Part shown: positions 1 to 64,000 of the stretch, piece after piece
How positions within the stretch are numbered: the first letter of the stretch is position 1
Layout: each line of letters opens with the position of its first letter
Program-made: the position numbers and the translations under genes
Notes under the pieces: generated by a model
What the model was told of the DNA's origin: nothing
Seen by the model: the letters and a program-made list of their open reading frames with translations, nothing else
Database searches by the model: none
Source of the DNA: Phytohabitans rumicis
Lineage (GTDB): Bacteria; Actinomycetota; Actinomycetes; Mycobacteriales; Micromonosporaceae
Length of the DNA: 64,000 nucleotides
Reading direction: 5' to 3'
Assembly (NCBI RefSeq): GCF_011764445.1
Contig: NZ_BLPG01000002.1
Span: 62,001-126,000 of the forward strand

Positions 1-1
1 C

Positions 2-151
2 AGCGGCGCGACGACCGCCCGTAACGTCTCCTACAACGGCAGCATCGCGCCGAACGCGTCGACGAACTTCGGCTTCCAGGCCACCCACACCGGCAACACC
101 GGCAGGCCCACGGCGTTCACCCTGAACGGCACCGCCTGCACCCTGGTCTAA
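2..151 (+). CDS. C-terminal end of a secreted CBM2 carbohydrate-binding protein (partial)
   Basis: The window opens inside a reading frame that ends with TAA at 149-151. The 49 visible residues contain SYNGSIAPNASTNFGFQ and end in FTLNGTACTLV. This is the final beta-strand region of a family 2 (cellulose-binding) carbohydrate-binding module, and it closely parallels the CBM2 of the pectate lyase downstream (SYNGNVATNATVSFGFN, FQVNGVTC). The conserved late Cys that closes the CBM2 disulfide is present. The catalytic part lies outside the window, so the enzyme class is unknown. A strong terminator follows within 10 bases. With the next gene it suggests a small cluster of secreted plant-cell-wall enzymes. 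Confidence 0.85.
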   Translation, partial: SGATTARNVSYNGSIAPNASTNFGFQATHTGNTGRPTAFTLNGTACTLV

Positions 152-157
152 AGGTTG

Positions 158-204
158 GGAAGGGCCCCCTGCTATGCGAAAAGCGATAGCAGGGGCCCTT
201 CCTT
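158..204 (+). terminator. Intrinsic terminator after the CBM2 protein
   Basis: A near-perfect stem of about 19 bp: the left arm starts GGAAGGGCCCC and the right arm ends GGGGCCCTTCC. There is one bulged C, the arm tips pair as TGCTAT with ATAGCA, and an A-rich loop closes the hairpin. It sits 6 bases after the stop codon. As in many actinobacteria there is no long U-tract. Confidence 0.8.
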
Positions 205-243
205 GCACACGCGTTTACATTGACGGCGGTCTGTGGTTTTATC

Positions 244-259
244 GGGAAAGCGTTTGCCC
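244..259. promoter_or_regulatory. Possible LacI-family operator upstream of the pectate lyase
   Basis: GGGAAAGCGTTTGCCC is a partly symmetric 16-mer with a central CG and flanking AAA/TTT, the general form of LacI-family operators that control sugar-degradation genes. It lies about 120 bases before the pectate lyase start, where a catabolite or substrate repressor could act. The symmetry is imperfect and no regulator gene is nearby, so this is only a candidate. Confidence 0.3.
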
Positions 260-381
260 CCTTCGGGGTGCGACGGGTTCACCGACCGGGGTGAACGTCC
301 GGGCCATGACAACGGCTCCCGCGACACCGACTGGGCAGCGGTGTGCGCGGGGCACTACCTTGTCAACCCGAGGAGAGCAGC

Positions 382-1557
382 ATGCTCCATAGACAACGCC
401 GTACGGCGTTGCTCGTCTCCGCGGTCGGGGCCGTCACGCTGGCCGCGGCCGGGATCGTGGTGTCCGCCGGCGCGGCGCAGGCCGCCGTGGGCTGCCGGGT
501 CGCCTACTCGGTGACCGCGCAGTGGTCGGGCGGGTTCACCGCGAACGTCAACCTCACCAACATCGGCGACCCGCTCCCCACGTGGGCCGTCACCTGGTCG
601 TTCGGCGCCGGGCAGACGGTCACCCAGGGCTGGAACGCCGCGATCACGCAGAGCGGCAGCAGCGTCCGGGCGGCGAACCTGAGCTACAACGGCAACGTGG
701 CCACCAACGCCACGGTCTCGTTCGGCTTCAACGGCGGCTGGAACAACAGCAGCAACCCGGCGCCGACCAGCTTCCAGGTCAACGGCGTCACCTGCACCGG
801 CGGGGTCACCAACCCGACCACGCCGGGCACCAACCCGACGACCGCGGCGCCGCCCACCACCGCACCGCCGCCCACCGGCTCGTGGCCGACCCCGACCGGC
901 CAGGTCGCGGTCAACGGCACGATCCAGGTGCCGGCCAGTGGCCTCGACGGCGGCATGCGCCGGTACTGCTGCATCGGCGACGGCAGCCAGGAGGAGAGCC
1001 AGGACCCGATGTTCCTGCTCGCCCCCGGTGCGACGCTGTCCAATGTGATCATCGGCGCGCCCGCCGGTGACGGCGTGCACTGCTCCGGCGCCTGCACGCT
1101 GCGCAACGTGTGGTGGGAGGACGTGGGCGAGGACGCGGCCACGTTCCGCGGCAGCGGCTCGCCGCAGTTCCTGGTGGACGGCGGCGGCGCCCGGGCGGCC
1201 AGCGACAAGGTCTTCCAGCACAACGGGCCGGGCACGCTGACCATCCAGAACTTCCAGGCCACCAACTTCGGCACGTTCTACCGTTCGTGCGGCAACTGCT
1301 CCACCCAGTCCCAGCGCAACGTGGTGATCCGCAACGTCACGCTGACCCGGCCGGGCAACACCATCGCCGGCATCAACGTCAACTACGGCGACACCGCCCG
1401 CTTCAGCGGCATCACCATCGTCAACGACTCCGGCCGTGCGATGGTCATCTGCCGCAAGTACAACGGCAACAACACCGGCGCCGAGCCCACCCAAGTGGGT
1501 ACCGGTGCCGACGGCACCAACTGCATCTACTCCACATCGGACCTCATATACCGCTGA
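382..1557 (+). CDS. Secreted CBM2-pectate lyase (polysaccharide lyase family 3)
   Basis: Predicted to cleave pectate outside the cell by Ca-dependent beta-elimination. The ATG at 382 is preceded by AGGAGAG (371-377). Residues 1-35 form a signal peptide ending near AGAAQAA. Residues about 36-137 are a CBM2. A Pro/Thr-rich linker follows (about 138-172), then a PL3 catalytic domain to residue 391. The PL3 active-site pattern is complete: GDGVHC, the Glu-Asp pair in VGEDAAT, Lys in DKVFQHN and Arg in FYRSCGNC. The Cys-rich stretches (RYCCIGDG, CGNCS) are also typical of the family. The upstream gene also ends in a CBM2, which fits joint control of secreted glycan enzymes. A shared terminator hairpin lies just downstream. 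Confidence 0.93.
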   Translation: MLHRQRRTALLVSAVGAVTLAAAGIVVSAGAAQAAVGCRVAYSVTAQWSGGFTANVNLTNIGDPLPTWAVTWSFGAGQTVTQGWNAAITQSGSSVRAANLSYNGNVATNATVSFGFNGGWNNSSNPAPTSFQVNGVTCTGGVTNPTTPGTNPTTAAPPTTAPPPTGSWPTPTGQVAVNGTIQVPASGLDGGMRRYCCIGDGSQEESQDPMFLLAPGATLSNVIIGAPAGDGVHCSGACTLRNVWWEDVGEDAATFRGSGSPQFLVDGGGARAASDKVFQHNGPGTLTIQNFQATNFGTFYRSCGNCSTQSQRNVVIRNVTLTRPGNTIAGINVNYGDTARFSGITIVNDSGRAMVICRKYNGNNTGAEPTQVGTGADGTNCIYSTSDLIYR

Positions 1558-1572
1558 CCCGGTACGGCACAG

Positions 1573-1603
1573 CGAGCGCGCCCGTCACATGCGGGCGCGC
1601 TCG
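1573..1603. terminator. Bidirectional terminator hairpin
   Basis: A perfect 12-bp stem (CGAGCGCGCCCG with CGGGCGCGCTCG) closes over a 7-base loop. It separates the convergent pectate lyase and membrane-protein genes. The stop codon of the minus-strand gene lies inside the loop, so the right arm is its last coding stretch. Confidence 0.75.
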
Positions 1604-2361
1604 TATGCTCCGTCGGGCGGCGTGTAGCCGATGAGCTTGCCGGGCAGGTCGCGGGCGGCCAGCAGCCAGGAGACCCCGAACGCCCAGACGGACAGCACCT
1701 CGCCGAGGTACAGCGGGGTCAGCTCGCCGATGGTGATGTCGAGCAGTTTCCCGACGGCGACGAAGGCGACCGCGCCGATGATGACCCACATGCAGATCCG
1801 CTGGACCATCGCCGCCCTGTCCTCGTGGTTGCGGGCCTTGTCGCGGCGGGAGAACAGGTACGCGATGACCGCCAGGCTGAGGATGAAGATCACCGCGCAG
1901 GTGTAGTGGATCGTGGCGGTCAGCCCTTCGCCGATCTCCTGCTGGACGGCCGAGCATCCCGCCGGCTCGGGCGAGGTGCCGCAGTGCGGCGCGCCGTCCG
2001 CCAGCCCCGGCCGCCACGTCGGAAAGAACGCGACGCCGATGACGGCCACGCCCGCGAGGACGCTGATCCAGAAGTCCGGGGTCCGCCGTTCCGCCGCCAT
2101 GTACGTCAGCAGCAGGAAACCGGTCACGCACAGGCCGGCGACGAACACGTCGCGCATCGAGGAGTGGTAATAGGCGCTGAGCGAGCCCCGTACGTGCACG
2201 CCGCCACGGAGAAACAGCCACTCGCCGATGATAAAGACGATCGGCAGCGCGATTCCGAGGAAGCCCAGCACGATCCGGATCAACAAATAGGACTTCCGGT
2301 AGAGCACGGCGGGATCGGTCTCGTCGCGCAGATCGCGGGGGAGCGGGATGGTTTCGATCAT
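1585..2361 (-). CDS. Multi-pass membrane protein of unknown function
   Basis: A 258-residue protein with about six hydrophobic helices (for example LLIRIVLGFLGIALPIVFII, VFVAGLCVTGFLLLTYM, WISVLAGVAVIGVAFF, YTCAVIFILSLAVIAYL). One extracytoplasmic loop contains two Cys (APHCGTSPEPAGCSA) that could form a disulfide. The motif GSLSAYYHSSMRDVFVG-like between helices 1 and 2 resembles conserved loops of small DUF-type membrane families; I do not recognise a named function. It starts at ATG 2361 and stands alone. Its upstream region was originally the divergent promoter shared with the VOC gene now at 4163, before an IS element inserted at 2479. Confidence 0.75.
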   Translation of the reverse strand: MIETIPLPRDLRDETDPAVLYRKSYLLIRIVLGFLGIALPIVFIIGEWLFLRGGVHVRGSLSAYYHSSMRDVFVAGLCVTGFLLLTYMAAERRTPDFWISVLAGVAVIGVAFFPTWRPGLADGAPHCGTSPEPAGCSAVQQEIGEGLTATIHYTCAVIFILSLAVIAYLFSRRDKARNHEDRAAMVQRICMWVIIGAVAFVAVGKLLDITIGELTPLYLGEVLSVWAFGVSWLLAARDLPGKLIGYTPPDGAYERARM

Positions 2362-2474
2362 CGGTTCCTCCTCCGAGGGCCAGCCTCCCCAGGGGAGTTC
2401 AGGCTATCGCCGGCCAACGCTGGCACGGCCCGAATTCGGGTCGCCCATTCGGGGAACGGCGGGATGCATCCTCA

Positions 2475-2478
2475 TTAG
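2475..2478. repeat. Left target-site duplication of the IS1380 element
   Basis: TTAG directly abuts the left inverted repeat and is repeated at 4150-4153. Removing the element and one copy restores the continuous sequence CATTAGGCTGGCCCC followed by ATG, the native start region of the VOC gene. Confidence 0.8.
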
Positions 2479-4149
2479 CCTCGATCATTCGCGCCTGAGG
2501 TCGGATGTTGCGACCCGGTGGCGTTGATCGCTGGTGATCGATGCGATGAGGTTCCGGGCATGGTGGTGGGCCGTCTGTCGCGGCGGTGGCGTGGTCTCCT
2601 TGGTCCTCCGGTCGGCGGGATAAGGGCTGAGATGGTCAGCCGGGTGCGGGGATCGCCGCGATCCGGTCGAACGCGGCGGTGATCTGGGTGGCCCAGGGCC
2701 AGGTGGCGGGGATGCGAAGCCAGCGGCGGCGTTGGCCGCGGGTCAGACGGGCGGCGGTGTGCAGCACGCGGTAGCGCAGCCGTTTGGGTTCGGCCAGGGC
2801 GAGATCGCCGTCCAGGCCGAGCAGTTGGAGCCAGCGGAGCAGGTCGACGGCGATCGCTGCGGCGGTGCACCAGGCTTGGTTGATCGCGAACTCGCGGGAC
2901 GGCAGTCGGCCAAGACCGGTGTCTTTGCCGGTGCGGATGCGGTCCTCGACGCGGGCGTGGGCGCGGTGGCGGGCCTCCAACCATTGCAGTGCACCGACCT
3001 GGGTGCCGGTGATGAACGCGGTGTAGCGCCAGCCGTCGCGTTCCTCGAAGAGGGTCAGCTGTGCACCGGGGTGCGGGCGTTCGCGGCGCACGATCACCCG
3101 CATCCCGTCCGGCCAGCCGGGCAGATCGAGCAGGCCGGTCAGTTCGGCGACCTGCGCACCCTCGCGGATGCCGCCGTCGGCGTTGATGGCCGGTGACCAC
3201 CCCGAGGTGGGGATGGCGGCGATAGCGGTCCGCTCGGCTTCGCCGATCGCCCAGCCGATCGAGTACTCCACGGCGCGGCCGCGACGCTTGCCTTGCTCGA
3301 CCAACCAGTCCAGCACGGCGTGCGTCGCGGCGGCCGAGTCACCACGGACCAGCAAGTGCCTGCGATGGGCGGCGGGAATCTGCGCGAACGCCTCCGCCAG
3401 GACCTGGAGATGATCTGCGGCGGTGTTCGCGCCGGCGTTGCCGGGCCGCAGCTTGACCGCTAACAACTCGCCGGTGTTATCACAGGTGACCAGGATCGGA
3501 TGGAACCCGAACGTGTGCTTGTAGGTCGGCGCCGCGCCTTCCTTGTCGCTATGCGCCAACACGATCGTGGAGTCGACATCGAGCACGACTACCCCGTCGC
3601 CGATGTCCCGGCCGGCGGCCCGTGCTCGCGGTAGCTGCCCGAGCAGCGCCCACACGCGGGCGCGGACCTGTGCACGGGCCGCGGCGATCCGCCGCAGCTG
3701 GCGGTCGCCGACCTCGTCCAGGGCCCGCCAGCAGGTCGCCGGTGAGGCGACCGGTCCGAACAGCTCACCCTGATGGCGCAGCACGTCGATGTCGCAAATC
3801 GCCTCGCCACCGTCGGCGATCATCACCGCCAGGTCGACCAACACCCGACCTCGATCATGGCCCGGCCACCAGCCACGTCGAGCCAAAACACCGGAGACCG
3901 CCTCGGTCAGGCCGGCCCGATCGGCCAGCATCCGCAGCAGCACCGCACCGACGTGCGACACCACACCCGAACCGTCCGCGGTAACCCGCAGATCCTTCGA
4001 CCACGCCGTAGACTGCACCTCGGAAGTGCCTCCCTAACAGAGAAACCTGTAGATGTCGCAATCACAAGTTTCCCTTACAGGACAGGCACTTCCGCTTATC
4101 TACACGCCGACAACCGGCCCATCTTGATGATCACCACGAATCACCCAGG
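2479..4149 (-). mobile_element. Complete IS1380-family insertion sequence (1,671 bp)
   Basis: The element has imperfect terminal inverted repeats. The left end CCTCGATCATTCGCG and the right end read inward, CCTGGGTGATTCGTG, match at 11 of 15 positions. The target duplication is TTAG (2475-2478 and 4150-4153). Between the ends lies one intact transposase on the minus strand. The length, CCT ends and 4-bp duplication fit the IS1380 family. Upstream of the transposase an inverted repeat CGGAAGTGCCT (4021-4031, 4084-4094) encloses a second pair CCTGT/ACAGG, a possible leader structure. The short, identical target duplication suggests a recent insertion. Confidence 0.9.
2636..4018 (-). CDS. IS1380-family transposase (DDE type)
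   Basis: A 460-residue DDE transposase. Catalytic acidic residues are visible in VVLDVDSTI (first Asp, about residue 149), HLLVRGDSAAAT (second Asp) and the late AHARVEDRIRTGKDTG segment (Glu). The family landmark YKHTFGFHPILV follows the first Asp, and the C-terminal WCTAAAIAVDLLRWLQ helix is characteristic of actinobacterial members. Translation starts at GTG 4018 with GGGAGG about 10 bases upstream. There is no frameshift, so the element may still be active. The unrelated flanking genes and the TSD show that it is an insertion. Confidence 0.93.
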   Translation of the reverse strand: MQSTAWSKDLRVTADGSGVVSHVGAVLLRMLADRAGLTEAVSGVLARRGWWPGHDRGRVLVDLAVMIADGGEAICDIDVLRHQGELFGPVASPATCWRALDEVGDRQLRRIAAARAQVRARVWALLGQLPRARAAGRDIGDGVVVLDVDSTIVLAHSDKEGAAPTYKHTFGFHPILVTCDNTGELLAVKLRPGNAGANTAADHLQVLAEAFAQIPAAHRRHLLVRGDSAAATHAVLDWLVEQGKRRGRAVEYSIGWAIGEAERTAIAAIPTSGWSPAINADGGIREGAQVAELTGLLDLPGWPDGMRVIVRRERPHPGAQLTLFEERDGWRYTAFITGTQVGALQWLEARHRAHARVEDRIRTGKDTGLGRLPSREFAINQAWCTAAAIAVDLLRWLQLLGLDGDLALAEPKRLRYRVLHTAARLTRGQRRRWLRIPATWPWATQITAAFDRIAAIPAPG

Positions 4150-4153
4150 TTAG
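4150..4153. repeat. Right target-site duplication of the IS1380 element
   Basis: TTAG directly follows the right inverted repeat. It forms the first bases of TAGGCT (4151-4156), the apparent -10 box of the VOC gene that starts at 4163. Confidence 0.8.
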
Positions 4154-4162
4154 GCTGGCCCC

Positions 4163-4612
4163 ATGGTGACCGAGGATCCTGCGGCGGCGGACCGGCAGGC
4201 GGTCGTGCCGATGATCTCCTACGCGGACGGGCCCGCCGCGATGGACTGGCTGACGGCGGCGTTCGGTTTCGTCGAACGCCTGCGCTGGCTGGACGACGAC
4301 GGCCGGCTCAGCCACGGCGAGATGCTCGCCGGGGATGGCCTGATCATGCTGGCGACGCCGACGCCGGAGTACGAGGGTCCGAAGGCCCACCGGGAGCACT
4401 GTGCGCAGGCCCGGGCCTGGTCGTCCGTGCCCTGGGTGGTCGACGGCATGCTGGTCTACATCGACGACGTCGACGCCCACTGCGCGCGGGCCCGGGCGGC
4501 GGGCGCGACGATCCTGTCGGAGCCCGAGGGCGGCTACCCGGGCCGCCGCTATCGCGTGGAGGACCTCGAAGGCCACCGCTGGATGTTCACGGAACGCGCG
4601 GCACCTGCTTGA
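4163..4612 (+). CDS. VOC (glyoxalase/PhnB-like) superfamily protein
   Basis: A 149-residue protein with the paired beta-alpha-beta-beta-beta modules of the vicinal-oxygen-chelate fold. It opens VVPMISYADGPAAMDWL, has a central edge strand LVYIDDVDAHCARARAAGAT and ends GRRYRVEDLEGHRWMF, the usual PhnB-like closing segment (Asp-Pro-x-Gly variant, here EDLEGHRW). Substrate cannot be told; members include bleomycin-type resistance proteins and small-molecule isomerases. The ATG at 4163 has no ribosome site. A TANNNT box (TAGGCT) sits six bases upstream, so the mRNA is probably leaderless. An IS1380 copy now ends 13 bases before the start, removing the native -35 region. Confidence 0.85.
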   Translation: MVTEDPAAADRQAVVPMISYADGPAAMDWLTAAFGFVERLRWLDDDGRLSHGEMLAGDGLIMLATPTPEYEGPKAHREHCAQARAWSSVPWVVDGMLVYIDDVDAHCARARAAGATILSEPEGGYPGRRYRVEDLEGHRWMFTERAAPA

Positions 4613-4626
4613 GGCGAGTGGTAGCC

Positions 4627-5109
4627 CTACTCGGGCTGGGACGCGCGGGCGCGCAGGGCCGCCAGCGCCCGGTCCGCGTGGTCGTTCATGCTCACCTCGC
4701 TGTGGATCACCTCGATGATCCGCCGATCGGTGTCGATCACGAACGTCATCCGCTTGGTGCTCAGCGGGCCGAGCGGCAGCCGTCGCCGTACGCCGAACAG
4801 GTCCGCCACCGTGCCGTCCGGGTCGGACAGCAACGGGTAGTCGAAACCGTGCAACTCCGAGAACTGCCGCTGCTTGTCCACGCTGTCCCGGCTGATCCCG
4901 ACCCGCTGCGCGCCGGCCTCGGCGAACTCGGCGGCCAGATCCCGGAAGTAGCAGCTCTCGATCGTGCAGCCGCGCGTCATCGCGGCGGGGTAGAAGAACA
5001 GGACCACCGGCCCGTTCGCGAGGTAGTCACTGAGCCGGCGGGGGGTGCCGGTCTCGTCGAGCAGCTCGAAGTCGTCGACGACATCGCCGTTGCTCAATCC
5101 AGAAGCCAT
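4627..5109 (-). CDS. bcp: Peroxiredoxin, Bcp/PrxQ type
   Basis: A cytoplasmic thiol peroxidase of 160 residues that reduces hydrogen peroxide and organic peroxides. The AhpC/TSA domain covers nearly the whole chain. The motif FFYPAAMTRGCTIESCYFRD carries the peroxidatic Cys48 and a second Cys53 five residues later, the spacing of atypical two-Cys Bcp enzymes. The usual Pro-x3-Thr-x2-Cys is read here as PAAMTRGC. Further landmarks are VGISRDSVDKQRQF and FVIDTDRRI. It ends convergently with the VOC gene, 14 bases away. Confidence 0.93.
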   Translation of the reverse strand: MASGLSNGDVVDDFELLDETGTPRRLSDYLANGPVVLFFYPAAMTRGCTIESCYFRDLAAEFAEAGAQRVGISRDSVDKQRQFSELHGFDYPLLSDPDGTVADLFGVRRRLPLGPLSTKRMTFVIDTDRRIIEVIHSEVSMNDHADRALAALRARASQPE

Positions 5110-5202
5110 GCGCAGAAGGCTACCCCTACTCGGCAGTAGCGACCGGCGCCGGTTTCGACCGAGAGAAGCAGCTCACACCGCTGCCACTCGTAGATTGGGA
5201 CC

Positions 5203-5883
5203 ATGGCGACGTTCGTGCTCATCCCGGGTGCCGGCGGCACCGCCTGGTACTGGCACCGGGTCGAGCCGCTGCTGCGCGGGCGCGGCCACGACGTCGTGGC
5301 CGTCGACCTGCCCGCCGGCGACGACGCGGCCGGGCTCGCCGAGTACGCCGACGCCGTCGTCGCCGCGATCGGCGACCGCACCGGGCTGGTCCTCGTCGCC
5401 CAGTCGATGGCCGGCTTCACCGCGCCGCTCGTGTGCTCGCGGCTGGACGTCGACCTGCTCATCCTGGTCAACGCGATGATCCCGGCGCCCGGCGAGTCGC
5501 CCGGCGACTGGTGGGCCAACACCGGCCACGAGGAGGCCCGCGTCGCCCAGGCCCGCCGCGACGGCCGGCCGGAGGAGTTCGACGCGGTGGCGGACTTCTT
5601 CCACGACGTACCGGCCGAGGTGACCGCGGCCGCCTTCGCGGAGGGCGAGCCGCCGCAGTCCGGTACGCCGTTCGCCCGGCCGTGGCCGCTGAAGCGCTGG
5701 CCCGACGTGCCGACGCGGTTCCTGCAGGGGCGGGACGACCGCTTCTTCCCGCTGGAGTTCCAGCGGCGGCTGGCCCGGGAGCGGCTGGGCCTGGCCATCG
5801 ACGACATGCCCGGCGGCCACCTCGTCGCCCTGAGCCACCCGGAGGAACTGGCCCGCCGCCTCGCCTCCTACGTCGCGACCTAA
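5203..5883 (+). CDS. Alpha/beta hydrolase
   Basis: A 226-residue single-domain hydrolase of the type that starts FVLIPGAGGTAWYWHRVEPLL. The oxyanion HG-like loop is PGAGG. The nucleophile elbow is VAQSMAG with Ser68; an Ala replaces the usual first Gly. The acid is likely the Asp pair in LQGRDDRFFP and the base His in MPGGHLVALSHP, close to the C-terminus. This compact form is common in actinobacterial esterase/lactonase-like proteins. The substrate is not predictable. Translation starts at ATG 5203, 93 bases from the divergent peroxiredoxin. Confidence 0.88.
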   Translation: MATFVLIPGAGGTAWYWHRVEPLLRGRGHDVVAVDLPAGDDAAGLAEYADAVVAAIGDRTGLVLVAQSMAGFTAPLVCSRLDVDLLILVNAMIPAPGESPGDWWANTGHEEARVAQARRDGRPEEFDAVADFFHDVPAEVTAAAFAEGEPPQSGTPFARPWPLKRWPDVPTRFLQGRDDRFFPLEFQRRLARERLGLAIDDMPGGHLVALSHPEELARRLASYVAT

Positions 5884-6038
5884 CCGGCCCTCGTCGTCAT
5901 CCAGAGACGTCTCGCGGTGAGGGTGAGGAAAATCAAAAGATGTCGAGCTGCCGCGACGCCCGTCGTGGTCCAAGCCGTCGCTCCCGCGGCCTCACCCTCC
6001 GCGTCCCACAACCCACCCGGTCCGCGTGTGCGCCTTCC

Positions 6039-6130
6039 GATCTTTCTTGGTGGGGCAGAGCGAGATCTTGTGGGGGAAATACCCGACATAACCGGGCGCA
6101 AGATCCCGGTCTGGCCCACCAAGAAAGATC
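6039..6130. repeat. Large imperfect inverted repeat (two 32-bp arms)
   Basis: The left arm is 6039-6070 (begins GATCTTTCTTGGTGGG, ends GATCTTG). The right arm is 6099-6130 (begins CAAGATC, ends CCCACCAAGAAAGATC). They pair at 29 of 32 positions around a 28-base spacer that has its own short stem (CCCG/CGGG). A single hairpin this long is unusual as a terminator. It may be a solo palindromic element or the end of a decayed mobile element. Confidence 0.7.
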
Positions 6131-6138
6131 CAACCGTT

Positions 6139-6264
6139 CTACGGCCGTCCGACGAGGCCGAGTGCGAACGGGACCTCGCGGATCCAGGCGGTCCGATCTG
6201 GCTGCTCCTCCACGGCGATTCGCTCCAGCGGTTCGAGGAGCGCGTGGCGCTCAACGGTAGTCAT
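6139..6264 (-). CDS. Possible small ORF or gene remnant (41 codons)
   Basis: The minus strand reads MTTVERHALLEPLERIAVEE and then ends VPFALGLVGRP before TAG. Most third positions are G or C, as in real genes here. The frame is open about 50 codons further upstream without a better start. I recognise no family, and it may be a fragment of a lost gene next to the inverted repeat. Confidence 0.25.
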   Translation of the reverse strand: MTTVERHALLEPLERIAVEEQPDRTAWIREVPFALGLVGRP

Positions 6265-6397
6265 CTCGTCGAGTTCGTGCGTGGGTGCAAAGATGCCGCG
6301 CGGTTCGCTCGGACGCTACTCGAATCTCGCTGGAGGCCATTGGCGCAAAGATCGTCGCCTGCCTATATTTACCGTCACCCGGGCGATGGAGGAGTAC

Positions 6398-6748
6398 ATG
6401 GTAAAAGCGTTGAGGACGCTGGCCACGCTGGTGATCGCGGCGGGGTTGCTATTGGTGGCGCCGAAACCGGCGCTTGCCGCCGGCGGCGTATGCGGGCTGG
6501 GACAGACGGGCAACTACATCACCGTGTCCTTCACGTTCAACCCCAGTTGCGGGGGCGGCTTCGGAAACAACGCCGCCAACGTGGTCCAGGACATGTACCC
6601 GCTCTATACGAATTTCGACGCCTGCGTGTGGGGCCTGCACCCCGCCAACTGGGTGTTCGTCGGGACCACCACCTACACGGCGGCGTGCGGCTTCGGCATG
6701 TACAACGTCGGACCCCAGGCGCGAATCGCGAAGGTGCGGGCGGGCTGA
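6398..6748 (+). CDS. Small secreted Cys-containing protein
   Basis: The ATG at 6398 is preceded by GGAGGAG (6388-6394). The 116-residue product opens with a clear Sec signal peptide (MVKALRTLATLVIAAG, then APKPALAA with a cleavage site near residue 29). The mature part is about 87 residues with four Cys (GGVCGLG, NPSCGGGF, FDACVWG, TAACGFG), which suggests two disulfides in the extracellular space. It is rich in Gly, Asn and aromatic residues. I do not recognise the family. It ends 39 bases before the sirtuin gene and may be cotranscribed with it. Confidence 0.7.
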   Translation: MVKALRTLATLVIAAGLLLVAPKPALAAGGVCGLGQTGNYITVSFTFNPSCGGGFGNNAANVVQDMYPLYTNFDACVWGLHPANWVFVGTTTYTAACGFGMYNVGPQARIAKVRAG

Positions 6749-6787
6749 CCGCACCGGCCGGCCCGGCGTGCTGGCAGGATCTTCCGG

Positions 6788-7570
6788 ATGGAACGTGTGG
6801 TGCCGCCCGATGCCGCCAGGCTCCTTGGCGAGGCGCGTCGCGTGGTCGTGTTCACCGGCGCCGGGATCTCGGCCGAGAGCGGCGTGCCGACCTTCCGGGA
6901 CGACCTCACCGGGCTGTGGGCACGTTTCGACGCACAGCGGCTGGCCACCCCGGAGGCGTTCGACGCGGACCCGGATCTGGTCTGGGGCTGGTACGAGTGG
7001 CGGCGCGCGCGGGTGCGCCGGGCCGAGCCCAACCCCGGACACCTGGCGACGGCCGCCATCCAGACGAGGGTGCCGGGAAGCGTCGTCATCACGCAGAACG
7101 TCGACGACCTGCACGAGCGGGCCGGGTCACGAGCTCCGATCCACCTGCACGGCAGCCTCTTCGCACCCCGCTGCGTGGCGGCGGCGGCCCACCCGGCGGC
7201 CTTTCCGAGTACGGGCGACGGCGAGGCGATCGATCCGGAGGAGGGACGCCGGACGCCGCCGCCCCGTTGTACGCGCTGCGGAGCGCTGGTGCGGCCCGGC
7301 GTGGTGTGGTTCGGTGAGGCGCTGCCCGAAGCGGCGCTGGCCGCGGCGGTGCAGGCGGCCGCCGCGTGCGATGTCCTGCTGACGGTCGGCACCTCCGGGG
7401 TCGTGTACCCGGCCGCGGAGATCCCCACGGTCGCGGCCCGCTCGGGTGCCGCCGTGATTCAGGTCAACCCGGAGCCGACGCCGCTCGACCAGGTCTGCAC
7501 GGTCAATCTGCGCGGGGCCGCGGCCCACGTCCTCCCCGCCCTGGTCGCCGCCGCATGGGAGGCGCGCTGA
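6788..7570 (+). CDS. Sir2-family NAD-dependent protein deacylase
   Basis: Removes acyl groups from lysines using NAD. The Rossmann signature GAGISAESGVPTFRDD (residues 24-39), TQNVDDLHERAG (about 102-113) and the catalytic His121 in IHLHGSLF are present. Tyr69 and Arg72 (WYEWRR) fit the Y-x2-R pair of class III sirtuins that prefer succinyl or malonyl lysine, so desuccinylase activity is a fair prediction. The zinc module looks incomplete: Cys129, Cys161 and Cys164 (PRCTRC) are visible but the second Cys of the first pair is absent. Length (260) is normal. It converges on the Hsp70-WD40 gene. Confidence 0.92.
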   Translation: MERVVPPDAARLLGEARRVVVFTGAGISAESGVPTFRDDLTGLWARFDAQRLATPEAFDADPDLVWGWYEWRRARVRRAEPNPGHLATAAIQTRVPGSVVITQNVDDLHERAGSRAPIHLHGSLFAPRCVAAAAHPAAFPSTGDGEAIDPEEGRRTPPPRCTRCGALVRPGVVWFGEALPEAALAAAVQAAAACDVLLTVGTSGVVYPAAEIPTVAARSGAAVIQVNPEPTPLDQVCTVNLRGAAAHVLPALVAAAWEAR

Positions 7571-7588
7571 TACCCGGTGCCGGGTTGG

Positions 7589-9838
7589 TCACCACGTCCA
7601 GAGCCCGACACCGTCCTCGGCGCTGACCGCCAGGATCCCGTCGGGGCCGAACCGGGCACCGTCACCGTCAAAGGTGTCGCGGGGTACGGGTTTGGCCGGG
7701 TCGGCGATGTTCCACAGTTGAGCCACGTCGTACCGGCTCACCGTGACCAGGCTGTCTCCGTCGGGGCTGAAGTCGACGACGCTGCCGCCCGGCAGCGTGC
7801 TGAGCTTCGCCGGTCGGGTGTGGTCACGCACGTCCCAGAAGGTCACCGTGTCGTCGTTCGAGGTGGCCAGCGTGCGCTTGTCGGCGCTCAGTGCCAATGC
7901 CTGGCTCCTGCCGGTGGTGGCGGCGGTGGCCAGGCGGGACGGGCTGGCCTTTCCGTCCTGGAACTCCCACAGCATGAGTGATGGGGCGTCGTCCAAGGTG
8001 GCCATGAGGCGCCCGTCCTGGCTGAACCCGACGTCGCTGACGGCACCGGTGAAGTCGGTCAGGACGGCCGCGCGCTTCGGCCGGGTGCGGTCCGTGACGT
8101 TCCACAGCACCGCGACCCGAAGGCTGGCGGTGGCCAGCGTGCGCCCGTCCGGCCGGAATTCGAGGTCGTACACGCCCGTGGTGTAGCCGGTGAGGGAGGC
8201 GGTGCGGACGGGACGGGCCCGGTCGGACACGTCCCACAGGCTCGCGGTGGTGGCCTGTCCGGCGATGGCCAGCGTGCGTCCGTCCGGGCTGAAATCGAGC
8301 GCGTTTACCGAGGCGGCGTTGGGCTTGATGGTCGCGGTGCGGCGGGGGCGGGCCGGATCGGTGACGTCCCAGAGCAGCACCGTGTAGTTGGCTCCCTCGG
8401 TCGCGAGCGTTCGCCCGTCCCGGCTGAACGCCACGGGCCAGTCGGCACCGGCGAGCCGTCCTACCCGGCGCGGTGCCGCCGGTGTCGCCGACGCCGTCGG
8501 CGATGCCGTTGCTGACGCCGTCGGGCCTGGCGAGAGGGTGCCGGAGCCGTCTTCGCGGGTGCGCACCTCGTTGGCGACGATCAGGGCGGCCACGGTGAGC
8601 GCGGCGACCACGGCGGCGAGGAGTCGACGCCGGCGGTTGCCCGGACGGCGCTCGACGTCGACCGGCTCGGCGGGAGCCGGCTCCGCGCTGGCCGGACGCA
8701 CCTCCGGGATGGCGGAGCCGCCCGCCGCGACCACCGGCACCGGATCCGCGTGGTCGGTATCCGCGCTGGCCGGCACGCGCAGGCTGCCCTCGGCGACCAC
8801 CAACTCGGGGCGGTCGATGACCGTCGGCACCAGCCCGAGGGACCGGTGCAGCAGAGCCGCCACCAGCGGCATCCGGGTGGAACCGCCGACGAGAAACAGC
8901 CCGGCGACCGCATCGGTCCCGATGCCGGCCTCGTCGATGACGGCCCGGGTCGTTCGCAGCGTGCGGTCCAGGATCGGTCGGGCCAGCAGGTCGAGCTGCT
9001 CGCGGCCCAGCGGCGCGTCGTCCTCGAACAGCGGAAGACGGATGAGCGTCGACGAGGCCCGCGACAGGACCTCCTTGCCGGTACGCACGTCGTCGCGCAG
9101 CAAGCGGGCGGCCCGCCGGTCTTCGGCCGTGGCGGGGTGGTGCAGCCGGGCCCACCAGTCGGCGTCTCGTGTCACGAACACGCTGCCGAGGTACGCGACG
9201 ACCGCCTCGTCGATGTCGAGGCCGCCGGCGTCGAAGAGCCCCGCCTCGGCCACGACCTCGAACCCGTCCGCGGTACGCCGCACCACGGCCGCGTCGAACG
9301 TGCCGGCGCCCAGGTCGTACACCACCGCGCACGACCCGACCGGCACCCGGTGCCCGGCGCCGTCGACGAACTGGCTGGCCGCCGCCACCGGCTCGGCGAC
9401 CAGCGCCGGCGTGCCCAGCCCGGCGAGGCCGGCCGCCACGGTCAGGACATCTCGGCGCCGCCGTCCCCAACCCGCCGGACAGGTCAGCGTCACCGACGCC
9501 AGCGGCCCGCCGGCCACCCGGCGGGCCTCGACGGCCACGCGCCGCAGCACCGCGGCGAACAGCTCCGGAACGGGGACCTCGACGTCGCCGAGCAGGACCG
9601 CGCCGTCGTCGACGCACCGCTTGGGGTTCGGCTCGAAGCCCTCGGGACGGGCCCGGGCGGCGTGCAGCGCGTCCCGCCCCACCAGCAGGGTGCCGTCGCC
9701 GTCGACGCAGACCGCCGAGGGCAACAGCTCGGAACCGTCGAACACCAACGGCTTGACCGCACCGTCCGGCCAGGCGAGCACCGCGACCGTGGTGGAGGTG
9801 CCGAAGTCCACACCCAACCGATACGCGCCGATGGTCAC
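7589..9838 (-). CDS. Hsp70-like ATPase fused to a transmembrane helix and WD40 repeats
   Basis: A 749-residue fusion. Residues 1 to about 370 form an actin/Hsp70-type ATPase: phosphate-1 loop RLGVDFGTSTT, VYDLGAGTFDAAV and LFLVGGSTRMPL. No substrate-binding domain follows. Instead there is an Arg-rich stop-transfer sequence and one helix (LLAAVVAALTVAALIVANEV, about 404-424), a Ser/Thr/Pro linker, and then about seven WD40-type repeats with FSPDGRTLA and LWDV motifs to the C-terminus. The Arg cluster implies the ATPase is inside and the propeller outside. GTG 9838 is chosen because AAGG lies 8 bases upstream; GTG 9844 is the alternative. It follows the DUF3068 gene closely. Confidence 0.88.
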   Translation of the reverse strand: MTIGAYRLGVDFGTSTTVAVLAWPDGAVKPLVFDGSELLPSAVCVDGDGTLLVGRDALHAARARPEGFEPNPKRCVDDGAVLLGDVEVPVPELFAAVLRRVAVEARRVAGGPLASVTLTCPAGWGRRRRDVLTVAAGLAGLGTPALVAEPVAAASQFVDGAGHRVPVGSCAVVYDLGAGTFDAAVVRRTADGFEVVAEAGLFDAGGLDIDEAVVAYLGSVFVTRDADWWARLHHPATAEDRRAARLLRDDVRTGKEVLSRASSTLIRLPLFEDDAPLGREQLDLLARPILDRTLRTTRAVIDEAGIGTDAVAGLFLVGGSTRMPLVAALLHRSLGLVPTVIDRPELVVAEGSLRVPASADTDHADPVPVVAAGGSAIPEVRPASAEPAPAEPVDVERRPGNRRRRLLAAVVAALTVAALIVANEVRTREDGSGTLSPGPTASATASPTASATPAAPRRVGRLAGADWPVAFSRDGRTLATEGANYTVLLWDVTDPARPRRTATIKPNAASVNALDFSPDGRTLAIAGQATTASLWDVSDRARPVRTASLTGYTTGVYDLEFRPDGRTLATASLRVAVLWNVTDRTRPKRAAVLTDFTGAVSDVGFSQDGRLMATLDDAPSLMLWEFQDGKASPSRLATAATTGRSQALALSADKRTLATSNDDTVTFWDVRDHTRPAKLSTLPGGSVVDFSPDGDSLVTVSRYDVAQLWNIADPAKPVPRDTFDGDGARFGPDGILAVSAEDGVGLWTW

Positions 9839-9861
9839 GGCCACAACCTTAAGCCGGCCTG

Positions 9862-10782
9862 TCACGGTCCAGTTCGGACAGTCCGGGTACGGGCCGCGTA
9901 GCGCGCGCGGATGGCCAGGGCCGCCAGCGCGAGGCCGAGGCCGAGCAGGACGAGGGGGATGACCGTACGCAGGATGAAGAGCCCTTGATCGGCGGTGCTG
10001 GCCGTGTCGCGCAGGGTGGCGGCCGACTCGGGCGAGTAGCTGGCGTCCAATGTGAACACGGTGATCGGCGGCAGCGTGAGGCCGAGGATCGCGATGCTCG
10101 CCCGGGTGACCTGTTTCTGCTGCACGTTGAGGACGACCGCCGTCACGGTGTCGACCCAGAAGGTCGTGTCGCTGATCGAGGTGAGGGTCACCGGTGTGCC
10201 CGCCGGAATCGTCCGCACGATCACCGGGTCCTTGACCTGGCCGTCGGCGTGGACCGTGTAGACGTGGGCCTGGCGGCCGGCGAACTGCTCGGTGCCCCGG
10301 TAGCGGGCCGGCACCACGGTCTGCGTCGGGAAGTCCCACCACGGATAGTCTTTCGGCTCCGGAGGCAGCGGGAAGCCGAGCACCAGGCCCGTGTGCGGCT
10401 GCACCGCACTGTCCGGCGGCGCGGGAGCCTGCAGGAACGTCCTGCGGTCGATCGCCCACGTGTGGGAGGTGGTCTGCAGCGTCGCGTTGCCGGGGCCCTC
10501 CACCGTCGACTCGTTGAGGACGATCGCGGTGTCGCCCCTGGTCGACGTCACCCGGACCCGGTTGCTGACCGTCACCGGGATGTTCAGACGGATCGTGTTG
10601 CCCAGGTCGCCGGCCGCGATGGCGGCCATGTCCACGAGGCTGGCGGTGCCGCTCAGCCGCACCGACGTGTCCAGGTCGGCCGGGAGCTTCACCAGGGCCG
10701 GCACGGCCACGAACCGTACCGCCGCGCTGGCCGCGATCAGAACGGCGGCGCCCGCCACGGTGAGCGCGCGTGCCTTGCGCAT
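9862..10782 (-). CDS. DUF3068 membrane-anchored protein (PorA-like family)
   Basis: A 306-residue protein with an N-terminal membrane segment (ALTVAGAAVLIAASAAVRFV), a large extracytoplasmic beta-rich domain and a C-terminal helix (LRTVIPLVLLGLGLALAALA) followed by a basic tail. Landmarks such as VNESTVEG-like LNESTVEGPGNA, HTWAIDRRTF, GLVLGFPLPPEPKDYPWWD and GVVLNVQQ-like VVLNVQQKQV identify the DUF3068 family of actinobacterial cell-envelope proteins, whose role is unknown. ATG 10782 is supported by GGAGG seven bases upstream. The downstream Hsp70-WD40 gene starts 23 bases later, so the two probably form an operon and may act together at the membrane. Confidence 0.87.
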   Translation of the reverse strand: MRKARALTVAGAAVLIAASAAVRFVAVPALVKLPADLDTSVRLSGTASLVDMAAIAAGDLGNTIRLNIPVTVSNRVRVTSTRGDTAIVLNESTVEGPGNATLQTTSHTWAIDRRTFLQAPAPPDSAVQPHTGLVLGFPLPPEPKDYPWWDFPTQTVVPARYRGTEQFAGRQAHVYTVHADGQVKDPVIVRTIPAGTPVTLTSISDTTFWVDTVTAVVLNVQQKQVTRASIAILGLTLPPITVFTLDASYSPESAATLRDTASTADQGLFILRTVIPLVLLGLGLALAALAIRARYAARTRTVRTGP

Positions 10783-10887
10783 GATTGTCCTCCGCCTGGC
10801 GGTTGCCGTCATGGATACCACCGGGCCAACCACGCGGTGACCGTGCCGGATTGATAACCGGCCGGCGAGTTCTTGTCACTCCCCGCC

Positions 10888-10963
10888 GATCAAGGGCTTT
10901 TACGCGGATCAAGGGCAAAAGGTCGTGGATCGGAGATCAAAGCACGACCGTTTGCCCTTGATC
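10888..10963 (+). repeat. 76-bp palindromic repeat, copy 1
   Basis: Architecture: an outer half-site GATCAAGGGC (10888), then arms at 10907-10927 and 10943-10963 around the 15-base loop GATCGGAGATCAAAG. One mismatch between arms. It lies 56 bases downstream of the stop codon of the zinc-finger membrane protein and upstream of the DUF3068 gene. Confidence 0.9.
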
Positions 10964-11019
10964 GACGGGAAGAGCGGGCGGGGTGGGCGGGGTGGGCGGG
11001 GCGAGGAGCGCGAGCGCGG

Positions 11020-11871
11020 TCACGCCGCCCTTCGCCAGGAGCCGGCGCGGGCCTGCGCGGGCCGCTCGCGGACCAGCCGCAGCGGCGGGCGCGGCGGCGA
11101 CTCGGCCACATCGTCGAAGACCGCGCGCCACGCCGGCCGGGGCTTGTGCTGGTCGGACGGGGGTTCGCCGGGTTCGCGGGCGGTCCGGGACAGGACCACC
11201 ACGATGACGTAGCCGGCGACGATGAACGCGTGGCTCAGCACCCGGTCGACGTCCACCCGCCCAGCGATGACGTCGCTGGCGGTGAGCAGGGTCAGCGCGC
11301 CCACGAACGCGGTCAGCGTCGGGATGATCCCGGACGCGCGGGTACGGCGCAGCGCGATCCAGGCGAAGCCGGCACCGACGGCGACGTTCCAGGCGGCCGA
11401 CTCGTGCCAGAGGTGGTTGGGGCCGCCGACCCCCGACGTGTGCAGGTGCTGGGCGGCCGCGAAGCCGCCGATCTGCGCCGCGCCGAGCAGGAACTGCACG
11501 ACGCCCAGCACGCCCAGCGCCACCCGCAACGCGGTGACCAGCCGGTGCCGGCCACGGCTCTGCTCGCCGGCGCTCGCTCCGCTCGCGCGCGGCCCCGGGC
11601 GTAGCCGGCGACGCCCGTCGTCGTCGCTGCGCTCCGACGACCGGCCGCCGCCGGCCCCGGGGCCGGGTGCCGCGGCGAGCACGTCGTCGCTCACCCGGAT
11701 CTCGGGGATCACGGCGGTGCGCACCAGCCGGGTCACCGCCGCCGCCGCGTCGAACCACTGCCGGCATGCCGCGCAGCCGGCCAGGTGAGCGTCCGTGGCG
11801 GCGCGCTCGGCCGGGTCGTCTTCGCCGTCGAGGCGCGCCGACAGCGCCTCCCGAAAGTGTTCGCAGCCCAC
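11020..11871 (-). CDS. Zinc-finger (zf-HC2) membrane protein, anti-sigma-like
   Basis: The N-terminus CEHFREALSARLDGE followed by HLAGCAACRQWFD gives the His-x3-Cys-x2-Cys zinc-binding motif of ZAS anti-sigma factors. A low-complexity linker follows, and the second half has about four membrane helices (LRVALGVLGVVQFLLGAAQ, WNVAVGAGFAWIALR, IIPTLTAFVGALTLLTAS, LSHAFIVAGYVIVVVLS) with a motif HLHTSGVGGPNHLWHES between them. Such proteins usually sit beside an ECF sigma factor, but none is adjacent. The start is probably GTG 11871 (VGCEHFREA), by family alignment; no ribosome site is obvious. A 76-bp palindromic repeat follows the stop. Confidence 0.78.
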   Translation of the reverse strand: MGCEHFREALSARLDGEDDPAERAATDAHLAGCAACRQWFDAAAAVTRLVRTAVIPEIRVSDDVLAAAPGPGAGGGRSSERSDDDGRRRLRPGPRASGASAGEQSRGRHRLVTALRVALGVLGVVQFLLGAAQIGGFAAAQHLHTSGVGGPNHLWHESAAWNVAVGAGFAWIALRRTRASGIIPTLTAFVGALTLLTASDVIAGRVDVDRVLSHAFIVAGYVIVVVLSRTAREPGEPPSDQHKPRPAWRAVFDDVAESPPRPPLRLVRERPAQARAGSWRRAA

Positions 11872-11918
11872 GTAGAGATGGTCGATGACGGGGCCGGATG
11901 GTTCCCGCCGGGGTCGGT

Positions 11919-12800
11919 CTAGATCGTGGCGAGGCGGTCGACGCCCACGCCGCTGATGATCAGGCGCTCCTTCCGGTTGCCCAGCAGGCGCTGGGTCCAG
12001 TCGGTGAAGCCGCCGTCGCCGACCTCGACACCGGCCACGAAGACCTTGAAGCACAGCCCGGTGTAGTAGCCGCGGCCGGACGAGCGATCCGGGTCGTCGG
12101 TGACGTGCACGCCCGCCAGCGCCTCGCGGACCGCCGCCGCGACCGGCGCGAACCGCTCCTGCAGCACGGTGAGTCGCACCTCTGGCCGCCGGTCGGTCGC
12201 ACGGCGTACCCCTGACGTCACGGCCTGGAGGTGCTCGGCGCTGTGCCGGCGCTCGAAGGCCAGGTCGCCCGTGTCGCGACCGGCCGTGACCAGGCCGAAG
12301 AGGCCGAAATGGGCGGCGCCGGCGGCGAAGCGCTGCCCGCGGACGACGCGCTGGACGGCGGCCAGCCGGACGTCCGGCGCGGACGCCGCGCGGCGGCGGG
12401 CGGCCTCCAGCGCGAGCCCGTTGGTCGGGTCGGCGGCGACCTCGGTGCCGCGGACCGTCGTGAGGATCTTGTTCTGGTCGACGGTCGCCACCGCGGAATG
12501 GGTGCCCAGCGGCGCCACCGGCGACAGCGCCACCGGCTCGAACGCCGGCGGGAGCGCCGCGAGCAGCGCGTCCTCGGCCCGGCGCAGCGCCGCGAACGGC
12601 ACCGCCGCCGGCGCGGCGAAGCGGTCCTCGAGGTAGCGGCGCAGCACGTCCGCGGGCGCCAGCCGCGCCGCGCGGGACCGGAACACCGCGAGCAGCAGCG
12701 TCGTCAGGTCGGCGCCGGGCAGCGCCTTCGCCAGCACATCGAGTACGCCAGGGCCGCCGGCCCGGCGCAGCACGCGGTCCAGGGCGGGGGAGTCGGCCAT
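11919..12800 (-). CDS. HisRS/HisZ-like class II synthetase-fold protein of unknown function
   Basis: A 293-residue protein with no exact family that I can name. Its C-terminal half resembles a class II aminoacyl-tRNA synthetase core of the HisRS/HisZ type. FERRHSAEHLQAVTSGVRRA resembles motif-2 context. RGYYTGLCFKVFVAG parallels the RGLDYYTG-x-F-E histidine loop, and ISGVGVDRLATI parallels the motif-3 GxGxxRL end. Residues 100-140 (GTHSAVATVDQNKILTTVRG) may form the first core strand. The anticodon domain is missing, so tRNA charging is unlikely. A regulatory or biosynthetic paralogue is possible. ATG 12800 is preferred over 12815. A 47-base gap separates it from the zinc-finger gene downstream. 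Confidence 0.6.
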   Translation of the reverse strand: MADSPALDRVLRRAGGPGVLDVLAKALPGADLTTLLLAVFRSRAARLAPADVLRRYLEDRFAAPAAVPFAALRRAEDALLAALPPAFEPVALSPVAPLGTHSAVATVDQNKILTTVRGTEVAADPTNGLALEAARRRAASAPDVRLAAVQRVVRGQRFAAGAAHFGLFGLVTAGRDTGDLAFERRHSAEHLQAVTSGVRRATDRRPEVRLTVLQERFAPVAAAVREALAGVHVTDDPDRSSGRGYYTGLCFKVFVAGVEVGDGGFTDWTQRLLGNRKERLIISGVGVDRLATI

Positions 12801-12840
12801 GCCCCATCCGATCATCGAACGCGCCCGGCGCGCGAGCGGG

Positions 12841-13641
12841 TTACCGCAAGCCCACCGCCGCGTACCCCGGGAAGCTCTCCGGCCGGTCCGGGACCTCGTC
12901 GTCGTCCGGGCGCCACAGCGTCATGTAGACGAGCCCGGGGTCGACCAGTTCGTACCCCGCCAGCATGCCCGTGATCTCGGCACGCGAGCGCATGGTCATC
13001 GGCGTCGGGGTGCGCGCGTACAGGGCGCGGTGCTCGGCGGCCTTGTCACCCTGCCCGTCGGCGGTGGCGTGGCAGACGGCGATCGCGCTGCCCGGCGCGG
13101 TGGCCTCGCGGTACGCGGTGATCAGCTTGGCCGGGGCGTCGGCGTCCGGGACGAAGTGCAGCACCGCCACCAGGAGCACAGCGACCGGCTCGGCGAGGTC
13201 CAGCCCGCCCTGCTCGGCGGCCAGGCCCAGCACCGTGGCCGGCTCGCGGAGGTCGGCCTGGACGGCGGTGACGCGCGCGTCACCGTCCAGGATGGCGCGG
13301 CTGTGCGCGACCGCGACCGGATCGATGTCGACGTAGACCACCCGGCACGCCGGGTCCTGCGCGTGCGCCACCTCGTGGACGTTGCCCACGGTCGGGATGC
13401 CGGAGCCCAGGTCGAGGAACTGGCGCACGCCCGCCCGCACCAGAAACCGCACCGCCCGGCGCAGGAACGCACGGTTGGCCCGCATGATCAGCGGAAGCTC
13501 CGGCCAGCCGGCGAGCGCCTGCTGGGCCATCGCGCGATCGGCGGCGAAGTTGTGCGCGCCACCGAGGTAGAAGTCGTAGACGCGTGCCGCGTTCGGCCGG
13601 TCCAGGTCGACGCCGTAGGGTGCCCAGTCCGGCCGGTTCAC
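12841..13641 (-). CDS. SAM-dependent methyltransferase (PF04672 family)
   Basis: A 266-residue class I methyltransferase. The actinobacterial PF04672 signature is complete: ARVYDFYLGGAHNFAADR near the N-terminus, the SAM-binding strand QFLDLGSGIPTVGNVHE (about 75-91), VVYVDIDPVAVAHS (motif II Asp) and HFVPDADAPAK. The substrate of this family is unknown; many copies occur per actinomycete genome, often beside regulators. Start is GTG 13641. A second member lies at 59389-60210. The gene is divergent from the PPOX-fusion gene, 54 bases away. Confidence 0.9.
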   Translation of the reverse strand: MNRPDWAPYGVDLDRPNAARVYDFYLGGAHNFAADRAMAQQALAGWPELPLIMRANRAFLRRAVRFLVRAGVRQFLDLGSGIPTVGNVHEVAHAQDPACRVVYVDIDPVAVAHSRAILDGDARVTAVQADLREPATVLGLAAEQGGLDLAEPVAVLLVAVLHFVPDADAPAKLITAYREATAPGSAIAVCHATADGQGDKAAEHRALYARTPTPMTMRSRAEITGMLAGYELVDPGLVYMTLWRPDDDEVPDRPESFPGYAAVGLR

Positions 13642-13695
13642 AGTGAGCCACCATAGACGCTGTCACACATCGCGGCTGCCCCTCGTCCCCACCGC

Positions 13696-14532
13696 ATGAC
13701 TAAGAATCCCTTCCTCGTCACGGTGACGCTGCTCGGCGGGCTCCTGCTCACGGCCACGGCGGTGTGGTGCCTGTCGGCGCCCGGCTCGTTCGCGGACTTC
13801 GTGGATTTTCCGCGGCATGAGCACTTCGTGCACGACCTCGGCGCGTTCCAGCTGGGCCTCGGTGTGGCGCTGCTGCTCGCGTTGATCTGGGCGGACGCGT
13901 TGGCGACCGCGCTGTGCGGGTTCCTGGCCGCGAACGCGGTGCACGCCGCCAACCACTTCGCCGACCTGGACATCGGCGGCCGCACCGCAGACGCCTGGGC
14001 GATCCTGCTCGCCGCGCTGGTCACCGCCGGTGCGCTGTGGGTACGCCTGCGCGAACTGGGCTACGTCGTCGGCGCGGTGACGGTGGCGACCAGCCCGGCG
14101 CTGGCGCCGTTCGTACGGCAGAAGACCGTGCGGCTCACCACGTACCGGCGGGACGGGCGGCCCGGCGCCAGCCCGGTCAGCATCGCGGTGGAGGGCGACC
14201 ACGCGTACGTGCGCAGCTTCGAGAAGTCGCTCAAGACCCGCCGGCTGCGCCGCGACCCCCGCGTGGAGGTCGCCTCGTCCACCGCCCGCGGGCGGGTGAC
14301 CGGCCCCGCCGTACCCGCCCGGATGCGCCTGCTGCGCGGTGCCGAGGCCCGGCACGCCGCCCGCATACTGACCGCCAAGCATCCGCTGCTGCACGGCGTA
14401 CTGGTCCCGTTGACGCACCGCCTGGCCCGCGCGAAGACCGGCCACACCGTCCACTTCGTCCTCGAACCGGACCCGTCCCGGTCCGCGCCCCCGTCGGCGG
14501 CCGGGGTCCCCGCGTCCGCCGTAGGCGCCTAG
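13696..14532 (+). CDS. Membrane domain fused to a PPOX/F420-type split-barrel oxidoreductase domain
   Basis: A 278-residue two-part protein. Residues 1-120 hold four hydrophobic helices (VTLLGGLLLTATAVWCLS; LGAFQLGLGVALLLALIWA; LCGFLAANAVHAANHFADL; AWAILLAALVTAGALWV), with a pattern like small DoxX/DUF4345-type membrane modules. Residues about 135-250 match the pyridoxamine-oxidase-like split barrel of PPOX-class F420-dependent proteins: KTVRLTTYRRDGRPGASPV, HAYVRSFEKSLKTRRLRRDP and RVEVASSTARGRVTG. A membrane-tethered F420 or flavin reductase is the simplest reading. ATG 13696 opens the hydrophobic segment. Copy 2 of the 76-bp repeat starts 44 bases after the stop. Confidence 0.78.
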   Translation: MTKNPFLVTVTLLGGLLLTATAVWCLSAPGSFADFVDFPRHEHFVHDLGAFQLGLGVALLLALIWADALATALCGFLAANAVHAANHFADLDIGGRTADAWAILLAALVTAGALWVRLRELGYVVGAVTVATSPALAPFVRQKTVRLTTYRRDGRPGASPVSIAVEGDHAYVRSFEKSLKTRRLRRDPRVEVASSTARGRVTGPAVPARMRLLRGAEARHAARILTAKHPLLHGVLVPLTHRLARAKTGHTVHFVLEPDPSRSAPPSAAGVPASAVGA

Positions 14533-14576
14533 CCGGCCGCGCGTGCCTGGACCGTCGATCCTCGCCGCTCCGCGTC

Positions 14577-14671
14577 GATCAAGGGCTATGCCGTCGATCA
14601 AGGGCGAACGGCCGTGGTTTGATCTCTTTTCCACGACCGTTTGCCCTTGATCGGCGCAAAAGTCCTTGATC
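14577..14671 (-). repeat. 76-bp palindromic repeat, copy 2 (with an extra half-site)
   Basis: The 76-bp unit is 14596-14671 in reverse orientation: arms at 14596-14616 and 14632-14652, loop on the minus strand GAAAAGAGATCAAAC, outer half-site at 14664-14671. An additional forward half-site GATCAAGGGC lies at 14577, making this copy symmetric at both ends. Confidence 0.88.
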
Positions 14672-14774
14672 GACGCGCGCGGCCGGGGCGGTGTGGGGCG
14701 GAGCGGGCGCGGGTTGCTTGGCCGCTGGGCCTGGGCATCCTTGCCGGTGAGAGAGCGCGCTGGCCAAGATCCTC

Positions 14775-14835
14775 GCAATGTCGGGGAACGTGCTGCCTCA
14801 GCGCGCCTCGGAAGCAGCAATGTCCCCGACATTGC
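14775..14835 (+). repeat. 61-bp palindromic repeat, copy A
   Basis: The unit begins GCAATGTCGGGGAACGTGC, continues TGCCTCAGCGC and GGAAGCA, and ends with the palindrome GCAATGTC-CCC-GACATTGC. It recurs in inverted orientation and at exactly the same length at 53339-53399. Both copies lie about 100 bases from a 76-bp repeat. Confidence 0.85.
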
Positions 14836-15005
14836 GGCTGCCCCGGTAGGCGCCGGCCAGGCTCGGGAGCGCCCTGCGGGCCCTCGCCGCCCCGGCCCGC
14901 CCGCCCCAGCGTCCGCAATCGCCCTGGGGACAGGGCTGGCCCAGCCTTCGGGGCACTTCGCGCGTCAACACCCCGGCACTCCCGAGCGCCCCACCCGGCC
15001 GTGCC

Positions 15006-15081
15006 GATCAAGGACTTTTGCGCCGATCAAGGGCAAACGGTCGTGGAAAAGAGATCAAAGCACGACCATATGCCCTTGATC
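15006..15081 (+). repeat. 76-bp palindromic repeat, copy 3
   Basis: Outer half-site GATCAAGG at 15006; arms at 15025-15045 and 15061-15081; loop GAAAAGAGATCAAAG. The two arms differ at two inner positions. It lies 140 bases downstream of the stop of the histidine kinase on the minus strand. Confidence 0.88.
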
Positions 15082-15084
15082 GAC

Positions 15085-15192
15085 GCGGCGGGGTGGGCGG
15101 CGGGGTGGGCGGCGGGGTGCGCGGCGGGGTGCGCGGCGGGGCGCGCGGCGGGGCGCGCGCCCCGCCGCGCGGCGGGGCGCGCGGCGGGGAGC
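15085..15192 (+). repeat. 12-bp tandem array, nine units, one inverted
   Basis: Nine registers of GCGGCGGGGTGG and variants (…GGTGC, …GGCGC) run without gaps. The unit at 15157-15168 reads GCGCCCCGCCGC, the exact inverse, which creates a perfect 28-bp palindrome (15143-15170). A purine tract of GAGGGG-like blocks follows to about 15216, just before the histidine kinase stop codon. Confidence 0.85.
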
Positions 15193-15221
15193 GAGGGGAG
15201 GGGAGCGAGGGGAGGGGTGGG

Positions 15222-16247
15222 TTACGGGGTGGGGAGGTGGACTACGAAGCGGCAGCCTTGCTGGATGTTGTGTACGGCCACCCGGCCGCCGTGGGCCTCG
15301 ACCAGGCCGCGCACGATCGCCAACCCCAGCCCGCCGGCCGCGCCGCCATCGTCGCCATCGCCGTCGGGCGTGGTGCGGGGGGTGCGCGCCCGCTCGCCCC
15401 GGAACGCCACGTCGAACACGCGCGGCAGGTCGGCCTCGGGGATGCCGCCGCAGGTGTCGGCGACCGCCAGCCAGACGCCGTCCCGGTCGCGGCCGCCGCT
15501 GACCCGGACGGTGCCGTCCTCGGGGGTGTAGCGGACGGCGTTGAGCAGGAGGTTCGCCACGACGCGGCTGAGTTCCGGCTCGCTGGCGCTGACGGTGGGC
15601 CAGCCGGACTCGGCGGCGACGAGCCGGATCCGCCGGGCCTGGGCGATCGGGGTGGTCACGGCGACGGCGTCGGAGACGACCTCGCCCAGCGGGACGGTGG
15701 ACAGCGACAGCCGCAGCGCGCCGGCGTTGATCCGGGACAGCTCGAACAGGTCGTCCACCAGCCGGGTCATCCGGTCAGTTTCCACCCGGATGCGCCGGTG
15801 GTATTCGCCGACCGTGTCCGGGTCGTGCACGACCTGGTCCTCCAGTGCCTCGGCCATCGCGCGCAGGCCGGCGAGCGGTGTCCGCAGGTCGTGCGAGACC
15901 CAGGCGACGAGGTCGCGGCGGCCCTTCTCGACCTGGCGTTCGCGGTCGCGGGCCTGGTCCGCCCAGACCGCGGCGGCGGCGAGCCGGTGGCCGAAGAGCC
16001 AGCCGACGCCGAGGCTGACGGCGGCCGCGGCCGACACGGTGATCAGCACGACGCGCAGGTCGTGGGCGTTCAGGAACATCGCCAGCGCCACCGCGGTCAC
16101 GGCGGCGACCACGCTGAGCACGGTCAGGGTCAGCAGCACCAGGATGTGCGCCGTGATCGACCGGCCGCGCAGCAGGCGCAGGGTCAGCGCGCCGGCGAGG
16201 CCGATGACGAGCGCCGCGGCGAGCGCGTACCCGAAGATCGCCGCCAT
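15222..16247 (-). CDS. Orphan membrane sensor histidine kinase
   Basis: A 341-residue kinase with about three N-terminal helices ([59 protein letters not shown]), almost no extracytoplasmic domain, then HisKA and HATPase_c. The phosphoacceptor is His119 in [13 protein letters not shown]. The N box is [14 protein letters not shown], the G1 box is ADTCGGIP, the F box is FDVAFRG and the G2 box is GLGLAIV. Lack of a sensory loop suggests it senses the membrane or works with a partner. No response regulator gene is adjacent, which is unusual; the neighbours are a DUF1801-like gene upstream and repeats downstream. Confidence 0.9.
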
Positions 16248-16290
16248 GCTGGCAGCGTATCCGCGGCCTGGCGCCGCGCGGGGTGTGGAT

Positions 16291-16641
16291 CTATTGCGAG
16301 GCGCTTACGGCCGCGACCATCAGCGCCCGCAGCTCCGGCCGGTCCAGGTCGGCCTCGCCGCGGATCTTCACGTGCCGGTGCACCTTGCCGGCGCCCTCCA
16401 GCAGACCGGCGGGGTCGGGCAGGCCGACACCGCGGGCGATGCCGAGCGTGACGTGCGCGCGCTGCGGCGTGACGACGAAGACGAGCCCCCGGTAGCCGCG
16501 GCCGGCGCCGAAGCCGATGTTGTCGGCGTCGGCGGTGACGACCGCGTCGGGGAACACGTCCAGCGCCAGCGTGCACGCGCGCCGCGCCAGCGCGGCGATC
16601 CCGGGCGCCCGCGCCGCGAGCACCTTCTCCACCTCGTCCAT
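16291..16641 (-). CDS. DUF1801/DUF5655-like small protein
   Basis: A 116-residue cytoplasmic protein starting [25 protein letters not shown] at ATG 16641 after trimming an unsupported upstream extension. The pattern [28 protein letters not shown] and the ending [22 protein letters not shown] is the compact fold of the YdhG/DUF1801-DUF5655 group (iron-chaperone frataxin-like in some annotations). Function is not established. It is 43 bases upstream of the histidine kinase on the same strand, so cotranscription is possible. Confidence 0.75.
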
Positions 16642-16717
16642 AGCACGGACTATGCACCGCGAGGTCCGAATCCCGCCAGCAATCGCGGCACGGACCGGCC
16701 ACCGTGGAGGGATGACC

Positions 16718-17170
16718 ATGCGGATTCACGCGCTGCCCGCCGAGGTTCTTGATCGGGTACGCGCCGGCGGAGTCGACGTCTCGGGCCACCCCGTCGAGCG
16801 CACCGTAGCAGCCGGCGGCGAACCGCTGCGGTGCTGCCTGCGCGACGCGGAGGCCGGCGAGCGGCTGCTCCTGTTCGGATACGAGCCACCGCTGCCGCCC
16901 AGCCCGTACCGGGAGGTCGGGCCGGTGTTCGCGCACGCCGAGCCGTGCGCCGGCCCGGCCGCCACGGACGCCTACCCGGCCGGCTGGTACGGCCGCCGGC
17001 AGGTGCTGCGGGCGTACGACAAGCGCGGCTGGATCCACGAGTCCACCCGGGTGCACGACGGCTCGGATCCGGAGGCGGCGATCGCCGCGATCCTCGCCGA
17101 GCCCGACGTCGTGCAGGTGCACAGCCGCAACGTCGCGTACGGCTGCTTCATGTTCGCGATCACCCGGTGA
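16718..17170 (+). CDS. DUF1203 family protein
   Basis: A 150-residue protein matching the DUF1203 pattern: MRIHALPAEVLDRVRAGGVD, then PLRCCLRDAEAGERLLLFGYEPP, SPYREVGPVFAHAEPC, YGRRQVLRAYDKRGWI and a C-terminal VQVHSRNVAYGCFMFAI. Several conserved Cys and His residues (two Cys in RCCLRD, His-x3-Cys in HAEPC) could bind a metal, but the function is unknown. ATG 16718 is preferred over 16712 because GGAGG (16706-16710) is then seven bases away. The stop is four bases from the end of the convergent NmrA-like gene. Confidence 0.85.
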   Translation: MRIHALPAEVLDRVRAGGVDVSGHPVERTVAAGGEPLRCCLRDAEAGERLLLFGYEPPLPPSPYREVGPVFAHAEPCAGPAATDAYPAGWYGRRQVLRAYDKRGWIHESTRVHDGSDPEAAIAAILAEPDVVQVHSRNVAYGCFMFAITR

Positions 17171-17174
17171 AGCG

Positions 17175-17999
17175 TCACCCGGTGAAGGCGGCCGCGTTCT
17201 CGCGTACCCATTGGGCGAATGTCCGGGCCGGGCGGCCGGTGACCTGCTCGACGGTGGGCAGGACGGTGTAGCCCGCCGCCGGCGGGTTGGTCCGCATCCG
17301 GAGGAAGAACGCGATGTCGTCCGGACCGTAGCCGGCGTCGCTCCACTGGGCGACGATCTCGTCCTGGGTGAGCTCGACGTACCGCACCTCGCGGCCGAGC
17401 ACGTCGGCCATGATCCGCACCTTCTCCGGCGGGGTGAGCGCCTGCGGGCCGGTCAGCCAGTACTCCTTTCCGGCGTGGCCGTCGGTGGTGAGCGCGGTGG
17501 CGGCGACGGCGGCGATGTCCGCCTCGTGGATCATCGCGCTCCTCGCCCCGGCGAACCCCTCGCGGACGACGCCCTCGGTGCGCACCGACTCGGCCCACTC
17601 CAGCGCGTTGGACATGAACTCGACCGGCGCCAGGTAGGTCCACGCCAGGTCGCTGGCCTCGATCGCCACCTCCAGCGCGGTCTTCTCCTGCTCGCCCTTG
17701 AGTAGGGTCACCCGGCGTACGCCGGCCGTGGTGGCCAGGTCGACGATCTGCTCGCCGTTGGCCAGCGGGGAGAAGTCGGCCCCGTCGAAGCCGATCAGGT
17801 GGGCGGCGTCGACCCCGGCGAACGCCGCGGCCAGGCTCCCGGTGTCGGCCAGGTTGCCGGCCACCACCTCGGCACCGGCGGGCAGGGCGGCCTTGGCGGG
17901 GTCGCGGGTGAGGGCCCGGACCCGGTGCCCGGCGGCCAGGAGCTGCTGGAGGAGGGGACGGCCTACGGTGCCGGTCGCGCCGGCGACAAGAATCGTCAT
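17175..17999 (-). CDS. NmrA-like NAD(P)-binding protein
   Basis: A 274-residue Rossmann-fold protein of the atypical short-chain dehydrogenase type. The dinucleotide motif is ILVAGATGTVGRPLLQQLLA (residues 3-22), with RALTRDP (Arg for NADP phosphate) after the second strand. The classical Tyr-x3-Lys dyad is not evident; WTYLAPVEFMSNALEW occupies that place, typical of NmrA/quinone-oxidoreductase-2-like redox-sensing proteins. It is divergent from a WYL regulator 62 bases away with a palindrome between them, so that regulator probably controls it. Confidence 0.88.
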   Translation of the reverse strand: MTILVAGATGTVGRPLLQQLLAAGHRVRALTRDPAKAALPAGAEVVAGNLADTGSLAAAFAGVDAAHLIGFDGADFSPLANGEQIVDLATTAGVRRVTLLKGEQEKTALEVAIEASDLAWTYLAPVEFMSNALEWAESVRTEGVVREGFAGARSAMIHEADIAAVAATALTTDGHAGKEYWLTGPQALTPPEKVRIMADVLGREVRYVELTQDEIVAQWSDAGYGPDDIAFFLRMRTNPPAAGYTVLPTVEQVTGRPARTFAQWVRENAAAFTG

Positions 18000-18016
18000 G
18001 CCCCGACGCTAGGAGG

Positions 18017-18043
18017 GATCGCGGTCAACTCCTGTCCGCGATC
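18017..18043. promoter_or_regulatory. Candidate operator between the NmrA-like and WYL genes
   Basis: GATCGCGG and CCGCGATC form perfect 8-bp arms spaced by 11 bases, centred between the two divergent starts. This is a suitable site for autoregulation by the WYL protein starting at 18062. Confidence 0.5.
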
Positions 18044-18061
18044 GGTGGGAGACTCGCAAGC

Positions 18062-19126
18062 GTGTTGGAGACCTCGGCCCGGCTGCTGCGCATGCTGACG
18101 CTGCTGCAGGCGCACCGGGACTGGTCGGGCGCGGACCTGGCCGGGCGGCTCGGGGTGAGCCCGCGGACGGTGCGGCGGGACGTGGACAAGCTGCGCCTGC
18201 TCGGGTACCCGATCGACGCGATCGGCGGCGTCGGCGGTGGCTACCGGCTGGGCGCGGGCGCCGCGCTGCCGCCGCTGCTGCTCGACGACGAGGAGGCGGT
18301 CGCGGTGGCGGTCGGTCTGCGTACGGCAGCCGCGGGTGCGGTCACCGGCATCGCGGAGACGTCGGTGCGGGCCCTGGCCAAGCTCGACCAGGTGCTGCCG
18401 GCGCGGCTGCGGCACCAGGTCGGCACGCTCAGCTCGGCCGTGGTCACCATGCCGATGCTCGGCCCCACCATCGACCCGGCGGTGCTGACCGCGATCGCGG
18501 CGGCGGTGCGGGACCGGCAGCGGCTGCGGTTCGACTACACCCCGGCGGAGGGCGCGGCGGGCGTCCGCGACGTCGAGCCGTACCGGCTGGTCCAGAGTGG
18601 ACGGCGGTGGTACCTGGTCGGCTGGGACACCGGCCGGTCGGACTGGCGCACGTTCCGGGTGGACCGCATCGCGCTGCGCGTGCCCGGCGGGCCCCGCTTC
18701 GCCCCGCGGCCGCTGCCCGCCGAGGACCTGGCCGCGTACGTGGCGCTGGGCGTCACCACCCACCAGTACCGCTACCAGGCGGTGCTCACCATGCACGGCC
18801 CGGCGCAGGCGGTGGCCGACGAGGTGCCGCCCACCATCGGCGTGGTCGAGCCGATCGACGCGCACACCTGCACGCTGCGCATCGGCTCGGACAGCCTGGA
18901 CCAACTGGCCGTATGGGTCGCCGCGTTCGGCTTCGAGTTCGAGATCCGAGAGCCGCCCGAGCTGGTGGCGCACCTGCGGACGCTGACTGCTCGTTTGCAG
19001 CGGGCTGTCGGGGTCGCGGTGGGGGTTTCCGGGGCAGGGCGAGCTGCGAAGCCCGTCAGGCTTGATGTCTTCGCATCTCGCCCTGCCCCGGAAACCCTGA
19101 CCTGGTCAGGTTTGGGGCCGGGGTGA
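18062..19126 (+). CDS. WYL-domain (YafY/DeoR-type) transcriptional regulator with a repeat-derived tail
   Basis: A 354-residue regulator. Residues 1-60 form an HTH (RDWSGADLAGRLGVSPRTVR, VDKLRLLGYPIDA), followed by the hinge GGYRLGAGAALPPLLLDDEEAVAVA. The WYL domain centres on LRFDYT and PYRLVQSGRRWYLVGWDT. A C-terminal WCX region runs to LVAHLRTLTARL. WYL proteins bind ligands or nucleic acid and often control the divergent gene, here the NmrA-like protein. Start is GTG 18062. The last 35 or so residues are encoded by a hairpin element (19023-19097 and beyond), so the original stop codon has been replaced. A paralogue lies at 52159. Confidence 0.9.
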   Translation: MLETSARLLRMLTLLQAHRDWSGADLAGRLGVSPRTVRRDVDKLRLLGYPIDAIGGVGGGYRLGAGAALPPLLLDDEEAVAVAVGLRTAAAGAVTGIAETSVRALAKLDQVLPARLRHQVGTLSSAVVTMPMLGPTIDPAVLTAIAAAVRDRQRLRFDYTPAEGAAGVRDVEPYRLVQSGRRWYLVGWDTGRSDWRTFRVDRIALRVPGGPRFAPRPLPAEDLAAYVALGVTTHQYRYQAVLTMHGPAQAVADEVPPTIGVVEPIDAHTCTLRIGSDSLDQLAVWVAAFGFEFEIREPPELVAHLRTLTARLQRAVGVAVGVSGAGRAAKPVRLDVFASRPAPETLTWSGLGPG

Positions 19127-19180
19127 CTCGCGAAGACATCAAGCCTGACGGGCTTCGCGAGGCACCCCGGCCCCCAAACC
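19023..19180. repeat. Twin hairpins with different stems and a shared inverted 29-bp core
   Basis: Hairpin 1 has perfect 21-bp arms (19023-19043 begins GGGTTTCCGGGGCAGG; 19077-19097). Hairpin 2 has 17/18-bp arms (19109-19125 GGTTTGGGGCCGGGGTG; 19163-19180). Each encloses the same 29-bp core, in opposite orientation (19046-19074 and 19130-19158; starts GCGAAGCCCGTCAGG in hairpin 1), identical at all positions. The stem sequences are unrelated apart from their first bases, yet each is self-complementary. The element supplies the 3' end of the WYL gene and lies before the convergent ABC permease gene. Confidence 0.9.
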
Positions 19181-19200
19181 AGAACTAACCTCAACCCCGA

Positions 19201-21779
19201 TCATTCATAAGCGATAGCACGCAACACGTTGAGCCGAGCCGCCCGCCAAGCCGGCAACAACGAGGCGAGCACCCCCGCGACAACAGCCACAACCACGAAG
19301 ATCGCCAAACTCACCCAAGGAATCGCGATCGTGGTGAGGAAGTCGCGGTCGATGAGTGCCGCCGAGACCGCCGCGCCCAGGCTGACGCCGACCAGGATGC
19401 CGAGCAGGCAGCCGAACACCGCCATCACCACGGATTCGGTGCCCACCATGCGCATGACGCCACGCCGGTTGAGCCCGACCGCGCGCAGCAAGCCCAGCTC
19501 GCGGGTGCGCTCGTAGATGCTCAGCAGCAGGGTGTTGAGGATGCCGAGCAGCGCGATGACGATCGCGACGCCGAGCAGCACGTAGATGATGCCGAGCGCG
19601 ATGTCGACGAAGCTGTTGAACTGGTCCAGCAGGCTGGACCGGTCGCCGACCGTCACCAGCGGGAAGTCGGCCATGATCTCTTCGATCTGGGCGACCGCCG
19701 CCTGGGTGTCGGTGCCGTCGGCGACGTCGATGAAGCCCTGGAACGCCAGCGGGCCGTCGAAGTTGGCCACCGCCGACTTCGGCAGCACCATCGAGTCGGT
19801 CCAGATCGGCGTGGCGGCGTACACGCCGACCAGCTTGTACGGCTGCTCGCCGCCCTTGGCCAGCTCGACCGGCACGGACTCGCCGACCGCCCACCCGCGC
19901 GACTTGACGGTGTTTTCGTCCGCGGCGAACTCGCCCGGGCCGAGCACGCGTAGCTCGCCGTCGATCGTCTCCATGGCGAACACGTCCCGGGTGACCGCGA
20001 GGTCGTCGACGGCGAACAGGCCGCCGAACGGCGGGCCCTGCCCGTCGACCCGGGCGTCGAAGGCCGGGTAGAACGGCACCGCCCGCTGGACGCCGGGCAG
20101 CGCGCGCACCTTGTCCAGGGCCGCGTCGGAGAAGCCGATGGTGCCGTCGGGTGGCCCGGCGTTGGTGTTCGTCTGGATGATGATCTCGGCGCCGACCGTG
20201 GCGTTGATGGTGTCGTTGATCGTCTTGGTGAAGGACGCGCCCAGCACGCTGGCCGCGCTGACCAGGGTCACCCCGATCATCAGCGCCGCCGCGGTGACGG
20301 CGGTGCGGCGCGGGTTGCGCAGGGCGTTGCGCACGCCGAGGCGCCCGCTCATGCCCCAGCCGACGGCCCGGCCGATCAGCCCGGCGAGCGGGCGGGTCAG
20401 CAGCGGTGACAGCAGCGTCACGCCGAGGAACACCAGCCCGACCCCGAGCAGGAGCAGGGGCAGGGTGAGGCCGCCGATCCCGGTCAGCGCCGCGGTGACC
20501 AGGGCCGCGCCGGGCACGGCGAGGGCGGCGCCCACGATGGACAGCGTGCGCAGCGGCTTGTCGGGCCGGGCGATCTCGCGCATCGCGGCCAGCGGCGGGA
20601 CCGCGGACGCCCGGATCGCCGGGATGAGCGCGGACAGCACGGTGACCAGGACGCCCACCAGGTACGCGAGGATGATCGGGGTGGCCCGACGGTCACGCCG
20701 GCCCCGGGCAGTTGGGCGCCGATCAGCGAGGTGAGGGCGGCGCTGCCGGCCACGCCCAGCCCGATGCCGGCGAGCAGGCCGAGGGTGGAGCCGACCACGC
20801 CGACGATGATCGCCTCGACCAGCACCGAGCCGGTCACCTGCCGCCAGCTCGCGCCCATCGCCCGGAACAGGGCCAACTCCTGGGCGCGTTGGGCGACCAC
20901 GATGTTGAACGTGTTGAAGATCAGGAAGACGCCGACGATGAGCGCGACGATCGCGAACGGCCCGAAGAAGTACGTGGTGAGCTGGGACAGCCCTTCCTGT
21001 ACCGCGTTGGCCTGGTCCTCGTTGGCCTGCTCGCCGGTCTTCGCCTCGAACCCGGTCGGCACCAGCGGCGCCGCCTGGGTACGCAGCTCCTCCTGGGACA
21101 CGCCGTCGCGGGCGGCCAGGTACGCCCCGGAGAACAGCCCCTCGGCGCCGTAGAAGGTCCGCTGGGCGAACGGCTCGGTGAACAGCACCAGCGTCTCGCC
21201 GGCCAGCGAGTCCCGGTCGCCGCTGTAGGCGACCAGGCCGACCACGCTGAACTCGCGTGCCTCGTTGACCTCCGGCAGGTAGACCTTGAGCCGGTCGCCG
21301 ACCGCCGCGTGGGACTGCTCGGCGGTGTACCGCGACAGCACCAGCTCGGTGTCGGACGCCGGCCACCGGCCCTCGTCGAGCTCGACCAGCGCGAACGGGT
21401 CGTCGCCGGTGACGCCGCCGCCGATCTGCGGGGCGCCGGAGGTGGTCACCGGGTCGCCGTCGCGCACGTCGAACGGGATCACGCCGAAAGCGCTCACGTC
21501 GCCGGAGACGGCTCGGGCGCCGGGCAGCGCGGCCATCTGGTCGATCTGTGCCTGGGTCAGGCGTGGCTGCGGCTCCTCGTCGGCGGCGTCCTCGGTGAGC
21601 GCCACCTGGACGTCGACGTTCTGGTTGATGGAGCGGAACAGGGTCTCGAAGCGCGCGCCCAGCGAGTCGGTCAGCACGAACGCGCCGGACAGGAACGACA
21701 CGCCGAGGATGATCGCGACGATCGCGAGGGTCAGCCGGAGCTTGCGCGACAGCAGGCTCTTCAGGCTCGCCCGCAGCAT
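19201..21779 (-). CDS. FtsX-like ABC transporter permease (frameshifted)
   Basis: Two consecutive reading frames together encode one permease of about 859 residues of the actinobacterial eight- to ten-helix FtsX/MacB-like type. The first part (21779 down to about 20680) has the N-terminal helix TLAIVAIILGVSFLSGAFVL, a periplasmic domain and FGPFAIVALIVGVFLIFNTF. The second part (about 20684 to 19201) has ILAYLVGVLVTVLSALIPA, SGRLGVRNALRNPRRT and the final FtsX block with VGLNRRGVMRMVGTES. The frames change at about 20677-20687, where GGGCC-ACCCC would be in frame if one C were restored. It follows its ATPase with a 19-base overlap and exports lipids, peptides or lipoproteins. Confidence 0.88.
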
Positions 21780-22534
21780 CTACTCGCCCCCGCCGTCACG
21801 TCGAGGTGCTTGAGCTTTTCCAGTACCAACTCGGCGGTCGGCTCGCGCATCTCGTCGACGATCTGGCCGTCGACCAGGAAGATCACGCGGTCCGCGTACG
21901 ACGCGGCGCCCGGGTCGTGGGTGACCATGACGATGGTCTGGCCGAAGTCGCGCACGGAGTTGCGCAGGAAGCCGAGCACCTCGGCGCCGGAGCGGGAGTC
22001 GAGGTTGCCGGTGGGCTCGTCGGCGAAGACCACGTCGGGCCGGGAGACCAGCGCGCGGGCGCAGGCGACGCGCTGCTGCTGGCCGCCGGACAGCTGGCTG
22101 GGGCGGTGGCCGAGGCGGTCGCCGAGGTTGACCGTGTCGATGACGGTCTTGTACCAGTCGGGATCCGGCTTGCGGCCGGCGATCGAGAGCGGGAGCAGGA
22201 CGTTTTCCTCGGCGGTCAGCGTCGGCAGCAGGTTGAACTGCTGGAAGACGAAGCCGACCCGGTCGCGCCGCAGCTTCGTCAGGCCGCTGTCACCCAGCCG
22301 GGTGACCTCGGTGTCGCCGATGAAGATCTGCCCGCGGTTGACCGTGTCGAGGCCGGCCAGGCAGTGCATCAGCGTCGACTTGCCCGAGCCGGACGGCCCC
22401 ATGATGGCGGTGAAGCGGCTGCGTTCCAGCTCGACGTTTACCCCGCGCAGGGCGATGACCTGGGCCTCGCCGCTGCCATATACCTTCCACGCGTCGACCG
22501 CTCGGGCCGCGATATCCGTGGTTGTTGTCGTCAT
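21761..22534 (-). CDS. ABC transporter ATPase of the MacB/LolD type
   Basis: A 257-residue ATPase that drives the overlapping FtsX-like permease. Walker A is GPSGSGKST, the Q loop is FVFQQFNLLPTLTAEENV, the signature is LSGGQQQRVACARAL, Walker B is VVFADEPTGNLDS, and the switch His is in VMVTHDPGAASYADR. The DEPTGNLD sequence is diagnostic of the MacB/LolD/FtsE class. ATG 22534 opens MTTTTTDIAARAVDAWKVYG. The gene is divergent from the LuxR-type regulator of the lanthipeptide locus (99-base gap), so the exporter may belong to that locus for immunity or envelope response. This link is inference. Confidence 0.93.
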   Translation of the reverse strand: MTTTTTDIAARAVDAWKVYGSGEAQVIALRGVNVELERSRFTAIMGPSGSGKSTLMHCLAGLDTVNRGQIFIGDTEVTRLGDSGLTKLRRDRVGFVFQQFNLLPTLTAEENVLLPLSIAGRKPDPDWYKTVIDTVNLGDRLGHRPSQLSGGQQQRVACARALVSRPDVVFADEPTGNLDSRSGAEVLGFLRNSVRDFGQTIVMVTHDPGAASYADRVIFLVDGQIVDEMREPTAELVLEKLKHLDVTAGASRCCGRA

Positions 22535-22633
22535 GCCACACACCGTAAAGGTCCGGGCCGACACTTCCCTCGTTCTTGAGGAGGGTCCCACGATCGACGA
22601 GCGGATGACATCGACCTGTGTTAGAGAAGGAGC

Positions 22634-23218
22634 GTGATCCGGACATTGCTCGCTCTCGATGGCGCGTTGGTGCGGGGCGCCCTCGCGTTCATCCTGTCCG
22701 AACATGACGACATCGACGTGGTGGGGGAGGTCGGCGTCGTTCAGGCCCTTCCCCAACAGATCCGGTCGCGGCGGCCCGATGTGGTGGTGGCCGACGCCAG
22801 CACCTTTGAGATCATCAAGGGTCGGCTGTCCTGCCCGGCGCTGGTGCTGGCCTCCGCGCGGCAGGCCCGCGCGGTCGCCACGGCCGTCCGGAACCAGGAT
22901 CACCCGTGCGGCCTGCTGGGTGAGCAGGTGGCGCCGCAGCGGGTGGTCGACGGGGTGCGCCGGCTGGCCCGCGGCGAGCCGGTCGTGGACGCCACCCTGG
23001 TCGTGGCCGCGCTGCACCAGCCCAGCCCGCTGACCGAGCGGGAGGTCGAGGTCCTGCAGGTCGCGGCGACCGGCCATCCGGCCAAGGAGATCGCCGCGCG
23101 GCTAAGCCTCTCGCCCGGCACGGTCCGCAACTACCTGGCCCGGGTCGTGACAAAGGTGGGTGCCCGCACCCGCGTCGAGGCGGTCCGCAAGGCCCGGGAA
23201 GCGGGCTGGATCCTGTAA
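22634..23218 (+). CDS. RamR-like LuxR-family regulator with a degenerate receiver
   Basis: A 194-residue protein: receiver-like domain (1-115) and a C-terminal LuxR HTH (about 128-190; LTEREVEVLQVAATGHPAKEI, LSPGTVRNYLARVVTKVGA). The receiver keeps an Asp at the phosphorylation position (PDVVVADAST) but lacks the second N-terminal acidic residue (LALDGALVR) and the conserved Lys (CGLLGEQV where GxLLKD is expected). Phosphorylation is therefore doubtful. In Streptomyces the SapB ram/amf genes are controlled by the orphan LuxR-type regulator RamR, so this gene, next to the LanKC gene, probably activates it. Start GTG 22634 has AAGGAG just upstream. Confidence 0.85.
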   Translation: MIRTLLALDGALVRGALAFILSEHDDIDVVGEVGVVQALPQQIRSRRPDVVVADASTFEIIKGRLSCPALVLASARQARAVATAVRNQDHPCGLLGEQVAPQRVVDGVRRLARGEPVVDATLVVAALHQPSPLTEREVEVLQVAATGHPAKEIAARLSLSPGTVRNYLARVVTKVGARTRVEAVRKAREAGWIL

Positions 23219-23293
23219 GCGACCCTATCGGCGCACTAGGCAATGCCACCTGGGGTGTGTGAATTACCCACCCGTAACCAACGCCTTCCTCAC

Positions 23294-23322
23294 GCGACAG
23301 TCGTGACGCCGGGCACTATGAT
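23294..23322 (+). promoter_or_regulatory. Promoter of the lanthipeptide operon
   Basis: GCGACA (23294-23299) and TATGAT (23317-23322) are separated by 17 bases, a good vegetative-sigma promoter. Transcription would begin near 23329, leaving a short leader before the ATG at 23345. Confidence 0.6.
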
Positions 23323-23344
23323 GCCCATCGATATCCCAGGCACG

Positions 23345-25930
23345 ATGGGCCGCGTGGACGACCGATACGAAGCGTTCTGCATGGCGGACCCCCTGTTCTA
23401 CGACGTGCTGCACGCCGCCAAGAAGAGCCCCTTCCGCACCGCCGACCGCCCGCTCGCCGCCGGGTGGGAGCGCCGCGAGCAGGACGACTGGTACGTCTTC
23501 CGGTCCGGCCGCCCGGGACTGCCCGTCCAGGGCTGGAAGATCCACGTGTCCGCCTGCCTGGACAACGCCGACCGGGTGCTGGACGCCGTGTGGGACTACT
23601 GCGTGCCGCGCGGTGTCGACTTCAAGTTCCTGCGCTCGCCGGCGGCGCTGCTGGCCCGGGTCTCCAAGTACGCCCCGCGCGGCTACAGCGGCAAGCTCGT
23701 CACGATCTACCCGGTCGACGACGCCGCCTGCGCGACGGTGCTGGACGAGCTCGGCGCACTGCTGGACGGCGAGCCCGGCCCGTATATCCTGTCCGACCTG
23801 CGCTGGGGCGCCGGCCCGCTGCACGTGCGCTACGGCGCCTTCGCCAGCCGGTACTGCGTCGGGCCGGCCGGGCAGGTCGTCCCGGCGATCGCGGACGCCA
23901 CCGGCACGCTGGTCCCGGACCGGCGCGACCCGGTCTTCCACCTGCCCGACTGGGTGACGCTGCCGGACTTCCTCGCGCCGCACCTGGCCGCCCGCAACGC
24001 GGTCAACGTCGCCGACCTGCCGTACGAGATCGAGCGGGTGCTGCACTTCTCCAACGGCGGCGGCATCTACGCCGGGCGGGACAAGCGCACCGGCGCCGCG
24101 GTGGTGCTCAAGGAGGGCCGGCCGCACGCCGGGCTCGACGCCCGCGGCGACGACGCGGTCCGCCGGGTCGAGCGGGAGTACGCCGTGCTGCGCCGCCTGG
24201 CCGGCGTGCCCGGCATCCCCGCCGCGTACGACCTGTTCTGGGTCGGGGAGCACCGCTTCCTGGCGATGGAGCACGTCGAGGGCGAGCCGCTGAGCCGCGC
24301 GATCGTGCGGCGGTACCCGCTCACCGACGTGACCGCCGGCCCCGCCGAGGCCGCCGCGTACGCGCAGTGGGCCCAGGACGTGCATAGCCAAGTGGCGCAA
24401 ACCCTGGACGGCATCCACGAACGCGGCATCGTCTACGGCGACCTGCACCTGTTCAACGTCATGGTGCGCGAGGACGGCGGCACCGCGCTGCTGGACTTCG
24501 AGGTCGCCACCCCGGTCGAGGAGGCCACCCGGCCGGCGCTGGGCAACCAGGGCTTCAGCCCGCCGCGCGGCACCGTCGGCCTCGACGTCGACCGGTACGG
24601 CCTGGCCTGCCTGCGCCTGGCGCTCTTCCTGCCGATGACGACCATGCTGTGGCTGCACCGCCCCAAGGCCCACCACCACGCCCAGGTCATCGCCGAGCAC
24701 TTCCCCGTGCCGCCCGAGTTCGCCGCCGAAGCCGCCGACGTGATCGCCCCGGACCAAGCGCCGCCACCGCCGATGGCCGCGGACTGGCCCACCCTGCGCG
24801 CCGACCTGGCCCGCGCGATCGTGGCCAGCGCCACGCCCGACCGGGACGACCGGCTCTTCCCCGGCGACATCCAGCAGTTCGCGGCCGGCGGGCTCGGTCT
24901 GGCGTACGGCGCGGCCGGGGTGCTCTACGCCCTCGCGGCCACCGGCGCCGGCCGCCACCCGCACCTGGAGCGGTGGCTGCTGGCCCGGGTCCGCAAGCCG
25001 GCCAGCGGCACCCGTCCCGGCCTGTACGACGGCCTGCACGGCGCCGCGTTCGCGCTGCACCACCTCGGCCACCGGCAGGACGCCCTCGACACGGTCGACA
25101 AGTGCCTGCGGGAGGGCTGGCGCTCGCTCGGCCTGGACCTGCACGGCGGCCTGGCCGGAATCGGCCTCAACCTGCTGCACCTCGCCGACCACACCGGCGA
25201 ACCGGCGCTGCGGGTCGCCGCCCACGAGGCGGCCGCCCTCGTCGCCGAACGACTGGGCACAGTGGACTCCGTCCCGGAGATCAGCGGCCGGGAAAACCCG
25301 TACGCCGGGCTCATGCGCGGCTCGTCCGGACCGGCCCTGCTGCTGCTGCGCGCGTACGACGACAGCGGCGATCCCGCGTACCTCGACCGCGCCGCGGTGG
25401 CCCTGCGCCAGGACCTGCGCCGCTGCGTGGTCCGCGACAACGGCGTCCGGCACGTCAACGAGGGCTGGCGCACGCTGCCGTACCTGGACGTCGGCAGCGT
25501 CGGCATCGGGCTGGTGCTGGACGAGTACCTGGCCCGCCGCGACGACGAGGAGCTCGCGGCGGCGGTCTCCGGCATCGAACTGGCCGCTCAGTCCACGATG
25601 TACGTCCTACCCGGACTGTTCACCGGCCGCGCCGGCATCCTGCTCTACCTGGCCGGCCGCAGCGCCGATGCGGCCACCGACCCGCTGGTCGCGGGGCAGG
25701 TGCGCGGGCTGGCCTGGCACGCCCTGCCGTACGCGGACGGCACCGCCTTCCCCGGCACCGCCCTGATGCGCCTGTCGATGGACCTCGCGACCGGCACGGC
25801 CGGCGTGCTGCTGGCCCTCGGCGCCGCACTGCACACCGAGCCCGTCCACGCGCCCCTGCTGTACCCCGGTACCAGGGCGCCACAGTCGCCCGCGCCGACC
25901 GGCGCGGGTCAGGTAACCCCACACCCCTAA
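23345..25930 (+). CDS. ramC: Class III lanthipeptide synthetase LanKC (RamC-like)
   Basis: Installs labionin/lanthionine rings in the precursor encoded next. About 861 residues with three regions: an N-terminal lyase-like domain (DDRYEAFCMADPLFYDVL; KIHVSACLDNADRVLD; FKFLRS; KLVTIYP), a Ser/Thr kinase (glycine loop NGGGIYAGRDK, Lys in VVLKEGRPH near 255, catalytic YGDLHLFNVMV near 363, metal LLDFEVA near 384), and a LanC-like cyclase (GLYDGLHGAAFAL, DLHGGLAGIGLNL, GLFTGRAGILLYL) lacking the Cys-Cys-His zinc ligands, which marks class III rather than class IV. ATG 23345 follows a strong promoter; GTG 23354 is the alternative. The precursor gene follows by 15 bases. Confidence 0.95.
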   Translation: MGRVDDRYEAFCMADPLFYDVLHAAKKSPFRTADRPLAAGWERREQDDWYVFRSGRPGLPVQGWKIHVSACLDNADRVLDAVWDYCVPRGVDFKFLRSPAALLARVSKYAPRGYSGKLVTIYPVDDAACATVLDELGALLDGEPGPYILSDLRWGAGPLHVRYGAFASRYCVGPAGQVVPAIADATGTLVPDRRDPVFHLPDWVTLPDFLAPHLAARNAVNVADLPYEIERVLHFSNGGGIYAGRDKRTGAAVVLKEGRPHAGLDARGDDAVRRVEREYAVLRRLAGVPGIPAAYDLFWVGEHRFLAMEHVEGEPLSRAIVRRYPLTDVTAGPAEAAAYAQWAQDVHSQVAQTLDGIHERGIVYGDLHLFNVMVREDGGTALLDFEVATPVEEATRPALGNQGFSPPRGTVGLDVDRYGLACLRLALFLPMTTMLWLHRPKAHHHAQVIAEHFPVPPEFAAEAADVIAPDQAPPPPMAADWPTLRADLARAIVASATPDRDDRLFPGDIQQFAAGGLGLAYGAAGVLYALAATGAGRHPHLERWLLARVRKPASGTRPGLYDGLHGAAFALHHLGHRQDALDTVDKCLREGWRSLGLDLHGGLAGIGLNLLHLADHTGEPALRVAAHEAAALVAERLGTVDSVPEISGRENPYAGLMRGSSGPALLLLRAYDDSGDPAYLDRAAVALRQDLRRCVVRDNGVRHVNEGWRTLPYLDVGSVGIGLVLDEYLARRDDEELAAAVSGIELAAQSTMYVLPGLFTGRAGILLYLAGRSADAATDPLVAGQVRGLAWHALPYADGTAFPGTALMRLSMDLATGTAGVLLALGAALHTEPVHAPLLYPGTRAPQSPAPTGAGQVTPHP

Positions 25931-25945
25931 GAGGAGGTGTCCACC

Positions 25946-26098
25946 ATGGCACTGCTCGACCTGCAGGGCATGGAGACCCCGGTGACGGAACTCGCCGCCG
26001 ACAGCAGCAACAGCAAGCACAGCTGTGGCGGCAGCGAACTGTCCGTCACCCTGTGCGAGGGCGAGAGCGACCTGAGCGCGCTGCTCTGCCAGCACTGA
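25946..26098 (+). CDS. ramS: SapB-like class III lanthipeptide precursor
   Basis: A 50-residue peptide, too short for most gene finders. ATG 25946 has GAGGAGG (25931-25937) upstream. The leader begins MALLDLQGMETP, matching the LLDLQxME leader box recognised by class III synthetases. The C-terminal core contains two Ser-x2-Ser-x3-Cys motifs, SELSVTLC and SDLSALLC, the pattern that LanKC enzymes convert to labionin or lanthionine plus Dha. An additional SNSKHSCGG precedes them, with a third Cys. SapB-type products are surfactants that help aerial hyphae form. It lies between the synthetase and the two exporter genes, the ramCSAB order. Confidence 0.93.
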   Translation: MALLDLQGMETPVTELAADSSNSKHSCGGSELSVTLCEGESDLSALLCQH

Positions 26099-26180
26099 TC
26101 CGCAACACCTCGGTGGAGGAAGCCGCGGTCCCGGACGAATGTCGGTCGCCCGGGACCGCGGCCGCTGGCAAGGAGTCTAG

Positions 26181-27815
26181 GTGATCCGCAGAGGCCGGCC
26201 GTGGCTGCCGATCGTCGCCGCCACCGCCCTGTTCGGCACGGCCACCACCCTCGCCCTGCCCGCCGTGCTGGGCCGCGCCGTCGACGCCATCGTGGCCGGC
26301 ACCGGCACCACCCGGTGGCTCACCCTCGCGTGTGCACTGATCGTGCTCGGGATGGCGACCGACCTGGCCGGGGCGTACGCGAACGCCGCGTGCACCGCCG
26401 GCGCCACCGCCTGGCTGCGCGACCGCCTCGTCCGGCACACCCTCGCCATCGGCCCGGCCGGCGCCGCCCGCTTCGACACCGGCGACCTCGTCAGCCGGGT
26501 CTCCGGCAACGCCGCCGACGCCGCCCAGGCCGGCCCGAGCGCCGTCGCGGCCGCCACCGCTCTGCTCCCGCCGGCCGGCGCCCTCGTGCTGCTCGCCGCC
26601 ATCGACCCGTGGCTGGCCGGCACGCTCCTGGCCGGGCTCGCGCTGGTCGGCGCGGTGCTGCGGGCGTTCACCCGGCAGACGGCGGCGGCCGTGTCCGGGT
26701 ACCAGCGCGCGCAGGGCCGGATCGCCGCCCGGCTCGCCGAGGCCCTCGCCGGCGCCCGCACCATCGCCGCCGCCGGCACCGCCGACCGCGAGGAGCGCCG
26801 GATCCTCGAACCGCTTTCCGACCTGCGCCGCCACGGCGCCGACACCTGGCGGGTCCTGGCCCGGGCCAGCGGACAGGCCGCCGCCGCCGGGCCGCTGGTG
26901 CTGGTCGCCGTCCTCGCCGCGGGCGGGCTCGCCCTCGTGGACGGCCGGATCACCGCCGGCGAGCTGTTCGCCGCCAGCCGGTACGCCGCGATCGGCGCCG
27001 GCCTCGGCAGCCTCACCGGCGTGCTCGGCCGGCTGGCCCGGTCCCGGGCCGGCGCCCGCCGCGCCGGCGAGGTCCTCGCCGTCCCCGCCGTCCAGCATGG
27101 ACACCACGACCTGCCGGACGGGCCGGGGACGCTGGAGTTCCACGGCGTCACCGCCCGCGCCGCGGACGGCGCCGTGCTGCTCGACGGCGTCGACCTGACC
27201 GTGCCCGGCGGCGCGCTGGCCGCAGTGGTCGGCCGCTCCGGCGCCGGCAAGTCGGTGCTCGCCGCGCTGGCCGCCCGGCTGCGCGACCCGGACGCCGGCC
27301 GGGTGCTGCTCGACGGCGTCCCCTTGGGCGCGCTTCGCCACCGGGCGCTGCGGGCCGCGGTCGGCTGCGCGTTCGAGCGCCCGGTCCTGGTCGGCGGGAC
27401 GGTCGCCGACGCCATCGGGCTCGGCCTTGCCCGCGACCGGGTACGCGCCGCCGCCCGCGCCGCGGCCGCGCACGACTTCGTCAGCCGCCTCCCCGAGGGC
27501 TACGACACCCCGCTCGCCGACGCCCCGATGTCCGGCGGCGAGGCGCAGCGGCTGGGCCTGGCCCGCGCGTGGCCCGCCGAGCGGCTCCTGGTGCTCGACG
27601 ACGCGACGTCGAGTGTGGACACGGCGACGGAGGTACGCATCGGGTCCGCGCTCACCGGTGCGGGTGCTGGGCGTACCAGATTGGTGGTCACGCACCGGGC
27701 CGCGACCGCCGCACGGTCCGATGTGGTCGTCTGGCTGGCGGATGGTCGGGTGCGGGCCGTGGGCCCGCACGCGGCACTGTGGACGGACGCCGCGTACCGG
27801 GAGGTGTTCGCGTGA
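26181..27815 (+). CDS. ramA: ABC exporter subunit 1 of the lanthipeptide locus (RamA-like)
   Basis: A 544-residue half-transporter: six membrane helices (1-300) and an ATPase domain. Walker A is GRSGAGKSV, the signature is MSGGEAQRLGLARAW and Walker B is LLVLDDATSSVD. The residue after Walker B Asp is Asp rather than Glu, so this nucleotide site is likely the degenerate one of a heterodimer. There is no N-terminal C39 peptidase, as expected for class III loci. GTG 26181 starts 82 bases after the precursor gene, and the stop overlaps the start of subunit 2 (GTGA). It probably exports the modified peptide. Confidence 0.92.
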   Translation: MIRRGRPWLPIVAATALFGTATTLALPAVLGRAVDAIVAGTGTTRWLTLACALIVLGMATDLAGAYANAACTAGATAWLRDRLVRHTLAIGPAGAARFDTGDLVSRVSGNAADAAQAGPSAVAAATALLPPAGALVLLAAIDPWLAGTLLAGLALVGAVLRAFTRQTAAAVSGYQRAQGRIAARLAEALAGARTIAAAGTADREERRILEPLSDLRRHGADTWRVLARASGQAAAAGPLVLVAVLAAGGLALVDGRITAGELFAASRYAAIGAGLGSLTGVLGRLARSRAGARRAGEVLAVPAVQHGHHDLPDGPGTLEFHGVTARAADGAVLLDGVDLTVPGGALAAVVGRSGAGKSVLAALAARLRDPDAGRVLLDGVPLGALRHRALRAAVGCAFERPVLVGGTVADAIGLGLARDRVRAAARAAAAHDFVSRLPEGYDTPLADAPMSGGEAQRLGLARAWPAERLLVLDDATSSVDTATEVRIGSALTGAGAGRTRLVVTHRAATAARSDVVVWLADGRVRAVGPHAALWTDAAYREVFA

Positions 27816-29463
27816 AACGCGAACTGCGGTACGGGCTGGCGGCGCTGCCGCGGCGGCCGGTGCTGGCCCTGGTGGCGTGGTCGGTGCCGGAGGCGCTGCC
27901 GGCGGCGGTCCTCGGCGTGGCCGTGGCGCGGGCCGTGGACGACGGGTTCCTGGCCGGGCGGCCGCTGGTCGGCCTGGCCTGGCTGGCCGCGCTGCTGGCG
28001 GCCGGCGCGGTCGGCGCGGCCGGGGCGCGGCAGGTGTTCCGGCGGCTGGGGGAGGTGGTCGAGCCGTTCCGCGACGACCTGGTCCGGCTGGTGGTGGGCG
28101 GCGCGCTGCGGCGGGCCGTGGCGGGCCGGCCGGACGACGGCGCGGTGGCCCGGCTGACCCGGCAGGTGGAGATCGTGCGGGACACCTACGCCGGCCTGAT
28201 CGTGGTGTGCCGGGGCTTCCTGGTGACGGTGGTGGGCGCTGTGCTGGGGCTGCTGGCCGTCGCGCCGGCGGTGGTGCCGCTGATCCTGCCGCCGTTCGCG
28301 CTCGGGTGCGGGCTGTTCGTGGCGACGCTCGGGGTGGCCGCGGGCCGGCAGCGCGCCGCGGTCCGGGCGGACGAGCGGCTCGCCGCCGCCGCGGGCGGGG
28401 TGCTGGCCGGCGTCCGGGACGTGGTGGCCCGGGGCGCCGAGGAGCACGCCGCGCGGCTGGTCGCCGGCCCGGTCGCCGAGCAGGCGGCGGCCGAACGGGC
28501 CCTGGCCGGGGTGGCCGCGCTGCGCACGCTGTGCTTCGCGGTGGGCGGCTGGCTGCCGCTGGTCGCGGTGCTGGCCGCCGGACCGTGGCTGTCCGCCCGG
28601 GGCGTGAGCGCCGGCGCCGTCATGGGCGGGCTGACGTACGTCCTGTTCGGACTCCAGCCGGCCCTCAACCGCCTCTTCTCCGGCCTCGGCGGCAGCGGCC
28701 TGCGGTACGTGGTCACCCTGGGCCGGCTGCTGGACGCCGCATCCGAGCCGGCGCCGGCGATCGCGGTGCCGCGCGGCCCTGGCGTGACGCTGCGCGGGGT
28801 GACGTTCGCGTACGGGCCGCACGCCGAGCCGGTGCTGCGCGGGCTGGACCTCGACGTGCCCGGCGGCGACCACCTGGCCGTGGTGGGGCCGAGCGGGATC
28901 GGCAAGTCCACACTGGCCGCTCTGGTGTGCGGGCTGCTGCGCCCGGCCGCCGGCACGGTGCGCGCCGCGGAGCGGGTCCTCATCCCGCAGGAGGCGTACG
29001 TCTTCACCGGCACCGTGCGCGACAACCTCGCCTACCTGTGGCCGTCCGCGACGGCGTCCCACATCGAGCGGGCGGCGGCGGACGTCGGCGCGGCGTCCCT
29101 TGTGCAGCGGCTCGGCGGGCTCGACGCGACGCTCGACCCGGCGGCGCTGTCCGCGGGGAGCGGCAGCTGCTCGCGCTGGCCCGGGCGTACCTGTCGCCGG
29201 CACCGGTGGCCGTGCTCGACGAGGCCACCTGCCACCTCGACCCGGCGGCCGAGCGGCGCGCCGAGGAGGCGTTCGCGGCCCGGCCCGGCACCTTGATCGT
29301 GATCGCGCACCGGATCAGCTCGGCGCTGCGCGCCCGCCGGGTGCTCGTGCTCGACGGCGCCGGCGTCGCGCTCGGCGACCACGCCACCCTGCTGGCCACC
29401 TCGCCGCTGTACCGGGACCTGGTTGGGCATTGGGGCCTACGCGCACTCCCTAACGTTCGTTAA
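27812..29463 (+). CDS. ramB: ABC exporter subunit 2 of the lanthipeptide locus (RamB-like, frameshifted)
   Basis: Second half of the heterodimeric exporter, about 550 residues. The membrane domain is followed by Walker A GPSGIGKST and VLIPQEAYVFTGTVRDNLAY. Then the frame breaks near 29155, within the signature LSAGERQLLALARAYL, which is only readable after adding one G to GCGGGGAGC. The remainder (VAVLDEATCHLD with the catalytic Glu, LIVIAHRISS) continues in the other frame to 29463. The missing base falls in a G run, so an assembly error is more likely than inactivation. GTG 27812 overlaps the stop of subunit 1 by three bases, showing translational coupling. Confidence 0.9.
29451..29462. promoter_or_regulatory. 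Candidate TetR-type operator before the acyl-CoA dehydrogenase
   Basis: TAACG-TT-CGTTA is a perfect 5-2-5 inverted repeat, 11 bases before the acyl-CoA dehydrogenase start. It overlaps the stop codon of the upstream transporter gene. TAACG/CGTTA half-sites are frequent in operators of TetR-type fatty-acid or branched-chain catabolism regulators. No TetR gene is in the window. Confidence 0.55.
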
Positions 29464-29473
29464 GCTAGGGGGC

Positions 29474-30616
29474 ATGGAACGTCTGCTGCCCACCGATTTC
29501 CCCGGGGCTGACACAGCCTACGACCTGCTCGACCTGACCCGCGAGCTGGCCGACCGCGAGCTGGCGCCCCGGGTGGCGGACTTCGAGGAGCGCGGCCAGT
29601 TCCCGCGCGCGGTGATCCGCACCCTCGGCCGGGCCGGCCTGCTGGGCCTGCCGTACCCGGAGGAGCACGGCGGCGCCGGCCAGCCGTACGAGGTCTACCT
29701 GCAGGTGCTGGAGATCCTCGCCAGCCGGTGGCTGGCCGTCGCGGAGGCGGTCAGCGTGCACACCCTGTCCTGCTTCCCGGTGTACGCCTACGGCGGCGAG
29801 CAGCTGCGCAAACTGCTCCCCGACATGCTCGGCGGTGAGCTGCTCGGCGCGTACTGCCTGTCCGAGCCGCAGGGCGGGTCCGACGCCGCGTCCCTGGCCA
29901 CGAAGGCCACCCACGAGGGCGAGGAGTACGTCGTCACCGGCACCAAGGCGTGGATCACGCACGCCGGACAGGCCGACTTCTACAACATCTTCTGCCGCAC
30001 CGGCGGGCCCGGCCCGGCGGGCATCTCCTGCCTGCTCGCCGACGCGGCCACGCCCGGCATCGTGCCCCAGGCGGCGGAGCGGACCATGGGCCTGCGCTCC
30101 TCCCCGGTCGCCCAGATCGCGTTCGACGGCGCCCGGATCCCCGCCGACCGGCTCGTCGGCGCCGAGGGGGAGGGCTTCAAGATCGCGATGCAGGCGCTGG
30201 ACTCCGGCCGGCTCGGCATCGCCGCCTGCGCGGTCGGCCTGGCCCAGGCGGCCCTCGACTACGCCGTCGGGTACGCCCGTGAACGGGAGCAGTTCGGCCG
30301 CTCCATCCTGGAGTACCAGGGGTTGCGCTTCATGCTCGCCGACGCCGCGACCGGGATCTCCGCGGCGCGGGCGCTCACCCTGGCCGCCGCCCGGCTGCGC
30401 GACGCCGGCCGCCCGTACTCGATCGAGGCCGCCAAGGCCAAGCTCTTCGCCACCGACATGGCGATGCGGGTCACCACCGACGCGGTGCAGGTGCTCGGCG
30501 GCTACGGGTACGTCACCGACCACCCCGTCGAGCGGTACATGCGCGAGGCCAAGGTGCTCCAGATCGTCGAGGGCACCAACCAGATCCAGCGCCTGGTCAT
30601 CTCCCGCGGCCTGTGA
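29474..30616 (+). CDS. Acyl-CoA dehydrogenase
   Basis: A 380-residue flavoenzyme that oxidises acyl-CoA to the trans-2-enoyl-CoA. It has the N-terminal helical, middle beta and C-terminal helical domains. AYCLSEPQGGSDAASL and VTGTKAWITHAGQADFY form the FAD/substrate strand region. AREREQFGRSILEYQGLRFMLAD binds the adenosine side, and the catalytic base is the Glu in LQIVEGTNQIQRLV near the C-terminus. Chain specificity cannot be read reliably; it resembles short-chain/branched-chain types. Start ATG 29474 has AGGGGG upstream. The Lrp-type regulator gene starts 19 bases after its stop. Confidence 0.94.
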   Translation: MERLLPTDFPGADTAYDLLDLTRELADRELAPRVADFEERGQFPRAVIRTLGRAGLLGLPYPEEHGGAGQPYEVYLQVLEILASRWLAVAEAVSVHTLSCFPVYAYGGEQLRKLLPDMLGGELLGAYCLSEPQGGSDAASLATKATHEGEEYVVTGTKAWITHAGQADFYNIFCRTGGPGPAGISCLLADAATPGIVPQAAERTMGLRSSPVAQIAFDGARIPADRLVGAEGEGFKIAMQALDSGRLGIAACAVGLAQAALDYAVGYAREREQFGRSILEYQGLRFMLADAATGISAARALTLAAARLRDAGRPYSIEAAKAKLFATDMAMRVTTDAVQVLGGYGYVTDHPVERYMREAKVLQIVEGTNQIQRLVISRGL

Positions 30617-30635
30617 CCGGTGTAGTTTTCTCGCC

Positions 30636-31094
30636 GTGGAGGAGATCGACCGCGCCATCGTCGCGGCCCTGACCGCGGACGGCCGGCTGTCGTACACCGA
30701 CCTCGCCGAAAAGGTGGGCCTGTCGGTGTCGGCCGCACACCAGCGGGTGCGCCGGCTGGAGCAGCGCGGCGTCATCAAGGGGTACGGCGCCCACGTCTCG
30801 TACGAGGCGCTCGAGCTGCCGCTGACCGCGTTCGTGGCCATCCGGCCGTTCGATCCCTCCCAGCCCGACGACGCGCCCGAGCGGCTGGCCCACCTGCCCG
30901 AGATCGACTCCTGCTACTCGGTCGCGGGGGAGGACTTCTACCTGCTGCTCGTCCGGGTGGGCAGCCCGACCGACCTGGAACGGCTGCTGCAGGAGATCCG
31001 CACCGCCGCCAACGTCACCACCCGCACCACCGTGGTGCTGTCCACGCCGTACGAGGGGCGGCCGCCCCGGATCACGAGTTCCACGCTTGGATGA
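30636..31094 (+). CDS. Lrp/AsnC-family transcriptional regulator
   Basis: A 152-residue regulator: N-terminal HTH (EEIDRAIVAALTADGRLSYT, LSVSAAHQRVRRLEQRGVIKG) and a C-terminal RAM ligand-binding domain (LTAFVAIRP, VAGEDFYLLLVRV, TTRTTVVLS). Such proteins respond to amino acids and often control their catabolism. The GTG at 30636 is preceded by TAGTTT (30623-30628) seven bases upstream, so the mRNA is probably leaderless. Its position behind an acyl-CoA dehydrogenase fits branched-chain or other amino-acid catabolism, which is inference. The 3' end overlaps the convergent phosphatase gene by 23 bases. Confidence 0.9.
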   Translation: MEEIDRAIVAALTADGRLSYTDLAEKVGLSVSAAHQRVRRLEQRGVIKGYGAHVSYEALELPLTAFVAIRPFDPSQPDDAPERLAHLPEIDSCYSVAGEDFYLLLVRVGSPTDLERLLQEIRTAANVTTRTTVVLSTPYEGRPPRITSSTLG

Positions 31095-31631
31095 CGCGGC
31101 GCCCGTGCTCGTACCCGAGCACCGACACCGTCGCCGTGTCCAGCCGCAGCCGGCCCCCGCCCGCCGCGGGCAGCTCGATCCACCGGGCGCCCGCCACCCG
31201 CAGGGCGTGGCCGTGCGCGACGAGCGCCACGTCCCCGCCGTGGCCGGCCGCCTTGGCCAGCACCCGGTCCAGGCGCGCGCCCACCTGCTCCGGTGACTCG
31301 CCGCCGGGGCAGCCGTCGGTCCACAGGTTCCACTGCGGGTCCAGGGTCCGGTGGATCTGTTCGGTGGTGATCCCCTCGTACTCCCGTAGTTCCACTCGAC
31401 GAGGTCGTCGTCCACCTCGGTCACCGCGAGGCCGGCCAGCTCCGCGGTGCGCAGCGCCCGCTTGCGCGGGCTGCAGATCACCGCCGCGAAGGACCGGCCG
31501 GCCAGGCGCTCACCGGCCGCGCGCGCCTGGCGCTCCCCGTCGGGTGTCAGGTCGATGTCCGTGTACGACGTGTGCCGGTGAGCCGCGCTCCACTCGGTCT
31601 CCCCATGCCGCACCAGAACGATCTCCACCAT
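31072..31631 (-). CDS. Histidine phosphatase (phosphoglycerate-mutase-like), frameshifted
   Basis: Two adjoining frames form one protein of about 186 residues. The first (from ATG 31631) has VEIVLVRHGETEWSAAHRHT with the catalytic His of the RHG motif, then ICSPRKRALRTAELAG. It runs into a frame change at about 31390; restoring one G to TACGGGAGTACG gives the expected EWNYGEYEGIT. The second part contains CPGGESPEQVGARLDRVL and the second catalytic His in VALVAHGHALRVAG. Members dephosphorylate sugar phosphates or phosphoglycerate; the exact substrate is unknown. The missing base is in a G run. Confidence 0.88.
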
Positions 31632-31787
31632 GCCCCCCAGTCAACCAGACCCCACTAACCCAGCCTCCTAGGACGCCGTAGCGGCAGTGCCCCCGGCCAC
31701 GCACCCAGCAGGGGACCGCCATATCGCCGCACGCCGCCGCGCCGCGCCCGCGTCCCTTTCCGCCTCGGGCACAGGGACGTTGCCGCC

Positions 31788-31863
31788 GATCAAGGGCAAA
31801 CGGTCGTGCTTCGATCTCTAATCCGCGACCGTTTGCCCTTGATCGGCGCCGCTTTCCTTGATC
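31788..31863 (-). repeat. 76-bp palindromic repeat, copy 4
   Basis: Reverse orientation: arms at 31788-31808 and 31824-31844, loop on the minus strand GATTAGAGATCGAAG, outer half-site CCTTGATC at 31856-31863. One arm mismatch (CGCG for CACG). It is the only copy upstream of both of its neighbours. Confidence 0.88.
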
Positions 31864-31929
31864 GCTGCGCGTCGCGGGCCACCTCACGCCCCGCGGGCGC
31901 GGTGCGCGCTTGGCGTGGCCTACGTCGTG

Positions 31930-31988
31930 TTGATCAGGGAGCGGCTCTCTCGGCGCGCCGCAACACGCCAGAGGTACTCCCTGATCAA
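31930..31988. repeat. 59-bp GATCAGGGA palindromic repeat, copy A
   Basis: Perfect 12-bp arms TTGATCAGGGAG (31930-31941) and CTCCCTGATCAA (31977-31988) around 35 bases. A related 60-bp unit lies inside kdd (37060-37119). The arms are similar to, but distinct from, the GATCAAGGGC arms of the 76-bp family. Confidence 0.8.
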
Positions 31989-32061
31989 CCGGGGAGAGGC
32001 TGGGCGGTGGGTACGCTGCGCGGCCGGGCGGGTTGACAGGGCGCCGGGGTGAGGGGCATAT

Positions 32062-32077
32062 TCAACCTATAAGTTGA
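32062..32077. promoter_or_regulatory. ArsR operator overlapping a -10 box
   Basis: TCAAC-N6-GTTGA encloses TATAAG, a probable -10 element, 31 bases before the ArsR start. An ArsR dimer bound here would block its own operon. Confidence 0.55.
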
Positions 32078-32107
32078 TTAACCGAGCGGTTGAGAAAGGC
32101 GGCGACG

Positions 32108-32434
32108 GTGGACCGGCTGAGCGAGGTGTTCAGCGCCTTGGCCGATCCGACGCGGCGGGCGATCCTGGCCCGGCTGGCGCAGGGCGAGGCGACGGTCAAC
32201 CAGCTCGCCGAGCCGTTCCCGATCAGCCTGCAGGCCGTCTCGAAGCACCTGAAGGTGCTGGAGCGGGCCGGGTTGATCAGCCGCGGCAAGGAGGCGCAGT
32301 GGCGGCCGTGCCGCCTGGACGCGGACCCCTTGCGCGAGGTGGCCGTGTGGGTCGCCGGGTATGAGCGTTTCTGGGAGCAGCGGTACGACCAGCTTGGGGA
32401 GTACCTGCGGCAGTTGCAGAAGGAGGAGAGATGA
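32108..32434 (+). CDS. ArsR-family regulator of the SRPBCC operon
   Basis: A 108-residue winged-helix repressor: DRLSEVFSALADPTRRAILA, LARLAQGEATVNQLAEPFPI and the recognition helix ISLQAVSKHLKVLERAGLIS. No metal-binding Cys cluster is seen, so it is of the SdpR/YdfF-like type commonly paired with an AHSA1 protein. GTG 32108 is preferred because AAAGG lies about seven bases upstream; TTG 32090 is the alternative. ATGA overlap couples it to the SRPBCC gene. An inverted repeat overlapping its promoter implies autoregulation. Confidence 0.9.
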   Translation: MDRLSEVFSALADPTRRAILARLAQGEATVNQLAEPFPISLQAVSKHLKVLERAGLISRGKEAQWRPCRLDADPLREVAVWVAGYERFWEQRYDQLGEYLRQLQKEER

Positions 32435-32895
32435 GCGACAACCTGACGGTGACCCTGCCGTCCGACCTGGAGATCAAGATGGTCCGGGTGTTCGACGCGC
32501 CGCGCGAGCTCGTGTTCGAGGCGCACGCCAAGGTCGAGCACGTCAAGCACTGGTGGGGGCGGGGCAACCCGCTGGACTGCGAGATGGACTTCCGTCCGGG
32601 CGGCACCTACCGCTTCGTCGAGCACGCGCCGGACGGCGACTACGCGTTCCGGGGTGAGTACCGGGAGATCAGGGCGCCGGAGCTGATCGTGCAGACCTTC
32701 GAGTTCGAGGGCATGCCCGGCCACGTGTGCGTGGAGACGCTGGAGCTGACCGAGGAGGGCGGCAAGACGACCGTCACCAGCGTCACCCGGTTCGACACGA
32801 AGGAGGACCGCGACGGCATGGTGTCCTCCGGCATGGAGGTCGGCGCCCGCGAGTCGTACGAGGCCCTGGCCGCGTACCTGGCGAAGCTCTCCTGA
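32431..32895 (+). CDS. SRPBCC (AHSA1-like) domain protein
   Basis: A 154-residue START-like helix-grip protein. The N-terminal strand IKMVRVFDAPRELVFEAH, KHWWGRGNPLDCEMDFRPGG and the central FEFEGMPGHVCVETLELTEE match the AHSA1 family, ending with the long C-terminal helix ESYEALAAYLAKL. The large cavity binds a hydrophobic ligand that is not identifiable. It is cotranscribed with the ArsR regulator upstream (ATGA overlap) and the reductase-like gene 14 bases downstream, a common three-gene arrangement. Confidence 0.9.
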   Translation: MSDNLTVTLPSDLEIKMVRVFDAPRELVFEAHAKVEHVKHWWGRGNPLDCEMDFRPGGTYRFVEHAPDGDYAFRGEYREIRAPELIVQTFEFEGMPGHVCVETLELTEEGGKTTVTSVTRFDTKEDRDGMVSSGMEVGARESYEALAAYLAKLS

Positions 32896-32909
32896 AGCCG
32901 AGGAGCCTC

Positions 32910-33455
32910 ATGCGAGACCTGACAGTCGACCTGTTTTGCACAGTGGACGGCTGGGGCAGGGGCCGCAACTCACCCGCCTACTTCGGATACGACGGTCCCG
33001 ACCTGCAGGCATGGATCGACCAGCAGCTGGCCCACCCGCACGTGATGCTGATGGGCAGCAACACCTACCGGGCGATGGCGGAGATCACCGCCGGTGGTGA
33101 CGACCCGTCGTTCAAGCGCATGGAGGAGCTGCCCAAGGTGGTGTTCTCCCGGTCGTTGAGAGCGCCGCTGGCGTGGCGCAACACCACGCTGGTGGAGGAG
33201 GACGTCGCGGTGGCCGTACCGAGGATGAAGGACACACCCGGCGATCCGCTCCGGGTGATCGGCAGCCTGTCGTTGGTCCGCAGCCTGTTCCGGCTCGGCC
33301 AGGTGGATCACCTGCGGCTGATGGTGTTTCCGCAGGTGCTCGGGGAGAGCGGGGAGGAGCGCATCCTGCGGGGTCTGCCCGACGCCAACCTGCGTCTCGC
33401 GTCCATCGAGGTGCTGGACGACCGGCTGGTCCTGCTCTCATACCTAGCATCCTAG
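32910..33455 (+). CDS. Dihydrofolate-reductase-like (RibD C-terminal) protein
   Basis: A 181-residue NADPH-binding protein of the RibD_C/DHFR-like superfamily: RDLTVDLFCTVDGWGRG at the N-terminus, HVMLMGSNTYRAMAEI, KVVFSRSLRAPLAW and RVIGSLSLVRSLFRLGQVDH, then LMVFPQVLGESGEE. The real substrate of these small stand-alone proteins is unknown; they are not authentic DHFR. AGGAG (32901) precedes ATG 32910. It belongs to the ArsR-SRPBCC operon. A second member lies at 61537. Confidence 0.88.
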   Translation: MRDLTVDLFCTVDGWGRGRNSPAYFGYDGPDLQAWIDQQLAHPHVMLMGSNTYRAMAEITAGGDDPSFKRMEELPKVVFSRSLRAPLAWRNTTLVEEDVAVAVPRMKDTPGDPLRVIGSLSLVRSLFRLGQVDHLRLMVFPQVLGESGEERILRGLPDANLRLASIEVLDDRLVLLSYLAS

Positions 33456-33549
33456 GACGCCTTACGGGTTGTGTCAGACCGCACAAAGGTTTCACCAACA
33501 CCGATGGGGGAACCACCTTGGCAGGGCACGCAACCCGGAAGGAGCAACA

Positions 33550-33741
33550 ATGAGCTTCACCGATAAGGCTCGGAACAAGGCCGAAGAGCTCAAGGGCACG
33601 GCCAAGGAGCGCATCGGCGACGCGACCGACAACGAGAGCATGCAGGCCGAGGGTGCCCGGGAGCGGGCGCAGGCCAAGGCGAAGCAGGCCGGCGAGAACG
33701 TCAAGGACGCCGGGCGCGACGTACGCGACGCCTTCAGCTGA
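33550..33741 (+). CDS. CsbD-family stress protein
   Basis: A 63-residue, highly charged, helix-rich protein: MSFTDKARNKAEELKGTAKE, RIGDATDNESMQAEGARE, ending NVKDAGRDVRDAFS. This is the CsbD pattern, induced by general stress in several bacteria, molecular role unknown. GGAAGGAG lies eight bases before ATG 33550. It stands alone between the reductase-like gene and a shared terminator with the Fic gene. Confidence 0.93.
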   Translation: MSFTDKARNKAEELKGTAKERIGDATDNESMQAEGARERAQAKAKQAGENVKDAGRDVRDAFS

Positions 33742-33757
33742 CCTCTTGGCGATACCT

Positions 33758-33788
33758 GGGGGCGCCTTCCACTCGGAGGGCGCCCTCC
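33758..33788. terminator. Terminator between csbD-like and fic-like genes
   Basis: GGGGGCGCCTTCC and GGAGGGCGCCCTC form a 13-bp stem with two weak pairs and an ACTC loop, located 16 bases after the CsbD stop and just before the end of the convergent Fic gene. Confidence 0.7.
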
Positions 33789-33789
33789 G

Positions 33790-34929
33790 TCATGTCCGGT
33801 ACGGCTCGGTCGCCGGCGTCCGCAGGTCGTCGACCACCGCGTCGTCGACGTCGCGGGCGCGGCCGGCGGCCACGTAGTAGAGGGTCACGCCGTACCCGTA
33901 GGAGTCGAGCAGCCCTTCTGCCTCCAGCCGGCGGATGTCGCGGATCGCCTGGTCGCGCGAGAGCCCTTCGTCCTGCTGGTACGCCTCGCGGCGCAACCGT
34001 CCGAGGGTGCCCGTGTGCAGGGCGGAGACGGTGCGCTCGGGCAGGCCGAGGCGCTTGACGAGGGCGGTCAGGTCTTCCCAGGTACGGCGGGCGCGTTCCA
34101 GTCGCAGGCGTACCAGGTGGGCCTGCTGGTGGTGGGCGCGCAGGTTGAACCGCACCCAGTCGTGGGCATCCCGCGTGGCGTCGTACGTGCCGCCTGTCTT
34201 CCGGAGTTCGGCGTAGTAGTGCAGCGTGTTGAGTTCGCGGCCGAGCCACTCCTCGATCGAGCAGAATTCCGCGGCCAGGACGCCGGCGCGCGCCAGGACG
34301 AGCGTCTGGAGGCAGCGGGACATCCGTCCGTTCCCGTCCCGCCAGGGGTGGATCCGCACCAGGTTCACGTGCGCCATGGCCGCCCTGACGAGCGGTGGGG
34401 CGTCCGGGTCACCGTCGTTTAGCCAGTCGACCAGCTCGACCATCAGGGGGCGTACCTGGTCGGGATCGGGTCCGACGTAGGCCGGGTTCATCGGGTCGTC
34501 TCCGGCCACCATGATGCCGCCGTCCCGGTAGCGTCCCGGCCACTGCGCGGGGCGCGAGCGCAGCATCATGAAGTGCAGCGCGGAAAGCACCATCTCGTGG
34601 TGGGTGAAGTACTCCATGGCGGGCGTCTGGAGGACCCAGCTCAGCGCGTCCCGGTAGCCGGCCACAGCCTCGCGGGTCTCATCCGGCACGTCGGCCGGGA
34701 CGGGCCCGTCGGCGACGATCGCGGTTGCGGTGTCGAGGCTGACCTTGTAGCTCTCGATGCTGTTGGAACCCTGGACCGCGCCGGCGACGAGTTGCTGGCG
34801 GAGGTGTCCCTCCCAACGGTGTTTGGCCGGGTCGCCGTCGGTGGCTTGGCGCAGATCCTCGTAACACGCCTCGATTTCGGCGAGGACGCGGGCGTCGTTG
34901 GCGTCGAGCTTCGGCACCTGAAACAGCAT
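33790..34929 (-). CDS. Fic-domain protein (AMP-transferase family)
   Basis: A 379-residue class II-like Fic protein. Fic enzymes transfer AMP or related groups to target proteins. An N-terminal inhibitory-type helix (AGAVQGSNSIESYKVS; the E is followed by Ser rather than Gly/Asn) precedes the Fic core. The active-site loop is complete: NLVRIHPWRDGNGRMSRCLQ. The flap region MMLRSRPAQWPGRYRDGGIMV contains the usual R-x-G-x-Y hairpin. A C-terminal winged helix (LSRDQAIRDIRRLEAEGLLDS) suggests DNA binding or oligomerisation. Start ATG 34929 (MLFQVPKLDAND) is chosen because the upstream extension lies in a repeat. Confidence 0.9.
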   Translation of the reverse strand: MLFQVPKLDANDARVLAEIEACYEDLRQATDGDPAKHRWEGHLRQQLVAGAVQGSNSIESYKVSLDTATAIVADGPVPADVPDETREAVAGYRDALSWVLQTPAMEYFTHHEMVLSALHFMMLRSRPAQWPGRYRDGGIMVAGDDPMNPAYVGPDPDQVRPLMVELVDWLNDGDPDAPPLVRAAMAHVNLVRIHPWRDGNGRMSRCLQTLVLARAGVLAAEFCSIEEWLGRELNTLHYYAELRKTGGTYDATRDAHDWVRFNLRAHHQQAHLVRLRLERARRTWEDLTALVKRLGLPERTVSALHTGTLGRLRREAYQQDEGLSRDQAIRDIRRLEAEGLLDSYGYGVTLYYVAAGRARDVDDAVVDDLRTPATEPYRT

Positions 34930-34989
34930 GCCTCCGATGCTACGACGATCGGAGCATTGGTCCCATCCGCCCAATTCCGTCCGCCCGCC

Positions 34990-35065
34990 GATCAAGGGAA
35001 ACCGCGTCGATCAAGGGCATATGGCCGTGGATCGGAGATCAAAGCACGGCCATATGCCCTTGATC
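34990..35065 (+). repeat. 76-bp palindromic repeat, copy 5 (inside the 3' end of kamA)
   Basis: Outer half-site at 34990; arms at 35009-35029 and 35045-35065 are perfectly complementary; the inner arm reads CATATGGCCGTG here. Loop GATCGGAGATCAAAG. The right arm and loop encode the last residues and the stop codon of kamA on the minus strand. Confidence 0.92.
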
Positions 35066-36448
35066 GACGGGAAGAGGGGGCGCGGGGGACGCAGGGGGCA
35101 CGGGGGACAAAGGGGAGGCGGGGAGGGCGGGGGAAGAGGGGCGGGGCCACCAGCGCTGGCCGGACGGGGGGAGGGTGTCGATTGGGTCGTAGTAGGGGTA
35201 GCGGCGGGCCAGGGCCTCGGTGTCGTCGGACTCCAGGGAGGTGCGGTAGTTCTTGGTCCAGTACGAGATGCCGTGCTCGCGGTCGTACTCGGTGACCATG
35301 TGGACCCAGCGCTTGCCGACCAGGGGTACGTCGCAGACGATCCGTGGGGTGGCGTACCCGGGCAGGTAGCCCATGATGTCGTGCTGCAGTTCCTGGGCCT
35401 GCCACACCGGCACCCGCCAGTGCTCGGCGTTGGGGATCATGTCGCACATGTAGAAGTAGTACGGCAGGATGCCCGCCTCGCCTTGCAGCGCGAAGCACAG
35501 GTCGAGCAGGTCGGTGCTGGTGGCGTTGACGCCGCGCATGAGGACGCCCTGGTTGCGGACGTCGCGTACGCCGACCTCGAGGGCGGTCTGGGCGGCGCGG
35601 GCCACCAGGGGGGTCAGCGAGTTGGCGTGGTTGACGTGGGTGTGGATGGCGAGGTTGACGCCGCGCCGGGCGGCGGTGCGGGCGACGCGTTCGAGGCCCT
35701 CCACGACGTCGGGCTGGAGCCAGTGCTGGGGCAGGCCCATGAGCGCCTTGGTGGCGAGCCGGATGTCGCGGATGGTTTCGATGTCGAGCAGGCGCATGAG
35801 GTACGACTCGAGGTGGCGCCAGGGCACGTTGGCGACGTCGCCGCCGGAGACGACGACGTCGCGTACGCCGGGGTGGGCGCGCAGGTAGGCGACGTGGGCG
35901 TCGTACCGCTCGACGGGTTTGAGGGTGAGCTTGAGTTTCTCGACGGCGGGGGTCGAGTTGCCGACGAGGTCCATGCGGGTGCAGTGGCCGCAGTACTGGG
36001 GGCAGGTGGACAGCAGTTCGGCGAGGACCTTGGTGGGGTAGCGGTGGGTGAGTCCTTCGGCGACCCACATGTCGTGCTCGTGCAGGGAGTCGCGGGTGGC
36101 GTACGGGTGGGACGGCCAGTCGGTGCGGCGGTCGGAGGCGACCGGGATCATGTAGCGCCGGACCGGGTCGGCGTGGAAGTCCTCGGTGGACATGGTGTTG
36201 AGCATCTGCGGCGTGACCAGCATCGACATGGTGGCGCTGGCGCGCTGGTCGAGGGCGAGGTCCGCGTAGAACGAATCGGGTACGAGGTCGCCGAGGACGG
36301 TGTGCAGTTGGCGGGCGTTCTTGACGCAGTGGACGCGCTGCCACTGGGCGGATTCCCACTGGTCGCGGGTGACGTCGCGCCAGCCGGGGAAACGGGTCCA
36401 GTCCGGTTCGACGAGCTCGCGGCGGCGGTACTCGTACGGCTGTGACAC
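35039..36448 (-). CDS. kamA: KamA-family radical-SAM aminomutase (lysine 2,3-aminomutase-like)
   Basis: Predicted to convert L-lysine to beta-lysine using SAM, an Fe-S cluster and PLP. 469 residues. The cluster motif is C149-x3-C153-x2-C156 in STCPQYCGHCTRMD; SGGDVANVPW is the SAM-side GGD loop. LMRGVNATSTDLLDLCF and ILPYYFYMCDMIPNAEHWR match the barrel end that binds substrate. The PGGGGK lysine for PLP is not seen in standard form; Lys in VPLVGKRWVHM is the candidate, so substrate specificity is less certain. It diverges from the kdd-kamDE operon, which strongly suggests lysine. GTG 36448 has AGGAGG upstream. The proline-rich tail ends in repeat-encoded residues. Confidence 0.9.
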   Translation of the reverse strand: MSQPYEYRRRELVEPDWTRFPGWRDVTRDQWESAQWQRVHCVKNARQLHTVLGDLVPDSFYADLALDQRASATMSMLVTPQMLNTMSTEDFHADPVRRYMIPVASDRRTDWPSHPYATRDSLHEHDMWVAEGLTHRYPTKVLAELLSTCPQYCGHCTRMDLVGNSTPAVEKLKLTLKPVERYDAHVAYLRAHPGVRDVVVSGGDVANVPWRHLESYLMRLLDIETIRDIRLATKALMGLPQHWLQPDVVEGLERVARTAARRGVNLAIHTHVNHANSLTPLVARAAQTALEVGVRDVRNQGVLMRGVNATSTDLLDLCFALQGEAGILPYYFYMCDMIPNAEHWRVPVWQAQELQHDIMGYLPGYATPRIVCDVPLVGKRWVHMVTEYDREHGISYWTKNYRTSLESDDTEALARRYPYYDPIDTLPPSGQRWWPRPSSPALPASPLSPVPPASPAPPLPVDQGHMAVL

Positions 36449-36481
36449 GATGCCTCCTGGAAATCCTCCGGCGATCTAGAT

Positions 36482-36497
36482 AATCTACCGTAAGATT
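36482..36497. promoter_or_regulatory. Candidate operator between kamA and kdd
   Basis: AATCT-N6-AGATT is a perfect inverted repeat in an unusually AT-rich patch; the palindrome ATCTAGAT (36474-36481) abuts it. The site lies 24 bases before the kdd start and 33 bases before the kamA start, so one regulator could control both divergent units. Confidence 0.5.
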
Positions 36498-36520
36498 TCC
36501 CGCGAGAGAGGGCAAGGCCG

Positions 36521-37594
36521 ATGACTTCGCCGGTTGGGCTGCATCGCGTGCTGGAGCCGGCCGGGGTGCTGCCGCAGGCCGCCCTCCGCCTGGACGCCCG
36601 GCCGGAGATCGGCGCGGACGAGGTGCGGGTACGCGTCGAGCGGCTGAACCTGGACGCGGCGAGCTTCCGGCAGTTGTCGGACAAGCACGGCGGCGACGGC
36701 GGCAAGGTGGTCGCCGAGGTGCTCGACATCATCGAGACCCGGGGCAAGATGCACAATCCGGTCACGGGGTCGGGCGGCATGTTGATCGGCACGGTGGACG
36801 AGGTCGGCCCGGATTCTCCGCTCGGGCTACGCGAAGGGGACCGCGTCGCCACCCTCGTCTCGCTCACCCTGACCCCGCTGCGCGTCACCGGGACGGACTG
36901 GGACGGCCGAAGTGAGCAGGTCCCCTGCACCGGCCACGCGATCCTCTTCGCGAGGTCGGTGGCCGCCGTGCTGCCCGACGACCTGGACCCCCGCCTGGCG
37001 CTCGCCGTGCTGGACGTCTGCGGCGCACCCGCCCTGACCGCCCGCGTCGTCTCGCGAAGTCGATCAGGGACTGCGTCCCCCGGCACGCTGCCAGACACGC
37101 CCGCCAACTCCCTGATCAACACGCAAGGCGTCAGCGTGGCGGTGCTGGGGGCGGCCGGGAAGAGCGGGTCGCTGGCACTCGCGGCGGCGCGGAAGGAGGG
37201 CGCACGCCGTACCGTCGGGGTGGTCGTCGATGAGGCGGAGGCGGCGCGGTTGCGCGAGGCCGGCCTCGCCGACGAGGTCGTGGTGGCGGACGCGCGGGAT
37301 CCGGTGGCGGTCGCGGCCGCGGTGGGCACGCCGGTGGACGTCACCGTGGTGTGCGTGGACGTGCCGGGCTGCGAGCACGGCGCGATCCTGGCCACCGCGG
37401 ACGGCGGCACGGTGGTGTTCTTCTCGATGGCGACGAGCTTCGCGGCCGCCGCGCTGGGCGCGGAGGGTCTGGCGGCGGACGTGACGATGCTGGTCGGCAA
37501 CGGGTACGTCCCGGGCCACGCCGCCTACGCGCTCGGACTGGTCCGCGACGTTCCAGCCGTCAAGAAACTTTTCGAGGGCAGACTGGCCCCATGA
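36521..37594 (+). CDS. kdd: L-erythro-3,5-diaminohexanoate dehydrogenase with a repeat-derived insertion
   Basis: Oxidises 3,5-diaminohexanoate to 3-keto-5-aminohexanoate in lysine fermentation. 357 residues: an N-terminal domain (GKMHNPVTGSGGMLIGTVDEVG and VPCTGHAILF are family landmarks) and a Rossmann domain (VAVLGAAGKSGSLALAAARK). Between them, residues about 179-201 come from an interspersed palindromic repeat (37060-37119) that remains in frame. The insertion replaces the short linker normally found before the glycine-rich strand, so the fold probably survives. ATGA overlap joins it to the amidohydrolase. It starts the six-gene operon that diverges from kamA. Confidence 0.92.
   Translation: MTSPVGLHRVLEPAGVLPQAALRLDARPEIGADEVRVRVERLNLDAASFRQLSDKHGGDGGKVVAEVLDIIETRGKMHNPVTGSGGMLIGTVDEVGPDSPLGLREGDRVATLVSLTLTPLRVTGTDWDGRSEQVPCTGHAILFARSVAAVLPDDLDPRLALAVLDVCGAPALTARVVSRSRSGTASPGTLPDTPANSLINTQGVSVAVLGAAGKSGSLALAAARKEGARRTVGVVVDEAEAARLREAGLADEVVVADARDPVAVAAAVGTPVDVTVVCVDVPGCEHGAILATADGGTVVFFSMATSFAAAALGAEGLAADVTMLVGNGYVPGHAAYALGLVRDVPAVKKLFEGRLAP
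37060..37119. repeat. 60-bp GATCAGGGA palindromic repeat, copy B, inside kdd
   Basis: TCGATCAGGGAC (37060-37071) and CTCCCTGATCAA (37108-37119) are inverted and surround 36 bases; ACACGC follows as in the other copy's flank. The 60-bp length keeps the kdd frame open. The related copy lies at 31930-31988. Confidence 0.82.
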
Positions 37595-39089
37595 CTGAAG
37601 CCACCCTGTACCGCAGCGGCCGTGTCTACAGCCCCGCGGACCCCCGGGCCACCGCGCTGCTGGTGCGCGACGGGTCGATCGCGTGGGTCGGCCCGGACGC
37701 GGAGGCTCCGGCGGCGGAGGCCACCGTGGACCTGGACGGCGCGCTGGTTACGCCCGCGTTCGTGGACGCGCATGTACACAGCACCGATACCGGACTGGCG
37801 CTGTCCGGTTTGGACCTGACCGGGGTCCGGTCCGCAGGCGAGCTGCTGGACGCGGTGGCGGCGCACGCCGAGCGGCTGCCGGCCGGCGCGGTGGTGTTGG
37901 GGTACGGGTGGGACGAGACGACGTGGGCGGACCAGCGCAAGCCGGACCCGGCCGCGTTGGCCCGGGCGGCGGGGGCCGCCGGGCGTACCTGTCGCAGGCG
38001 TGTATCCACTCGGCGCTGTGCACGCCAGACCTGCTGGCGGCGGCGCGGGGCATGCCGGGGTACGACGGGTCCGGCTGGGTACGGCGGGACGCCCACGACG
38101 CGGTGCGGGCCTTGGCCCTGGAGTCGATCCCGGCGGCGCAGCGGACCGAGGCGCAGCGGGCGGCGCTGCGGACGGCGGCGGGGCTGGGCATCGCGGCGGT
38201 GCACGAGTGCGGCGGGCCGGGCACGTCCAGCGAGCGCGACTTCACCAACCTGCTCGCCCTGTCCGGACAGGGCCTGCCGGAGGTGTACGGCTACTGGGGC
38301 GAGCTGATGGCCGCGGCGAAGGCGAAGGAGCTGGGCGCGGTCGGTGCCGGCGGCGACCTGTACGCGGACGGGGCGCTGGGGTCGCAGACGGCGCACCTGT
38401 CGGAGTCCTATCAGGACGTGGACGGCTGCGGGCACGGGTACGTCACCGCCGAGCAGGTGCGTGACCATCTGCTGGACTGTGCGGCGTACGGGGTGCAGGG
38501 CGGGTTCCACGCGATCGGCGATGCGGCGATCGGGACGGTGCTGGCCGGGTTCGCGGAGGTGGCCGGGAAGCTGGGCGTGGACCGGCTGCGGGAGGCGCGG
38601 CACCGGGTCGAGCACGCCGAGATCATGAACAAGCGGCTGATCGCCGGCTTCGTCGAGTACGGCATCGTGGCGAGCGTGCAGCCGGCGTTCGACCGGCTGT
38701 GGGGCGGCGAGTCGCAGATGTACGCGCAGCGCCTGGGTGTGCGGCGGTCGCTGGAGTCGAACCCGTTGGGCGCGATGCACGGGGTGGGCGTGGCGCTGGC
38801 GTTCGGGTCGGACTCGCCGGTGACGCCGCTGGACCCGTGGGGTTCGGTGCGGGCGGCCACCCACCATTTCAACCCGGTGCAGCGGATGAGCGTGAAGGCG
38901 GCGTTCGCGGCGCACACCCGGGGCGGGTGGCGGGCGGTGCACCGCGACCACGAGGGGGTGCTGGCGCCGGGTGCGCCGGCGACGTTCGCGGTGTGGTCCG
39001 TGGACGCGTTCCCGACCTTCGACGACGACGGCCCACTGCCGGTGTGCCGGCGCACAGTGCTACGTGGACAGGTTCTCTATGAAACTTGA
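37591..39089 (+). CDS. YtcJ-type amidohydrolase in the lysine operon (frameshifted)
   Basis: A metal-dependent hydrolase of the amidohydrolase-3 type, about 499 residues when joined. The first frame has the metal-binding HVHSTDTG after TPAFVDA and ends near 37975; the rest continues in the next frame with YLSQACIHSALCTPDLLA, GGFHAIGDAAIGTVLAGF, RVEHAEIMNKRLIAGF and ALAFGSDSPVTPLDPWGS, all expected metal or active-site segments. One G missing from the five-G run at 37971-37975 explains the shift. It overlaps kdd (ATGA) and kamD (11 bases). No hydrolase is needed in the known lysine pathway, so its role is open; it may act on a side product. Confidence 0.85.
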
Positions 39090-40608
39090 TCTGGATCCGA
39101 CGCTGGTGGTCCGGGCCCGCGAACTGGCCGCGCGGGCCGGCCGGCCGGTGGTCGACCTGGCCCGCGCGCACACCACCGTGTCGGTGGAGCGGGCGGTGCT
39201 GCGGCTGGCCGGGGTGGCCGGGGCCGACCCGGACGGCATCCCGTGGGTCAACCGGCTCGTCGACGCGGTGCGCGCCGACGTCGGGTTGGGGCACGGGGTG
39301 GCGGTGCCGGTGTTCGACGCGCTGCTGCGCGAGGGCATCGATGATGTCACGCTGCTGGCGCAGAAGGCGTCGGCCGGGTCGGTGCGGTTCCGCGTACCCG
39401 AAAAGCAGGCTGGACCGCGGCGGGCGGCGAGAAAACACGTGCAGGCCGGGCTGCGGCGGATCGACCGGCGCCGCGCGGAGCGCGAGCGCCTCGTCAAGCG
39501 GCACGGCGACGCGCCGCGGCGGCCGTGGATCTACCTGATCGTGGCGACCGGGGACATCTTCGAGGACATCCCGCAGGCGCAGGCGGCGGCCCGGGCGGGC
39601 GCGGACGTGATCGCGGTGATCCGGTCGACGGGGCAGTCGCTGCTGGACTACGTGCCGGAGGGGGCGACCCGGGAGGGGTTCGCCGGCACATACGCGACGC
39701 AGGAGAACTTCCGGCTGATGCGGGCGGCGCTGGACGAGTCCTCGCGGGAGCTGGGCCGGTACGTGCGGTTGACGAACTACGCGTCCGGGCTGTGCATGCC
39801 GGAGATGGCGGTGCTGGCCGGCCTGGAGCGGCTGGACATGATGCTCAACGACTCGATGTACGGGATCCTGTTCCGGGACATCAACCCGATCCGCACCTTC
39901 GTGGACCAGCGGTTCTCCCGGCAGGTGCACGCCCGCGCCGGCATCGTCATCAACACCGGTGAGGACAACTACCTGACCACCGCCGACGCGGTCGAGGCCG
40001 CGCACACGGTGACGGTCTCGCAGCTGCTGAACGAGTACTTCGCGCACGAGGCGGGGCTGGCCGACTGGCAGCTGGGGCTGGGGCACGCGTTCGAGATCAA
40101 CCCGGATCTGCCGGAGTCGTTCCGGCTGGAGCTGGCGCACGCGCTGCTGGCCCGGGAGCTGTTTCCGGACGCGCCGCTGAAGTGGATGCCGCCGACCCGG
40201 CACATGACCGGGGACGTGTTCCGCGGCAACCTGCTGGACGGGTTCTTCAACCTGGTCGGGGCGATGACCGGGCAGGGCATCCTGCTGGTCGGCATGATGA
40301 CCGAGGCGGTGGTGACGCCGTGGCTGTCCGACCGGGACATCGCGCTGCAGAACGTGCGGTACGTGCTGGGCGCGGCCGGTGGGCTGCACGAGGACTTCGT
40401 GCCGGCGCCGGGCGGGTTCATCCAGCGGCGCGCGCATGAGGTGCTCGCTTCGTCGATCGAGCTGCTCGAGAGGATCGAGGCGGAAGGTCTGCTGGCGGCG
40501 ATCGCGGACGGGACGTTCGGCATCATGAAACGCCCCGCGGACCGCGGCAAGGGGCTGGACGGGGTCGCCAAGCACGAGGCGGACTACTACAACCCGGCGA
40601 TCTCGTGA
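39079..40608 (+). CDS. kamD: Lysine 5,6-aminomutase alpha subunit
   Basis: Large subunit of the PLP- and adenosylcobalamin-dependent enzyme that moves the terminal amino group of beta-lysine (or D-lysine) to carbon 5. 509 residues form a TIM-barrel. Family blocks are IYLIVATGDIFEDIPQAQAAA, RSTGQSLLDYVPEGATREGF, TYATQENFRLMRAALDE, NYASGLCMPEMAVLAG and KWMPPTRHMTGDVFRGN. The length is normal for the family. It starts at ATG 39079 inside the 3' end of the amidohydrolase and overlaps kamE (GTGA), so the two subunits are made together. Confidence 0.95.
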   Translation: MKLDLDPTLVVRARELAARAGRPVVDLARAHTTVSVERAVLRLAGVAGADPDGIPWVNRLVDAVRADVGLGHGVAVPVFDALLREGIDDVTLLAQKASAGSVRFRVPEKQAGPRRAARKHVQAGLRRIDRRRAERERLVKRHGDAPRRPWIYLIVATGDIFEDIPQAQAAARAGADVIAVIRSTGQSLLDYVPEGATREGFAGTYATQENFRLMRAALDESSRELGRYVRLTNYASGLCMPEMAVLAGLERLDMMLNDSMYGILFRDINPIRTFVDQRFSRQVHARAGIVINTGEDNYLTTADAVEAAHTVTVSQLLNEYFAHEAGLADWQLGLGHAFEINPDLPESFRLELAHALLARELFPDAPLKWMPPTRHMTGDVFRGNLLDGFFNLVGAMTGQGILLVGMMTEAVVTPWLSDRDIALQNVRYVLGAAGGLHEDFVPAPGGFIQRRAHEVLASSIELLERIEAEGLLAAIADGTFGIMKRPADRGKGLDGVAKHEADYYNPAIS

Positions 40609-41339
40609 GCGGGCAGGTCATCCGGCCGTACGGGGACACCACCGGGGACGGGATGGTGCAGGTGTCGTTCACCCTGCCGCTCCCGCACGACAAGCGCGCC
40701 GAGGGTGCCGCCCTGCAGCTGGCCGGCAAGATGGGTCTGGAGCCGGCGCTGCTGGTGCACGCCAAGCAGATGGGCGACGGGTACACGTTCTTCGTCGTGT
40801 ACGGGCGGGTGCACCACCTGGTCGACCTGTCCGCGGTGCAGGTGCTGGAGCGGGACTATCCGCTGCTGTCCGCCAAGGAGGTCAACGCGCTGGTCAAGCG
40901 GCGGCTGCGGCGCAAGCTGTCGGTGGTGGGGGCGTGCATCGGCACCGACGCGCACACCGTCGGTATCGACGCGATCCTCAACCTCAAGGGCATCGCCGGG
41001 GAGAAGGGTCTGGAGTACTACCGGGAGCTGAAGGTGGTCAACCTGGGCGCGCAGGTGACCGTGCCGGAGCTGGTCGAGGCGGCCCGGGTGGAAAAGGCCG
41101 ACGCCGTCCTGGTGTCCCAGGTGGTCACCCAGCGGGACGCGCACCTGCACAACGTGCGGGAGATGTCGGCGGCGTTCCGGGAGGCGTTCCCGGCGGGGCG
41201 GCGGCCGCTGCTGGTGGCCGGCGGGCCGCGGTTCGACGAGACGATGGCCGGCGAGCTGGGCGTGGACCGCATCTTCGGCCGCGGCACCACGCCCCGCGAG
41301 GTGGCCAGCTACCTGGTGAAGGAGCTGGTGAACGCATGA
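40605..41339 (+). CDS. kamE: Lysine 5,6-aminomutase beta subunit
   Basis: Small subunit that carries the cobalamin-binding domain. 244 residues. The B12 signature Asp-x-His-x2-Gly is in CIGTDAHTVGID (His117, the lower cobalt ligand), with SQVVTQRDAHLHNVREM and VAGGPRFDETMAGELGVDRI later in the Rossmann-like fold. The PLP lysine is likely in ILNLKGIAGEKG (Lys128), close to the B12 motif as in the characterised enzyme. Both the start (GTG 40605) and the stop (ATGA with kal) overlap neighbours. Confidence 0.95.
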   Translation: MSGQVIRPYGDTTGDGMVQVSFTLPLPHDKRAEGAALQLAGKMGLEPALLVHAKQMGDGYTFFVVYGRVHHLVDLSAVQVLERDYPLLSAKEVNALVKRRLRRKLSVVGACIGTDAHTVGIDAILNLKGIAGEKGLEYYRELKVVNLGAQVTVPELVEAARVEKADAVLVSQVVTQRDAHLHNVREMSAAFREAFPAGRRPLLVAGGPRFDETMAGELGVDRIFGRGTTPREVASYLVKELVNA

Positions 41340-41710
41340 GCGTCGGGTTGACGGTCACGCACCGGCGGTATGTGCCGTACGCGCACGCGCACTACGCCGG
41401 CGACCTGGTCGACGGGGCGTACGCGCTGGGCCTGTTCGGGGACGTGGCGACAGAGGTGTGCATCCGCGTCGACGGCGACGAGGGCCTGTTCGCGTCGTAC
41501 TCGGACGTGCAGTTCCGGGCCCCGATCCGGGCCGGCGACGTGGTCGAGGCCACCGCGACGCTCACCCGGATGGGCACCCGCAGCCGGACCGTCGAGTTCA
41601 CCTGCGCGGTGGTGTGCCGGGGCACCGAGGGCTCGAAGGCGCAGGTCCTGGACCCGCCGATCGTGGCGGTGACGGCGGTCGGGACTGTCGTGGTCCCGCT
41701 CGCGGTATGA
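41336..41710 (+). CDS. kal: 3-aminobutyryl-CoA ammonia-lyase
   Basis: Removes ammonia from 3-aminobutyryl-CoA to give crotonyl-CoA, a late step of lysine fermentation. A 124-residue hot-dog-fold protein. YVPYAHAHYAGDLVDGAYALGLFGDVATEVCIRVDGDEGLF is split in the typical way: the catalytic-side Asp-Gly-Asp-Glu-Gly segment and AHYAGxLVxGA are family landmarks, followed by YSDVQFRAPIRAGDVVEATA. The ATG at 41336 overlaps the kamE stop, and its own stop overlaps the reactivase start. Confidence 0.92.
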   Translation: MSVGLTVTHRRYVPYAHAHYAGDLVDGAYALGLFGDVATEVCIRVDGDEGLFASYSDVQFRAPIRAGDVVEATATLTRMGTRSRTVEFTCAVVCRGTEGSKAQVLDPPIVAVTAVGTVVVPLAV

Positions 41711-42990
41711 GCCGTCTGGCCCTCTGCGCGGACGTCGGCTCGACGTACACGAAGGTCGCGGTGGTGGACCTCGACGGCGGCGGACTGGTCGCGACGGCCG
41801 CGCGCCCCACCACCGCGGACACCGACCCGCGGCACGGGCTGGACGCGGCGGTCGCGGCCGTCGACGGGCAGAGCCTTCCCTGGTACGTCTGTTCGTCCGC
41901 CGGCGGCGGGCTGCGGCTGGCGGTCATCGGGTACGAGCGGCTGGTCACCGCGGAGGCCGGGCACCGGGTCGGGTTGTCGGCGGGGGCGCGGGTGGTGCAC
42001 GTGACGGACGGGCCGCTGGACGGGGCCGGCGTGCGGGCGCTGCGGGCCGCCCGCCCGGACGTGCTGCTGCTGGTCGGCGGCACCGACGGCGGCGACGCCC
42101 AGGTGCTGGTGCACAACGCGCGCAGGCTGGCGTCGTCGCGGTGGCGGGTGCCGGTGGTGGTGGCCGGCAACGCGGACGCCCGGGACGAGGTCGCCGCCGC
42201 CCTGCCCGCGGCGGGCATCGTGGACAACGTGCTGCCCCGCATCGGGGTGCTGAATCCGGGGCCGGCGCGGGCCGCGATCCGGGACGTGTTCCTGCGGCAC
42301 GTGATCGGCGGCCGGTGGGGGCGCGGGTTCGGCGCCTTGGTGCGGGCGGCCACCCCGGACGCGGTGCTGAGCGCGGTCGAGCTGTACGCCGACCACACCG
42401 GCGGCGGGCTGGTCGTGGTGGACGTGGGCGGCGCCACCACCGACGTGTACTCGGCGCTGCCGTCCGAGGTTGTGCCCCCAGCGGAGGCGGCGGGCACGCT
42501 GGCCCGGGCCCGCACCGTCGAGGGCGACCTGGGGGTGCGGTGGAACGCGCCGGGCGTGGTCGCGGCCGCGGCGGCGGAGAAGCTGCCGCACGACGGGCTC
42601 GACGAGCCGGCCCGGGCGCGGGCCGCCGACCCTGCCCTGATCACCGACAACGACGCCGGGGACCCGGTCGACCTGCGGCTGGCCACGCTCGCCGCGACGG
42701 TGGCGCTGCGCCGGCACGCCCGCGGCGAGCCGGGCGGGCGGGGCCGGCGGGACCTGAGCGACGTACGGCTGGTCGTCGGGTCGGGTGGCGCGCTGCGGCA
42801 CGCGCCGGGGCGGGACGCGGTCGGCGTACTGGACGCGGTGTTGGCCGACCACGGTGGCGGGTGGCCGGTGCCGCGGGCCGCGACCGCGGTGGTCGACCGG
42901 CAGTACGTGCTGGCCGCCGCCGGGCTGCTGGCCGCGGAGCACCCGCAAGCCGCGCTGGCCCTGCTGCGCGCCCACCTGCGTTCGCCGTGA
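41707..42990 (+). CDS. MutL-type (GlmL-like) reactivating ATPase for the B12 aminomutase
   Basis: A 427-residue actin-like ATPase of the glutamate-mutase MutL family. Phosphate loops are ALCADVGSTYTKVAVVD at the N-terminus and LVVVDVGGATTDVYSA in the middle; LLLVGGTDGGDAQVLVHNAR and AGNADARDEV are family landmarks; VVGSGGALRHAPG is near the end. MutL-type proteins accompany B12 mutases and are thought to replace damaged cofactor. Its ATGA coupling to kal and its place after kamDE suggest it reactivates lysine 5,6-aminomutase. It is the last gene of the operon. Confidence 0.88.
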   Translation: MSRLALCADVGSTYTKVAVVDLDGGGLVATAARPTTADTDPRHGLDAAVAAVDGQSLPWYVCSSAGGGLRLAVIGYERLVTAEAGHRVGLSAGARVVHVTDGPLDGAGVRALRAARPDVLLLVGGTDGGDAQVLVHNARRLASSRWRVPVVVAGNADARDEVAAALPAAGIVDNVLPRIGVLNPGPARAAIRDVFLRHVIGGRWGRGFGALVRAATPDAVLSAVELYADHTGGGLVVVDVGGATTDVYSALPSEVVPPAEAAGTLARARTVEGDLGVRWNAPGVVAAAAAEKLPHDGLDEPARARAADPALITDNDAGDPVDLRLATLAATVALRRHARGEPGGRGRRDLSDVRLVVGSGGALRHAPGRDAVGVLDAVLADHGGGWPVPRAATAVVDRQYVLAAAGLLAAEHPQAALALLRAHLRSP

Positions 42991-43015
42991 CGCGGCCATC
43001 GCCCTCGACTTTGGC

Positions 43016-43063
43016 GACTGTGTCGAGAAGTTGCCCTCCCAGGGGCAACTGTTCGCCACAGTC
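43016..43063. repeat. Nested hairpin after the reactivase gene
   Basis: An outer pair GACTGTG/CACAGTC (43016-43022, 43057-43063) encloses an inner pair AGTTGCC/GGCAACT (43029-43035, 43044-43050). It begins 25 bases after the stop codon and may end the lysine-operon mRNA. Confidence 0.65.
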
Positions 43064-43138
43064 ACGGCGTACGTCGACCCCGCCGTAGAAAATGTCGGAT
43101 ACATCCGGGTGCGGGCCCGGCCCACCCCCGCCTTGGCT

Positions 43139-43208
43139 CCTGCGGTGATCATGAAGTTGACGCCCGGGGGAGCCCTTTCCCTGCCGCTAACTTCATGATC
43201 ACCGCAGG
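43139..43208. repeat. Inverted repeat with perfect 20-bp arms
   Basis: CCTGCGGTGATCATGAAGTT (43139-43158) is perfectly complementary to 43189-43208 across a 30-base spacer. It has the same general form (GATC-containing perfect arms) as the other palindromic elements here but is a different sequence. Confidence 0.8.
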
Positions 43209-43290
43209 CTGGCGTGAGCAGCAGAAGCGGGGCCGGTAAGCGGTCAGGAGGTGTCCACAAAACACGCCGGGGTGCGACACGCCAGGGTGG

Positions 43291-43321
43291 TTGACAGCGC
43301 ACCCGGTACGGCACGTAGGGT
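43291..43321 (+). promoter_or_regulatory. Promoter of the candidate ncRNA
   Basis: TTGACA (43291-43296) and TAGGGT (43316-43321) are separated by 19 bases. The perfect -35 box is the best vegetative-sigma -35 match I noticed in the window; the long spacer is the weak point. Confidence 0.55.
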
Positions 43322-43327
43322 CTTTAG

Positions 43328-43623
43328 GTCCTACACGGGAGACGTGGCTGTTGTTCGCTTCGTCCCTCTGTCCGCTGGCCGAGCGACACCTTCGATGCCG
43401 ACACCAGGTCCAGTGGGCGGGGGTCGGCGGGGCGGCGCGGACCGGTCGACGTCTCAACAACCGGTGTACGGGCAGGGGGTGACCGCGGCCAGTAGACAAC
43501 GGCGGCGACGGGGGCAGCCAGGTCTCGTCTCGTCGGTCCGAAGGTCGTGGGGATCAACTGCCGCACCGGCCCCGGGAGGGCCTGGGAGCATCGGGGCGTC
43601 GTTTCGGCGGCGCCCCGATTTTC
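43328..43623 (+). ncRNA. Candidate structured ncRNA of about 295 bases
   Basis: A promoter at 43291-43321 and a strong intrinsic terminator at 43590-43623 bound a transcript with no convincing reading frame. Bases near its 5' end (GTGGCTGTTG, 43344-43353) can pair with bases near its 3' end (CAACTGCCGCAC, 43555-43566), giving a long closed rod, the general shape of 6S/Ms1-type RNAs. The terminator stops the transcript 34 bases before the leaderless start of lnt. Alternatively it is an lnt leader with an attenuator, but lnt has its own -10 box. I could not match it to a named RNA. Confidence 0.45.
43590..43623 (+). terminator. Intrinsic terminator with U-tract
   Basis: ATCGGGGCG (43590-43598) pairs with CGCCCCGAT (43611-43619), extended by inner G-C pairs, and is followed by TTTTC. 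It is the most canonical terminator in the window and lies upstream of lnt, not after a coding gene. Confidence 0.8.
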
Positions 43624-43657
43624 CGTTCTGTGATCGGCTGGCGGTACCCTTCGGCAG

Positions 43658-45262
43658 GTGACGATGGTGGAGCCCGCCGAGACCCCGGTCAACGAGGCCG
43701 AATCCGAACGGCGGGATGCCCCGCAGGCGCTGCCGCTGGCCGCCGCCGCGCCCGCCGCCATCGCGGCCGGGGTGGCGCTGCTGCTGTCGTTCCCGCCGTA
43801 CGGGCTGTGGTGGCTGGCCCCGATCGGGGTGGCGTTGCTGGCCGCGTCCGTGCACCGGCGCCGGCTGCGGGCCGGTCTCGGGTTGGGGGCGCTGGCCGGG
43901 GCGGCCCTGTTCCTGCCGCTGTTGAGCTGGACCAATCTGCACACCGGGCTGGTGCCCTGGCTGCTGCTGTCCGGGCTGCAGGCCGGCTATCTGGCGTTGC
44001 TGGGCGGGGCGAGCGCGTACGTGAGCCCGCTGGTGGACCGGTTCCGCTGGGCGTGGCCGGCGGCGACCGCGCTGCTGTGGGTCGGGCAGGAGGCGCTGCG
44101 CGACCGCACGCCGTACGGCGGGTTCCCGTGGGGGCGCCTCGCGTTCAGCCAGGACGACTCGCCGCTGCTGAAGCTGGCCGCGCTGGGTGGGGCGCCGCTG
44201 GTGACGTTCGCGGTGGCGCTGGCAGGTGGTCTGCTGGTGACCGCGGTGTGGCGGCCGTGGAGCCTGTGGCCGGCGCGGCTGGCCCGCGGGCGGCTGGTGC
44301 TGTCCGCGGTCGGGCTCACCGCCGCCGCGGTCGCCGTCGTGGCGTCCGGGCTGCTGGTGCCGACCGCCGAGCCGTCGGGTGCGCCGGTCACGGTGGCGAT
44401 CGTGCAGGGCAACGTGCCACGGATGGGCCTGGACTTCAACGCCCAGCGCCGCGCCGTGCTGGACAACCACGTGAACGCGACGATCGCGCTCGCCGGCCGG
44501 GTCGCCGCCGGCCAGGCGGCCCGCCCCGACCTGGTGGTGTGGCCGGAGAACGCCAGCGACGTCGACCCGCTGCGCGACCCGCTGGCCGGCGAGCGCATCT
44601 CGGAGGCGGCCGCCGCCATCGGGGCGCCGATCCTGGTCGGCGGCATCCTGCGCGGCCCCGCCGAGGGCGAGGTCCGCAACGTGGGTCTGCTGTGGCGGCC
44701 GGGCGCCGGCCCCGACCTGGACCAGACGTACGTCAAGCGGCATCCGGTGCCGTTCGCCGAGTACATGCCGCTGCGGTCGATCGCGCGGATGGTGAGCAAG
44801 GAGGTCGACCGGGTCGCCGACATGGTCGCCGGTACCCGGGCCGGCGTCATCGACACCGGCCCGGTGGTGGTCGGCGACGTGATCTGCTTCGAGGTGGCGT
44901 ACGACGGGATCGTGCGGGACACCGTCACCGGCGGCGCCGGGCTGCTGGTCGTGCAGACCAACAACGCCACCTTCGACGTCGCCGAGGCCCGCCAGCAGAT
45001 GGCGATGGTGCGGCTGCGCGCGGTCGAGCACGGCCGGCAGGCGCTGATGTCGTCCACGGTGGGCGTGTCCGGGTTCGTCACCACCGACGGGCGGGTGCAC
45101 GAGCAGACCGACTTCAACACCCAGGAGGTCGTGGTCAAGCAGCTGCGGCCGGGCACCGAGCGTACGCTGGCCACCCGGCTCGGCCTGTGGCCCGAGATGG
45201 TGCTCGTCGCGCTGACGCTGGTGCTGCTCGCCGGCGCGGTCGTGGTGCGCCGTCGTGGATGA
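43658..45262 (+). CDS. lnt: Apolipoprotein N-acyltransferase
   Basis: Adds the third acyl chain to membrane lipoproteins. 534 residues: an N-terminal bundle of about six to seven helices (from ALLLSFPPYGLWWLAPIGVALLA onward), an extracytoplasmic carbon-nitrogen hydrolase domain and a final helix (MVLVALTLVLLAGAVVV). The catalytic Glu is in LVVWPENAS (near 297), Lys in YVKRHPVPFAEY (near 359) and Cys in DVICFEVAYD (near 411). GTG 43658 is chosen because TACCCT sits seven bases upstream, suggesting a leaderless mRNA; ATG 43664 is the alternative. It overlaps the acetyltransferase gene by eight bases. Confidence 0.94.
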   Translation: MTMVEPAETPVNEAESERRDAPQALPLAAAAPAAIAAGVALLLSFPPYGLWWLAPIGVALLAASVHRRRLRAGLGLGALAGAALFLPLLSWTNLHTGLVPWLLLSGLQAGYLALLGGASAYVSPLVDRFRWAWPAATALLWVGQEALRDRTPYGGFPWGRLAFSQDDSPLLKLAALGGAPLVTFAVALAGGLLVTAVWRPWSLWPARLARGRLVLSAVGLTAAAVAVVASGLLVPTAEPSGAPVTVAIVQGNVPRMGLDFNAQRRAVLDNHVNATIALAGRVAAGQAARPDLVVWPENASDVDPLRDPLAGERISEAAAAIGAPILVGGILRGPAEGEVRNVGLLWRPGAGPDLDQTYVKRHPVPFAEYMPLRSIARMVSKEVDRVADMVAGTRAGVIDTGPVVVGDVICFEVAYDGIVRDTVTGGAGLLVVQTNNATFDVAEARQQMAMVRLRAVEHGRQALMSSTVGVSGFVTTDGRVHEQTDFNTQEVVVKQLRPGTERTLATRLGLWPEMVLVALTLVLLAGAVVVRRRG

Positions 45263-46022
45263 CTCCCTTGTGGATGCCTACCTGGCCCGGATCGGCGCCC
45301 AGCGGCCGGACCGCCCCGACGAGGAGGCGCTGCGCCGGCTGCACCGCGCCCACCTGGGCGCGGTGCCGTTCGAGAATCTGAGCATCCACCTGGGCGAGCC
45401 CATCACGCTGGACGAGACGGCGGTGCTGGACAAGGTGGTCGGGCGGCGCCGCGGCGGGTTCTGCTACGAGCTCAACGGGGCGTTCGCGGCGCTGCTGTCC
45501 GCGCTCGGCTACCGGGTCACGATGCACTCCGCCCGGGTGTACGGCGACGGCCGGTACGGGCCGCCGTTCGACCACCTGCTGCTGCGCGTCGAGCTGGACG
45601 AGCGCTGGCTGGCCGACGTCGGGTTCGGCCGGTTCAGCCATGCCCCGCTGCGCTGGGACGACCGGGCGCCGCAGGCCGACCCGGGCGGCATGTTCCTGCT
45701 GACCGGGGACGGCGATCTCGACGTCTTCCTGGACGGCGAGCCGCAGTACCGGGTGGACCCGCGCCCGTACGAGTTGGCCGACTTCGTGCCCACCTGCTGG
45801 TGGCAGCAGACCTCGCCGCTGTCCCACTTCACCGGCATGCTGACCTGCTCGCGGCTGACCGGCGACGGTGGCCGCGTCACGCTCAGCGGCACCCGCCTCA
45901 TCCGCACCGACGGCACCGCCCGCACGGAGGAGGACCTGGGCGAGGACGCGGCGGTGCTGGCGGCGTACCGGGAGCACTTCGGCGTCATCTTGGACCGGGT
46001 GCCGCGCGTGGCATCCTTGTGA
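45255..46022 (+). CDS. nat: Arylamine N-acetyltransferase
   Basis: Transfers acetyl groups from acetyl-CoA to aromatic amines or hydrazines, or closes amide bonds in secondary metabolism. 255 residues with the Cys-His-Asp triad: Cys70 in VGRRRGGFCYELNGAF, His107 in GPPFDHLLLRV and Asp121 in WLADVGFGRF. The N-terminal AVPFENLSIHLGE is the usual family start. Length fits (250-280). The GTG at 45255 lies within the end of lnt, so translation is coupled, though a functional link is not obvious. Confidence 0.94.
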   Translation: MDDSLVDAYLARIGAQRPDRPDEEALRRLHRAHLGAVPFENLSIHLGEPITLDETAVLDKVVGRRRGGFCYELNGAFAALLSALGYRVTMHSARVYGDGRYGPPFDHLLLRVELDERWLADVGFGRFSHAPLRWDDRAPQADPGGMFLLTGDGDLDVFLDGEPQYRVDPRPYELADFVPTCWWQQTSPLSHFTGMLTCSRLTGDGGRVTLSGTRLIRTDGTARTEEDLGEDAAVLAAYREHFGVILDRVPRVASL

Positions 46023-46023
46023 G

Positions 46024-46485
46024 ATGGGACGGGCACTCGCGCTCGGGGCGCCACTGGCCGCGGTCCTGGAGATCGCCGTCTTCGTGCTGCTGGGCGAATG
46101 GATCGGTTACGGGTGGGCGGTGCTGGCTGTGCTGGCGCTCTCGTTCGTGGGGATGATGCTGCTGCGGCGGGAGGGCATGCGCGCGTGGCGTGGGTTCGTC
46201 GCGTCCGCCAACGCCGGCCAGCCGCCCGGTGAGCGGGTCACCGACAGCGTCGTCGGCCTGGGCGCGGGGCTGCTGCTGACGGTTCCGGGGTTCCTCAGCG
46301 GGGCCGCCGGGCTGATCCTGCTGCTGCCGCCGGCGCGCAAGGTGGCCCGCGGCGGCGTGCAGCGGTGGGCGGAGCGGCGGGTGTCCGCCGCGGTCGCCGG
46401 GGACTTCTTCGGGCCGCGCAAGGTCAAGGTGCACCGCGGCACCCCCGAGTCCGACGGCGCCATCGAGGGCGAGATCGTCCCCTAG
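46024..46485 (+). CDS. fxsA: FxsA-family membrane protein
   Basis: A 153-residue cytoplasmic-membrane protein with the FxsA pattern: AAVLEIAVFVLLGEWIGYGWAVLA (first helices), LRREGMRAWRGFVASANAGQPP and a second hydrophobic pair VGLGAGLLLTVPGFLSGAAGLILLL with the conserved Pro-Gly-Phe. E. coli FxsA antagonises phage-T7 exclusion by the F plasmid; its cellular role is unknown. ATG 46024 follows the acetyltransferase stop by one base. A strong terminator follows. Confidence 0.9.
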   Translation: MGRALALGAPLAAVLEIAVFVLLGEWIGYGWAVLAVLALSFVGMMLLRREGMRAWRGFVASANAGQPPGERVTDSVVGLGAGLLLTVPGFLSGAAGLILLLPPARKVARGGVQRWAERRVSAAVAGDFFGPRKVKVHRGTPESDGAIEGEIVP

Positions 46486-46494
46486 TGCGCACGG

Positions 46495-46527
46495 CAACGG
46501 GCCCCCGCTTGCGGCGGGGGCCCGTTG
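46495..46527. terminator. Bidirectional terminator between fxsA and rbpA
   Basis: CAACGGGCCCCCGC pairs with GCGGGGGCCCGTTG (14 bp) around TTGCG. It lies 10 bases after the fxsA stop and just before the end of the convergent rbpA gene. Confidence 0.85.
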
Positions 46528-46538
46528 GTGCGTACGCG

Positions 46539-46883
46539 TCAGGCGGACCGGCCGCGGCGGGCGCGGACCTCCTCCAGGCGCTCGGCCAGGATGTCCTCGA
46601 GCTCGGCGATCGACCGGCGCTCCAGGAGCATGTCCCAGTGCGTGCGCGGGGGCTTGGCCTTCTTCTGCTCCGGCTCGCTGCCATCCACCAAGCGGGCGAC
46701 GCTGCCGTCGAACTTGCACTCCCAGGTCATTGGGACCTCGGCGTCAACGGCGAAGGGCACCTCGAACTGGTGACCCTTGGCGCAGAGGTACTCGCGGGTC
46801 TGTCGCGGGGCCAGCTCCGTGTTGCGGTCGGACTCGTAGCTGACTGCTCCCAGACGGCTCCCGCGCAGCATGCGCTCGCCCAT
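46539..46883 (-). CDS. rbpA: RNA-polymerase-binding protein RbpA
   Basis: Actinobacterial transcription factor that binds RNA polymerase and the principal sigma factor and stabilises open complexes. 114 residues. The N-terminal tail MGERMLRGSRLGAVSYESD is the core-binding segment. The central barrel has a Cys pair in YLCAKGH and MTWECKFDG, and the C-terminal sigma-interaction helix is THWDMLLERRSIAELEDILAERLEEVR. A GGGAAT-N18-CGTT motif at 46927-46954 on the minus strand looks like a SigR promoter, consistent with thiol-stress control known in Streptomyces. GAGGGG precedes ATG 46883. Confidence 0.97.
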   Translation of the reverse strand: MGERMLRGSRLGAVSYESDRNTELAPRQTREYLCAKGHQFEVPFAVDAEVPMTWECKFDGSVARLVDGSEPEQKKAKPPRTHWDMLLERRSIAELEDILAERLEEVRARRGRSA

Positions 46884-46926
46884 GATCGGCTTTCCCCTCG
46901 GTCGTGGTGCTGGTCTTCACTCTTGT

Positions 46927-46954
46927 AACGACGGGGGTCGGTCGGACGATTCCC
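46927..46954 (-). promoter_or_regulatory. SigR-like promoter of rbpA
   Basis: Read on the minus strand, GGGAAT (46954-46949) is followed after exactly 18 bases by CGTT (46930-46927). This matches the consensus of the thiol-oxidative-stress sigma factor SigR. The transcript would begin about 37 bases before the rbpA ATG. Confidence 0.75.
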
Positions 46955-47053
46955 GACCGGCCCCCAGGTGTTTCGGCACGGTGAACGCTATCGAGCGTAG
47001 CGGGCGGATCGATCTCACGAGTGACGTCACGACGACGGTCACACGCGTACGAC

Positions 47054-48142
47054 TTATTGCTCCTCGTTTGTCCGTTCTGACGTGGCGGGCTGGGAGTGCG
47101 CTGGACGCAGGTTGGCCAGCGCCACGGCCAGGTCACTGACCTGGCCGGACAGCTGCCCGACCCGGGCCACCGCCGCGTCCCGGTCGGCCAGGGCGGCGTC
47201 CCGGTCGGCGTGCGCGGTGGACAACCGTACCCCGAGCTCGCCGAGCCGGCCATCGGCGGACGCCGCTGCCTCCCGCGCGGCCCGCAGCTCCTGGGTCAGC
47301 CGGTCCCGGTCGGCGTCGGCGACCGCCGCCCGGGCGGCGGCCTCCTGTGCCGCGGTCCGGGCGGTCTCGGCGGCCGTGCGGGCCTCGCGGGCGTCGCCGG
47401 CCGCCGCCTGCGCCTCGTCCCGGAAGCGGTCCGCCTGGGTCAGGGCCTGCGCCGCCGACTCCGCGGCCCGCCGCGCGTCGGCGGCGGCCTCGTCCCGGTC
47501 CCGGGTGGCCTCGGCGAGGGCCCGCCGGTCCGCGTCCCGCTCCTGGCGCAGCGTCCGCGCCTCGCTACGGGCCGCGTCCCGGTCGCGTTCGGCCTGCGAG
47601 CGCAGCGCGTCGGCGGCGCTGGCCGCCCGCTGGGCCTCGTCCCGCGCGGCGTCGGCCGCCGCCGCCAGCTCGGCCGCCGTCGTGGCGGCGTCCGCGGCGC
47701 GCGCGGCCTCGGCGAGGGCACGCTCCTTGTCGTGTACGGCGGCCGCCCGCTCCTGCTGCGCCCGGTTCCCCGCGTCGGCGGCGGTGTCGGCGTCGCGGCG
47801 GGCCTCGTCGCGTTCGGCCTGGGCGGCGGCGATCTGGGCGGCCGCCTCGGCGCGTACCTCGGCGACCTGCCGGTCGACGCCGGCCGGCGACAGCTCGGCG
47901 TGCAGCGCCTCGGTGAGCGTGTCGACGGCCTGGTCGAGCCGGTCCACGACCTCCCACGCGCGGGCCACCTGCCCGGCCAGGCCCGGGGCGTTGCGGTGCC
48001 GCATCCGTACGTTGCGGGACGCTTTTTGGCACTCGCCGTCGTTGTCCCGGCAATAGCGGAACGGGCGCCCGGCGGCGGCCCGCTGCTGGACCGGCCGGCC
48101 GCAGTGCGCGCAGGGGCGGGTCTGCTCCTCGGTGGTCTCCAT
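47054..48142 (-). CDS. Zinc-ribbon plus long coiled-coil protein of unknown function
   Basis: A 362-residue protein. The N-terminus RPCAHCGRPVQQR and YCRDNDGECQKASRNVR form a Cys-x2-Cys with a later Cys pair, a likely zinc ribbon with a basic patch. From about residue 60 to 350 the chain is an Ala/Arg/Glu/Asp-rich coiled coil (heptad repeats around DRDAALADRDAAVARVGQL), probably one long helix that dimerises. A DNA- or RNA-binding ribbon on a coiled-coil stalk resembles KfrA-like or SMC-fragment architectures, but no family is identified. The gene is about 42 bases downstream of the LuxR gene at 48186 in the opposite sense of reading order on the same strand. Confidence 0.75.
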   Translation of the reverse strand: METTEEQTRPCAHCGRPVQQRAAAGRPFRYCRDNDGECQKASRNVRMRHRNAPGLAGQVARAWEVVDRLDQAVDTLTEALHAELSPAGVDRQVAEVRAEAAAQIAAAQAERDEARRDADTAADAGNRAQQERAAAVHDKERALAEAARAADAATTAAELAAAADAARDEAQRAASAADALRSQAERDRDAARSEARTLRQERDADRRALAEATRDRDEAAADARRAAESAAQALTQADRFRDEAQAAAGDAREARTAAETARTAAQEAAARAAVADADRDRLTQELRAAREAAASADGRLGELGVRLSTAHADRDAALADRDAAVARVGQLSGQVSDLAVALANLRPAHSQPATSERTNEEQ

Positions 48143-48185
48143 CGGGCCCGAAGTTTAGCGCCGAGCCGGGCCGGGGCCGCGCATT

Positions 48186-49187
48186 TCAGGCGAGTCCCCG
48201 CGGCACGTACAGGCCCTGGCGTTGGGCGCGGACCGCGGCGAGGGTGCGGGACTGGGCGCCGAGCTTGGCCAGCACGTGCTCCAGGTGCGCGGCCACGGTC
48301 CGGTCGGCGATGCCCAGGCCGGCGGCGATGCGCCTGTTCGCCCAGCCCTCCACGAGCAGCCCGAGGATCTCCAACTCGCGGCGGGTCAGCCCGGACAGGT
48401 CGCCGGGCGGGCCCACCACCACGGCCGCGGTCACGGCGGTGGGCGGCCATGCCGGGCCGGCCAGGGCGGTGACCCGCAGGTGGTCGGCCGGGCCCGACGG
48501 GCACAGGAACGTGGCGTACTGCAGTGCGCCGGCCAGCTGCGCCGCCGCGACCGCCAGCACGGTGGAGCCGGCGGCCAGCAGCGGGTGGTCGGGCAGGCCG
48601 GGCAGCGGCTGCGCGGCGCCGGCGCGGGTGAGCACCACCCCGGCCGTGGCGCCGTGCACGAGCCGGGCCGCCGACGCGATCGGCCGCAGCGGGTCGACCG
48701 CGTCGGCGATGGCCGGGGCGAGCAGGCCCACCGCGTCGCGCACCGCCTCGGTGAAGCCGCCCGCGGTGTCCGTGCTCAGCCCGAACACCCCCAGGTAGCG
48801 GCCGTCCCGGCTGAACAGGCCCACGCCGAGGCCGTCCCGGAACCCGGCCGGCCGCATGTACGCCTCCCAGGTGCCCGACTCCGCCGGCCGGTACGGCAGG
48901 TCGGCGATCCGCATCGCCAACCGTGGCCACCGGCTCAGGCCCACGTGCTCGACCTCGGCCGCCACCGCCGGGCCGGCCAGCCGCTCCCGCACCGGGCCGT
49001 CGTACCCCTGCGAGGCGAGCAGGATGTGGCCGCCGCGCTGCGGGTCCAGCAGCCCCACCCAGCCACCCTCGAACGGCACCACCCGGCGCAGCCGTTCCAG
49101 CGCGGCTCGGGCCCGTTCGCCGACATCGCCTGTCCCGGACGCGATCCAGCCGAGTTCGGCGGTGACCGGTAGTCCACTGGGGAGCAT
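48186..49187 (-). CDS. GAF-like and LuxR-type transcriptional regulator
   Basis: About 333 residues. The N-terminal two thirds (ERARAALERLRRVVPFEGGWVGLLD to about residue 170) look like a GAF sensor domain, followed by a second short alpha-beta segment. The C-terminus is a LuxR HTH: LTRRELEILGLLVEGWANRR, AAGLGIADRTVAAHLEHVLAKLGA. No receiver domain is present, so control is probably by ligand binding. ATG 49187 is the likely start (MLPSGLPVTAE); GTG 49193 is possible. The small gene at 49239 is divergent. Confidence 0.85.
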   Translation of the reverse strand: MLPSGLPVTAELGWIASGTGDVGERARAALERLRRVVPFEGGWVGLLDPQRGGHILLASQGYDGPVRERLAGPAVAAEVEHVGLSRWPRLAMRIADLPYRPAESGTWEAYMRPAGFRDGLGVGLFSRDGRYLGVFGLSTDTAGGFTEAVRDAVGLLAPAIADAVDPLRPIASAARLVHGATAGVVLTRAGAAQPLPGLPDHPLLAAGSTVLAVAAAQLAGALQYATFLCPSGPADHLRVTALAGPAWPPTAVTAAVVVGPPGDLSGLTRRELEILGLLVEGWANRRIAAGLGIADRTVAAHLEHVLAKLGAQSRTLAAVRAQRQGLYVPRGLA

Positions 49188-49238
49188 GGGCACATCGGCA
49201 ATCCTGCCGATCGACGCGCCCGGCCACCACCCGGTGGA

Positions 49239-49613
49239 ATGGTCAACATGGGCGACGCGGGGGCCCGCGATGTTGAGGTCGAGATCGACGTCGACCGGTT
49301 GGTGGCACACGCATGCCGGCTCGTACGGGACGATCCCCTGCTCCTGCACCGGTTTGAGCCGCGCCGGCCGGACGCGCTGGCCGCCGAGCTGGGCCGGTTC
49401 GTCAGCGAAACCCTTGCCCGGCACGGGGTACGCGCCGCCGCCCGCTTCGCCGGGTACGTGCGGCGCTGCCGCCTGAGCCCCGAGGACTACGACCGGTTCG
49501 GGCACTACCTGCTCACCGCCGCCCTGGTGTGCCGGGTGGGGCCGGAACGGCTGGTGCTCATCGGCGCGGCGCTGACCACGCTGCGGCTTGTCGCGGTGGA
49601 CGGCGCTCGATAG
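49239..49613 (+). CDS. Small hypothetical protein
   Basis: A 124-residue soluble protein beginning MVNMGDAGARDVEVEID (ATG 49239, ATG 49248 possible). Codon third positions are almost all G/C and the composition is normal for a gene here, with alpha-helical stretches VDRLVAHACRLVRDDPLLLH and FVSETLARHGVRAAARFAGY. I do not recognise a family. It is divergent from the GAF-LuxR regulator, and lies 10 bases before the GT87 gene with which it may form an operon. Confidence 0.6.
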   Translation: MVNMGDAGARDVEVEIDVDRLVAHACRLVRDDPLLLHRFEPRRPDALAAELGRFVSETLARHGVRAAARFAGYVRRCRLSPEDYDRFGHYLLTAALVCRVGPERLVLIGAALTTLRLVAVDGAR

Positions 49614-49623
49614 CGTGGCGCCG

Positions 49624-51149
49624 GTGATGGTGGATCGCCGCACCGGTGCGCTGTGGGCGCTGTTCGGCGCCATCGCCGTGGTGTCCTCGGTGCTGGTCCT
49701 GCGCCGCCCGCCCGCCGAACGCCTGTCGGACCTGCACATCTACTACGGCGCCGCGCAGACCGTCCAATCCGGACAGCCGCTGTACGGGTACGTCGCCGAC
49801 AACGGCGGCCCGTTCACGTATCCGCCGTTCGCGGTGCTGCTGATGCGGCCGCTGACCGTGTTTCCGGAGGGCGCCGTGCAGGTGGCGTGGCTGGCGCTGG
49901 TGTGCGCGGCGGTCGCGGCCATCGGGTACGCGGTGGCGCGGCCGGCCGGCGGCCTGGTCGCGGCGGCCGCGTGTGTGGTGCTGCTGTCCGCGCCGGCGCA
50001 GAGCAACCTGCGCTTCGGTCAGGTGAGCGTGTTCATCGTGCTGCTGGCGCTGGTCGACGCGGTCGGGTTGACGCCGGCCCGCTGGCGTGGCGTGCTCGTC
50101 GGGGTCGCCGCCGCCGTCAAGCTGACCCCGCTGCTGTTCGTGGTGTATTTCCTGCTGGCCGGCCGGTACCGGGACGCCGGCCGGGCCGCGCTGGCGTTCG
50201 CCGGGTGCGCCGCGCTGGCCGCCGCGGTCCTGCCGGCCGACAGCTGGACGTACTGGACCGGCACGGTGACGCAGACCTCCCGGATCGGCAACCTCGCCTC
50301 GCTGGGCAACCAGTCCGTACACGGGATGCTCATGCGGGTCGGCGTCGACGCCGGCACCCTGCCGCTGCTGTGGGCCGCCCTGGTCGCGGTCATCTGCGGC
50401 ACGGCGCTGTGGCGGGCCCGGCAGCTGTGGCGCGAGGAGCACCCGGTACGCGCCGCGGTGCTGGTCGGCTGCGCGAGCGTGGCCGCCTCCCCGGTGTCGT
50501 GGACGCACCACCAGGTGTGGACGGTGCTGGCCGCGATGCTGCTGGTCGCCACGAACGGCGTCGCCCAGCGGGTCGCCGGCCTGGCGCTGCTGGCCGCCAT
50601 GACGGTGTCGCTGGGGGCGCTGCTGCGCGACGTGTCGACGTACCCGGGGGTGCAGTTCGCGCTGGAGAACGCGCGGACGTTCGGGGCCGTCGCGGTGTGC
50701 CTGGCCGGATTCGGCGGTGTGGCGGCGGTGGCGGCCCACGGCCGGCGGCGCGCCGGCCTGCGGGTGGCGAGCGTGGCGGCCGCGGTCGTGGCCGGCTTCG
50801 TGGTGCTGCCCTGCCGGCCGGCGCCGACCCGACGTTCAAGGCGTACACGCTCGCCGACGCCGGCAACCCGCGCTACTTCTTCGCCAGCCCGTACCTGCGG
50901 GCGGGCGCCGCGCCGGTCGAGTTCGGCGTCGCCCGGGAGCCGACCAAGGTGCGGGTCAACGGCGTGGTCGGCGCCGCCGTGACCCGGCTGGAGTACCGGT
51001 CCGCGCCGGGCGGCGCCGCGCGCGCCGTCCCGCTGGTCGAATACACGGCCGGGCAGCGGGAGTTCTCCTTCCGCAGCGCCACCCTCGCCCACGGGCGGCT
51101 GCTCGCGTACGGGGCGGACGGCGCGGTGCTGTCCACGTCAACGTTCTAG
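49624..51149 (+). CDS. GT87-family membrane mannosyltransferase (frameshifted)
   Basis: A multi-pass polyprenol-phosphate-sugar-dependent glycosyltransferase of the DUF2029/GT87 type, which adds alpha-1,2-mannose to lipoglycans in related bacteria. RLSDLHIYYGAAQTVQSGQPLYGY carries the Asp and Tyr-Tyr motif of the first loop; NGGPFTYPPFAVLLM, VAAAVKLTPLLFVVYFLL and SPVSWTHHQVW are family landmarks. The chain has about ten helices. At about 50815 the frame changes: the tail (PTFKAYTLADAGNPRYFFAS to STSTF) continues in the next frame. Restoring one base in the CCGGCCGGCGCC stretch joins them. GTG 49624 is leaderless, with TAGCGT seven bases upstream. Confidence 0.88.
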
Positions 51150-51686
51150 CGCGGCGATCTCCTTGGCCAGGCGGGCCGCCCGCCCGGCCGGGGTGCGGGT
51201 CTTGGCCAGGCCCAGGATCACCAGGTACCGGGCGGTCCGGTCCAGCCGCTCGTACGCCTCCCGGGCCCGCGGGCTGGCGGCGAGCGCCGCGGCCAGGTCG
51301 GCCGGGACGGTGGCGGTGCGCTGCGACTCGTACGCCGCCTCCCAGCGCCCGTCGGCCCGCGCGGCGGCCACCTCCGCCAGGCCGGGCGCCCGCATCCGCC
51401 CGGCCGCGGTCAGCGCCGCGACCCGGTCCACGTTGATCCGCGACCAAGTCCCCTTCGGCCGGCGGCGGGTGTACCGCTGCAGGAAGTACGTCCCGTCCAG
51501 GCTCTTGCGCTGGCCGTCGATCCAGCCGAAGCACAGCACGACGTCGACCGCCTCGCTCGCGGTCATCGACGGCACCCCCGAGCCCTTCTTGGCGATCTTC
51601 ACCCAGACCTCGGCGGCCGAGTCGTGGTGCCGCTCCAGCCAGTCCTCGAACGCCGCCGCGTCCGCGCAGGTGATGGCGCCCTCCAT
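51138..51686 (-). CDS. YdeI/OmdA-type protein
   Basis: A 182-residue cytoplasmic protein of the YdeI/OmpD-associated family. Landmarks are FEDWLERHHDSAAEVWVKIAKK, VDVVLCFGWIDGQRKSLDG, YFLQRYTRRRPKGTWSRINVD and the C-terminal ARYLVILGLAKTRTPAGRAAR. The family is linked in some bacteria to tolerance of cationic antimicrobial peptides, but the mechanism is unknown. Its start overlaps the VOC gene stop by one base (51686), so they form a two-gene operon. The 3' end overlaps the convergent GT87 gene by 12 bases. Confidence 0.88.
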   Translation of the reverse strand: MEGAITCADAAAFEDWLERHHDSAAEVWVKIAKKGSGVPSMTASEAVDVVLCFGWIDGQRKSLDGTYFLQRYTRRRPKGTWSRINVDRVAALTAAGRMRAPGLAEVAAARADGRWEAAYESQRTATVPADLAAALAASPRAREAYERLDRTARYLVILGLAKTRTPAGRAARLAKEIAALER

Positions 51687-52096
51687 CAGCCCAGCACGTC
51701 CAGGTAGTGCGGGTTGTACATGACGCCGAGCACGTTGCCGAACGGGTCGAGCACCGACGCGGTGACGAACCCTTCCCCGCGCGGGGTGACCGGCTGGTGC
51801 TCCTTGGCGCCCAACGCGAGCAGCCGCTCCAGCGTGGCGGCGAGGTCGTCGACGTGCCAGTACATGATCACGCCGCCGGTCTGCTCGTGCCCGGGCGGGG
51901 CGAACCGGCGGTCGACCAGGCCCAGCTCGTGCTGGTAGTCGCCGACCCGGAACTCCACGTACGCCGGCCGCCCGTCCGGGCCGGGCCGCTCGAAGTACGG
52001 CTCGACGCCCAGCACCTCGGCGTACCAGCGGGCGGCCTGCGCCACGTCGTCGGCCCAGTAGCTGATCGTCGCGAAGCCCCGCAATGTGTTGGTCAT
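51686..52096 (-). CDS. VOC-superfamily protein
   Basis: A 136-residue single-module glyoxalase-like protein: FATISYWADDVAQAARWYAEVLGVEPYFE, a middle AYVEFRVGDYQHELGLVDRRF and GVIMYWHVDDLAATLERLLALGAKEH, ending SVLDPFGNVLGVMYNPHY. The first-strand position has no metal-binding His and the usual Glu near the end is replaced, so metal dependence is uncertain. It precedes the YdeI-type gene in an operon and is divergent from a WYL regulator with a palindrome between them, which probably controls it. Confidence 0.9.
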   Translation of the reverse strand: MTNTLRGFATISYWADDVAQAARWYAEVLGVEPYFERPGPDGRPAYVEFRVGDYQHELGLVDRRFAPPGHEQTGGVIMYWHVDDLAATLERLLALGAKEHQPVTPRGEGFVTASVLDPFGNVLGVMYNPHYLDVLG

Positions 52097-52120
52097 GCCG
52101 GCAACGCTAGTGGGCCTTGC

Positions 52121-52135
52121 GGAACGTACGGTTCC
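52121..52135. promoter_or_regulatory. Candidate operator between the VOC and WYL genes
   Basis: GGAAC-N5-GTTCC is an inverted repeat midway between divergent starts at 52096 and 52159, a plausible autoregulatory site for the WYL protein. It differs from the palindrome at the paralogous locus (18017-18043). Confidence 0.45.
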
Positions 52136-52158
52136 TCAATGCCTGGCAGACTTCAGGA

Positions 52159-53219
52159 ATGTTGGAAACCTCGGTCCGGCTGCTGCGGCTGCTGTCCCTG
52201 CTGTTGGCGCGCCGCGACTGGTCCGGCGCCGACCTCGCGCAGCGGCTCGGCGTGACCACCCGCACCGTCCGCAACGACGTCGAACGGCTGCGCATCCTCG
52301 GCTACCAGGTCGACTCCACCACCGGCACCGCCGGCGGCTACCGCCTCGGCGCCGGCACCGCGCTGCCGCCGCTGCTGCTCGACGACGAGGAGGCCGTCGC
52401 CGTCGCGCTCGGCCTGCGCGCGGCCGCCGCCGGCACCGTCACCGGCATCGAGGAGACCTCGGTACGCGCCCTGACCAAGCTCGAACAGACCCTGCCGTCC
52501 CGGCTTCGGCACCGCGTCGACGCCCTGCGCGCCGCCACCGTCTCGGCCGCCGGCGGCGGACCCACCGTGGACGCGCACACCCTGATCACCATCGCTGGCG
52601 CCGCCCGCAACCACGAGACGCTGCGCTTCGACTACCTGGGCCACGACGGCCAGGCCAGCATCCGCCGGGTCGAGCCGCACCGCCTCGTCTACACCGGGCA
52701 CCGCTGGTACCTGCTGGCCTGGGACACCGACCGCGGCGACTGGCGAACCTTCCGCGCCGACCGGATCCGCCCCGCCTGCCGGCCGGCCCACGCTTCACGC
52801 CCCGCGAACCACCCGGCGGTGACGCCGCCGCCCACGTACGGCGCGGCGTCACCGCGCTGTCCCGGACCTACCGGGCCCGGATCCGCCTGCACGCACCCGC
52901 GGCGACGGTCGCCGACCGGATCACCCCGTCGTCCGGCGTACTGACCGAGATCGACGAGCACACCAGCCGCCTGGAGACGAGCACCGACTCCCTGCTCGAC
53001 CTGGTCACCTACCTGACCAAGCTCGACCTCCCCTTCACCGCCGAAGACCCACCCGAACTCCGCGCCCTCCTCCACTCCCTATCCACCCGCTACGCGACCG
53101 CCGCCTCCCCACCCCTCCCGCCTCTCCCGCCCCGCCGTCGCCGCCGGCGTCGTCGCCTTCCGTCGATCAAGGGCATACGGCCGTGCGTTGATCTCCAATC
53201 CACGGCCGTATGCCCTTGA
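52159..53219 (+). CDS. WYL-domain regulator with a frameshift and a repeat-derived stop
   Basis: Paralogue of the regulator at 18062. The HTH part (MLETSVRLLRLLSLLLARRD, LGVTTRTVRNDVERLRILGY), GGYRLGAGTALPPLLLDDEEAVAVA and the WYL segment (LRFDYLGHDG, HRLVYTGHRWYLLAWDTDRG) are in one frame. Near 52770 the frame breaks; with one C added to CCGCCCCGCC the protein continues PAGPRFTPREP, then RTYRARIRLHAPAATVADRI and LDLVTYLTKLDLPF to the end. The last residues and the stop at 53217-53219 are encoded by 76-bp repeat copy 6, so the natural C-terminus has been replaced, as at 19126. Confidence 0.85.
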
Positions 53220-53240
53220 TCGACGCGTTAGTCCTTGATC
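53165..53240 (-). repeat. 76-bp palindromic repeat, copy 6
   Basis: Reverse orientation: arms 53165-53185 and 53201-53221 are perfectly complementary (inner arm CATACGGCCGTG), loop on the minus strand GATTGGAGATCAACG, outer half-site CCTTGATC at 53233-53240. It contains the stop codon of the WYL regulator gene. Confidence 0.92.
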
Positions 53241-53338
53241 GACGGCGCGGGTGGGGTGCCGGGCGCGGGCGCTTGAGCATGGCGGCCCACCCCCGCCGTG
53301 GGCGAGCCCCGTCGACGCTGGGCCGGCCCTCCGGGGAA

Positions 53339-53399
53339 GCAATGTCGGGGACATTGCTGCTTCCCAGGGGCGCTGAGGCAGCAGTTTCCGGGACATTGC
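53339..53399 (-). repeat. 61-bp palindromic repeat, copy B
   Basis: Begins with the palindrome GCAATGTC-GGG-GACATTGC-type sequence (53339-53355), continues TGCTTCCCAGGGGCGCTGA and ends CCGGGACATTGC. It is the inverse of the copy at 14775-14835, same length. The half-palindrome at the other end is degenerate in both. Confidence 0.85.
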
Positions 53400-53476
53400 G
53401 AGCTTTCAGCAACCGAGCCACATGCTGAGCAACCCTCAACCGGCCCTGCGAGAGCGTTTCACATCGGCCCCTCGGC

Positions 53477-54931
53477 TCAGGAGGTGCTCGAGTTCCTTGC
53501 CGGGTCCTTGCTGGCTGGGGCATCAGCCGCGTGGCGGCCCTCGCGGGCGACCTTGAGCGCGATCGCAGCCGATAGCAGCCCGAGGAGCCCAACGATCAAG
53601 ACGTGGCTGCCGTCCTGTCCACTTGAGCCGGTGACGAAACCGGCAGCAACCGGAGCGGCGGCATGCAAGCCACCGATGGCCACGACCGACCAGGCCGCAC
53701 CCGCCATCCCGCGCGCCAGCACGCCGATCAACCCCACGATCGCCAAAGACGACGCAATGCTCCACGGACCGAACAACACCACGTCGTTCGAGTCGTGGAA
53801 CATACCGCTGGCAACCGCGATGGCGCCGACTCCAGCCACCGCGCAGCCAGCACCCGCGACCGGCGACAGCGTCCTGCCGCGATGGTGAGCCGCCGCGGCA
53901 CCGAACGCCACAGCGGCCGTCCCCGCGGCGAGCCAACCCCCGCCGGTCGACCACATGCTGACCAGCGCAGCCGCGACCAGAACACTGGCGGCCACCATGA
54001 GCAGCATCATCACCGCCGTCACCGGCCGCCTGCCCGCCCCGGCCGCGAGTGCATCGCCGCTCTCACCAGCCGCCATCGGTCGGCGTTCACCGGCGGCCCG
54101 GCCACGACCGGCGAGGCCGCTCCCCAACGCTCCGGCGCCCAACCCCAGCACAGCCACCAATACCCAGGCGCCAACATCACCCACCAGGGTGTAGTGGTCG
54201 CCATCGCTGCGACCGCCCGGCAGCGGCCTTACCACCAGGTGCACCGCGACGAGAAGAAGCGGCCCAACCACCACCCCGAACAGCCGCGCACGGTCCGTCC
54301 AACGCCTGGCCCACCAGCCCACAAGCGCAGCCGGCAGCAGACACGACAGCACCGCGACCATGGTGACCGCGTCGGTGTGACCAGGCCACGTCGGCGTAAA
54401 CATCCCCAGCGGGTGAACCGGCACGACGTAGTCCCGGCCGGGCCGATGAGGTTCATAGCCGGCGACTTCCGCGGCCACGTTGAGCCACACCCAGCCCACC
54501 CATACCACGGCGCCCAAGGCGACCGCCCGCCACGCGAGGACAGCCGTCCCCACCATCGCGCCCACCACAGCACCGAGGAGCACCGCTCCGCCGGCCGCAG
54601 CCACAGGATCTCCGCTCACCGCCACGGCACCCGACGCCCAACCGGCGGCCAACCGCTGCGGGGCGCACGCGCCGAGCCCCGCGGCCGCCACAACCACGTA
54701 TCGCCAACCCACGTTCCGAACAACCAGCCGCCCGGCGGCAACGCCAAGGACAGCGGCACTCGCCGAACACCAAGCGAGCAAGACAAGCTGGAAGGGCCAC
54801 GTGTCATTACCAGCGGTGAAATCCTGATCGGGGACGAGCACCCGCGTCCAGCGGGCCAACCACATCTGCCCGGCCGCCGCGCAGGCCCCCACCGCCCCGG
54901 CAACGACGCAGCCGGCCAGCATCCGCCTCAT
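53477..54931 (-). CDS. Multi-pass membrane protein of unknown function
   Basis: A 484-residue protein with about twelve hydrophobic segments (for example LAGCVVAGAVGACAAAGQMWLA, AVLLGAVVGAMVGTAVLAW, VTAVMMLLMVAASVLVAAALV, SHVLIVGLLGLLSAAIALKV). Two loops contain charged motifs (RVLVPDQDFTAGNDTWPFQ; AGYEPHRPGRDYVVPVHPLG) that could be functional. Codon use is slightly less GC-biased than in neighbours. I know no family; it may be a transporter or envelope component. ATG 54931 is chosen after removing an unsupported hydrophilic extension. The 3' end lies beside repeats 6 and B. Confidence 0.7.
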   Translation of the reverse strand: MRRMLAGCVVAGAVGACAAAGQMWLARWTRVLVPDQDFTAGNDTWPFQLVLLAWCSASAAVLGVAAGRLVVRNVGWRYVVVAAAGLGACAPQRLAAGWASGAVAVSGDPVAAAGGAVLLGAVVGAMVGTAVLAWRAVALGAVVWVGWVWLNVAAEVAGYEPHRPGRDYVVPVHPLGMFTPTWPGHTDAVTMVAVLSCLLPAALVGWWARRWTDRARLFGVVVGPLLLVAVHLVVRPLPGGRSDGDHYTLVGDVGAWVLVAVLGLGAGALGSGLAGRGRAAGERRPMAAGESGDALAAGAGRRPVTAVMMLLMVAASVLVAAALVSMWSTGGGWLAAGTAAVAFGAAAAHHRGRTLSPVAGAGCAVAGVGAIAVASGMFHDSNDVVLFGPWSIASSLAIVGLIGVLARGMAGAAWSVVAIGGLHAAAPVAAGFVTGSSGQDGSHVLIVGLLGLLSAAIALKVAREGRHAADAPASKDPARNSSTS

Positions 54932-55469
54932 GGCCGCCGAGGCTAACACCCATCCACAGGCTGCGATCTTCGATCCATCCCCACCGTCGCACTGGCCCTC
55001 GCAGCCCTCAACGCGGACGGCGCCCACGAATACGTCAGCGAGCCAGGCCGCCGGGTTCGGGAAGCGGTCCGAGGAAACGGGCCGGCCGAAAGGCCCCCGA
55101 AACCGCGCCTCGGGACGAATGCTTGGCCTAGGTTGCGGGTGCCGTTGATGTTCCCGGGGTGGCCCTCCGTGCCGACAGGAGTGCGTACAGCTCCTTGACG
55201 GGTGTCGGCGGGCGGCGCCGCGAACGCGGCCCCGAAGGGGCGGACGCCAGCGAGGTTGAGGAACGAGAACGTGTCAACGTACTCCGTTCCGTGGTGCAGC
55301 CTGCGTCGATCAAGGCTTTCCGCGTCGATCAAGGGCAAACGGCCGTGGATTAGAGATCAAAGCACGGCCGCATGCCCTTGATCGACGAGCGGAGGCCCGT
55401 GATCGACGCGAAGGGCCCTGATCGACGCAGTGGAAGGCGGGGCCGGGGCGCGGGCAGAGGGCGGCTTGC
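54932..55469. other. Intergenic region with 76-bp repeat copy 7
   Basis: About 540 bases between two minus-strand genes. Apart from the repeat at 55308 and some extra half-sites (to about 55430) I see no gene; short open frames have no family features. A small hairpin GGGCC/GGCCC lies near 55080. Confidence 0.65.
55308..55383 (+). repeat. 76-bp palindromic repeat, copy 7
   Basis: Outer half-site at 55308, arms 55327-55347 and 55363-55383, loop GATTAGAGATCAAAG. The arms differ at two inner positions. Two further degenerate half-sites (GTGATCGACG, CTGATCGACG) follow to about 55430. It lies 86 bases past the stop codon of the lipoprotein gene on the minus strand. Confidence 0.88.
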
Positions 55470-56006
55470 TCAGGTGCCGGCCTTTGTGCCGTTGCGGTCC
55501 GGCAGGAGGTTCCGGCACTTGTCTTGGGCCGCTTGGAACGCCGGCGACTTCGGATCGATGCCCAGCTTGCTGAGGCTGATGCCGGTTCCGTCGGTCGGCA
55601 TGTCCGGGAAGTCGGGAAACCCGTTCTCCCGCACGCACTTCGAGTACCGCAGGAGCCTTTCCTGGACGGCAGGGTCCAGAGTTGGCGCGAGGAGGCCGGC
55701 CCCGGCGTATTTTTGGCACGCCTGCCGGGCGGCCTCCAGTTTGTCCTCGTCGACGTTCGACGGTGGGCTGGCCTGCACATCCGTGCCGGTCCCGGCGGGA
55801 TCCGCGAACCAGGTGATCCCGTGCTCCCGCATGCACCTCGCGAACTGGACCGGGTCGGAGCCGCTCGACACGGACGCGGTCGGATTCGCGGTCGCGCTGC
55901 GGCTCTGCGCGGTGGGCACCGCCAGATCGTCCTGGGTGCACGAAGAGCACCCCGCCATCGCCCCGGCGAGCAGCAGGCCCGCGGCCAGGATCGTCGCCCT
56001 GCTCAT
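55470..56006 (-). CDS. Cys-motif lipoprotein
   Basis: A 178-residue lipoprotein: signal peptide MSRATILAAGLLLAGAMAGC with lipobox AMAG-Cys20. The mature part has two similar Cys segments, QFARCMREHGITWFADP and LLRYSKCVRENGFPDFPD, each of the form Cys-(Met/Val)-Arg-x2-Gly, plus ARQACQKY and DKCRNLL. The same paired pattern is in the lipoprotein at 63195, so they are one family. Function unknown; disulfide-rich extracytoplasmic binding is likely. ATG 56006 overlaps the stop of the pectinacetylesterase-like gene (ATGA), so translation is coupled. Confidence 0.82.
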   Translation of the reverse strand: MSRATILAAGLLLAGAMAGCSSCTQDDLAVPTAQSRSATANPTASVSSGSDPVQFARCMREHGITWFADPAGTGTDVQASPPSNVDEDKLEAARQACQKYAGAGLLAPTLDPAVQERLLRYSKCVRENGFPDFPDMPTDGTGISLSKLGIDPKSPAFQAAQDKCRNLLPDRNGTKAGT

Positions 56007-57088
56007 AGCGGATCGCACCGGTCGCAGTGGACGTCGTCGGGCGACTCGTTGGTGACCAGCGCGTCGAGCCAGTCGACCAGGCGGACGTTGTTGACCTTGA
56101 TGTCGTAGTAGCTGTCGTTCTCGAAGAGTCCGTGGCTCGCGCCGGGCGCCGTATAGCTGTGCAGGATGAGCCCGGCGGCCTCGATCGCGGCCTCGTTGGC
56201 GTCGATGACGGCCAGGAGGTTCGGCGGGTTCCCGGGCATCCATCTGGTTACCTCCGCCGCGGCGTGGGGGTCGAAGGCGTAGTCGAAGCGGGACAGCGTG
56301 AGTCCGGGCGTGTGGTGGGCGGCTTGGACCCAGAACCGGGGGACGCCCCAGTCACGAACGGTGAGTCCGTCGACCGCCCAGGCGGGCACGGCATCGTAGG
56401 CACCCCACGCCCTGCCGAGGACCGTGGCGTTGAAGTCGGGATTGTCGGGCCAGGCGCCGGACTGCGCGCCGAACACGGTGACCTTGGCGTGCGGGAGCCG
56501 GTCGGCGACCAGGCCGCCGTAGAGGGGAGCGGCGATCGACCCCGCGGTCTTGCCGATGCCGACGACCTGGGCGGCGTTCGGATAGTGCGTGGCGAGGTAG
56601 TCCAGCGCCGCGGTGCCGTTGACATAGCCGCGGTGCTGGACGGTCAGCGTCGGTGAGTACGTCTGGGCGACGTTGCCGAGGTGCGCGTCGCCGGTGCAGG
56701 AGCTCACGTAGATGACTGAGTATCCGGTGAACGGGTTGTCGGCCCGGGTCAGGGCGAAGAAGCCGGACTGCTGGTCGTCCGGGCTCTGGGCGCTCTGCTG
56801 GTTCCAGTTGTAGAAGTCGTTCTCGCCCGGGGAATCGGTGCTGGTAAAGGCGCACATGCGCGCGTCGAAGCAGACGCCTCCGCCGTTCAGGAACAGCACG
56901 ACCCTGGTCGGATCGGCCCGCCGTTCCCAATAGGAGAACGCGCTGCCGTCGGCGCACCGGCAGTCGCCTCCCGGCACGACCTTTTCCCACACCGGGCTCC
57001 CGGCGGCGCTGTCCCTTGAGGAACGGGGGGCGTCGCAGCCGGCCAGCACCATGGCCAGAGCGGCCAGCAGAAGAAGTGGCGGTCTCAT
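56003..57088 (-). CDS. Pectinacetylesterase-family lipoprotein
   Basis: A 361-residue lipoprotein (lipobox VLAGC; Cys at about 19) of the pectinacetylesterase-like hydrolase family. VVPGGDCRCADGSAFSYWERR and VVLFLNGGGVCFDARMCAF contain conserved Cys pairs and the oxyanion GGG. VIYVSSCTGDAHLG is the family CxGD loop. The nucleophile elbow expected as Gly-x-Ser-x-Gly reads GIGKTAGSIAAPL, with Thr in place of Ser. The acid/base pair is likely in the late SHGLFENDSYY. With Thr there, activity as an esterase is uncertain. ATG 57088 was chosen for its signal peptide. It may act on plant pectin like the enzymes at the left edge. Confidence 0.85.
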   Translation of the reverse strand: MRPPLLLLAALAMVLAGCDAPRSSRDSAAGSPVWEKVVPGGDCRCADGSAFSYWERRADPTRVVLFLNGGGVCFDARMCAFTSTDSPGENDFYNWNQQSAQSPDDQQSGFFALTRADNPFTGYSVIYVSSCTGDAHLGNVAQTYSPTLTVQHRGYVNGTAALDYLATHYPNAAQVVGIGKTAGSIAAPLYGGLVADRLPHAKVTVFGAQSGAWPDNPDFNATVLGRAWGAYDAVPAWAVDGLTVRDWGVPRFWVQAAHHTPGLTLSRFDYAFDPHAAAEVTRWMPGNPPNLLAVIDANEAAIEAAGLILHSYTAPGASHGLFENDSYYDIKVNNVRLVDWLDALVTNESPDDVHCDRCDPL

Positions 57089-57202
57089 CACCACAGGCTG
57101 CGCGGTGCCGGGTCGGCCGCGCGCCCGCCCGTGGTCATGTTCCGAACCCTGACTTTCGACGGGCTCTGGGCGGCAGCGCCGAGCCTTAAGGTGTTGCCTG
57201 GT

Positions 57203-58519
57203 ATGAAGATTCACCTGGCCCCATGGGGCGCCTTACGCGCATCGAGCATCCAGGATGCCGGCCTTGCCGCCCTGCTGCTGGCCGGCACGTGGGCGGTCAA
57301 TGGTGGCGCGACCCCGGTGATCAGCGGTTCCTTCGCCGATGCGGACTGGCTGCGGGAGCCGACGACTCGGTGGACCTTGATCGGGGTCTGCGTCGCCGCC
57401 GTGGCGGTGCGCCGCAGGTGGCCGATTCCGGCGCTCGCCGCGGCGTCGCTGGCCACCGTCGTTCAGATGACGCTGGCGGCCGGACCGGCGCCCGCCGACC
57501 TGGCCGTTCCGATCATCCTCTACACGATCGCCGCTCAGCGGCGGCGCGAGGTGTCGCTCGCACTGCTCGGCGCCGCCCTGGCCGCGGTGACGGCGTGGAC
57601 GGCGTACGTGGCCCTGGACGGTAAGGCCGACGGCTGGCTCGAATCGCCCGCCGGCCGCGGCGGACGGGCCGAACAGGGCGGGCAAGTGAGCACGCAACCG
57701 GCAACGACCGGCGGGCGCGGCCCGGAACCCACGACGTTCGGGCCGACGGACTGGGGCGGGATCCCCGTCCTCGGCTCCCTGCTCGCCGTCGCCTGGGCGA
57801 TCGGGTGGGGCGTCCAGAGCCGCCGCGCCTACCTCGGCGAGCTCATGGCGCGGGCACGAGACCTGGAGCGCGAACGCGACCAGCAGGCCGCCCTCGCGGT
57901 GGCCGCCGAGCGGGCCAGGATCACCCGCGAGCTGCACGACGTGGTGGCGCACGGCCTGGCCGTGATCGTGATGCAGGCGCAGGGCGGCGCCGCGGCGTTC
58001 GCCAAGCGGCCCGCCGACACCCTCGCCGCCCTGGACACCATCGTGGCGACCGGCCGCGCCTCGCTGGCCGACATGCGTCAGGTGCTGTCCGCGTCCGGGC
58101 AGTTCGACGACCCGGCACGGCCGGTGCCGGGCCTCGCGCAGCTGCCCCGCCTCATCGACCAGGTACGGCAGGCGGGTACGCGGGTCCAGCTGCACATCGA
58201 CGGAGCGCCGCGACCGCTGCCCACCGGTGTGGACGTGTCGTCGTACCGGATCGTCCAGGAGGCGCTGACCAACACCATGAAACATGCCGGGCCGGGAGCC
58301 TGCGCCCGGGTGGTGGTGTCGTACGGAGGCGACGAGCTGCGGCTCGAAGCCAGCGACGACGGCGCCGGCGAGTCGGCCGGCGGCGGGACCGGCAACGGGC
58401 TGCGGGGGATGCGGGAACGCGCGGTGCTGCTGGGCGGCGAGGTGGCCGCCGGCCCGGGGCCGGACGGTGGCTACGTCGTGCGGGCCCGCATCCCCCTCGA
58501 CCTGGCGCAGACCACATGA
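57203..58519 (+). CDS. NarL-type membrane histidine kinase
   Basis: A 438-residue sensor kinase. About five helices are at the N-terminus (ALLLAGTWAVN, TLIGVCVAAVAV, LAAASLATVVQMTLA, ALLGAALAAVTAWTAYVAL, IPVLGSLLAVAWAIGWGV). The dimerisation/phosphoacceptor domain is HisKA_3: ERARITRELHDVVAHGLAVIV (His near 245). The ATPase domain has YRIVQEALTNTMKHAGPG (N box) and GNGLRGMRERAVLLGG. The stop overlaps the response regulator by four bases (ATGA). ATG 57203 (MKIHLAPWG) is the start; an upstream ATG at 57131 is less likely. Confidence 0.92.
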   Translation: MKIHLAPWGALRASSIQDAGLAALLLAGTWAVNGGATPVISGSFADADWLREPTTRWTLIGVCVAAVAVRRRWPIPALAAASLATVVQMTLAAGPAPADLAVPIILYTIAAQRRREVSLALLGAALAAVTAWTAYVALDGKADGWLESPAGRGGRAEQGGQVSTQPATTGGRGPEPTTFGPTDWGGIPVLGSLLAVAWAIGWGVQSRRAYLGELMARARDLERERDQQAALAVAAERARITRELHDVVAHGLAVIVMQAQGGAAAFAKRPADTLAALDTIVATGRASLADMRQVLSASGQFDDPARPVPGLAQLPRLIDQVRQAGTRVQLHIDGAPRPLPTGVDVSSYRIVQEALTNTMKHAGPGACARVVVSYGGDELRLEASDDGAGESAGGGTGNGLRGMRERAVLLGGEVAAGPGPDGGYVVRARIPLDLAQTT

Positions 58520-59178
58520 TCCGGGTGCTCCTGGTCGACGACCAGGCCCTGCTCCGCGCCGGCCTGCGGATGATCCTGGAGAACGCCGACGACGTGGACG
58601 TCGTCGGGGAGGCCGACGACGGCGCCACAGCCACCGCCCTGGCGGTGCAAACGACGCCCGACGTCATCCTGATGGACGTCCGGATGCCCGAGGTCGACGG
58701 GCTGGAGGCCACCCGCCGCATCCGCGCGTCGCTACCGGACGGGCCGCGGATCCTGATCCTGACCACCTTCGACCTCGACGAGTACGTGTACGCCGCGCTG
58801 CGGGCCGGCGCCAGCGGATTCCTGCTCAAGGACACCCTCGCCGCCGATCTGCTGTCCGCGATCCGGGTGGTGGCCAAGGGCGACGCCATCGTCGCGCCGT
58901 CGGTCACCCGGCGGCTGATCGAGCGTCACATCGGCACGTCCGGCGACCCGCTGCCCCGCACCGAGGCTGAACTTCGCGTCCTGACCGAGCGGGAACGCGA
59001 GGTGCTCGAACTGATCGCCCGGGGCCTGTCCAACGCCGAGATCGCCGGCCGGCTCTTCCTCACCGAGGGGACGGTGAAGGGCCACGTCAGCCGCATTCTG
59101 ACCAAGCTCGGCCTGCGGGACCGGGTGCAGGCCGTGGTCTTCTCCTACGAGTGCGGCCTGGTTCGCGCCGGCGCGTGA
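58516..59178 (+). CDS. NarL/LuxR-family response regulator
   Basis: A 220-residue regulator phosphorylated by the kinase encoded upstream. The receiver has the acidic pair VLLVDDQALLRAG, the phospho-acceptor Asp54 in ILMDVRMPEVDG, the Thr in ILTTFDLDEYVY and the Lys in GFLLKDTLA. The DNA-binding HTH is LTEREREVLELIARGLSNAE and FLTEGTVKGHVSRILTKLGL. All canonical residues are present, in contrast to the regulator at 22634. Target genes are unknown; the gene pair is not next to an obvious effector. Confidence 0.94.
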   Translation: MIRVLLVDDQALLRAGLRMILENADDVDVVGEADDGATATALAVQTTPDVILMDVRMPEVDGLEATRRIRASLPDGPRILILTTFDLDEYVYAALRAGASGFLLKDTLAADLLSAIRVVAKGDAIVAPSVTRRLIERHIGTSGDPLPRTEAELRVLTEREREVLELIARGLSNAEIAGRLFLTEGTVKGHVSRILTKLGLRDRVQAVVFSYECGLVRAGA

Positions 59179-59181
59179 CGA

Positions 59182-59337
59182 TCAGCCCGGCACGGCGACG
59201 GCGGTGTGCGGGCGGTAGATGCGGTAGCCGGCGGCCTCGGTGACCTCGGCGGCGACGCCGCGCGCGGCCAACCAGCCGGCGAACGCGCAGTCCGCTGGCG
59301 AGTCCACCGCCAGGGATGCCGGCGGGATCACCACACC
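59182..59337 (-). pseudogene. Possible 3' fragment of a lost gene
   Basis: On the minus strand a high-GC frame reads VVIPPASLAVDSPADCAFAG, continues WLAARGVAAEVTEAAGYRIY and ends RPHTAVAVPG before TGA at 59184-59182. It is open upstream without a start for about 20 codons, ending at the methyltransferase stop. The content looks like the C-terminus of a larger protein (GT- or lipoprotein-like); no family was identified. Confidence 0.35.
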
Positions 59338-59388
59338 TAACAGTGCGTAGAGCTTGGTCCGTTGGGCGGGCGCGGGCGACGAGCGCCC

Positions 59389-60210
59389 CTACCGCACCTT
59401 GTGGGCTACGCCAGCGACGATCCCGGATTGGGATGGGTCCTCGAAGCTGGTCGGTTCAGCAGGATCGGGACGCCATTCGGGCACCCATACCAGCCCCGGC
59501 TCGACGAGCGTGAAGCCGCTGAGGAACGGATGGATCTCCTCCGGGCGCCGCAGGCGGAAGGGTTCGGCGGCTCGTTCTCGATACGCCTTGACGCCCTCCT
59601 CGGCGCTCTCGGCGGAGCCGCCGGCCTCGGGTGTCGGGTGGGACAGGGCGAGGTAACTGCCCGGTGCCAGACGATCGCACAACGCCCGTACAGCGTCAGC
59701 CGCCGCCACGTCATCCGGGACGAACTGGACGACGGAGGCCAAGATCAATGCCGTCGGTATGCCGGGATCGATCAGGGATTGCAACTCCGGCGTATCGAGC
59801 TGCGCGAGCAACTCCCCCGGGCGGCGGAGGTCGCCCTGGACGGCGTCCGCGAGGTCGTTGCCAGCCAGGATCTGTCGGCTGTGCCAGACTGCGACCGGGT
59901 CGATGTCCACGTACAGCACCCGGGCATCCGGTGCCGCTCGTTGGGCGACCTCGTGAACGTTTCCGACGGTAGGTACACCGGAGCCGATGTCGAGGAACTG
60001 CCGCACGCCCCGCTCGGCGAGGTACCGCACCGCACGTCCCAACCAGGCTCGGTTAGCCTTCGCGATCAACGGAGCTAGCGGTTGCAGCGCAATGACCTGC
60101 TCGCCTACCTCCTGGTCGGCGGCGAAGTTGTGCGTGCCGCCCAGGAGGTAGTCATAGACGCGCGCGGACGACGCGCGCGTGGTATCTGGTCCAGACGTTG
60201 TGTCGGTCAT
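59389..60210 (-). CDS. SAM-dependent methyltransferase (PF04672 family)
   Basis: A 273-residue paralogue of the protein at 12841. The N-terminal SSARVYDYLLGGTHNFAADQ, the SAM-binding QFLDIGSGVPTVGNVHE, LYVDIDPVAVWHSRQI and VQFVPDDVAAADAVRAL are present and the family C-terminal VWVPEWRPDP follows. Substrate unknown. ATG 60210 (MTDTTSGPDT) is used because GGAGA lies nine bases upstream; ATG 60225 is possible. It is divergent from the ECF sigma factor, 199 bases away. Confidence 0.9.
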   Translation of the reverse strand: MTDTTSGPDTTRASSARVYDYLLGGTHNFAADQEVGEQVIALQPLAPLIAKANRAWLGRAVRYLAERGVRQFLDIGSGVPTVGNVHEVAQRAAPDARVLYVDIDPVAVWHSRQILAGNDLADAVQGDLRRPGELLAQLDTPELQSLIDPGIPTALILASVVQFVPDDVAAADAVRALCDRLAPGSYLALSHPTPEAGGSAESAEEGVKAYRERAAEPFRLRRPEEIHPFLSGFTLVEPGLVWVPEWRPDPAEPTSFEDPSQSGIVAGVAHKVR

Positions 60211-60409
60211 GCAGAGCGTCTCCATCTCATCCGGTGGCTCGCGGGGTGCACTGTCGTCGCCGCAGATCGGGGCCTGTCAGCCAGTACGTGATGCCGGCGG
60301 CACGGCCTGGCGAACGGCCCGGTATCAGCGGCTTCACCGATCAGAAATCCTCCGCCACGTCGTCAGTTCTGTTAGTTAGCCTCTCGCACCGGTGGAAGGA
60401 TTGCTGACT

Positions 60410-61417
60410 ATGACCGACGCCAGACTGCCGGGCGCCGACGAGACCACGTTCATCGCGGCGGTCCGCTCAGACGACACGGCGCGGTTTGCACTCATTACGG
60501 AGCGCCACCGGCGTGAGCTGCAGGTGCACTGCTACCGGATGCTCGCGAACTACGAGGACGCCCAGGACATGACGCAGGAGACGTTCCTGCGAGCGTGGAA
60601 CAAGCGGGCGTCGTTCAAGGGCCACGCGGCGCTGCGGACCTGGCTGTACCGGATCGCGACGAACGCCTGCCTCGACTTCCTGGAGAAGCGCAACGACCGC
60701 ACACCCGTACCGTCCGAGCTGGCGGACGTCGGCTCCGAGGTGCTGTACCTGCAGCCGTACCCCGACCGGATGCTCCCCGAGGACCCGCAGGAATCGGTGG
60801 TGGCGCGGGAAACGATCGAGCTGGCGTTCATCGTCGCCGTCCAGCACCTGCCGCCGCGGCAGCGGGCGGTGTTCATCCTGCGCGACGTCCTCGGCTGGCC
60901 GGCGGCGAAGGCCGCCGACGCCCTCGAGCTGACCGTCGCATCGGTGACCAGCGCACTGCAGCGGGCGCGCGTGACGATGCGCGAGCAGCTGCCCGACCGC
61001 CGCCTCGACTGGCAGAGACCCGCCACCCACGAGCTGTCGAATGACGAGCGCGGCGCGGTGAAGTCGTACATCGAGGCCCATGAGCGCAACGACCTCGACG
61101 GGCTGATGTCCCTGCTGCGCGACGACCTGCGCTTCGTGATGCTGCCCGAGGCGGGCACCTCGGTCATCACGGCCAAGGACGCGGTGGACGGCTGGGTCTC
61201 CGGTGGGCTCTTCCAGCCCGGCTACGACGACTGGCGCTGTATCACCACGACGGTCAACCGCATGCCCGCCGCCGCACTGTACCTGCGCACCCCCGACGAC
61301 CCGGAGTACCGGCTATTCGCCATCGCGGTCCTGCACATCGTCGACGGGAAGATCGCCGAGCTCACCGGATTCGACGCCACCGACAAACCATGGTTGGACC
61401 TGCCGCCGACACTGTGA
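60410..61417 (+). CDS. ECF sigma factor with a C-terminal SnoaL-like domain
   Basis: A 335-residue sigma factor of the SigG-like group. Sigma-2 (RFALITERHRRELQVHCYRM; YEDAQDMTQETFLRAWNKR) and sigma-4 (QHLPPRQRAVFILRDVLGW; ALELTVASVTSALQRARVTM) are intact. After about residue 215 a SnoaL-like NTF2 fold (YIEAHERNDLDGLMSLLRDD; EYRLFAIAVLHIVDGKIAEL) replaces an anti-sigma gene and probably serves as the sensor or self-inhibitor. No anti-sigma gene is adjacent. ATG 60410 has GGAAGGA ten bases upstream; a start at 60392 is less likely. Confidence 0.92.
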   Translation: MTDARLPGADETTFIAAVRSDDTARFALITERHRRELQVHCYRMLANYEDAQDMTQETFLRAWNKRASFKGHAALRTWLYRIATNACLDFLEKRNDRTPVPSELADVGSEVLYLQPYPDRMLPEDPQESVVARETIELAFIVAVQHLPPRQRAVFILRDVLGWPAAKAADALELTVASVTSALQRARVTMREQLPDRRLDWQRPATHELSNDERGAVKSYIEAHERNDLDGLMSLLRDDLRFVMLPEAGTSVITAKDAVDGWVSGGLFQPGYDDWRCITTTVNRMPAAALYLRTPDDPEYRLFAIAVLHIVDGKIAELTGFDATDKPWLDLPPTL

Positions 61418-61449
61418 TCACACATGTCCCCATCGTCGACGAGTCCAGC

Positions 61450-61474
61450 CCCCCGCCGGCGTTGCCGGCGGGGG
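61450..61474. terminator. Terminator hairpin after the sigma factor
   Basis: CCCCCGCCGGC and GCCGGCGGGGG pair perfectly (11 bp) around GTT, 33 bases after the sigma-factor stop and before the end of the convergent reductase-like gene. It can act in both directions. Confidence 0.75.
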
Positions 61475-61536
61475 CACGGTGAGCACGCCAGGAAGGATTT
61501 CGACCTGGCCTCACGAGCCGATCGTCTGGCCCGTGC

Positions 61537-62121
61537 TCATCGCCTCGTCTCGTATCGGGTAAGCACCAAGCCGCCGGGAAACGTCCGCGTCTCCACCAGG
61601 GTCAGGTTCACCCAGCTGTCCAGCGCGGTGAAGAACGGCGTGCCGCCGCCCACCAAGACCGGGTGGATGACCAGCACGTACTCGTCGATCAGCCCGGCCC
61701 GCATGGCCGCCCCGGCGAGCGTCGCGCCGACGATGTCCATCGGGCCGCCGTCCCCGGCCTTGAGCCGGGTGATCTCGGCGACCGCGTCGCCGGTGACCAA
61801 GCGGGTGTTCCAGTCGACCTTGTCTATCGTCGAGGAGAACACCACCTTCGGCATGTCCCGCCAGCGGCGGGCGAACTCGATCGCCGCCGGTGTGGCGCCG
61901 GGCTGCTGGTCGGCGGTCGGCCAGTCGGAACTCATCGTCTCCCACAGCTTGCGCCCATACAGCGCCAGGCCCGTCGCCGCCACCCGGTCGGACCACCACT
62001 GGAACAGCTCGTCGCTCGGCGACGAGTCCGGTCCCTCACCCCCACTCCAGCCGAGGTCGTCGCCGGGCGCGGCGATGTAGCCGTCCAGGGTCACATTCAT
62101 GGCGAAGGTCAGTTTCCGCAT
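61537..62121 (-). CDS. Dihydrofolate-reductase-like (RibD C-terminal) protein
   Basis: A 194-residue member of the same superfamily as the protein at 32910: RKLTFAMNVTLDGYIAAPGDDLGW, ALYGRKLWETMSSDW, KVVFSSTIDKVDWN and MDIVGATLAGAAMRAGLIDEYVL, then HPVLVGGGTPFF. NADPH-binding residues look complete, substrate unknown. ATG 62121 is supported by GGGAGG upstream, so the more distal ATG 62151 is not used. It is convergent with the ECF sigma factor gene. Confidence 0.9.
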   Translation of the reverse strand: MRKLTFAMNVTLDGYIAAPGDDLGWSGGEGPDSSPSDELFQWWSDRVAATGLALYGRKLWETMSSDWPTADQQPGATPAAIEFARRWRDMPKVVFSSTIDKVDWNTRLVTGDAVAEITRLKAGDGGPMDIVGATLAGAAMRAGLIDEYVLVIHPVLVGGGTPFFTALDSWVNLTLVETRTFPGGLVLTRYETRR

Positions 62122-62194
62122 GGCGTCATGCCTCCCGTGAGTTGGTCTCACACGTACAGACGGGCGCGGCGCGGAAACCTAATCGGTGCGCGAT

Positions 62195-62851
62195 CTATGA
62201 CCGCAGCGTGCTGTCCCAGCGCCATGTGGTGAGACGAGGGTGCCCGGGCAGTTCGGCGCGCCCGGTGGCCCACAGCAGGGTGGGCCAGGGATCCGCGCCG
62301 CCCGGGGCTTCTGGGAACAGGCGGGCGAGCACTCGCGAGCAGAGAGCGGATGGCGGGGTCCAGGCAAGCCCGAGGCCTTCCGCCAGATCGTGCGTGTGCA
62401 CCAACGTCTCCACCACCCCCATTGCCGCGAAGCCCTCGGGGTCTGACACCCCGGCGGCGTGGTGGGCGCGGACCCGGGGCGGCGTCGTACGCACCATGGC
62501 GACCAGCAGCGCGCCAGTCGCCTCCAGCACCTGAAGCAGGCCGGCCGGACCCGCGTCACGGTCCGCGAAGAGGAAGTTCCAAGGTCCGCCCGGCCTCTTC
62601 TGGCTCAACGCGATGGGCACATGGGTGTCCAGCGGCGGGCTCTGCGGCCCCAGCTGGACGGCGTAGTAGAACAGGTCGTCGGCGAGGTGCTCGAGGGTCT
62701 CCCAGCAGTCCCACTCCAGCGAACCGGCCTTGCTGTCCCACCCCGCCGCGGGTGCCTCACGAAGGACGCCCACGGCGAGCCGCACAGCAAGGTCGACGTC
62801 GTCCGCGGTGACGGGAGACAGCACTGATCCGGTTTCGACTGATCGTGACAT
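62195..62851 (-). CDS. Mycothiol-dependent maleylpyruvate-isomerase-like (DinB fold) protein
   Basis: A 218-residue four-helix-bundle protein of the MDMPI/DinB type. LEWDCWETLEHLADDLFYYA carries the metal-binding His after the conserved Trp-x-x-x-Glu-x-x-x-His spacing, and GVVETLVHTHDLAEGLGLAW carries the second metal pair (His-x-His-Asp). Related actinobacterial enzymes use mycothiol as cofactor. The specific substrate is unknown. Start ATG 62851; no operon partners. Confidence 0.82.
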   Translation of the reverse strand: MSRSVETGSVLSPVTADDVDLAVRLAVGVLREAPAAGWDSKAGSLEWDCWETLEHLADDLFYYAVQLGPQSPPLDTHVPIALSQKRPGGPWNFLFADRDAGPAGLLQVLEATGALLVAMVRTTPPRVRAHHAAGVSDPEGFAAMGVVETLVHTHDLAEGLGLAWTPPSALCSRVLARLFPEAPGGADPWPTLLWATGRAELPGHPRLTTWRWDSTLRS

Positions 62852-63194
62852 GGCAGCACCGTATCGCGATGGGACCGGCCAGCCTCTCCAGCAACCGGCC
62901 CGCGAAGCGACGGCGAACGTTGCGGGTGGGGCGGGGAGTTTCTGTGCCCGGATTAATGGATTGCTATTACCGGTAATCCAGTAATCCGAAAACGGACATA
63001 TGACCGCGCACCATAATGCCGGTTATGTGCGGCGCGACGATTAGCGGTGAGTGGTCCGGGCTGGCCGAGAGCCGGCACGGATTTCTGAGTTCGCGCAACC
63101 CGATATGGGCAAGGTGTGCACCTAACCGGTGAGGAGGGACGAGACATGCGTCCCGCCGACCGTCATCGGACACTCATCGCCGAGTAGGAGCCAG
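62852..63194. other. Intergenic region with AT-rich palindrome
   Basis: About 340 bases between divergent genes. The palindrome TTACCGGTAA (62967-62976) with flanking repeats of TAATCC lies in the only AT-rich patch, a candidate operator or promoter region for the lipoprotein gene at 63195. I see no gene. Confidence 0.55.
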
Positions 63195-63764
63195 ATGAAC
63201 CACGCCCGTAAGGTTCTCGCCGCGCTGACCGTCTCGCTCGCTCTCGCCGGTTGCGGCTCCGAGCCCGAGCCGAGCGTCGCCTCCGCGACCGACGCACCCG
63301 ACCGTCCGGCCGCGACCACCGACGTGGTCGCCCAGTACGTGGAGGCGCAGCGGAAATGGGTCGCCTGCATGCGGCAGCAGAGCTTCGACCTGCCCGACCC
63401 TGACGCCAAGGGCCAGGTCGACTTCAGCGGCCTCGGCGACGGCCTCGAGCTCAAGAAGAATCCGAAGTGGAGCGAGGCGCAGAAGGCATGTCAAGAGTTC
63501 AAAGTCCCCATCTCGGAGGAGGAGCTCTACCCACTCACGGCCGAACAGATCGCGAACGCGCGCGCCTACTCGGCGTGCCGGCGGGCGAATGGCCGCCCGG
63601 ACTACCCGGATCCCAAGCCCAACGGCTACATGCCGGAAGGCTGGGGACGGGAGCTGACTCCAACGGAGGAGCAGGCCGACCGCCGCGCGTCCGCCATCTG
63701 CGCGCCCGTGCAAGACGGGCTTCCGCCTGACCCGAACGCCACCGTCGGCACGCCGCAGGGGTAA
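63195..63764 (+). CDS. Cys-motif lipoprotein, paralogue of the one at 55470
   Basis: A 189-residue lipoprotein: signal peptide ending LALAGC (Cys20). The mature part repeats the family pattern twice: WVACMRQQSFDLPDPDAKG and AYSACRRANGRPDYPDPKPN, with AQKACQEFKVP and ASAICAPV as further Cys positions. Compared with 55470 the spacing of all four segments is conserved. AGGAG (63186-63190) precedes the ATG. Function unknown. It is monocistronic as far as visible, and may be a secreted or cell-surface ligand-binding protein. Confidence 0.82.
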   Translation: MNHARKVLAALTVSLALAGCGSEPEPSVASATDAPDRPAATTDVVAQYVEAQRKWVACMRQQSFDLPDPDAKGQVDFSGLGDGLELKKNPKWSEAQKACQEFKVPISEEELYPLTAEQIANARAYSACRRANGRPDYPDPKPNGYMPEGWGRELTPTEEQADRRASAICAPVQDGLPPDPNATVGTPQG

Positions 63765-63789
63765 GGCACGTCAATGGGGCTCCACCGGC

Positions 63790-64000
63790 TCAGACCGAGC
63801 TGCCGGGCTGGACGATGCCGTGTTCGTAGGCGAACACCACCGCTTGGACCCGGTCGCGCAGGTGGAGCTTGGCGAACACGCTGCCGACGTGGCTCTTCAC
63901 CGTGGCCTCGGTCACGACGAGGTGCGCGGCGATCTCCGGGTTCGACAGGCCCCTGGCCACCAGGAGGAGGACCTCCCGCTCGCGGGGTGTGAGCCCGGCC
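63790..64000 (-). CDS. LuxR-family response regulator, 3' part (runs off the edge)
   Basis: The minus-strand frame ending with TGA at 63792-63790 encodes the DNA-binding HTH of a NarL/LuxR-type regulator: [48 protein letters not shown] and the tail [12 protein letters not shown]. The receiver domain is beyond the window. The C-terminus closely resembles that of the regulator at 58516, so it is probably also part of a two-component system. Confidence 0.92.

Follow-up and report, generated by a model that had tools for sequence, protein, structure and literature searches.

Dispersed extragenic palindromes of the REP/BIME/REPIN type often occur as inverted doublets around a structured spacer, and lie mostly at the 3' ends of genes, between convergent genes (PMC3733652, PMC3116915). 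A hairpin element in the genome of Phytohabitans rumicis, found in a stretch of 64,000 nucleotides that is called the window here, resembles them in these respects; yet its stems measure 26-30 bp in contrast to 5-13 bp in REP sequences, and its constant part is the loop and not a tagged foot as in the GTAG/CGTC superfamilies. With MITEs the element shares the format of a short non-autonomous inverted-repeat unit (here ~285 bp for the short paired form) at many unrelated sites; unlike in MITEs, the outer inverted repeats drift around a constant internal loop, no target duplication was seen, and there is no known parent transposon. Bidirectional intrinsic terminators likewise place strong hairpins between convergent stop codons and show compensated stem changes, and by this analogy the hairpins of the element may function as transcription terminators; they differ in their long constant loop, the lack of a U-tract, their small copy number, their movement together with cargo, and the near-absence of G·U pairs. 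Finally, integron attC sites are folded, sequence-variable hairpins directly after a stop codon, and as in attC the hairpin could define a mobile unit; here, however, the loop is conserved rather than the ends, and each unit has two inverted hairpins.

Several identities were rejected. The RYYYAAC and GTTRRRY boxes of attC sites occur together in 0 of the 85 distinct units that were compared; no Rfam family matched at gathering score across eight loci, the sub-threshold matches being mostly to microRNAs; and intrastrand triplex motifs have, by definition, loops of 1-6 nt (PMC4666352), a range that does not accommodate this loop. No description of a loop-constant hairpin family was found in the open-access literature, and the family is apparently undescribed, provisionally so as most subscription journals lay outside the search; judged by title and abstract, no literature occurrence of the exact 12-mer at the heart of the loop concerns bacterial palindromes.

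The hairpin pair and its copies in the Phytohabitans rumicis genome

The element occupies the junction between a WYL-domain regulator gene and a convergent gene, with the following features (window coordinates):

18062-19126, + strand: WYL-domain regulator gene (Pfam WYL, WCX, HTH_11); the element contributes its last 34 codons
19018-19102, + strand: hairpin 1, core in + orientation; an inverted repeat with arms 19018-19051 and 19069-19102 that folds as predicted
19046-19074, + strand: copy 1 of the 29-bp core, an exact match containing the 12-nt heart GTCAGGCTTGAT
19096-19110, no strand: palindromic spacer CCTGACCTGGTCAGG, recognised by sequence, shrunken from ~130 bp in full-length pairs elsewhere
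19111-19177, - strand: hairpin 2, core in - orientation; an inverted repeat with arms 19111-19135 and 19153-19177
19130-19158, - strand: copy 2 of the 29-bp core, inverted, an exact match
19201-21779, - strand: convergent gene, ABC-transporter permease-like by eye, delimited by its ORFs and the convergent junction; its stop codon lies ~20 bp from the element

The identical, inverted 29-bp core that the earlier note had reported in the two hairpins is exact at both positions; the hairpins themselves are real and somewhat larger than described there, with arms of 34 nt (91% complementary) and 25 nt (92% complementary) in place of 21 bp and 17/18 bp. Covariance-model matches reach 93.6 bits for hairpin 1 (C2:81022-81098, window 19022-19098) and 89 bits for hairpin 2 (C2:81107-81182, window 19107-19182). 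The chance expectation for the 29-mer in the window is 0.00 at up to 3 mismatches, and RNA folding of positions 19000-19200 yields -143 kcal/mol vs. -90.5 kcal/mol for shuffled sequences (z = -11.6); together with the copy count, these values rule out a chance origin of the hairpin pair. A scan of positions 18700-19500 revealed no U-tract at the element.

Within the genome (10.7 Mb, three contigs), the 29-bp core has 27 copies at up to 3 mismatches, compared to 0 for a reversed-pattern control; a covariance model based on 16 units recovers the same 27 copies when the best 150 candidates are scored. The copies are distributed over 15 sites, as 12 inverted pairs and three single hairpins, and the core stands in + orientation first and in - orientation second in 12/12 pairs. 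Most pairs flank a spacer of ~130 bp that has a central palindrome of its own and is homologous at ~8 unrelated sites, mostly with 70-86% identity; hairpin pair and spacer fold into one large structure. The earlier note had considered the two stems unrelated, and had expected a genome search for the core to find stems that differ from copy to copy. The core proved to be repeated, as the 27 copies attest; its stems, however, belong mostly to one class within this genome, both window stems, rich in G, have diverged from one consensus (GGTTTNGGGGNCGGGG...), and the stem of hairpin 1 was found again in a second pair 718 kb distant (C2:799295-799371).

This arrangement invites comparison with a REP/BIME family mobilised by a RAYT (TnpA-REP) tyrosine transposase. 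The inverted hairpin doublets, the structured spacer and the location at gene 3' ends are those of REPINs and REP dimers (PMC3116915, PMC3733652), and doublets that form a larger hairpin, a REPIN trait, are represented by 12 (+,-) pairs in this genome and at least 21 elsewhere. The Y1 transposase (PF01797), however, has no match in the P. rumicis genome (estimated 96% complete) that holds the 27 copies, nor in 254 of the 355 family genomes; GTAG is found at the 5' foot in 1/85 units and CGTC in 0/85, with CTAC at the 3' foot in four units and GACG in 12, and conservation resides in the loop instead of the foot. With neither a Y1 transposase in the genome nor a GTAG/CGTC tag, a RAYT/REP identity was rejected, and mobilisation by a RAYT is highly improbable; by these defining features, tag and transposase, membership in the REP/REPIN group fails, although the unit works like a REPIN in outline.

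A constant loop on covarying stems across the Micromonosporaceae

Across the Micromonosporaceae, stems of 26-30 bp carry the 12-nt heart GTCARGCTTGAT in their loop. This 12-mer has matches in 255 of 355 family genomes, with a maximum of 28 copies (controls gave 0 or 1 per strand); a 13-mer, searched in 297 genomes of the class, has at most two matches per genome, the P. rumicis genome excepted. Among GTDB representatives, an exact 21-mer matches Spirilliplanes, Winogradskya, Actinoplanes palleronii and one MAG, with stems that differ among these matches and are self-complementary in each. The 85 distinct units form 16 stem classes at 75% identity, all of them self-complementary, and the class representatives have 23-30 positions paired round the constant core. 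In alignment A1, 96.0% of cells pair, compared to 35-59% when slid; changes are two-sided in 21 of 33 pairs and one-sided in none, and the covariation score is 0.43 vs. 0.13 after shuffling, with the caveat that the units share descent and the counts are not independent. The constant loop on a free yet paired stem, as the earlier note had proposed it, thus finds strong support across genera, in 16 stem classes round one 12-mer and in two-sided covariation.

The kind of mismatch bears on how complementarity is maintained. Of 2,040 cells in the 85 units, 1,892 are Watson-Crick pairs, six are sense G·T, 20 are A·C, and 96 are C·T or T·C. In Bacillus terminators, the commonest intermediate is G·U (PMC5381666), and since this intermediate is nearly absent here, plain selection on one RNA strand fits poorly; template switching, in turn, can renew the two arms in a single step (PMC8794818). 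Renewal at the DNA level, or a requirement for folding in both strands, agrees better with the near-absence of sense G·T than RNA selection on a single strand does. The scarcity of G·U is not decisive, though: in a hairpin that has to form in either strand, such as a bidirectional terminator, this pair would be held down as well. The earlier note's interpretation is accordingly supported in part: its constant loop and paired stem are borne out by the covariation, and selection on RNA, which it had also invoked, is a weaker part (six sense G·T vs. 20 A·C cells).

Two further observations concern sequence outside the core. The C·T cells of the first alignment cluster at one position, and a recurrent C·T mismatch marks one stem position, 8 beyond the 21-nt core, in most P. 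rumicis units and in Spirilliplanes (17 of 27 units). In many genomes and across species, the stem is preceded by a weakly conserved flank similar to TGGTTGCGGTGGGG and followed by one similar to CCTGACGTGGTC or CCTTGCCTGGT.

Placement and retention at gene ends

The units sit just past stop codons, mostly between convergent genes; gene calls were made with a simple home-made codon-usage caller, and orthology assignments were home-made as well. Convergent neighbours were found at 10 of the 15 sites in the P. rumicis genome, compared to 8 of 32 background junctions in the window (gap of at least 20 bp), and at 40 of 52 units elsewhere for which the caller placed a gene on either side, members of pairs being counted singly; tested against 25%, the binomial p is 8e-4 for the former and 6e-15 for the latter, values that ignore shared descent. 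The core commonly starts 35-55 nt past the stop codon. In tandem contexts, the setting in which orientation carries information, 13 units are sense and six antisense to the upstream gene.

In genus g4, the hairpin is kept at the ends of three sets of orthologous genes (15, 7 and 5 units); the genes, named by eye, encode a PaaN-like aldehyde dehydrogenase, DNA polymerase I and a sortase. The sequence from stop codon to stem differs at these ends while the hairpin stays. In the 15-unit group at the PaaN-like end, arms and core are 98-100% identical, and the ungapped flank figures understate the similarity of the flanks. Stem changes at g4 gene ends are compensated, for example from CCCGACCCG/CGGGTCGGG to CCCGCCCCG/CGGGGCGGG. 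Since hairpin and loop are near-invariant at orthologous gene ends across many species and their flanks are different, the hairpins have been retained; this near-invariance also shows many of the copies to be old and stationary. In the relative G319 (L278, 757-882), the loop and half of the stem form four tandem repeats with a period of 38 bp at the end of polA, likely a slippage product of the hairpin.

The strongest rival explanation is a purely functional RNA element, specific to this lineage, that would act at gene ends only, either by terminating transcription from both sides or by protecting mRNA 3' ends, with the loop GUCAGGCUUGAU bound by a protein; additional copies would stem from ordinary duplication and gene conversion. 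The regular distance from the stop codon, the convergent placement, the conserved hairpins with compensated stems amid differing flanks, and the ordinary hairpins that take the same position in relatives are all in keeping with it. The rarity of sense G·T, unlike in Bacillus terminators, argues against it; with 1-28 copies per genome the element is no general terminator, and shared spacers and a hairpin-bounded cargo unit are left unexplained. On balance, this explanation appears rather unlikely.

At the window locus, the regulator gene stops inside the element, which forms its 3' end as the earlier note had stated; WYL homologues mostly align only up to residue ~316-327 of 354, and those inspected terminate there. 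The window copy has given the WYL regulator 34 new codons. On the opposite side, the orthologous permease gene end in three relatives has unrelated hairpins without the core; junctions within the genus are not syntenic, and what can be demonstrated are alternative hairpins, not a base-exact empty site. The permease-like gene itself is apparently split by a frameshift at window 20484-20658, where ORF 20484-21779 leaves the frame and a 721-aa ORF ending at 19201 takes over.

Spread, cargo units and a possible mobile element

What the earlier note could not see is that copies of the unit are spread over the genome, mostly in pairs, and have moved. In the relative G218, units of ~2.0-2.3 kb are found at four unrelated loci (L270-L273), each inside a (+,-) hairpin pair and all containing the same gene of ~197 aa, whose start resembles a secretion signal; the protein has only a sub-threshold lysozyme-like (SLT_3) match, and Pfam gave no match for the other G218 ORFs tested. 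The homology common to all four units stops ~20 nt outside the hairpins; between L271 and L272 it runs on for a few hundred bases on one side. The units may have their source in L270, since the gene next to it occurs together with the hairpin and a related gene in G334 too (L207). Among the inverted pairs listed for other genomes, 21/21 are (+,-) and none is (-,+). Inspection by eye revealed no consistent target duplication, the unit ends varying in sequence, and no recognisable transposase in the ORF lists of long-spaced pairs (G118, G069). Shared spacers, coreless hairpins in relatives, the WYL extension and the G218 units together show that the element has spread.

Alternatively, a rolling-circle-type HUH endonuclease could nick the loop, and the hairpin would be an origin-like site that is extruded during replication. 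Rolling-circle origins likewise combine an invariant loop with a variable stem, and CTTG|AT resembles the pC194-type nick. In 13 single-chromosome relatives, 84 of 122 unpaired sites carry the core on the leading strand, and so do 17/17 in three g30 genomes (G089, G092, G103); in several genomes, however, the strand bias is near even, and it may follow gene orientation. A plasmid search and a phage search gave only partial weak matches, and two scans of viral contigs gave 0 matches in one case and a single pattern match without a stem in the other; a phage or plasmid origin was rejected on these results, and a HUH endonuclease acting on the loop is improbable.

A dispersed family with constant loop, covarying stem, post-stop placement, pairs copied as one unit, and retention at gene ends is best explained as a non-autonomous mobile unit, REPIN/MITE-like, with ends that are read as folded hairpins via the invariant loop, at a probability of roughly 0.5. 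A putative factor acting in trans would read the loop of the extruded hairpin, probably a nuclease or recombinase that is structure-specific and acts on single strands, and the inverted (+,-) pair would define the mobilised segment. Template switching within the palindrome would renew stem complementarity in DNA, with both arms changing together. Copies would persist near stop codons because a strong hairpin then ends each of the convergent genes; such a gene-end hairpin could act as a two-way transcription terminator or as a guard of the mRNA 3' end. It is also possible that the units spread without any transposase, via recombination or template switching between hairpins. More tentatively, and with the odds somewhat against it, the family may represent a new class of mobile element, in which a non-RAYT enzyme reads the invariant loop, stems evolve freely, and genes are carried between two hairpins, and which many Micromonosporaceae have domesticated to form structures at gene ends.

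Known bacterial palindromic repeats hold their feet or ends constant; here the loop is constant and the stem drifts in lock-step, which amounts to a natural experiment on hairpin maintenance. As the changes are two-sided and skip G·U intermediates, the choice between RNA selection and DNA renewal by template switching is directly testable. If an enzyme reads the loop, industrially important actinomycetes would hold an unrecognised system that moves hairpin-bounded genes.
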